Positions 1 through 23,504 of a DNA stretch of 23,504 bases are shown here, piece by piece. The stretch spans positions 1 to 23,504 of the IMG/VR virus record IMGVR_UViG_3300027996_000171, one strand, 5' to 3'. Both the position numbers and the translations under genes were made by a program. The notes below the pieces were generated by a model that had not been told where the DNA came from, made no database searches, and saw nothing but the letters and a program-made list of their open reading frames with translations. Origin of the DNA: a virus. Every line of letters starts with the position of its first letter. The stretch's first letter is position 1.

Positions 1-50
1 CAGATAATGCCACCCTTCAAACAATGGTATTGAATATTTCGGGGCGATAA
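1..50 (+). CDS. C-terminal end of an upstream phage gene (partial)
   Basis: An open frame enters from the left edge in frame 3 and stops with TAA at 48-50, giving a tail of about 15 residues ending in LNISGR. The stop overlaps the ATG of the next gene (TAATG), which is typical of translational coupling in a phage late operon. It is probably a tail gene from its position. Too little is visible to name it. Confidence 0.55.
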   Translation, partial: DNATLQTMVLNISGR

Positions 51-559
51 TGAGTACCTCGCTGAAACTAAGCACTTTAATACCCCTCTCACTTCAGCTA
101 GTCTGTCATGAGGGAGCTACATTTTATGTTCAAGCGATATTAAAAGATAATCTAGGAGTGCAATATGGCTCCGCTATTAATTTAACCGATTTCGGCGATG
201 GGCTATTTTTTGATGGAAGCGTGGCCATGCCAAATAAAAACGCCTTAAATGTACAATACACAGTTTTTACAGATTCAGGATATACCACAGAATCCGATGA
301 GTACTGCGGACCTTATGGCGATTTATTCACATTAGATGAAGGTGCGGCGGGGGGCGTCGTAATCCCAACTACAGAATCTATATTTGTAACTATCGAAGAT
401 ACTGATGATTTTGAGGTTACTTTGTCAGACCCTCCTTCTTTAGATATCATTTTACAAGATAATAGCGAAATCACAATTGAGATCGAAGAAGAAGACGCTC
501 CTTTTGAAGTCATATTATTTGATAATGATGTAATTGATATACTTTTAGATGAAGCATAG
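50..559 (+). CDS. acidic beta-rich phage structural protein (unknown)
   Basis: The product has 169 residues. The N-terminal 100 residues look like a compact beta domain, with alternating hydrophobic and polar residues. The C-terminal 65 residues repeat a strand-like pattern (IFVTIEDTDDFEV, SLDIILQDNSEITI, FEVILFDNDVIDILLDEA) that is very rich in Asp and Glu. The start overlaps the stop of the preceding gene (TAATG). A baseplate-like gene follows 10 nt after the stop, and a large tail gene comes next, so a virion or tail role is inferred from position. I recognise no family. The acidic repeat could bind metal or mediate assembly, but nothing in the sequence proves this. Confidence 0.7.
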   Translation: MSTSLKLSTLIPLSLQLVCHEGATFYVQAILKDNLGVQYGSAINLTDFGDGLFFDGSVAMPNKNALNVQYTVFTDSGYTTESDEYCGPYGDLFTLDEGAAGGVVIPTTESIFVTIEDTDDFEVTLSDPPSLDIILQDNSEITIEIEEEDAPFEVILFDNDVIDILLDEA

Positions 560-569
560 GAGATAGAAT

Positions 570-902
570 ATGAGTAACACAAATACAATTGAAATAAATC
601 AGGGAGAAGATAAGACCATCTCTTTACGAGTTAGAGACTCAGTAAATGATCCTGTCGATCTCACAACTTTAACTGCGGCCATTGCAACTTTTACGGGAAC
701 TTCGGGGAATGTAACAGTCTCTTTAGGATCAGGTATAACTGTCGTTAGTGCCGTCTTAGGTAAACTCTCTATAGTTTTAACAGAGGTCGAAACTGCGGCT
801 TTAAAAGTAGGGAATAACCAAGACTTTTGCCTTGATTTAATATTTGGTACAGACACAAAGAAAAAGAAGATCCCAAGAGCTATTAACGTAATCGCTTGCT
901 AA
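570..902 (+). CDS. small baseplate-like tail protein
   Basis: The product has 110 residues. It starts with a pattern (IEINQGEDKTISLRVRD) like the N-terminal Ig-like domain of phage baseplate upper (BppU-type) proteins, which begin with a strand, a polar turn and a second strand, followed by a Thr/Val-rich beta sandwich. The ribosome binding site AGGAGA lies 7 nt before the ATG. The gene sits between an acidic structural protein and the large tail-tip protein, and the spacing (10 and 12 nt) fits one operon. The link to BppU-like domains rests on pattern only and is tentative; a neck or tail-completion protein is an alternative. Confidence 0.6.
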   Translation: MSNTNTIEINQGEDKTISLRVRDSVNDPVDLTTLTAAIATFTGTSGNVTVSLGSGITVVSAVLGKLSIVLTEVETAALKVGNNQDFCLDLIFGTDTKKKKIPRAINVIAC

Positions 903-914
903 TAAGAGGTTAAT

Positions 915-3614
915 GTGGTCTTAGATCTATCGGCGAGAGCTAAAAACCTTTTAAGTCAAAACAATGTCAAGGGACAAATTATCCTTGAGATAGACGGCTT
1001 CGAAGATACTGCAATATTTGGGGCCGTACCTGTAGAGAAATTCGCTAGAATTGGCGAAGATGATCTCACAATCGGAGAGTTCTTTATTGGGGGAGTAGTA
1101 GAAAATAAACTCTCTCGCGCCTACATCTCCCTGAAAGGTACAACAACCAAGGTAAGTCAACAGATCATACCAGACCAAGGCGGGACCGGGTCAATTCAAA
1201 AAATGAATATAAACCTAATCGACAAAAACGGAGAATTAGCTAATCTTTTTTCTCCGGGGATTATTGTGCCGGACCTCCACGGGGTTAAGGCCAGAGTATA
1301 TCTAGGATTCCAAAACGGATCTCATCCCGAAGATTCTGTATTGGTACTTTCTGGTGTTATAAAGCAGACACAATTTGGGGCGGGCTATGTAAAAATAGCT
1401 ATTGCTCATCCCGAAGAACTTAAGAGGCAAGAATTATTCACAGCTCTAGAAGCGACCTTTAACCAATTTGGAACCGTCGCCTCAAAACTTTCAATTACAA
1501 TTAATGCTGTCGAAACTTCTTTGGTTTTAAATGATGCTTCCGCTTTTCAAGATACAATCGCAGGTTTTAATCTCCATGTAAAAATTGGAAGTGAAGTAAT
1601 TGGGTACGCCTCGAAGACAGGTAATACCTTAAACGGATTAGTTAGAGGGGCATTAGGAACAACTGCGAGTACGCATGTAGCAACGAGTGATGTCTTAACA
1701 GAATATCAACTCGACTCGACATCCACTACTATTCCTTTGAAGACTACAAATCTAATGTTAACTCCCGAAGATATTTTAAGAACTTTCGTCATTATGGACG
1801 ACGAGGTTATAGAGTATACAGGGATTTCAAATAATATGCTTACTGGATGTACCAGAGGCTCTGAAGGTACTATAGCAGATGTACATGATATTGATGCAGA
1901 AGTATCTACTTATTATTTTTTAGAAGAAGAAACAATACCTCTTGCGAAAAAACTTTTGTTTTCAGGACCTGATCAATTCTTTGTAGAAGACTTGCCGCTC
2001 TCTGATTTCGTTAGGCTTTCGCCTACCTCAACGGTAGCAGATGCGATAGTTTTTAATCATCCCGATATTAAAGCTCGTTATGGACTTACAATCGGCGACA
2101 AGGTCACTACGACCGGGGCGACCGAAGTAGCAAATAATATTGCCGAGGGGGTCATAACAGGATTCGGGGAATCGGAAGGGAAATCTTATATAATCATTGG
2201 CGGTGCTGCGCTTGTTGATGAGTCCGATACGGGAGCTGTAATATCACTTGAATCCCAATATCGCACTATGACTCAAGTCAGGACCGGATGTAACCTCTCC
2301 CCAGAACAAGTTGACGTAGATCACTTTGATTTTTGGGAAGACCTTTTTGGAACTACTTTTCCCCTTTATAGGTTTAAGTTAACAGAAAGTTTAACTGCAA
2401 AGGAATTTCTAGATACTCAAATTTTTCATCCTGCAGCCCTATACAGCGTCCCCCGTAAAGGGCGAATCTCGTTGCAATTCTCGCTACCTCCTCTCGCGCT
2501 TGAAGACGTTGTCAGGCTCGATATCACAAATGTGATGAACCCAGAGAAGTTAAAAATTGAAAGATCTGTAAACGAATATTTCTATAATGCGATTGAATAC
2601 TCTGTAGACTATGACCCAATAGAAGATAAATATTTCAGAAGGGATATAAGAATTTCTCAAGACTCTCTTGATCGGATTAAAGTGGGCCTTAAAAAACTAG
2701 TCATCCCGGCAGACGGATTAAGAACAGAGATAGATAGTGACACTGTCATTACATCTTTGTCTAAACGGCTGTTGGATCGCTACCGTTTTGGTGTCGAAAG
2801 AATCGTAGGTGTAAAAGTAAATTATAAAACAGGTATGCCTTTAGAAGTATCCGACGCTGTAGTTGTAGACGGTAAAAGTTTAAAGCTAGTTGATACTTCA
2901 AGAGGAGACCGGGAGTTTAAATCACGACTTTTCGAAGTTATAAATAAATCTTGGGACTATGCTAAAGGTACAGTTAGTTTAGAATTACTGGATACCTCTT
3001 TTAATCTCGCTGCTAGAATTGGAGTTATGGGTCCCTCAAGTTGGATCGGTAGTGGTTCGTCTACTACAGAAATAAGAGTAAAGAGATCTTTCGCTACGAC
3101 CGAAAGCGAACTAGAAGTATCCAAATGGGTCCCTTATGTTGGAGAAAAGATTCAAATCCGAGCGGATGATTATTCTTTCGCAGAAGAAGTTGAGATCATA
3201 GAGATCGCGACCAACCGAAATGATACATTAATAGTCAGCCCCGCTTTATCAGTTAGTCCTCCTGAAGATTACGTTGTTGACATGCCTGATTATGGATCTG
3301 GGGACTCAAATGAGAAGGCCTTATGGAAGAATATACATTGTTATGTTAGTCCTGTTGTGGACGTCGTGACGGGCATAGACGAGTTTAGTTTTACTGTAGC
3401 CCCGGGAGATATCAGTAAATTTTTTATAGATGGAGAGATTCGAGTCCACGATCCGACCTTCGATATCCGTAACAGTGTGCGTCAAACCATAACAAATATT
3501 GTAGGTAATACCATAACAGTTGAGAAATCTCTAGGGTTTACGCCTGTAGCGGGGGATGAGTGCCGACCTATAGGCTTTTCAAATGACCACGGATCAGCTT
3601 ATAATTATCTCTAA
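915..3614 (+). CDS. large tail-tip/baseplate protein
   Basis: The product has 899 residues, by far the largest protein of the late block, and is likely the central tail-tip or host-contact protein. The start is GTG at 915, because AAGAGGT lies 5 nt upstream and the nearby ATG at 913 is in another frame. Residues 196-262 and 265-333 form two related modules, each with a strand that ends in an invariant RGxxGT turn (RGALGT at 244-249, RGSEGT at 314-319). Similar DDEVIxYTG...RGxxGT modules are common in phage tail proteins. Residues 120-170 resemble a beta-barrel tail hub segment. No enzymatic motif was seen. It is followed after 11 nt by small beta-rich proteins that may decorate it. A role in receptor binding is inferred from size and position. 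Confidence 0.7.
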   Translation: MVLDLSARAKNLLSQNNVKGQIILEIDGFEDTAIFGAVPVEKFARIGEDDLTIGEFFIGGVVENKLSRAYISLKGTTTKVSQQIIPDQGGTGSIQKMNINLIDKNGELANLFSPGIIVPDLHGVKARVYLGFQNGSHPEDSVLVLSGVIKQTQFGAGYVKIAIAHPEELKRQELFTALEATFNQFGTVASKLSITINAVETSLVLNDASAFQDTIAGFNLHVKIGSEVIGYASKTGNTLNGLVRGALGTTASTHVATSDVLTEYQLDSTSTTIPLKTTNLMLTPEDILRTFVIMDDEVIEYTGISNNMLTGCTRGSEGTIADVHDIDAEVSTYYFLEEETIPLAKKLLFSGPDQFFVEDLPLSDFVRLSPTSTVADAIVFNHPDIKARYGLTIGDKVTTTGATEVANNIAEGVITGFGESEGKSYIIIGGAALVDESDTGAVISLESQYRTMTQVRTGCNLSPEQVDVDHFDFWEDLFGTTFPLYRFKLTESLTAKEFLDTQIFHPAALYSVPRKGRISLQFSLPPLALEDVVRLDITNVMNPEKLKIERSVNEYFYNAIEYSVDYDPIEDKYFRRDIRISQDSLDRIKVGLKKLVIPADGLRTEIDSDTVITSLSKRLLDRYRFGVERIVGVKVNYKTGMPLEVSDAVVVDGKSLKLVDTSRGDREFKSRLFEVINKSWDYAKGTVSLELLDTSFNLAARIGVMGPSSWIGSGSSTTEIRVKRSFATTESELEVSKWVPYVGEKIQIRADDYSFAEEVEIIEIATNRNDTLIVSPALSVSPPEDYVVDMPDYGSGDSNEKALWKNIHCYVSPVVDVVTGIDEFSFTVAPGDISKFFIDGEIRVHDPTFDIRNSVRQTITNIVGNTITVEKSLGFTPVAGDECRPIGFSNDHGSAYNYL

Positions 3615-3625
3615 AAGGAAAAGAT

Positions 3626-4165
3626 ATGCCAGATATAACCCCAAAGCGCGATAATATTGTCGAACAGGAAGTTGATTTCAAATCAGGTATCGCCGAGCGA
3701 ACATGGTTCAAAATTGGCGCGGCTACTAACTTCATTAACGACCGACAAAATCAAATCCATTCATTTAATTATAATGGCCTCACCAGATTATTCACTAGTA
3801 TCGTCGGAGCCGACGGGGTTTTCCCATGCCTATTCGATATGGAGATTGTCGGTCTTTCTATTTTCCAAAGAAGAAGTGGAACGAGTTCGAGTACGATAAT
3901 TGAAATGGAATGGTACGATGCTCCGGGGTCTAATCAAGGTTCCATATATTCAACTAAACCCCAATTAAGTTCTGTTGTGGTAGATAACAGTTATATGATT
4001 TTTAATGCGATAACCGATACATCTACAGAAATAGGGGCCGGGTTTACTGCTCCTGTTTTTGCTAAAAAACAATTCAACGCCGGAGATGTTATTAACTGTA
4101 TTGTTGAACAAGCAATGCCCGACTCCGAAGATTTAATGATAATGATTCATCATAGGCCTAGATAA
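3626..4165 (+). CDS. putative tail-associated beta protein (unknown)
   Basis: The product has 179 residues. The ribosome binding site AAAGGAAAAG is 4-5 nt before the ATG, and the stop overlaps the ATG of the next gene (TAATG at 4163-4167). The protein is beta-rich, with a GGVF/FP turn in the middle and an FNAGDVI strand near the C-terminus. That last element resembles the EGDRI/EGERV strand of the following two proteins, so it may be a distant member of the same fold. No membrane segment, signal peptide or catalytic motif is visible. The location just downstream of the tail-tip gene points to a tail fibre or tip accessory role. Confidence 0.65.
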   Translation: MPDITPKRDNIVEQEVDFKSGIAERTWFKIGAATNFINDRQNQIHSFNYNGLTRLFTSIVGADGVFPCLFDMEIVGLSIFQRRSGTSSSTIIEMEWYDAPGSNQGSIYSTKPQLSSVVVDNSYMIFNAITDTSTEIGAGFTAPVFAKKQFNAGDVINCIVEQAMPDSEDLMIMIHHRPR

Positions 4166-4548
4166 TGGCGACGGCTCACAGTAACTTTATTCGTTTTTTT
4201 AGCATAAATCTTTCGGCTATAGCGTTAGGCGAAGGATATGTTTCAAGCACCGGGACAACTAATAATCCTTGGTACACCGTTCCCCCCGGAAAGGTGGCTT
4301 TAATATGGGTCGTCATTACTTTTACTGGAGAAGTAAGAATCACTTCGCCTCTGGGAGCAAGTGGCGCGCAAACTCAAACGGGCGACTATTACAGTTTTAT
4401 TCCACCGCTGATTTTTAATCCTGTAATTCCATCTAATGGAAAATGGGTCGTCATGGGCGAAGGTGACAGAATTTACAGAAATAGTAACAATGCGGTCGGA
4501 TGGTTTGATTCAATAATATATATAAAAGAATTTGCAAGTGGACTATAG
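4165..4548 (+). CDS. small tail-associated protein, paralogue 1 of 3
   Basis: The product has 127 residues. Its core contains NPWYTVPPGKVALIWV at about 33-49, matched by NPFYIVPPGKVALVYV in the next protein. The C-terminal half has WVVMGEGDRIYRNS followed by a last strand ending in YIKEF, again matched downstream. This pattern (strand, VPPGK turn, strand, GEGD turn, final strand) suggests a small all-beta domain like those of phage fibre-tip or capsid decoration proteins. Translation is coupled to the upstream gene through a TAATG overlap. The function is not recognised; a virion role is inferred from position and fold. Confidence 0.65.
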   Translation: MATAHSNFIRFFSINLSAIALGEGYVSSTGTTNNPWYTVPPGKVALIWVVITFTGEVRITSPLGASGAQTQTGDYYSFIPPLIFNPVIPSNGKWVVMGEGDRIYRNSNNAVGWFDSIIYIKEFASGL

Positions 4549-4559
4549 GAGAAAATTTT

Positions 4560-4985
4560 ATGAGTACAGTTAGAGAAGGCGCGGTAAAAGTTTTAAGATT
4601 ATATAAATATGGTTGGACGGGAAACGCGGGGACGGCCGAAGGTTTTGTTAATGACTCAACTTTTCAAACGGTTCAGAATCCGTTTTATATAGTTCCCCCC
4701 GGTAAAGTTGCACTGGTCTATGTATTAAAATATTACGACAATCACCCTATCCAAACTGGCGGACAAATTTTTATAGGTGGTAAACAAACAGATTTAAGCG
4801 GTGGAGCTGTAGCAAGTTCTAAGGCAATTACATCTATAGCCGGGTTTAATTCTATTGCCCCGGGCGAAGATCCGCCGAAATATTGGGTACTAACAGAAGG
4901 TGAAAGGGTTTTTAGAATAAGTAGCTTAGCGTGGACTTCAAGCATTTTTTCGCTTCTAGTTTTTGAATATAATAGCCCGAGTTAA
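4560..4985 (+). CDS. small tail-associated protein, paralogue 2 of 3
   Basis: The product has 141 residues, with AGGAG 9 nt before the ATG. It shares the VPPGKVAL(I/V) turn and the WVLTEGERVFRIS and final FEY elements with the protein encoded just upstream, so the two probably arose by tandem duplication. It has about 14 extra residues around a GGQIFIGGKQTD loop, which is where the copies differ most. No cysteines, signal peptide or membrane segment is present. A virion accessory role is likely; the exact function is unknown. Confidence 0.65.
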   Translation: MSTVREGAVKVLRLYKYGWTGNAGTAEGFVNDSTFQTVQNPFYIVPPGKVALVYVLKYYDNHPIQTGGQIFIGGKQTDLSGGAVASSKAITSIAGFNSIAPGEDPPKYWVLTEGERVFRISSLAWTSSIFSLLVFEYNSPS

Positions 4986-4987
4986 TT

Positions 4988-5236
4988 ATGGATATACAAG
5001 ATAAAAACCCATTTACTTTTATTGACGATGCTATAAGCGTTTCTAGAATTATTCCTAATCAGCTTTATACTTGCCCGGCCAATACTATCGCGATCGTTTA
5101 CGCTCAAACTTTCGATATTGCTTTTCCCGAAAATGAAGATGCGGAATATACCTTAGAGGCCGGGGATTCTATAGGGAATGATTTATATTTTTATTATGTC
5201 AGAGAGTATAAAATTTTAACTTTATTAAATTTATAA
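4988..5236 (+). CDS. short diverged paralogue 3 of the tail-associated family
   Basis: The product has 82 residues. It keeps a shortened form of the family pattern: LYTCPANTIAIVYA in place of YxVPPGKVALxxV, then LEAGDSI in place of GEGDRI, then a final strand ending in REYKIL. It is about 45-60 residues shorter than its neighbours, so it is either a minimal version or a decaying copy. No good ribosome binding site precedes the ATG, which lies 2 nt after the upstream stop, so it probably depends on translational coupling. The frame stays open to a normal stop and the next gene follows closely. Confidence 0.5.
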   Translation: MDIQDKNPFTFIDDAISVSRIIPNQLYTCPANTIAIVYAQTFDIAFPENEDAEYTLEAGDSIGNDLYFYYVREYKILTLLNL

Positions 5237-5249
5237 AAAAGGAGTGCTT

Positions 5250-5675
5250 GTGCTATTAAAAACTCTGTTAGCTATAATGGCCACTCAATATTTAAACACG
5301 CCTTATAAATGGGGAGGAAATAACTACGATGGGCTCGATTGTTCAGGATTGATAATTAGGACACTCAGGGATATTGGCCAGAACGTGCCAGATATGAGTG
5401 CCCAATCTATTTACCATTGGGCCGCAGATAGGAAAGACTCTCAGTCTTGCGAACCCGGAGAAGATTGTTTATTATTTTTTGGGAGTCGATTATCATCAAT
5501 ATCTCATGTAGCTATTGCACTCTCAGGCGGGAAGTTTATGATCGAAAGCGGAGGGGCCGGAAGAGAATCGGTTACAATGGCTCCTTCTGATCTAGCTAGA
5601 ATTGATGCCAGAGTTAGGATTAAACCGATTTCAAATAGAAAGGATCTGATCGCGTCGATTAGAATTAAATATTAG
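5250..5675 (+). CDS. NlpC/P60 endopeptidase (probable endolysin)
   Basis: A cell-wall cysteine peptidase of about 141 residues, expected to cut peptide bonds in peptidoglycan stems. The NlpC/P60 signature is clear: YKWGGNNYDGLDCSG holds the catalytic Cys (C31), and SSISHVAIALSGG holds the catalytic His (H86). The polar third residue is likely within MIESGG (about 97-102). There is no signal peptide. The GTG at 5250 is preferred over the in-frame GTG at 5244, because GGAG at 5241-5244 then lies 5 nt upstream; the ATG at 5277 is also possible. Position after the tail genes and before small hydrophobic and lipoprotein genes suggests a lysis enzyme, although NlpC/P60 proteins also occur as tail-tip hydrolases. 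Confidence 0.85.
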   Translation: MLLKTLLAIMATQYLNTPYKWGGNNYDGLDCSGLIIRTLRDIGQNVPDMSAQSIYHWAADRKDSQSCEPGEDCLLFFGSRLSSISHVAIALSGGKFMIESGGAGRESVTMAPSDLARIDARVRIKPISNRKDLIASIRIKY

Positions 5676-5685
5676 GAGGACTATC

Positions 5686-5916
5686 ATGGATGAAGAATTT
5701 AAAAAGACACTTATTGATTTAGCAGAAAAGAAGGGTCTATCAATGGGCGAAGAGGCTCTTGAAGAACTTTTAGATTTCTCGTTTGAAGTCATATCGCTTG
5801 TCGTAGAAAAATCAGAAAACAAATACGACGATATGATTTGGGGAGCAGTCAAAGGTAAAGCTAAAGAGTACCTTGCTAAAGTTATTAATAAAGTTGATGG
5901 GAACCCAGAGGATTAA
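5686..5916 (+). CDS. small acidic helical protein in lysis region
   Basis: The product has 76 residues, mostly predicted helix, rich in Glu and Lys, with no membrane segment. A strong AGGAGG lies 7 nt before the ATG. Its stop overlaps the ATG of the following gene (TAATG at 5914-5918). It lies between the endopeptidase and the spanin-like pair. It could be a lysis regulator or a small structural protein. No family is recognised. Confidence 0.65.
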   Translation: MDEEFKKTLIDLAEKKGLSMGEEALEELLDFSFEVISLVVEKSENKYDDMIWGAVKGKAKEYLAKVINKVDGNPED

Positions 5917-6179
5917 TGAACTTCCTATCTGTCTTACTCAAAGCTATTATCCCGGCGGTACTCCCAACTTTTCTCTCTTGGTTTGCAAAGCAATCTGGAG
6001 CTTGGGCCAAGAGTATCGTCAATTATTTTAAAGATAGAAGTGCGAGAAAATCAGTTAAAACAAAAAAAGCAGTCAGAGAGAATATTATTAAACGAATTGA
6101 AATTGCTACAGAAAAGGAAGACCATGAAGAACTTGAAAAGCTCCATGTTGCTTTACATATCGTCGATTCTACTGACTAA
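5916..6179 (+). CDS. small membrane protein, candidate inner-membrane spanin or holin
   Basis: The product has 87 residues. The first 24 (NFLSVLLKAIIPAVLPTFLSW) form a plausible membrane segment. Residues 35-80 are highly charged (RSARKSVKTKKAVRENIIKRIE, then a Glu/Lys-rich helix) and look like a coiled coil. This N-in membrane anchor plus coiled coil is the usual design of an Rz-type inner-membrane spanin, though it is short. A lipoprotein gene starts inside it in another frame, as in Rz/Rz1 pairs. A holin is the main alternative. Translation is coupled to the upstream gene. Confidence 0.6.
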   Translation: MNFLSVLLKAIIPAVLPTFLSWFAKQSGAWAKSIVNYFKDRSARKSVKTKKAVRENIIKRIEIATEKEDHEELEKLHVALHIVDSTD

Positions 6180-6456
6180 TTGCAGCTCCAATAAAAACCT
6201 AATATTAAATAGTATCGAAAGTGAAAAACGCGAGATGTGTACAATGCTAACCTCATTCATGGTCTGCACTGACACTAGAATTACTAAGGCCCCAAAAGGC
6301 TGTTTTATGCTTAATAAATACAACCATACTTATAAATGCCCCATCCCTAGATTCCTTGGGTATCAATGTACATCAGCGGATACATATCGAAATATAGTTA
6401 ATCAGATCGACGAACTAACATTACAAAACGGAATATTAAAAAGAGAGATTGATTAA
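6124..6456 (+). CDS. lipoprotein, candidate outer-membrane spanin
   Basis: The product has 110 residues. Its N-terminus is MKNLKSS followed by a hydrophobic stretch and LLTNC, which reads as a lipoprotein signal with the lipidated Cys at residue 20. Asn just before the Cys is unusual for classical lipoboxes. The start at 6124 is chosen because the signal peptide begins there; the frame is open upstream without a signal. AGGAAG lies upstream of the ATG. The gene starts inside the preceding membrane protein gene in another frame, as Rz1 does in Rz. The mature part has further cysteines and no Pro-rich region, so it differs from typical Rz1. The tail end overlaps the convergent leftward gene by 4 nt. 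Confidence 0.65.
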   Translation: MKNLKSSMLLYISSILLTNCSSNKNLILNSIESEKREMCTMLTSFMVCTDTRITKAPKGCFMLNKYNHTYKCPIPRFLGYQCTSADTYRNIVNQIDELTLQNGILKREID

Positions 6457-6686
6457 TCCTCAATTTCATGATTCCACTCTGTAGCCCAGTGGTAGGCTTC
6501 TCCGAGTCTGACTTCTAAAGATTCGGCGTTGTCATAGTCTCCGCGCTCAAAAGTTCTAATATAGTTCCAAAGGATGAAAACTATCTCGGCTAACATCTCG
6601 GGATCTTGCTCGACTTTTTTCTTTATTCTGTCGAGAAAAATCTCATCGAATTCTTCTTGGCTTTTAAAAAAAAGTAACTTTGCCAT
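6453..6686 (-). CDS. small acidic protein (unknown), last gene of leftward operon
   Basis: The product has 77 residues beginning MAKLLFFKSQEEFDE. The ATG at 6686 is preferred to one at 6701 because it overlaps the upstream stop (TAATG) and has GGGAG 8-9 nt before it. The protein is helical, rich in Glu, Asp and aromatic residues, with no membrane segment or Zn motif. It is the last gene of the leftward replication operon and converges on the lysis genes with a 4-nt overlap of stop regions. No function can be assigned. Confidence 0.6.
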   Translation of the reverse strand: MAKLLFFKSQEEFDEIFLDRIKKKVEQDPEMLAEIVFILWNYIRTFERGDYDNAESLEVRLGEAYHWATEWNHEIED

Positions 6687-7063
6687 TAAGATAGCTCCCA
6701 ATTATCACGGTAGCCCCCGAACTTACACTCGCTTCTATTGAGTCTAAAATGGATTGTCTTTGTGGTAATGAGGGCCTTTGGCACAAGATGAAATAAGCCG
6801 ATTGCTCCGACAAAGATTGCATAATAATCAAAGGCGGACTGCTCATAATCTCTATTGATCGAGACTTGATAGGTTTTTTTGCCGCCATAAGGCTCCCTAG
6901 ATGTTGATTTAACTTGGATGCGAAAAAGAATCCCCTCTTTTTCTATAATGAAATCATAAGGTGAATCATGAGTTATGGGTCTGCAAACTCTAAAACCGTT
7001 TTCAACGGCCCCGACAGTGAACTTCTGCTCTGCTATTTGACCCAAGACTATTCTCCCATTCAT
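6686..7063 (-). CDS. PD-(D/E)XK family nuclease
   Basis: The product has 125 residues and matches the PDDEXK endonuclease pattern of the group I intron endonuclease/PDDEXK_5 type. It has GQIAEQKF near residue 8, then SPYDFIIEKEGILFRIQVKSTSRE with the metal-binding Asp near residue 37 and a QxK pair (about 50 and 52) in place of the more usual ExK, which is normal in this family. The remainder is a beta-alpha core without other domains. It may be a junction-resolving or DNA-repair nuclease; restriction-like activity is also possible. A good TATAAT lies only 6 nt before the ATG, so its own transcript may be leaderless. The stop overlaps the next start. Confidence 0.75.
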   Translation of the reverse strand: MNGRIVLGQIAEQKFTVGAVENGFRVCRPITHDSPYDFIIEKEGILFRIQVKSTSREPYGGKKTYQVSINRDYEQSAFDYYAIFVGAIGLFHLVPKALITTKTIHFRLNRSECKFGGYRDNWELS

Positions 7064-7069
7064 GGGAAA

Positions 7070-7098
7070 ATTATACCTATGTTGACAACAGGTAACAA
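7070..7098 (-). promoter_or_regulatory. sigma70-like promoter for the nuclease gene
   Basis: On the minus strand TTGTTA (7098-7093) and a perfect TATAAT (7075-7070) are separated by 17 nt. The ATG of the nuclease gene starts only 6 nt after the -10 box, so transcription would begin at or next to the start codon. The spacer holds the small palindromic string TTGTCAA. Confidence 0.5.
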
Positions 7099-7107
7099 CG
7101 TGGGGAG

Positions 7108-7311
7108 TTAGTCAAGTATTCCTATGTATGTGAGTTTTTTAGAATGGTCAATGGCCATTTCTTCATATTTAAGCCCTAAGATCATTTTCTCGTATTCGTA
7201 CCAGTATGCTCTCTCGGAATGGCTATAAAATACGAACATATTTCTATCCTCTCTATAAAAAATAGTAACCATAGGCTCTTCGCTATTGTGTAATGATTTG
7301 TCTTGTTTCAA
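7108..7311 (-). CDS. small protein (unknown), TTG start
   Basis: The product has 67 residues, aromatic-rich (FYREDRNMFVFYSHSERAYWYEYEKM). The start is TTG at 7311, because AAAGGAG sits about 6 nt upstream; the next ATG, 13 codons in, has no such site. It overlaps the end of the upstream gene by 29 nt. It is part of the leftward operon behind the DNA polymerase. No family is recognised; the size and composition fit a small phage accessory or inhibitor protein. Confidence 0.5.
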   Translation of the reverse strand: MKQDKSLHNSEEPMVTIFYREDRNMFVFYSHSERAYWYEYEKMILGLKYEEMAIDHSKKLTYIGILD

Positions 7312-7540
7312 CCCTCTCTCCTTTATAGGACCATCGAATCATCCCTTCAAATTCGACTTTTAAAACTTTCTCGTATGCGGGGATTGCAAAAGGGAAAAAC
7401 TCATCTAGTTGTGATTCTACGAAAACCACAGCGTCTTCCCGGGTATAGAAAGCCTCATCTAGGGCTCCTGAATATGAAGGGTCATCGTCAAAGAAAAACT
7501 GAATCATCCATCTTATTTCTTGAATCTTTTTCCCCGCCAT
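7283..7540 (-). CDS. small protein (unknown) behind DNA polymerase
   Basis: The product has about 85 residues, starting MAGKKIQEIRWMIQFFFDDD. The ATG at 7540 has GGAG 8 nt upstream and gives a 28-nt overlap with the end of the polymerase gene; the ATG at 7507 is an alternative that removes the overlap. It is an alpha/beta protein with a TREDAVVFVESQ helix and no Cys. No function is recognised. Confidence 0.5.
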   Translation of the reverse strand: MAGKKIQEIRWMIQFFFDDDPSYSGALDEAFYTREDAVVFVESQLDEFFPFAIPAYEKVLKVEFEGMIRWSYKGERVETRQIITQ

Positions 7541-9486
7541 CCCTCTACTCCAATAGGGCAACCTTTTCCCCAAGTTGGAACCGTGGCCATGAGTTTTTCG
7601 AATTCTTCTACAGAACCAAAAGCCTCCGGTACTTCACAAATAATTTCATCATGAACGGTCATAATTATATGATAGCCTTCTTTTTCTACTCTTAACATAC
7701 CATCGGCCATAAAATCTCTTGCAGTAGCTTGAACAATGTTTTCCGCCAGTTTTCCGCCATAAGTTCTTTGACGTTCCCATTTTTTTGTTTTAGAGTTCGT
7801 CCCCATAAATGAAACTTGTTTTTTGACTCCAAATCTAGTTGGCTCCTCTTTAATGATTGGTTCTCTATAGGCAATCTTTCTCCCATTTGGTAAACGGCAA
7901 TAGAGAAACCCCCCTGTGTGCTTAAATTTAATCAGCCCCACTTCCGTAACTAATCCGGGATTCTCTACAGCCGCTATCGCAGCATCATTCAATGCGTACC
8001 AAAACTTGACCACTTTTGGGAATCGTTTTCTAAAACCATCTACTCCCATAGCTGCTTGAGCTTTTGTAACTGGGATACCCCAATCGTGGCAAGTATCATA
8101 AAATTTTATCTTCCCCATCTGGAAGCCACATCCTAAAATTGCGGCTTTTCCAAGCTGCCTTTCCATTGAATCTTTTTTGATAGCATCAATGGGTTTATTA
8201 TAAATAAAGGACGCCATATCTTCATAAGCCTTTCCATGTGTTTTATAAATTTGTAATCCGGTTTTCTCGTTAGCTAACCAGAATAAAACTCTCGATTCAA
8301 TTGATGCGAAGTCGGCAGCAATTAAATCTCTCCCTACAGGGGCGGTAATCATTCCGCGAAGACAGGAAGAGATCGCTCCCATAACGTCAGGATACAAATA
8401 CTTAAACAACTCATAATCATTCATCTTTAAAGTATCAATGCACTCATTGACGTCTTTAATACTCCCTCTGGGGAAATTATGAGGTTGTATCAAACGACCC
8501 GACCATCTCCCTGTCGAAGCACCATGATAAAGCATAGTCCCTCTGACTCTATTATCATTGGGGTCTGTTGCGTTCAGAAAGGTTTTAAATTTTGTTGTTG
8601 AAGATTTAGAAAGCTTCTGTCTAACTTCTAAAATCTGTCGAGCTTTTCCTTTAACCCCATCCCCTCCCAATATATCGGCAACGGTCGCGGCTTGTAGATT
8701 CGGGAGATCTGTTCCAAGCCCTGACAGGTAATCTAGTATCTTTTGTCTTTGCCCCGCAGTTTGGATTTCCCCGTCAGTTAGGTCTTGCAGCTTTTTTAAA
8801 AGCACGACACTATATCTGTCAATAAAATCTAAACATATTTTTACAAGAGGTATGTCAATATAGAGTCCTCTTAGATTAATTTTCTGATCTAATAAAAATA
8901 ATATTTGTTCGTTTTTTGAAAGCTCTGGCATTAATTCAGAAGCTAACTCTTCTGTCTCGGTATCTGTATGACAGTATTGGATTAACCGTACTAAATCTTG
9001 AGGGTCTTCATGCCATCCCCCTTCCGGTTCTTTTTTAGTTTTCTTTTTTGGTCTAGTCATCTTAAGCATAAGTCTGCGACCTTCCATGTCTTTCTGCACT
9101 GGAAGATGTAAAGCTAAAGCTAGGTTCTCTAGATTTCTCGGGAGCGATAAAGCCGCTGCTTTTGCTGCCGAACAAGTCCAACGATCTCTAGAAATAATTG
9201 GAGCTTGATACTTTTTAACCATCACGTTTTCCCAAATAGCTAATTCAAATTGGGAGTTATGGGCTTCAAAAGGCAAGACGCTATCTATAGCACTTTTGAG
9301 ATCTTCGGGAAAACCGGGGTCAACCGAAGGGACCCAAATCCCTTTAGGCCGCCCCGGTATCCTATAAGAAAGACAGAGTACGTCGGTAGTTTCATGGAGT
9401 GAATATGTCCAACCCCCCGTCTTTTTTATATCCGCTTCACTTCTAGTTTCAAAATCTATTGTAACTTTAGAGGTCAAAATCTTCAT
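7513..9486 (-). CDS. family A DNA polymerase with 3'-5' exonuclease
   Basis: A replicative polymerase of 657 residues, the usual size for phage family A enzymes. The exonuclease domain has DFE (D11, E13), AHNSQFE (about 75-81) and Y171/D175 as the three Exo motifs. The polymerase domain has motif A AADFASIESR (D392), motif B RQLGKAAILGCGFQ (R443, K447) and motif C HDE (612-614). All catalytic residues expected for polymerisation and proofreading are present. The start at 9486 puts the DFET motif close to the N-terminus as in relatives; the open frame extends 29 codons further upstream inside the ssDNA-binding protein gene. The gene overlaps the end of that gene by about 20 nt, so the two are coupled. 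Confidence 0.95.
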   Translation of the reverse strand: MKILTSKVTIDFETRSEADIKKTGGWTYSLHETTDVLCLSYRIPGRPKGIWVPSVDPGFPEDLKSAIDSVLPFEAHNSQFELAIWENVMVKKYQAPIISRDRWTCSAAKAAALSLPRNLENLALALHLPVQKDMEGRRLMLKMTRPKKKTKKEPEGGWHEDPQDLVRLIQYCHTDTETEELASELMPELSKNEQILFLLDQKINLRGLYIDIPLVKICLDFIDRYSVVLLKKLQDLTDGEIQTAGQRQKILDYLSGLGTDLPNLQAATVADILGGDGVKGKARQILEVRQKLSKSSTTKFKTFLNATDPNDNRVRGTMLYHGASTGRWSGRLIQPHNFPRGSIKDVNECIDTLKMNDYELFKYLYPDVMGAISSCLRGMITAPVGRDLIAADFASIESRVLFWLANEKTGLQIYKTHGKAYEDMASFIYNKPIDAIKKDSMERQLGKAAILGCGFQMGKIKFYDTCHDWGIPVTKAQAAMGVDGFRKRFPKVVKFWYALNDAAIAAVENPGLVTEVGLIKFKHTGGFLYCRLPNGRKIAYREPIIKEEPTRFGVKKQVSFMGTNSKTKKWERQRTYGGKLAENIVQATARDFMADGMLRVEKEGYHIIMTVHDEIICEVPEAFGSVEEFEKLMATVPTWGKGCPIGVEGWRGKRFKK

Positions 9487-10033
9487 CCCCATCATCTGAA
9501 CTTGAATCTTCTCCCGCATCGACGGCGTCAAAATCGTCTTTCGCTTTCGTTTTGCCCGATAACGGCTCGCCATCTGCTAATTTTTGAATATTTGAAAGAA
9601 GAAAAGATACACCTTTATTCCCCATGGTATCATAAGGGAAAGCTAGAAGAGTAGCTCTTGCATAACATCCTGCATAGAAGTCTTCATAGTCTAAAATATC
9701 ATCTCTCTGTTGGTCTACCAGACCGGGCTTTTGTTTTGAAGATGCCGTAACAAATGTAATACCCTCTTCATATCCTTCAAATTGAAGTTTCTCAGTAGCA
9801 TCTCTAAATGGATTTCTTAATCCTTTAGGTCTCTTACTTTTATCGGGCCATTTGGCTTTGATCGCATCTTGCGCAGCTTTCTTCATTGCTGAGAGGTCTG
9901 CTTCGTCGTCAAACAACATTGCCATTGAAAATTTGGGATCTTGACCCTCTTCAATTGCTTTCGCCTTAAAGACGTTCGGAAACGATACTCTGAATTTTGG
10001 TGTCATTACTTTTACTAATTCTGATTTTGCCAT
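9467..10033 (-). CDS. DUF2815 ssDNA-binding protein
   Basis: The product has 188 residues. It begins MAKSELVKVMTPKFRVSFPNVFKAK and contains the FSMAMLFDDEADL and LRNPFRDA segments typical of DUF2815 proteins, phage ssDNA-binding proteins of the OB-fold type that are always found beside DUF2800 and polymerase genes. The last 30 residues are strongly acidic and end in DEDFDL, like the acidic tips that recruit partners in SSB and T7 gp2.5. The start at 10033 has AGGAG 7 nt upstream. The neighbours upstream (DUF2800 nuclease, after 1 nt) and downstream (polymerase, overlapping) are the usual partners. Confidence 0.85.
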   Translation of the reverse strand: MAKSELVKVMTPKFRVSFPNVFKAKAIEEGQDPKFSMAMLFDDEADLSAMKKAAQDAIKAKWPDKSKRPKGLRNPFRDATEKLQFEGYEEGITFVTASSKQKPGLVDQQRDDILDYEDFYAGCYARATLLAFPYDTMGNKGVSFLLSNIQKLADGEPLSGKTKAKDDFDAVDAGEDSSSDDGDEDFDL

Positions 10034-10034
10034 T

Positions 10035-11195
10035 TTAGTTCTCCTTAAAATCGTCGGCGGCATTGAGAATTATTTCTCTGCCTTTATCACTTTCAGGGAC
10101 TACTTTAAGTGAGCCCTCAACTTTATAAATATATGGTTCAAGTTCTTTTTTATCAATTAGCTTTTCAAGTTTCGCCGGAGACTTTAACTTAACGTCGAAT
10201 AGTTCTTCAGAAGTTTTTGTTTCAGCAAACTTTATAACTTCGGATTCGTCTTCCCATCTTCTTGATCCCCTACCTCTAATCATCTTTAGTCCGGGCATCT
10301 TCTTCCCTTCCATGATTTCATTGAAAGCTAGATCTTCACACGACTTCAGAAAACCTCGAATCATTTTTGCAGCATTAACCACATCGACTATTTGTTCTTT
10401 TGTAAGGAGCTTTGGGTCCGCAATCTTATCTTGAAAGTCTGTCTTAGCTGCGACTTGAGCGTTATCGTGAAGCTGCGGGCACATTCCCGCTGCCGGACAA
10501 AAACCACAGTGGTCCCCTGCGAACATTGGAGGTTCTGCCCAATTCGTCATCTTTGCACTTATTACTATTTTCTTGGCCCACTCTTTTAATTCCTGAAAAG
10601 TTATTCTCCATCTTCTTATGGGTCCTTTAAAATGATAGGCCCTTGGCTGAATGATAACCATTTCGATCTCTTTAATGTCATCGCGCCATTTCTTCTTTTT
10701 ATAATCATAAGAAGCCCCAATTGCATAGTAGACTAATTGAGAATTATCATCAGCATCGACAGCAATCCCTGCTCCATGTTTATAATCGTAAACTCTAAGA
10801 AGACCTTTTTTAAAAGTGCAAGCATCATTAGTTCCAAACATTCCGGGATAGAGCCAACCTAGATTGAATCTTTTCTCAACTTCTATAGTGACACCTTTAT
10901 TTTCTTTTCTGATAGTATCATAATAGAGATTAACAGCTTCAATCATTTCATCGTTTACTTCAAAGCCTTTAATCTTATGACCTTTAAAGTGATCTGCTTT
11001 CTTCTTTTCTAACAAGCACATCTCCGCTAATTCATGAGCAGCGGTCCCTTCCATAGCAAAAGCAGAACCTTTACTTTTTGGGGCCTTCTTCGCCATCTCT
11101 ACTGAAGCCGGACAGTGCATCCATCTATGAGAAGAGGAAGCTCCGAGAACAGAGTGAGCTAAACCATCTGTAGATTCTTTAGATATATTGTTCAT
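10035..11195 (-). CDS. DUF2800 Cas4-like PD-(D/E)XK nuclease
   Basis: The product has 386 residues. The N-terminal SxHRWMHCPAS followed by GTAAHELAE (about 50-58), GTND (121-124) and VYDYKHG (D137, K139) are nuclease motifs of the Cas4/RecB type. C28 together with C220, C223 and C229 (CGFCPAAGMC) can form the four-Cys iron-sulphur cluster known in Cas4 and AddB. It presumably processes DNA ends during phage recombination together with the ssDNA-binding protein. The start at 11195 is chosen because its ATG overlaps the upstream stop (ATGA); an earlier ATG at 11237 is less likely. It is followed after 1 nt by the DUF2815 gene. Confidence 0.88.
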   Translation of the reverse strand: MNNISKESTDGLAHSVLGASSSHRWMHCPASVEMAKKAPKSKGSAFAMEGTAAHELAEMCLLEKKKADHFKGHKIKGFEVNDEMIEAVNLYYDTIRKENKGVTIEVEKRFNLGWLYPGMFGTNDACTFKKGLLRVYDYKHGAGIAVDADDNSQLVYYAIGASYDYKKKKWRDDIKEIEMVIIQPRAYHFKGPIRRWRITFQELKEWAKKIVISAKMTNWAEPPMFAGDHCGFCPAAGMCPQLHDNAQVAAKTDFQDKIADPKLLTKEQIVDVVNAAKMIRGFLKSCEDLAFNEIMEGKKMPGLKMIRGRGSRRWEDESEVIKFAETKTSEELFDVKLKSPAKLEKLIDKKELEPYIYKVEGSLKVVPESDKGREIILNAADDFKEN

Positions 11196-11755
11196 TTCTT
11201 TCCCTTTTTTTGTTTTGCAAACCAAGCTATTACACATTCAGTCTGATAGATTGCGTCGTCTTCCGCATTATGATGAGTGCCTCCGCGCTCTACCATGTCA
11301 GTTATTTTATACATCCTATTTAGTGTTCTAAAACACATCACGTTCCAGAACATATAGGGAATCTTAAAACCTATTGACAAGAAAAGGGAATCTAATATTG
11401 GGACATCAAACGCCGCCCCATTACCCCAAACATTAAGACCCTTCCAAGCATTGCCCTTCTTTTTTAATATACTGGAAGTCCATGAAGTGAAGTCTATACA
11501 AAACTCTTCAACCCCAACTCTTTCATTATGCCTTCCGTTTTTTGTTAAAACTTCTGAAGCTTCTGAGCTGCCGGAGAACCACCAACGGAGAGTATCTTCA
11601 GTGACGATGCGGCCCTTATCTAACTGATCTTGTATCTTGAACTCCCAATAGTTTGTTTCAAGTATCTTGTCGTTTTCGAACAGGACCGCACCAAGAGAAA
11701 CTACTGCCGTTTCTGGCAGAGTTCCTAAAGTTTCAAAGTCAATCATTAAGTGCAT
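11192..11755 (-). CDS. DEDDh 3'-5' exonuclease (Rv2179c/DUF5051-like)
   Basis: The product has 187 residues. MIDFETLGT carries the first acidic pair (D6, E8), GNGAAFDVPIL the second Asp (D117), and HHNAEDDA the His and last Asp (H162, D167), giving a complete DEDDh set. The order and spacing match phage 3'-5' exonucleases related to the Rv2179c exoribonuclease family. Substrate (DNA or RNA) cannot be told from sequence. It is coupled on both sides, by TAATG with the upstream charged protein and ATGA with the DUF2800 gene. Confidence 0.85.
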   Translation of the reverse strand: MHLMIDFETLGTLPETAVVSLGAVLFENDKILETNYWEFKIQDQLDKGRIVTEDTLRWWFSGSSEASEVLTKNGRHNERVGVEEFCIDFTSWTSSILKKKGNAWKGLNVWGNGAAFDVPILDSLFLSIGFKIPYMFWNVMCFRTLNRMYKITDMVERGGTHHNAEDDAIYQTECVIAWFAKQKKGKK

Positions 11756-12309
11756 TATGATAACGCTCCCATAAGGGCATCAAAATTTTCTGGTTGAGCG
11801 TCTGCTATCTTCGAATACCCGTGATCTTTAAATATCTTTACTACTGCGGGCTTGCCATGCTTCTTGGCATATTTTTGAGCCTCTTTTCTGACCTCTTCGA
11901 GAGTCCACTCATCTTCACTAACCTGTGGCATATCATCTAAGCCCCCAAAATCGTCTGAAGCCTCTTCAGCTTTAAGTAGTTCGCCTAGAGAATCACATTC
12001 TCCGGCCAAGTATTTCGCCTGACCTTGCTTACCAAGTTCGCCCCAATGCTTTTTAAATAGTTTAATTTCCTTGGGTCCGGCAGGAGGGAGATCTTCGGAT
12101 AAGAATACGCTCCTTGATTCAGCCTCTTCTTCTTTAGCTTCTTTCTTTGTTTCTTTCTTTTTAGTTTCTTTCTTTTTAGTTTCTTTCTTTTTAGTTTCTT
12201 TCTTTTCCACTCTCGGTTGCTCTACTTCTCCGGCTAACGCTCTTAATACTCCGCCAGTAAGTTCTAGCGATTTAGCTAGACTCAATAATAGTTCGGTTTG
12301 CTTTTCCAC
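11755..12309 (-). CDS. charged-repeat replication-operon protein
   Basis: The product has 184 residues with a GTG start at 12309 (GGGAG 7 nt upstream). The N-terminal helix (about 1-30) is followed by a Lys/Glu/Thr repeat of the unit KKETK, then an acidic linker. The C-terminal 55 residues (WTLEEVRKEAQKYAKKHGKPAVVKIFKDHGYSKIADAQPENFDALM) form a small helical domain that resembles the C-terminal domain of many phage hypothetical proteins encoded near recombination and ssDNA-binding genes. It probably acts as an adaptor in the replication complex; this is inferred from position and the small domain. No catalytic motif is present. Confidence 0.65.
   Translation of the reverse strand: MEKQTELLLSLAKSLELTGGVLRALAGEVEQPRVEKKETKKKETKKKETKKKETKKEAKEEEAESRSVFLSEDLPPAGPKEIKLFKKHWGELGKQGQAKYLAGECDSLGELLKAEEASDDFGGLDDMPQVSEDEWTLEEVRKEAQKYAKKHGKPAVVKIFKDHGYSKIADAQPENFDALMGALS
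12150..12206 (-). repeat. 15-bp in-frame tandem repeat (KKETK)
   Basis: Three full identical copies of a 15-bp purine/pyrimidine-biased unit, plus a partial fourth, encode successive KKETK blocks. It lies inside the charged-repeat protein. On the plus strand the unit is TTTCTTTCTTTTTAG. Such repeats change copy number by slippage. Confidence 0.85.
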
Positions 12310-12311
12310 TC

Positions 12312-13772
12312 TTAGTCTCCCATTATAGTTTTGATATTCCCATCTTTCTTAAGATGGCTTCTTAAAATCTTTTCTGTTAGAGAATTCAGTAAAACTAAAT
12401 ACTCACAAAGACAAGAATAGTCTTGGCCTATCCGGTGGATTCGATCAAACGCTTGATCGTTATTTCCCGGAGTCCACGAAGGTTCTACGTTGATAACATA
12501 ACTAGATGCTGTCAATGTAAGACCTTCATGGGCCGCACTAGAACCAAGAAAAATTCTTGTGTTTATATCAGCTTGGAAAATATCTACTAGACCCTGTCTT
12601 GATCCCTTAGGAGTAGACCCATCTATTTTTACCAAACCGAATTCTTTTAATTCTTCTTCTAAAATATCTATGCAATCTTTATGGTGCGCAAAAACTACAA
12701 TCTTTTTATGTCCACCATCCAACTGTTCTCTAATATAATCCGCAGCGATTGGAGCTATCTTTTCGCCTAGCTCTCTCCTCATCTCCGATAAACCCTCGTA
12801 GCTTACTGGGATGTTCCCGCCAACGATTGCTTTATAGTCAAATTGGTTCATACTCTCTACCAATCTATCGCAATCCGGGTCCGAGTTAAGATAAGTAATT
12901 ACTACATTCTTTCTCGGCAGATCTTTTAGGACGTTCTTTTTTAGTCTCCTAATCATAAAAGTGGATCTCAACCTATTAGATAAATCTTTTAAGTTAGAAG
13001 CTCCTCTAAAATCGGGGCGTCCCGCAGAATCATAATGTCCCCCACAATATTTAAAGCCGTAGGTTTCTTCGCTCATTAGTGTGTCGCCTTTCATCAGAGC
13101 GACCGGACAGAGAGCTGTTATGATCCCATATAATTCAATTGGCCTATTTGGTGAAGGGGTCCCAGTTAAAGCTAAAACATGTCTAACTTTTTTAAGAACT
13201 CCCTTTACTTTCCCTCCGCCAAAGACTGCTTTTGTTCTTTTAGCTTTTGGGTTTTTAAGTTTATGGGCCTCATCAACTATTAAATAATAAAAACTTTTTC
13301 GACTAAACTTGTCAAATAAAATTTTGTTTGAAAACAAATTAAATGAGATAATGTAACAATCTACATCGCTTAACTCGTCGCGTCCCGTATTAATTAATTG
13401 ATAGGATAATTTTTTCATACTCCATCTTTCAAAATGTACTTTCCAATTCATCATTAAAGAGGCAGGGCAAATGATCAAAATTGGGAATCCCGGTCTTAAA
13501 TTTGTCACGCCGATAGCTTGCACAGTCTTGCCTAAACCCGGCTCATCGCCTATGAGAGTGTGTATAAAAGGATTATAGACCGCAAACTCTATTCCTGCTT
13601 TTTGGTAGGGTAGGTATTCTAGACCTTCCGGGCTCGGAATTTCTAAATCTGAGTCCGTCGCGTATGACATCTCAATACGTTCCGGGTCATAAATTATTTC
13701 GTTATTTGGTTTCATAGTTAAGGTATGAGGATAATTGGATATGAGCGATTTTGTCAAAATATATTTTGACAT
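12312..13772 (-). CDS. SNF2-family DEAD/DEAH-box helicase
   Basis: A superfamily 2 ATPase of up to 486 residues. Motifs run in order: YQKAGIEF (Q-motif region, about 56-63), GDEPGLGKT (Walker A, 75-83), VDEAHKLKNP (DEAH, 167-170), LTGTPSPN (motif III), RLKKNVLKDLPRK, then VVFAHHKD, DGST, SSAAHEGLTLT and the final motif QAFDRIHRIGQ. This is the compact SNF2 helicase typical of phage replication modules, likely remodelling or translocating on DNA. Start uncertain: the ATG at 13772 is inside a 20-bp palindrome that also holds promoter elements, and none of the candidate starts (13772, 13715, 13670) has a clear ribosome binding site. It is the first gene of the leftward operon. Confidence 0.9.
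   Translation of the reverse strand: MSKYILTKSLISNYPHTLTMKPNNEIIYDPERIEMSYATDSDLEIPSPEGLEYLPYQKAGIEFAVYNPFIHTLIGDEPGLGKTVQAIGVTNLRPGFPILIICPASLMMNWKVHFERWSMKKLSYQLINTGRDELSDVDCYIISFNLFSNKILFDKFSRKSFYYLIVDEAHKLKNPKAKRTKAVFGGGKVKGVLKKVRHVLALTGTPSPNRPIELYGIITALCPVALMKGDTLMSEETYGFKYCGGHYDSAGRPDFRGASNLKDLSNRLRSTFMIRRLKKNVLKDLPRKNVVITYLNSDPDCDRLVESMNQFDYKAIVGGNIPVSYEGLSEMRRELGEKIAPIAADYIREQLDGGHKKIVVFAHHKDCIDILEEELKEFGLVKIDGSTPKGSRQGLVDIFQADINTRIFLGSSAAHEGLTLTASSYVINVEPSWTPGNNDQAFDRIHRIGQDYSCLCEYLVLLNSLTEKILRSHLKKDGNIKTIMGD
13730..13757 (-). promoter_or_regulatory. possible leftward promoter
   Basis: On the minus strand TTGACA (13757-13752) is the other arm of the palindrome. A weak -10 (TATCCT, 4 of 6) follows at 18 nt. 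If this is used, the SNF2 transcript would start near 13720 and the ATG at 13715 would be almost leaderless. The -10 is poor, so this is a guess. Confidence 0.3.
13752..13771. promoter_or_regulatory. perfect 20-bp palindrome, candidate operator
   Basis: The sequence TGTCAAAATA and its exact reverse complement form an uninterrupted 20-bp palindrome. It contains TTGACA on both strands and overlaps the upstream-most start codon of the SNF2 gene. It lies between the two divergent replication operons, next to a gene for a Cro-like protein. Binding there would affect promoters in both directions. Confidence 0.6.
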
Positions 13773-13793
13773 AAAGTATAATTTAACTTTAAT
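13766..13793 (+). promoter_or_regulatory. rightward promoter of the cro-like/primase operon
   Basis: TTGACA (13766-13771) is perfect and TTTAAT (13788-13793) matches the -10 consensus at 5 of 6 positions, with a 16-nt spacer. Transcription should start near 13800, about 128 nt before the cro-like gene. The -35 box is one arm of the 20-bp palindrome, so a bound repressor would block it. Confidence 0.6.
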
Positions 13794-13800
13794 ATTTTAT

Positions 13801-13915
13801 TACAGTTTTTGATTAAGCTCAGTTGTTCCCTTTTTTTCCTTTGTGAGGGGGAGCAATGTCTCTTTAAAGTTTGGGGGGGGTCGGTTTACCACCAGTTCCG
13901 GCCCCCCTTTTTAAT
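13801..13915 (+). ncRNA. leader RNA or small RNA ending at a terminator
   Basis: Between the promoter and the cro-like gene lies a leader of about 110 nt. A first hairpin pairs 13822-13830 with 13849-13857 (9 pairs, two of them G-U) and would mask GAGGGGGAG and an ATG at 13856, which opens a 3-codon frame (Met-Ser-Leu-stop). A strong terminator follows. The RNA may be a discrete small RNA or an attenuator leader. Confidence 0.4.
13875..13912 (+). terminator. intrinsic terminator inside the leader
   Basis: GGGGGGTCGG pairs with CCGGCCCCCC (10 pairs, one G-U) across a 13-nt loop and is followed by TTTTT. This is a very stable rho-independent terminator located between the promoter and the first gene it would serve, 15 nt before the cro-like start codon. 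Confidence 0.75.
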
Positions 13916-13927
13916 TAGGAAACAAAA

Positions 13928-14128
13928 ATGAACATAGTAGAATACATTGAAGCAATGGGGGTCGATAGGGTCTCTCTGCTCGCAGACGTTACAAGGCAAA
14001 CAGTTTACAATTGGAAGGCTTTGAAGATCTGCCCGCAACCTGAAAACGCCTTTATTCTTATTATAGAGAGTAGAGGAATTTTAACTTGGGAATCTATCTA
14101 TCAACCTTATTTCGATCTGAATCATTAA
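13928..14128 (+). CDS. Cro-like helix-turn-helix regulator
   Basis: The product has 66 residues. SLLADVTRQTVYNWKALKICPQPENAFILI reads as a helix-turn-helix followed by the dimer helix of the Cro/YdaS type, where the VYNWK motif marks the recognition helix (about 23-30). The C-terminal WESIYQPYF resembles the LRPDLF end of that family. AGGAA lies 7 nt before the ATG. It is the first gene of the rightward operon and lies beside a 20-bp palindrome between divergent promoters, the expected site for such a small dimeric regulator. No larger cI-type repressor is in the window. Confidence 0.75.
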   Translation: MNIVEYIEAMGVDRVSLLADVTRQTVYNWKALKICPQPENAFILIIESRGILTWESIYQPYFDLNH

Positions 14129-14129
14129 T

Positions 14130-16424
14130 ATGGATAAAATAACTAGAAAAATTTTAGGAGCTTATTGCAAGCGCGGATTTCACCTCTTCCCAATTAAAAG
14201 AGAGACAAAACGTCCGGCGATTATGGACATGCTTAATAAAGCATCAGCCGATATGGATCAGCTAGAAAAGTGGTTTAAGAAATTCCCTAAATGCAATTGG
14301 GGTTTATCATTAGCCAAGTCTGGTCTTGTTGCCGTCGATATTGATTGGAAGCATGGTGGGATGGAATCATGGAAAACTTATATAGATATGAAGGGCGAGC
14401 CTGAAACTCTTAAAGCGATTACTGGATCTCAAGGATTCCATTATGTATTTAAAGCTGAGTCGAAAAGATATCGCGGTAAAATCCAAGACGGTATTGATAT
14501 TAAATATAATGGGTACATAGTAGTTTATCCCTCCAAGCACCAAGATACTAAAAAACTTTATAAGTGGGTCGATTGGAAACAAAATATAAATACTGCTCCT
14601 GAATGGTTAAAAGATCTTATAGAAAAAGATGAGAGAGTCGGGAAAAGTGCGCCGACTTATAAATTTGGGAATAAATATATTGAACGATTGGTTAAGATGC
14701 TAAAAGATGTTCCCCTATCATACGAAGAGTGGGTACAATGTGGTATGGCAATTCATGCCAGTGACCCAAGCGAGAATGGTCTTGCTTTATTTTTAGAAGT
14801 AACTCAGGGAGAGAATTATGAGCAGGGAGATGAAGAGAAGGCAGAGGGAAAATGGTCGTCGTTCGGAGGCAACGGAATTAGTCCTCTTAGTCTTGGCTAC
14901 ATTCTTCGCAAGCATGGTCGCGAAGTTCCTAATCCTAACCTTGAAGAAGACAAACGAGCCTTTAAAGAAGCCCAAAGAGAAGATATACAGAAACAGAAAG
15001 ACGAGGACGGATTCGCCGAGAAAAATGGCAAGCTACTCAATTGGTCACGGGGTAACATCATTGAATACTTCAACACGAGAGGATACGCTTTCTTAATAGG
15101 CGGAGGCCAATCGCCATTTCTCCGAGTTAGACCAAACGAAGTCGGCGGAGGAGTCGAACTCCTAACAATGTCCGAGAGATCCCTTAGAGATCTAACAGCT
15201 CCTCTACATTATGCGACTATAAAAGAGACTCAAACAGAAGTTAAAACTGTACTTACTCCCGCTTATCGAGAATGGGTAGAGTCACCAAAGAGAAGACAAT
15301 TTAAAAAAGTTGTGTTCAAACCAGAAGCTGATAAACATGAATTAAATCTGTGGACCCAATTATCTCCACTCGACCCGATTAAGGGTCAGGGGCTTCCCAA
15401 GCCTATTAAGTCACTGATCTTCGAATCATTATGTGACAACGACCAAGAAAAGGGAGAATGGCTTTTAGATTGGCTTGCCCATCTCATACAAAAGCCTTGG
15501 GAAAGAGTATCAACCGTTCCTGTTCATATATCTAAGCAGGGAGCAGGGAAAGGTATTCTCTACGATATGATTATAAAAGAGATTCTAGGGGCGCATTACC
15601 TAATGGTCATGACGTCAGGTGAGTTAATGTCACGATTCAACGTACATCTTTCAAAACGATTCTTGACCTTCATTGATGAGGCCACATGGAGAGGAAATAA
15701 AACAGAAGACGGAATCTTAAAAAGACTAATCGGCTCACCTACAATGAGCGTCGAAGAAAAGTTTGGCCTTCGTTATGAGATCGAAAATTATAGTAGGTAT
15801 GTTATCGCTTCAAACAACAAAGAAGCTGTTGCGGTCGAATTAGGTAATAGGAGATATGTATTAATAGAAGGGAACCCGGAGCTTGCTAATGATGGCACAT
15901 ATTTCTCACCGTTAGTAGAGGCGATACAGGCAAATGACGGTGCGGCGATGCGGGAGTTCTATGGTTTCTTATTAGAGAGAAATATCTCTACCTTTGAACC
16001 TCATCAGATTTTAGAAAATAATATGTCAGGAGCAGAAGCGAAGATCGCAACGATGGGTCCTGTCGCTATGTTCTGGGAGGATACTCTTTTTGAAAATCCT
16101 AGAAAGCTTTGGTTAAAAGAAAGAGGACTTTATCGTTCTATTGTTTTTGGAGAGTTTAATAGATTCTGTAATGAGATTAAAACTTATACGAAGTCAATCT
16201 CTCCTACTGCTTTCTGGAAGAAGACGAAAGAATTAGTCCCTCTGCTCCCGGAGAAAACAATGGCGAGAACGGACGAAGGCGGATTGGCTAAAGTTATGCC
16301 AATAAGTCCTAAGAAGTTCGCGAGTCAGTTTTGTAAAACGGTTCAAATTGACTCACCCGAAATACTAACAAAAGATTTTTTATTAATTAATGATTTTGAA
16401 GAGGAACAGGAGTTTGATTTATGA
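14130..16424 (+). CDS. Prim-Pol primase with DUF5906-type helicase
   Basis: A protein of 764 residues combining primase and helicase. The N-terminal Prim-Pol domain (about 1-165) has the catalytic VAVDID (D70, D72), TGSQGFHYVF (H104) and DGIDIK (D123). A PriCT_2-like linker covers about 195-262 (SYEEWVQCGMAIHA...). The C-terminal ATPase has QGAGKG (Walker A, 470-475, with Gly instead of Ser/Thr after the Lys, as in some DUF5906 proteins), FIDEA (Walker B, 514-518), VIASN (558-562) and RRY. It would prime and unwind DNA at the replication fork. The C-terminus ends in EEEQEFDL. The start lies 1 nt after the cro-like gene without its own ribosome binding site, so it is coupled. Confidence 0.9.
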   Translation: MDKITRKILGAYCKRGFHLFPIKRETKRPAIMDMLNKASADMDQLEKWFKKFPKCNWGLSLAKSGLVAVDIDWKHGGMESWKTYIDMKGEPETLKAITGSQGFHYVFKAESKRYRGKIQDGIDIKYNGYIVVYPSKHQDTKKLYKWVDWKQNINTAPEWLKDLIEKDERVGKSAPTYKFGNKYIERLVKMLKDVPLSYEEWVQCGMAIHASDPSENGLALFLEVTQGENYEQGDEEKAEGKWSSFGGNGISPLSLGYILRKHGREVPNPNLEEDKRAFKEAQREDIQKQKDEDGFAEKNGKLLNWSRGNIIEYFNTRGYAFLIGGGQSPFLRVRPNEVGGGVELLTMSERSLRDLTAPLHYATIKETQTEVKTVLTPAYREWVESPKRRQFKKVVFKPEADKHELNLWTQLSPLDPIKGQGLPKPIKSLIFESLCDNDQEKGEWLLDWLAHLIQKPWERVSTVPVHISKQGAGKGILYDMIIKEILGAHYLMVMTSGELMSRFNVHLSKRFLTFIDEATWRGNKTEDGILKRLIGSPTMSVEEKFGLRYEIENYSRYVIASNNKEAVAVELGNRRYVLIEGNPELANDGTYFSPLVEAIQANDGAAMREFYGFLLERNISTFEPHQILENNMSGAEAKIATMGPVAMFWEDTLFENPRKLWLKERGLYRSIVFGEFNRFCNEIKTYTKSISPTAFWKKTKELVPLLPEKTMARTDEGGLAKVMPISPKKFASQFCKTVQIDSPEILTKDFLLINDFEEEQEFDL
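16400..16424 (+). repeat. direct repeat encoding the EQEFDL tail, copy 1
   Basis: A 25-bp segment covering the last codons of the primase-helicase, the AGGAG site and the ATGA junction is repeated at 16579-16603 with 24 of 25 bases identical. The duplicated unit carries both a C-terminal peptide and a complete start signal for the next gene. Confidence 0.85.
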
Positions 16425-16603
16425 AGGGTCAATGTGATGAGCATGGTTGCAAAGAGATGCTATGTGGTTGCCCTGTTTCAGAGTTAGAAGATGTTGGAGC
16501 TTTTTCAGAGCAGATACGAGCAAAAGATAAATGGATTTCTGAACTTCTCGATGAGGTTGAGAAGCTTACATTAAAATTAGAGGAGCAGGAGTTTGATTTA
16601 TGA
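16421..16603 (+). CDS. small Cys/Glu-rich protein with EFDL tail
   Basis: The product has 60 residues. It starts in an ATGA overlap with the primase-helicase stop; AGGAG is 8 nt upstream. The N-terminal part has CDEHGCKEMLCGC, a possible metal site, and the rest is a single helix (DKWISELLDEVEKLTLKLE). The last residues EEQEFDL repeat the C-terminus of the primase-helicase, and the underlying 25 bp are duplicated with one change. It may be a small partner of the replication complex. Confidence 0.6.
   Translation: MKGQCDEHGCKEMLCGCPVSELEDVGAFSEQIRAKDKWISELLDEVEKLTLKLEEQEFDL
16579..16603 (+). repeat. direct repeat encoding the EQEFDL tail, copy 2
   Basis: Second copy of the unit at 16400-16424, differing by one base. 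It ends the 60-residue protein and starts the next small gene in the same way. Confidence 0.85.
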
Positions 16604-16761
16604 GAGTCGTCCATAAGAGCCACGGGGTTAGAAGAACAAGCAGTGTTAAACTACCTCTTGTAGAAACCAAGTGTGGAGTTAAAATATTTAAGAATGTTAA
16701 ATCACAATGGAAGGCTACTACATGCGCAGTATGCCTTTGCTATAAAGGGAAAAGAGAATGA
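16600..16761 (+). CDS. small Cys-containing protein (53 residues)
   Basis: The ATG overlaps the previous stop (ATGA) and AGGAG lies 9 nt upstream in the duplicated unit. The product is basic and has C25 and a C42, C45, C47 cluster (TTCAVCLCYKG) that could hold a metal. The stop again overlaps the next ATG. This coupling on both sides supports it as a real gene. No family is recognised. Confidence 0.55.
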   Translation: MRVVHKSHGVRRTSSVKLPLVETKCGVKIFKNVKSQWKATTCAVCLCYKGKRE

Positions 16762-16847
16762 CATTAAAACAAGCATTAATTGAGTTATCAAAATCTAAAG
16801 AGTTAAACCGAGGGAAGCCCGAGGGAAAGCCCGAGGGGAAGAAATGA
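16758..16847 (+). CDS. 29-residue protein with GKPEGKPEGKK tail
   Basis: This very short frame starts in an ATGA overlap and ends in another ATGA with the next gene. The N-terminal half is a short helix (MTLKQALIELSKSKEL); the tail repeats Gly-Lys-Pro-Glu. The GA-rich codons for the repeat also serve as the ribosome binding site of the next gene, so the frame might exist mainly to couple translation. Confidence 0.45.
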   Translation: MTLKQALIELSKSKELNRGKPEGKPEGKK

Positions 16848-17659
16848 GTAAATTTAGAATTATAGAAGAACACCTTATACCGGGGAGGGGGAACGTGGGT
16901 TTAGTAATTGATAAAAAATGGAAAGACGATCAAGGGAACATAAAGCCGAACAGTTGGGATACGTGTTCAGAAAATCCTTCAACGTGGAATAATGGCGTAG
17001 CTATTATGAGAGATAAACTAGGACTTCATAACCCAAATGTTTTCGATATTGCTCAACTTAATGCTAATAAGCATCTCACCAACGGGGGCCGCTATATTAC
17101 TAACGACTATGATATAGAAAAAGTTGAAGCTTGGAATGAAAAATATGGTCTTGGCCATAGATTAGCTAACGCTCTTAAATTATCTCATACTTTAGGATTA
17201 GAACGGAGCCCAGATCGCTTTAGTCATGATGAGACTAATGGGGTCGCTAGTGGTAGTAACTATTTTTTAAGAGTGAGCCCGACTAAGGGTCAAGAGAGAG
17301 CTAGGCATTTAAATAACCTAGAAATTATAGAAGATTATACTTCCCAAACTTGGTATCGAGCATACGATTGCGGGGCGGGGGTTAGGTATGCAAAGAGACC
17401 TTATGATAATAGAAACCTAATATGTCAGATTGAGTTTTTTGCAACGAAAGCATTTAATTCAACTGATAAAGATTCCAGAGGTTGCTACCATGCGAGCGGA
17501 AAATACCAAGCGTGGTTAAGAGTTGTGGGCCTCGGTTTAGATTTAGAGAAGTGTACTAAGGATATGCCAGAAGAGGGAGGACTCGTTGAGATGTTCTCTA
17601 ATTTTATACCGGAGCATGACCATCCTTTAAATGTGATGGCCCGAGGCTTATATTCATAA
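16844..17659 (+). CDS. unknown 271-residue protein
   Basis: The product has 271 residues, with GAGGGG a few nt before the ATG and an ATGA overlap with the preceding frame. It is a soluble alpha/beta protein with many polar and aromatic residues, several conserved-looking blocks (LIPGRGNVGLVIDKKW, HRLANALKLSHTLGL, YHASGKYQAWLRVVGLGL) and four scattered Cys without CxxC pairs. It has no signal, membrane segment, Walker motif or nuclease signature that I can see. It stands just before the adenine methylase gene (42 nt gap). No function is recognised. Confidence 0.7.
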   Translation: MSKFRIIEEHLIPGRGNVGLVIDKKWKDDQGNIKPNSWDTCSENPSTWNNGVAIMRDKLGLHNPNVFDIAQLNANKHLTNGGRYITNDYDIEKVEAWNEKYGLGHRLANALKLSHTLGLERSPDRFSHDETNGVASGSNYFLRVSPTKGQERARHLNNLEIIEDYTSQTWYRAYDCGAGVRYAKRPYDNRNLICQIEFFATKAFNSTDKDSRGCYHASGKYQAWLRVVGLGLDLEKCTKDMPEEGGLVEMFSNFIPEHDHPLNVMARGLYS

Positions 17660-17671
17660 GTTATAATAAGG

Positions 17672-17685
17672 ATTATACCGTAGAG
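17672..17685 (+). repeat. intergenic motif ATTATACCGTA, copy 1
   Basis: ATTATACCGTAGAG lies in the 42-nt gap before the methylase gene and recurs as ATTATACCGTATAG at 18319-18332, each followed by an AAGGA-type ribosome binding site. It is probably a regulatory or processing site; what binds it cannot be told. Confidence 0.45.
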
Positions 17686-17701
17686 TTAAGGAGTTGAAAT
17701 T

Positions 17702-18238
17702 ATGAGTTTTACTGATGGGAACAAAGAGAATGGTAAGCATTATTGGTTAACCCCTCCCAGTTTAATGGACGAACTGAATAAGGAATTTAACTTTAGTTTC
17801 GACCCATGCCCATTCCCAAGACCTGACGACTTTGACGGATTTACCGATGATTGGGGTTTATCTAATTGGGTAAATCCTCCATTTGGATCCGTCATGCACC
17901 AAGGACCAAGTGACAAGAAGCCGAAAAAGAAAGGACCTACAGCATGGGCTAGAAAATCAATTGAGGAATATAAAAAAGGAAATAAAGTAGTTATGGTTTA
18001 CCCCCTTAATAAGTGGGAATTAATGCTAATAGAGCACGCTTCGGAAATTAGAAATCTGGGTGACGTTAAATGGTGTGCCACCGAAGATGGGTCAGCAGGA
18101 AAAGGGATGGGTCGGCATATCGCAATGTTTGTCTTGGATCCCAATAATAAAAAAGCCTACACTCCCGACGACAAAGATAGGTTGATTGAGCTTTTAGAGA
18201 AGAAAATTAAGATTTTAGAAAGACACTCTAAGGTATAA
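17702..18238 (+). CDS. Dam-like phage N6-adenine methyltransferase
   Basis: The product has 178 residues. YWLTPPSLMDELNKEFNFSFDPCPFPR (DPCP at 34-37) and WVNPPFGS (NPPF at 58-61) are the hallmarks of the phage DNA N-6-adenine-methyltransferase family, with NPPF as the catalytic motif and DPC in the cofactor region. The remaining part, with KVVMVYPLNKW and GRHIAMFVLDP strands, fits the same fold. AAGGAG lies 8 nt before the ATG. Methylation of phage DNA may protect it against host restriction or mark it for replication; the target sequence cannot be derived. Confidence 0.85.
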   Translation: MSFTDGNKENGKHYWLTPPSLMDELNKEFNFSFDPCPFPRPDDFDGFTDDWGLSNWVNPPFGSVMHQGPSDKKPKKKGPTAWARKSIEEYKKGNKVVMVYPLNKWELMLIEHASEIRNLGDVKWCATEDGSAGKGMGRHIAMFVLDPNNKKAYTPDDKDRLIELLEKKIKILERHSKV

Positions 18239-18489
18239 TGGAAATTATGACATATTTACTATAAAATGACAAGTTCACGAAATTTAAGAAATATTTAAAA
18301 TTTGTCAGCCTTTTAGAAATTATACCGTATAGAAATAAAGGATAAGTGTATGAGATTTAAGAAATATTTAAAAAAGGAATTATAAAGCAGTAGCAGCTTG
18401 TAGCAGCTTGTAGTAGGTCTGAATAATAGCTATACCAAAAAAGGGATATGCTACGGATATGCCATTTATGGTATAAGTAAGGGGGTTAT
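18239..18489. other. 251-bp intergenic region with multiple short repeats
   Basis: No gene longer than 11 codons was found here. It holds a 19-bp direct repeat ATTTAAGAAATATTTAAAA (18282-18300 and 18355-18373), the second ATTATACCGTA copy (18319-18332), two tandem copies of AGCAGCTTGT near 18395-18415, and a 7-bp inverted repeat TATACCA/TGGTATA (18431-18437, 18469-18475). An 11-codon frame (MRFKKYLKKEL) opens at 18350 in the second repeat. The density of repeats suggests regulation. Confidence 0.5.
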
Positions 18490-18603
18490 ATGAAAGACTA
18501 TATAATACCAGTAATTGTTTCAATCCCCTTTCTACCTGTAACAATTCCCTATATTGTTTTCTTACATATATTTAAAAAGGACGAGGGTTTATGGAAAAAT
18601 TAG
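18490..18603 (+). CDS. 37-residue single-pass membrane peptide
   Basis: AAGGGGG lies about 5 nt before the ATG. The product is one hydrophobic segment (residues 4-28, DYIIPVIVSIPFLPVTIPYIV...) with three prolines, followed by a charged end KKDEG. The 3' end overlaps the start of the next gene by 13 nt in another frame. Such tiny membrane peptides are common in phage early regions, for example as inhibitors or superinfection-exclusion factors; no specific role is claimed. Confidence 0.5.
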   Translation: MKDYIIPVIVSIPFLPVTIPYIVFLHIFKKDEGLWKN

Positions 18604-19130
18604 ATCAAATAAATAGTATGCTAAAAGAAATATCGAGCCCTCTTCGGTTAGAGTGTTTAAAAGAAGATGTTGATTATTTCTTCTCGCCTATAGTGGATGA
18701 AGACTCAGAATTCTATATCGCATATAAAACTTTAAACATAAGACATTATAAAAGTTTAAGAGGACCATTAACTAAATGGAGGATGAGTGCTTCTTGTCTT
18801 TCCGCTTTTATTCGGAATACAGACCCGGGTGGTTTTGAGGCCCCAACAGAGAGGGTCTGTAAAAATTGCTGCGAAAAGAAACCAATGGTGGATTTCTCTA
18901 TCTCTTTTAAGAACGGTAATAAGATATATTGGTATTCGGAATGTAAACCCTGCCGCTCAGATATTCAAAATCAGAAATACTCAGCTATTAGGGCGGAGAG
19001 AGATCCTCACAGGTATTTACAGTGTGATGAGTGTTCTCATATCCAAATTAAATATAAAAACACGAAGATGGGGGCCATCAAAACTGAGTGTGTTAATTGT
19101 GGGGGCGGAGAGATCCTGCCTTTTATTTGA
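18591..19130 (+). CDS. zinc-ribbon protein (unknown)
   Basis: The product has 179 residues with two likely Zn modules. The first is C90/C93/C94 with C118/C121 in the pattern CKNCCEKKPMVDF...WYSECKPC, which is typical of the Zn-ribbon found in phage HNH-type and related proteins (CxxC, K, P, then a second CxxC). The second is C145/C148 with C167/C170 (CDEC...CVNCGG). No HNH catalytic residues were seen, so DNA or RNA binding is more likely than cleavage. AGGACGAGGG precedes the ATG. Confidence 0.65.
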   Translation: MEKLDQINSMLKEISSPLRLECLKEDVDYFFSPIVDEDSEFYIAYKTLNIRHYKSLRGPLTKWRMSASCLSAFIRNTDPGGFEAPTERVCKNCCEKKPMVDFSISFKNGNKIYWYSECKPCRSDIQNQKYSAIRAERDPHRYLQCDECSHIQIKYKNTKMGAIKTECVNCGGGEILPFI

Positions 19131-19154
19131 CAAGTTGTGCGTATGCGTTATTCT
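19127..19154 (+). promoter_or_regulatory. possible promoter for secreted protein gene
   Basis: TTGACA (19127-19132) overlaps the previous stop codon and TATTCT (19149-19154, 4 of 6) follows after 16 nt. The ATG lies 6 nt after the -10 box, so a transcript would be leaderless. No ribosome binding site precedes the ATG. Confidence 0.4.
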
Positions 19155-19160
19155 TGAAAT

Positions 19161-19415
19161 ATGAAGAGAATATTTCTTTTATTTTCTATAATCTTAAATC
19201 TCGGGCTCACCTATGATAACACTGAAAACCTCCCTGATATTGCTCCCGATAGTATTCTTGTTTTTACTTATGATAATGGCAAATACGGTATCGAAGTCGT
19301 ATGTCCCGAAACGTGTGACAATTCGTATCCGCAAGAAGAAGAAGACTCCGATACCTCTGTATCACTAAGCCCTGAATTAAAAAACCTCATAGAAGAGTTG
19401 TCCCGCCAATATTAA
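19161..19415 (+). CDS. small secreted protein (unknown)
   Basis: The product has 84 residues. MKRIFLLFSIILNLGLT is a signal peptide with a Lys-Arg N-region and a hydrophobic core. The mature part is acidic with two cysteines (VCPETC) that could form a disulphide, plus a Glu/Asp-rich linker and a helical end. No lipobox is present, so it is probably exported to the periplasm. It could modify the envelope of the infected cell; no family is recognised. Confidence 0.6.
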   Translation: MKRIFLLFSIILNLGLTYDNTENLPDIAPDSILVFTYDNGKYGIEVVCPETCDNSYPQEEEDSDTSVSLSPELKNLIEELSRQY

Positions 19416-19540
19416 TAGGCACTTTTTCATATAAATAAACTCCTGTTAAATTTATAAACCCTGTAAATTATTCAAAAGTCATCATTTGATGCAGATTGAT
19501 GCTATATTGCTTTTAATGTAACTGTGCAAGGGAGATTCAA

Positions 19541-20446
19541 ATGTTTAATTCAAGATTTTTATTCCATAACAGTACCGCTAAATCAAGACAGGAGCGCAGT
19601 GAGTTAAGGACTCAACTTGCTGAGATATTAGAAGTCAACGAGGATAAACTGTCTGAAGATGTATTTAAAAAAGCTAAATATGCCTTTTTAAATGCGGGCG
19701 TATCGGGTTTAAAAGTCGCTCTCAAATTAATAACTAAAGACCTAACTGGTCCCTTAGTTGGTCCAAAAACTAAGTATATTGTTGTTAGTGGTAACACCTA
19801 CAATCATAGAGATGAGTTAAAGCGTCTTCAATTTAGAATAACTAAAGTTGATAATACTTGGTTACATTATTTAAAAGTCCAAGAAGATAAAGCTCAATAT
19901 TGGATGAAAGCTATAAACGATATTGACGCAAATCTATTTGTATTTAATTCCGATAGTGTCCGCGCTGTGCTTCCATTATTAAAAGAAGCTATTGAATTAG
20001 ACAAGACTGAAGCCCCTAAACCAAAGGTAGAGATTATTAAGCACGAGCTTACTGGCAAGGTCTTAGAGATGTCTAAATGGTTCGCTAACATTCTACAAGA
20101 GAACACTACAAGTCCTATTAAGTTTAGAAATATTAAAATCAAAGCAGTAAAACGGGAAACCGAGAAAGCCTATTTAATGGATATAGAATACTATTCTGGA
20201 GTTGTTTCTAGTTGTGGGTGTTGCGGCCTACCTCTTACTAACGATGTTAGTAGGATGACCGGGATCGGCCCAATTTGTGCCGGGAAATTAAACATGCCTC
20301 GTCCTACAATGAAAAACGCTAAACAGTTCATGAAAGATCTCGATGAAAAATTTAAAACACTCGGGACATTTAAAGAAGTATGGATACCAAAAAGTCAAAT
20401 CAAAAGGACCAACGAAGGAGAGAATAATGGCCCGAACAACGATTAA
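19541..20446 (+). CDS. protein with C-terminal DUF6011-like Zn domain
   Basis: The product has 301 residues. Residues 225-250 (CGCCGLPLTNDVSRMTGIGPICAGK) match the DUF6011 pattern, CxxCG, L-T, S, GIGPxCAxK, a small metal-binding module common in phage proteins of unknown function. The remaining 220 residues are helical and basic at the N-terminus with no recognised domain. GGGAG lies 6 nt before the ATG. A nucleic-acid-binding role is inferred from the Zn module and basic charge. The stop lies inside the next gene, which starts at 20427. Confidence 0.7.
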   Translation: MFNSRFLFHNSTAKSRQERSELRTQLAEILEVNEDKLSEDVFKKAKYAFLNAGVSGLKVALKLITKDLTGPLVGPKTKYIVVSGNTYNHRDELKRLQFRITKVDNTWLHYLKVQEDKAQYWMKAINDIDANLFVFNSDSVRAVLPLLKEAIELDKTEAPKPKVEIIKHELTGKVLEMSKWFANILQENTTSPIKFRNIKIKAVKRETEKAYLMDIEYYSGVVSSCGCCGLPLTNDVSRMTGIGPICAGKLNMPRPTMKNAKQFMKDLDEKFKTLGTFKEVWIPKSQIKRTNEGENNGPNND

Positions 20447-20630
20447 TTTAAACAGTCAATCCGAAAGATTGATAAAAGAAACCGGGGTCCAAGTATTTGG
20501 ATCTCGAATATTCAGCGACCCGAAAGTGGGGTCATCAACTATTTTGAATTATATACTTAACAAAATCCTCGCTGACCAAGAAATGCAAAAAAGAATCGGA
20601 GTCAGCTTACAACAAGGGGACCAAGAATGA
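20427..20630 (+). CDS. small ribbon-helix-helix-like protein
   Basis: The product has 67 residues. The start at 20427 is chosen because AAGGAGAG lies 6 nt upstream, although the frame extends further. ARTTINLNSQSERLIKETG looks like the beta strand and first helix of a ribbon-helix-helix (CopG/Arc-type) domain, and SSTILNYILNKILADQE like the second. It may be a DNA-binding regulator. It overlaps the end of the upstream gene by 20 nt and the start of the next gene by 4 nt (ATGA). Confidence 0.55.
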   Translation: MARTTINLNSQSERLIKETGVQVFGSRIFSDPKVGSSTILNYILNKILADQEMQKRIGVSLQQGDQE

Positions 20631-20971
20631 GCGACCGGGATCAATGGAGTATACATATATCTGAATCTCTAGAGCATCTCATGAAATCTATCTCGCAAAT
20701 AGACCAGAGACTCGAGTCATTAGAGAACCCAATTACTCAGCGACTCGAGGACCGGGGAGAGGCGGTATCTTCTTGTCAATATTGTCAAGCGACCATTCTA
20801 TTAGAGACCCGGTTCTGCCTTAAATGCAAAAAGACAAGAGATGAGTTCTTTAAAAAAGAGTATTACGAAAGGATGGGATGGGATTACAAGAGCCCCGAAC
20901 AGAAACGAAAAGACTTCAAGATCAAACAAGTGGCCATAAGGTCTACTAGGTATTCTAAAGGAGATAAGTAA
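20627..20971 (+). CDS. coiled-coil plus zinc-ribbon protein
   Basis: The product has 114 residues. Residues 8-42 form a heptad-like helix (ISESLEHLMKSISQIDQRLESLENP), followed by a Zn-ribbon with C50/C53 and C64/C67 (CQYC...CLKC) and a basic C-terminus. This design suits a DNA- or RNA-binding adaptor. It is coupled to the neighbours by ATGA and by a 1-base overlap. No family is recognised. Confidence 0.6.
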   Translation: MSDRDQWSIHISESLEHLMKSISQIDQRLESLENPITQRLEDRGEAVSSCQYCQATILLETRFCLKCKKTRDEFFKKEYYERMGWDYKSPEQKRKDFKIKQVAIRSTRYSKGDK

Positions 20972-21171
20972 TGAGAGTAGGTATGCAAAGAACAGAAGTG
21001 CAGCTAACTAGAGAAGAGGTCAGCGTCATCAGGATCGCGTTAGACCATCTCCATCAGAACTTTAAGAACATGTCAGTGGATGAGAAGCAGAGGCTGTCAA
21101 GGGAAGCAAGAGACCTCTTAGACGGATTCAGGACTATTAAAGATGAGGTTTATAGGGGAGTGGAGGAATGA
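20971..21171 (+). CDS. small helical protein (unknown)
   Basis: The product has 66 residues, with AAAGGAGA 6-7 nt before the ATG. It is nearly all helical (TREEVSVIRIALDHLHQNFKNM, then VDEKQRLSREARDLLDGFR). No motif is recognised. The ATG overlaps the upstream stop and its stop overlaps the next start, so it belongs to the same operon. Confidence 0.6.
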   Translation: MRVGMQRTEVQLTREEVSVIRIALDHLHQNFKNMSVDEKQRLSREARDLLDGFRTIKDEVYRGVEE

Positions 21172-21368
21172 TAGTTCGAAAAGAAGAAGGGAAGTACATT
21201 ATGACGCATATTGTAGGATGTATCCTACATTATGATGCATATTATCAGGTCATTCGGATACATACTTATCCCGATAATAGGCTTAATAATTTTAATTCAT
21301 ATCCCGATAATAGGTTTAATAATTTTAATTCATATCCCGATAATAGGTTTAATAATTTTAACAATTAG
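21168..21368 (+). CDS. small protein with three 11-residue repeats
   Basis: The product has 66 residues. The N-terminal half (MIVRKEEGKYIMTHIVGC...) is unremarkable. The C-terminal half is three copies of YPDNRxNNFNS, encoded by 33-bp direct repeats. GGAGTGGAGG precedes the ATG, which overlaps the upstream stop. Because the repeats are nearly identical in DNA, they may serve as DNA or RNA elements and the protein may be secondary. Confidence 0.5.
   Translation: MIVRKEEGKYIMTHIVGCILHYDAYYQVIRIHTYPDNRLNNFNSYPDNRFNNFNSYPDNRFNNFNN
21195..21243. repeat. 31-bp spaced direct repeat around a perfect hairpin
   Basis: TACATTATGAYGCATATT occurs at 21195-21212 and 21226-21243 with one mismatch. Between and across them TGTAGGAT and ATCCTACA form an 8-bp inverted repeat with a 2-nt loop (21212-21229). 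It lies just before the 33-bp repeats. Confidence 0.7.
21267..21365 (+). repeat. three 33-bp tandem direct repeats
   Basis: Three back-to-back units begin at 21267, 21300 and 21333. The first two differ at one position and the last differs only at its end. The unit starts TATCCCGATAATAGG and ends in an AT-rich half. No spacers separate the units, so this is not a CRISPR array. It keeps the reading frame (11 codons per unit). Confidence 0.9.
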
Positions 21369-21379
21369 GAGATTAGGCG

Positions 21380-21604
21380 ATGCGGACGAGAATATCTGTA
21401 GAAATTAATGTGAAGGAATCTGTTTCCGTTTTTACTCGTTTTTGTGTGCGAGTTGCGTCATTTGACCTTATCGACGCAGGGGGTTTAGAAAGTGCAAAAC
21501 ATACTCTAGCGTTTGTACTTTCAGACCCAAAGCGTCATGTTTCCGATTTTAGGGGTAAAAAAGGGAAACAGGAAACAAAAAGGGAAACAAAAATTCCTCT
21601 TTAA
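21380..21604 (+). CDS. small basic-ended protein (unknown)
   Basis: The product has 74 residues, with AGGAG about 8-9 nt before the ATG. The first 50 residues are alpha/beta without a motif; the last 20 are Lys/Arg-rich (RGKKGKQETKRETK). The coding sequence holds two of the three TTTCCG repeat elements, so the DNA may also carry control sites. No family is recognised. Confidence 0.5.
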   Translation: MRTRISVEINVKESVSVFTRFCVRVASFDLIDAGGLESAKHTLAFVLSDPKRHVSDFRGKKGKQETKRETKIPL

Positions 21605-21773
21605 TATCTTATACTTATCTTATATTGTTTCTCTTTTTCTCTTTTTTAGAAAAGTATTAATAGATAACTAAAAGTATAAGAGTATAAAAGTAATTCAAGA
21701 GTAAGTAGTTCAGAGTAGTAGTTTTATATGTAGGGAGTTGAGTACCCCTAAAAACGGAAATCGGAAACAGATC
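21418..21773. repeat. three related TTTCCG-containing repeats on both strands
   Basis: Copy A (21418-21434) reads ATCTGTTTCCGTTTTTA. Copy B (21539-21557) reads ATGTTTCCGATTTTAGGGGT. Copy C (minus strand, 21743-21773) combines both: ATCTGTTTCCGATTTCCG then TTTTTAGGGGT. A and B each equal C with a 7-bp internal deletion. These long matches in 350 bp are unlikely by chance and suggest binding sites of one protein. Confidence 0.7.
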
Positions 21774-21820
21774 AAAAAGTGCGCCTTGTTTTTTGGGTCT
21801 TATTCTGAAAAGCTTTTTGG
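21605..21820. other. 216-bp AT-rich non-coding region, possible origin
   Basis: No gene is present. It holds an inverted repeat CTTATACTT/AAGTATAAG (21608-21616, 21672-21680), a longer one pairing AAAAAGGGAAACA at 21577-21589 with TGTTTCTCTTTTT at 21626-21638, repeated AAAGTATAAGAGTATAAAAG, and repeat copy C. Position, AT content and repeats are compatible with a replication origin or control region. Confidence 0.4.
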
Positions 21821-22315
21821 ATGAGAAAAAACGAAATGAAGTTTTTATCGGATCTGAAAAAGAGCTTCAAACGACATGGAGCTTGGTTCTATAAAATTCC
21901 TGACACGCCTACTAGTTTAAGATTCACTCCGGCCAAACCATTCGATGTAGTGCTATGTGTCGAGGGAGCTTTCGTTTCGATGGAAGGCAAATGGTTAGAT
22001 TGGACCGATAAGAAAGGCTATGCCTTCAAGTATGATGACCTGAGAGACTCACAAAAACTGGGTTTACAGCACATCGAAGACCATAAGGGTATATCGTATG
22101 TCACTTTAGGATTACGAGCAGCGAGAGGCGATGTGAGGGCCTTATTTTGGGAGCATAAAGATTTCAAACAGTTGTGTGAAGATAATAACGGTCGGATATC
22201 TCGTGAGATGCTAGAACAAACCCCCTTTATTCCCTGCGTTGATAAGAAATACGATCTTAGTCAGATAATTTCAGATATAAAATCAAATACTTTCTTTCAA
22301 AACCTAATGAGATAG
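21821..22315 (+). CDS. RecU-like PD-(D/E)XK nuclease
   Basis: The product has 164 residues. TPAKPFDVVLCVEGAFVSMEGKWLDW matches the RecU/penicillin-binding-factor pattern kpfDfig...fiafEaK, with D42 and the ExK pair E55/K57 as metal-binding catalytic residues. LRDSQKLGLQHIEDHKGISYVTLGL fits the following HQ...L...G helix-strand part of RecU. The likely role is Holliday-junction resolution or debranching of phage DNA. The start has no recognisable ribosome binding site; ATG at 21836 is a possible alternative. It follows the repeat-rich non-coding region. Confidence 0.75.
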   Translation: MRKNEMKFLSDLKKSFKRHGAWFYKIPDTPTSLRFTPAKPFDVVLCVEGAFVSMEGKWLDWTDKKGYAFKYDDLRDSQKLGLQHIEDHKGISYVTLGLRAARGDVRALFWEHKDFKQLCEDNNGRISREMLEQTPFIPCVDKKYDLSQIISDIKSNTFFQNLMR

Positions 22316-22316
22316 T

Positions 22317-22416
22317 ACACACTAAGTAGATGAGAGGTTTTACGCACTAGGGCCTTTCGCATCCGGGGGAGTGTTACCAAGGATGGTAATTACTTCCCCA
22401 TCTTAACTTAGTGTGT
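22317..22416 (+). ncRNA. candidate branched structured RNA
   Basis: A perfect 11-bp outer stem (22317-22327 with 22406-22416) is extended by AGATG/CATCT (22328-22332 with 22399-22403) over a 2-nt bulge. Inside are two hairpins: GAGAGG/CCTTTC (about 22332-22337 with 22353-22358) and GGGGGAGTGTTACC with GGTAATTACTTCCCC (22365-22378 with 22385-22399). GGATG (22381-22385) could also pair with CATCC (22360-22364) as a pseudoknot. It fits no riboswitch or ribozyme consensus that I know. It ends 11 nt before the next start codon. Confidence 0.5.
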
Positions 22417-22427
22417 TATAAATTCTT

Positions 22428-23141
22428 ATGGCGATGAAATTTAAAAACAATTTTAAATCCGAGATGCAGAGATTAGCTAACACGCTTGGTAAAGACGCTC
22501 CCCGAATTATTTATAAAGCGGAAGCAATAACTCTTAAAAAACTAGGGATATCTATAAGAGCGGAAGTGACGAAGATTGCAAGAAAGAAGCTAGGTCTTCA
22601 AAAAGAACCCGCCGGGACTAAGATTTCTGCGGATCAATTTAAAAAGGAATTCACGCGGATTGAGATGCACATACCTTCTAAAGGTAAAGCGCATATGGCC
22701 GTTATTGTTAAAGGAAAATCTGTACCGATGGCCCGCTTCTTATCTTCACCTAAGAAAATATTATCCCAGAAAGGAATCAAACCTCGTAGAAGAAAAAAAG
22801 TAGTAGTTGAAGTGTTTAAAGGGAAGAAGAAAACTCTTGCTTCGACGACGTCAAAAACGCCTTTTCTCTTTAGGGATGAAAATGGGAAGATTCAAGTCGG
22901 AAAAAGACATTCAACAGGAGTAAGAAAGAGAAGAAAAGATGGTCAATGGACTGATGTTTATGTCAGAAATCTAACTGGTGCTTCTGTCGCAACTTTTCTC
23001 CGAACTCTTGGTATAAAAAAAGAAATAGAAACTAAAATGAAAGTTAGATTTCAAAATCAATTTATAAAAAGGTTTCGTTTCTTTGCACAAGCTGAAATAA
23101 AAAGACGGTTGAAAGCGGGCTTGGTTTCTACATTCAAATAA
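22428..23141 (+). CDS. basic protein resembling minor tail protein Z
   Basis: The product has 237 residues, strongly basic (many Lys/Arg). The pattern KGKSVPMARFLSSPK, KGIKPRRRKKVVVEVFKGKKK, TPFLFRDENGKIQVGKRHSTG, DVYVRNLTGASVATFL follows the layout of prophage minor tail protein Z (GPZ) proteins: an N-terminal helical part, ARF, a V-V-F-K-G block, an R-rich insert and a P-I/V-x-x-L-x-G-x-S-V segment. If right, late structural genes resume here. It lacks a ribosome binding site and starts 11 nt after the structured RNA candidate. A nucleic-acid-binding role is the alternative because of its charge. Confidence 0.5.
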   Translation: MAMKFKNNFKSEMQRLANTLGKDAPRIIYKAEAITLKKLGISIRAEVTKIARKKLGLQKEPAGTKISADQFKKEFTRIEMHIPSKGKAHMAVIVKGKSVPMARFLSSPKKILSQKGIKPRRRKKVVVEVFKGKKKTLASTTSKTPFLFRDENGKIQVGKRHSTGVRKRRKDGQWTDVYVRNLTGASVATFLRTLGIKKEIETKMKVRFQNQFIKRFRFFAQAEIKRRLKAGLVSTFK

Positions 23142-23378
23142 CCTCCATAATATATCTATAAATATCTATAAAAAATATTCTAGAAAATAATTCCTAATTT
23201 TTTAAAAACGGATTTAAAAAGTTTTTCGAAAATAAAAATTTTTATCTTTCTGCGCAGGAGAAAATCGAAAATCAAAAAACCTTGTAAGGATTTTTGAAAA
23301 GGCCCTATAGGGATATGGCCCTAAAAGTGAGATTGTTGTATGTGATTTCAACTAGTTAGTAAGTGCCCGGAATTTGTT

Positions 23379-23436
23379 AAAAAAAAAAATTTCAAAACAA
23401 AAAAATTTCAAAACAAAAAAAATTTCAAAACAAAAA
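23379..23436. repeat. tandem A-rich repeat (AAATTTCAAAACAAAA)
   Basis: Three successive copies of A(7-11)TTTCAAAAC differ mainly in the length of their A-tract. Such tracts bend DNA and vary easily. Confidence 0.75.
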
Positions 23437-23463
23437 GTAATAAAATCAAGTACTTATACTAAA

Positions 23464-23504
23464 AGATTCAAGATTCAAGATTCAAGATTCAAGATTCAAG
23501 ATTC
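23464..23504. repeat. heptanucleotide tandem repeat AGATTCA running off the window
   Basis: AGATTCA is repeated almost six times without a mismatch and continues to the last base. The true length is unknown. Confidence 0.9.

Follow-up and report, generated by a model that had tools for sequence, protein, structure and literature searches.

What is the role of a 100-nt stretch of self-complementary DNA that separates two genes in a 23,504-base virus record (the window; the whole stretch of DNA that was analysed), and is its fold more than a product of chance? The original prediction named a cis-acting regulator or a discrete phage RNA as candidate roles, and both are possible. We examined the position, fold, stability and strand preference of the element, compared it with known classes of RNA and DNA elements, and searched for relatives.

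Position and fold of the element

The element occupies positions 22317–22416 on the plus strand, as originally predicted. The upstream gene (21821–22315, plus strand) encodes a RecU-like Holliday-junction resolvase (phrog_843, E 0.0011), whose stretch RF..AKPFD...MExK is shared with its only homologue, found in the related phage G001 described below, and was read by us as a PD-(D/E)xK-type motif. The downstream gene (22428–23141, plus strand) encodes a basic protein of 237 amino acids (gp237), for which the best hint is a weak one, namely tail-completion/Neck1 (phrog_27, E 0.0045). Structure predictions of gp237 and of the RecU-like protein were of too low quality to be used. Since the outer stem of the element begins 1 nt past the end of the RecU-like stop codon (22315) and ends 11 nt upstream of the gp237 ATG (22428), the element constitutes essentially the whole spacer.

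The gene order in the window runs from polymerase A, primase and other replication-type genes to the RecU-like gene, the element and gp237, and the DNA past gp237 is A-rich and repetitive to the end of the contig. In the terminal part (23379–23504), A-rich repeats of 16/17 bp are accompanied by six AAGATTC repeats, and these are the probable cause of the assembly break at that point. A tandem repeat with a 33-bp unit was also found at 21267–21361; its nearly three copies are 98% alike and close a small ORF with repeats of 11 residues (YPDNRFNNFNS).

The minimum free energy (MFE) fold of the plus strand as RNA was a three-way junction composed of stems P1 (11 + 4 bp), P2 (11 bp) and P3 (15 bp), with six G-U pairs in all. 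When read from 5' to 3' in structural pieces, the element is ACACACTAAGT AGAT GAGAGGTTTTA CGCAC TAGGGCCTTTC GCATCC GGGGGAGTGTTACCA AGGA TGGTAATTACTTCCCC ATCT TA ACTTAGTGTGT. The 5' arm of P1 (22317–22327) forms 11 perfect pairs with the 3' arm (22406–22416), confirming the outer stem as it had been described. This stem had further been thought to extend to 16 bp; the extension exists, but the total is 11 + 4 = 15 bp, as 22328–22331 pair with 22400–22403 across a 2-nt UA bulge (22404–22405), with pair probabilities of only 0.60–0.77. Two inner hairpins had likewise been correctly recognized, but with 6 and 13–14 pairs, whereas the fold contains a P2 hairpin (22332–22358) of 11 pairs, four of them G-U, with the loop CGCAC (22343–22347), and a P3 hairpin (22365–22399) of 15 pairs, with one bulge at 22390 and the loop AGGA (22380–22383). 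P2 forms on the plus strand only. The two hairpins are connected by the single-stranded junction GCATCC (22359–22364).

A 5-bp pseudoknot between CATCC (22360–22364) and GGATG (22381–22385) had also been suggested. We rejected such an H-type pseudoknot on geometric grounds, as CATCC directly adjoins P3 and GGATG overlaps two P3 pairs, which would have to break. Because a linker of 0 nt would need to span approximately 13 bp, the pairing appears sterically excluded unless P3 opens.

The three-way junction was retained in longer transcripts, up to the complete two-gene message, and the mean pair probabilities within the entire RecU-gp237 transcript were 0.90 for P1, 0.98 for P2 and 0.94 for P3. 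On the 5' strand P1 runs directly into P2, so that coaxial stacking of the two could give a helix some 26 bp long.

Stability and strand preference

The folding energy of the element was compared with that of shuffled controls, and it proved to be far beyond chance. The MFE was -47.1 kcal/mol against a shuffled mean of about -24.0 kcal/mol (z -7.15), and none of 2000 dinucleotide shuffles reached this value (S.D. 3.26, lowest -41.2). Each inner hairpin also surpassed its own shuffles, with z -3.2 for P2 and z -4.1 for P3. The background distribution, determined from 1338 windows of 100 nt on both strands, had a mean z of -0.14 and an S.D. of 1.13, and the element is an outlier against it, although its frame was picked to fit. 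The 11-bp inverted repeat alone is unremarkable, as two such repeats were present in the window and 1.06 were found per shuffled window, or about one by chance; it is the entire fold that is exceptional. Among the closed multibranch elements of at most 52% GC in 1.54 Mb of fetched phage DNA, this element had the lowest energy per base.

The possibility that the element is a functionless by-product, a stable intergenic fold left, for example, by an insertion or rearrangement and kept by chance in one phage, has to be judged against these values. We consider it unlikely, since a z of -7.15 with no shuffle as low, the leading place among structures of its architecture with at most 52% GC in the phage DNA screened, and the exact fit to the spacer all speak against it. 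It would, on the other hand, agree with the presence of further very stable folds in coding DNA of the same window and with the searches described below, where no homologue was found and no conservation could be shown.

Several other structures were noted during this work. At 12420–12580, the plus strand, which is antisense to a helicase gene (12312–13772, minus strand), forms a very stable fold with a z of about -6 on the antisense strand. A stable local mRNA fold within the DNA polymerase gene (9255–9400, minus strand) has a z of about -5 and may be due to chance. Two strong hairpins (13819–13912, plus strand, z -3.2) separate the divergent helicase gene from a small gene with its start at 13928. 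Of these hairpins, the second, GGGGGGGGTCGG...CCGGCCCCCC, is followed by TTTTT and ends about 20 nt before the ATG at 13928, and a promoter-like TTGACA-18-TAATAT is located at 13766–13795; the region has the appearance of an attenuator or terminator within the leader of the primase-containing operon. In a distant phage (locus L035, 1683–1802, plus strand), a perfect inverted repeat of 12 bp (ACACGGGAAGTG) closes another branched structure, with an energy per base nearly as low as that of the element and no sequence similarity to it that we could see.

The minus strand of the element folded less well than the plus strand (-33.1 kcal/mol, z -3.56 vs. z -7.15), because the six G-U pairs turn into mismatches. 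Isolated P2 had an energy of -9.6 kcal/mol on the plus strand and -0.7 kcal/mol on the minus strand, where it was lost, and the corresponding values for P3 were -20.1 and -15.3 kcal/mol. When folded as single-stranded DNA, either strand was better than its shuffles but weaker than the RNA (z -4.9 and -4.1). The asymmetry favors a sense-strand RNA over a plain, symmetric DNA inverted repeat; it is an argument rather than a proof, since a fold that was chosen on one strand tends to score better on that strand.

These results bear on the alternative that the element acts at the DNA level, as a branched or cruciform hairpin, a recombination or replication site, or a small insert with inverted ends. 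The perfect 11-bp terminal inverted repeat, the better-than-shuffled folding of both DNA strands, the proximity of a gene of the RecU-like family, which acts on branched DNA, and the lack of the element in its nearest relative are all in line with such a role. However, P2 with its four G-U pairs forms only as plus-strand RNA, the element is present as a single copy in the window with no visible flanking target duplication, and nothing similar was detected in phages or plasmids. We regard a DNA-level role as improbable. For the same reasons, together with the strand asymmetry, there was little support for a simple MITE-like mobile element, which had been raised as an alternative, and this candidate was rejected.

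Comparison with known classes and search for relatives

The original prediction that the element corresponds to no known riboswitch, ribozyme or tRNA was borne out. At E ≤ 1, an Rfam search of the whole window left the element without a match, and a tRNA scan was negative. When the element was searched against Rfam at E ≤ 10, the matches were mir-32 (12.1 of 70 bits) and part of a fluoride motif (8.4 of 34 bits), both falling far short of the threshold and attributable to chance. The element resembles the candidate motifs that entered Rfam from comparative genomics in being intergenic, highly structured and of unknown function, but those motifs are families with covariation and the element is one sequence without relatives.

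Phage T7 has RNase III processing hairpins between the genes of its message. Like these sites, the element is a long and stable structure of the sense strand that fills the spacer separating two phage genes of the same orientation, with co-transcription assumed in the present case. The T7 sites are, however, single irregular hairpins with an internal loop, whereas the element, at 100 nt, has a three-way junction from which two inner hairpins extend. We put forward the hypothesis that the element works like a T7 RNase III site, not the claim that it is one.

Intergenic hammerheads flanking prophage genes have been proposed to split phage transcripts (PMC3088659). In common with them, the element lies between phage genes and has three stems meeting at a junction, with the outer stem as the closing one (type I layout), and it has GATGA at the place of the core GANGA. 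A hammerhead was nevertheless rejected, as the core CUGANGA / GAAA / UH is replaced by UAGAUGA, with UA for CU, and by GCAUCC in the position of GAAA, between stems II and III; there are also extra bases before the outer stem, and no Rfam hammerhead match was obtained up to E 10. The location of a structured RNA directly 5' of a basic protein gene is reminiscent of type III toxin-antitoxin systems, in which ToxI lies upstream of ToxN. This class was rejected too, because there are no tandem RNA repeats and no terminator before the gene, and gp237 had no ToxN match in Pfam or PADLOC. Finally, an intrinsic terminator, which would be a G+C-rich hairpin with a T-run directly behind it, was dismissed, as there is no terminator-like site at the element and P1 is followed by TATAAATTCTTATGG. 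A promoter-like site was not found at the element either.

The nearest phage found was G001 (IMGVR_UViG_3300023049_000127, 43,856 bp), with 54% identity in primase, 51% in polymerase and 43% in the RecU-like protein, and with the same layout of the early genes. A covariance model, built from the single sequence of the element, gave no match above chance in G001 with the filters off. The element is thus absent from its nearest relative, and a recent gain is possible. The RecU gene of G001 is followed by a 114-aa gene, a 160-aa gene, the small and large terminase subunits, and portal; by eye, we infer that the 114-aa and 160-aa genes are ligase-like and Rrf2-like, respectively. This resemblance to transcription regulators of the Rrf2 family, as judged by eye, concerns the protein encoded between RecU and terminase at 25051–25530 of G001 (6051–6530 of locus L083, minus strand).

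In 48 further phage records and 76 loci, the covariance model likewise found nothing. In all, it was run on 50 phage records and on loci totalling 1.3 Mb and detected only the element itself, and its minus-strand match in the window was the element's own place read backwards. Similarly, blastn of the element against phages and plasmids gave nothing down to E 10. A polymerase profile retrieved 76 loci from viral contigs, of which only G001 exceeded 43% identity, and two-sequence profiles of primase and RecU yielded G001 again and nothing else. No relatives emerged from single-protein scans of viral contigs with gp237, RecU and primase, or from polymerase and primase scans of genome contigs. A pattern scan of IMG/VR viral contigs for the junction strands produced 19 matches, none of which folded alike or fitted the covariance model, and a stricter second pattern scan of viral contigs produced none. 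The empty searches mean only that there is no copy close enough to be seen in these collections.

Possible role of the element

The absence of terminator-like and promoter-like sites at the element makes a read-through mRNA, with the element as a folded spacer, the simplest state. Our preferred but tentative interpretation, the best supported of those considered and held with less than even confidence, is that the element is a cis-acting intercistronic structure of a bicistronic mRNA, encoding first the RecU-like protein and then gp237, and that it takes part in the processing or stability of this message. The fit of the fold to the spacer, its stability within the full two-gene transcript and the preference for the sense strand speak for this reading, as does the proposal that intergenic hammerheads divide phage transcripts. 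The two genes would be read through onto one mRNA, in which the P1/P2 stack of about 26 bp could become a substrate for a double-strand endonuclease of the RNase III type. RNase III needs roughly 20 bp of helix, and the modelled helix lengths can exceed this need, which is a point for processing. Through cleavage, or through the stable structure itself, the two messages would then be separated or protected: a structure retained at the 3' end of the RecU mRNA may block an exonuclease arriving from the 3' side, and the gp237 mRNA would be left with a short AU-rich leader without a Shine-Dalgarno sequence. The outcome would be RecU and gp237 messages that are separated or that differ in stability. 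The lack of a homologue, the lack of the element in G001, and the single-hairpin form of the T7 sites are points against processing, and the present evidence is compatible with cleavage, mere protection or the binding of a regulator alike.

A cis-acting regulator of gp237, or of RecU, is a somewhat doubtful alternative. According to it, the junction would bind a protein or a small molecule and thereby alter how accessible the gp237 start is, or how ribosomes re-initiate once they have reached the RecU stop. The element lies immediately 5' of a start codon without a Shine-Dalgarno sequence, its three-way junction has an unpaired GCATCC strand, and GAT at 22329–22331 has alternative partners (pair probability 0.60–0.77). 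The lack of a Shine-Dalgarno sequence before the ATG at 22428, which had been pointed out, is real but weak as evidence, as about one-third of the plausible genes in the window also lack one when inspected by eye. In the predicted fold, moreover, the final codons of RecU pair with the gp237 ATG. Such a pairing would be an appealing means of coupling, but it was equalled by 18% of the shuffled flanks, so that occlusion of the start codon is not above chance. There was also no riboswitch match in Rfam and no visible expression platform, with neither a terminator nor a Shine-Dalgarno sequence to hide. The earlier interpretation is thus supported in part: the stable sense-strand RNA structure stands and had been outlined well, the pseudoknot does not, and the start-codon argument carries little weight.

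A compact, closed domain of strong stability with both ends within P1 would also suit a discrete small phage RNA that acts in trans, whether it is cut out of the message or transcribed from a promoter of its own. We find this quite unlikely, as the element has neither a promoter-like nor a terminator-like site, and no homologues were found that would reveal a conserved single-stranded region for target pairing. Very improbable, in our judgement, is a new class of phage RNA in which a compact three-way junction, fitted exactly between the resolvase gene and its downstream neighbor, would set the two messages apart or balance them by being cleaved or bound, and would possibly be recognized by the RecU-like nuclease for branched nucleic acids, which would in this way regulate its own message.

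The element is a real, unusually stable orphan structure and a candidate from a single sequence, in a phage lineage known here from two records only, and at present it serves chiefly as a starting point for metagenome searches to come. If it is real and functional as an RNA, it would represent an RNA domain with no counterpart in Rfam, and a branched form of the intercistronic structures that tailor the polycistronic messages of phages.
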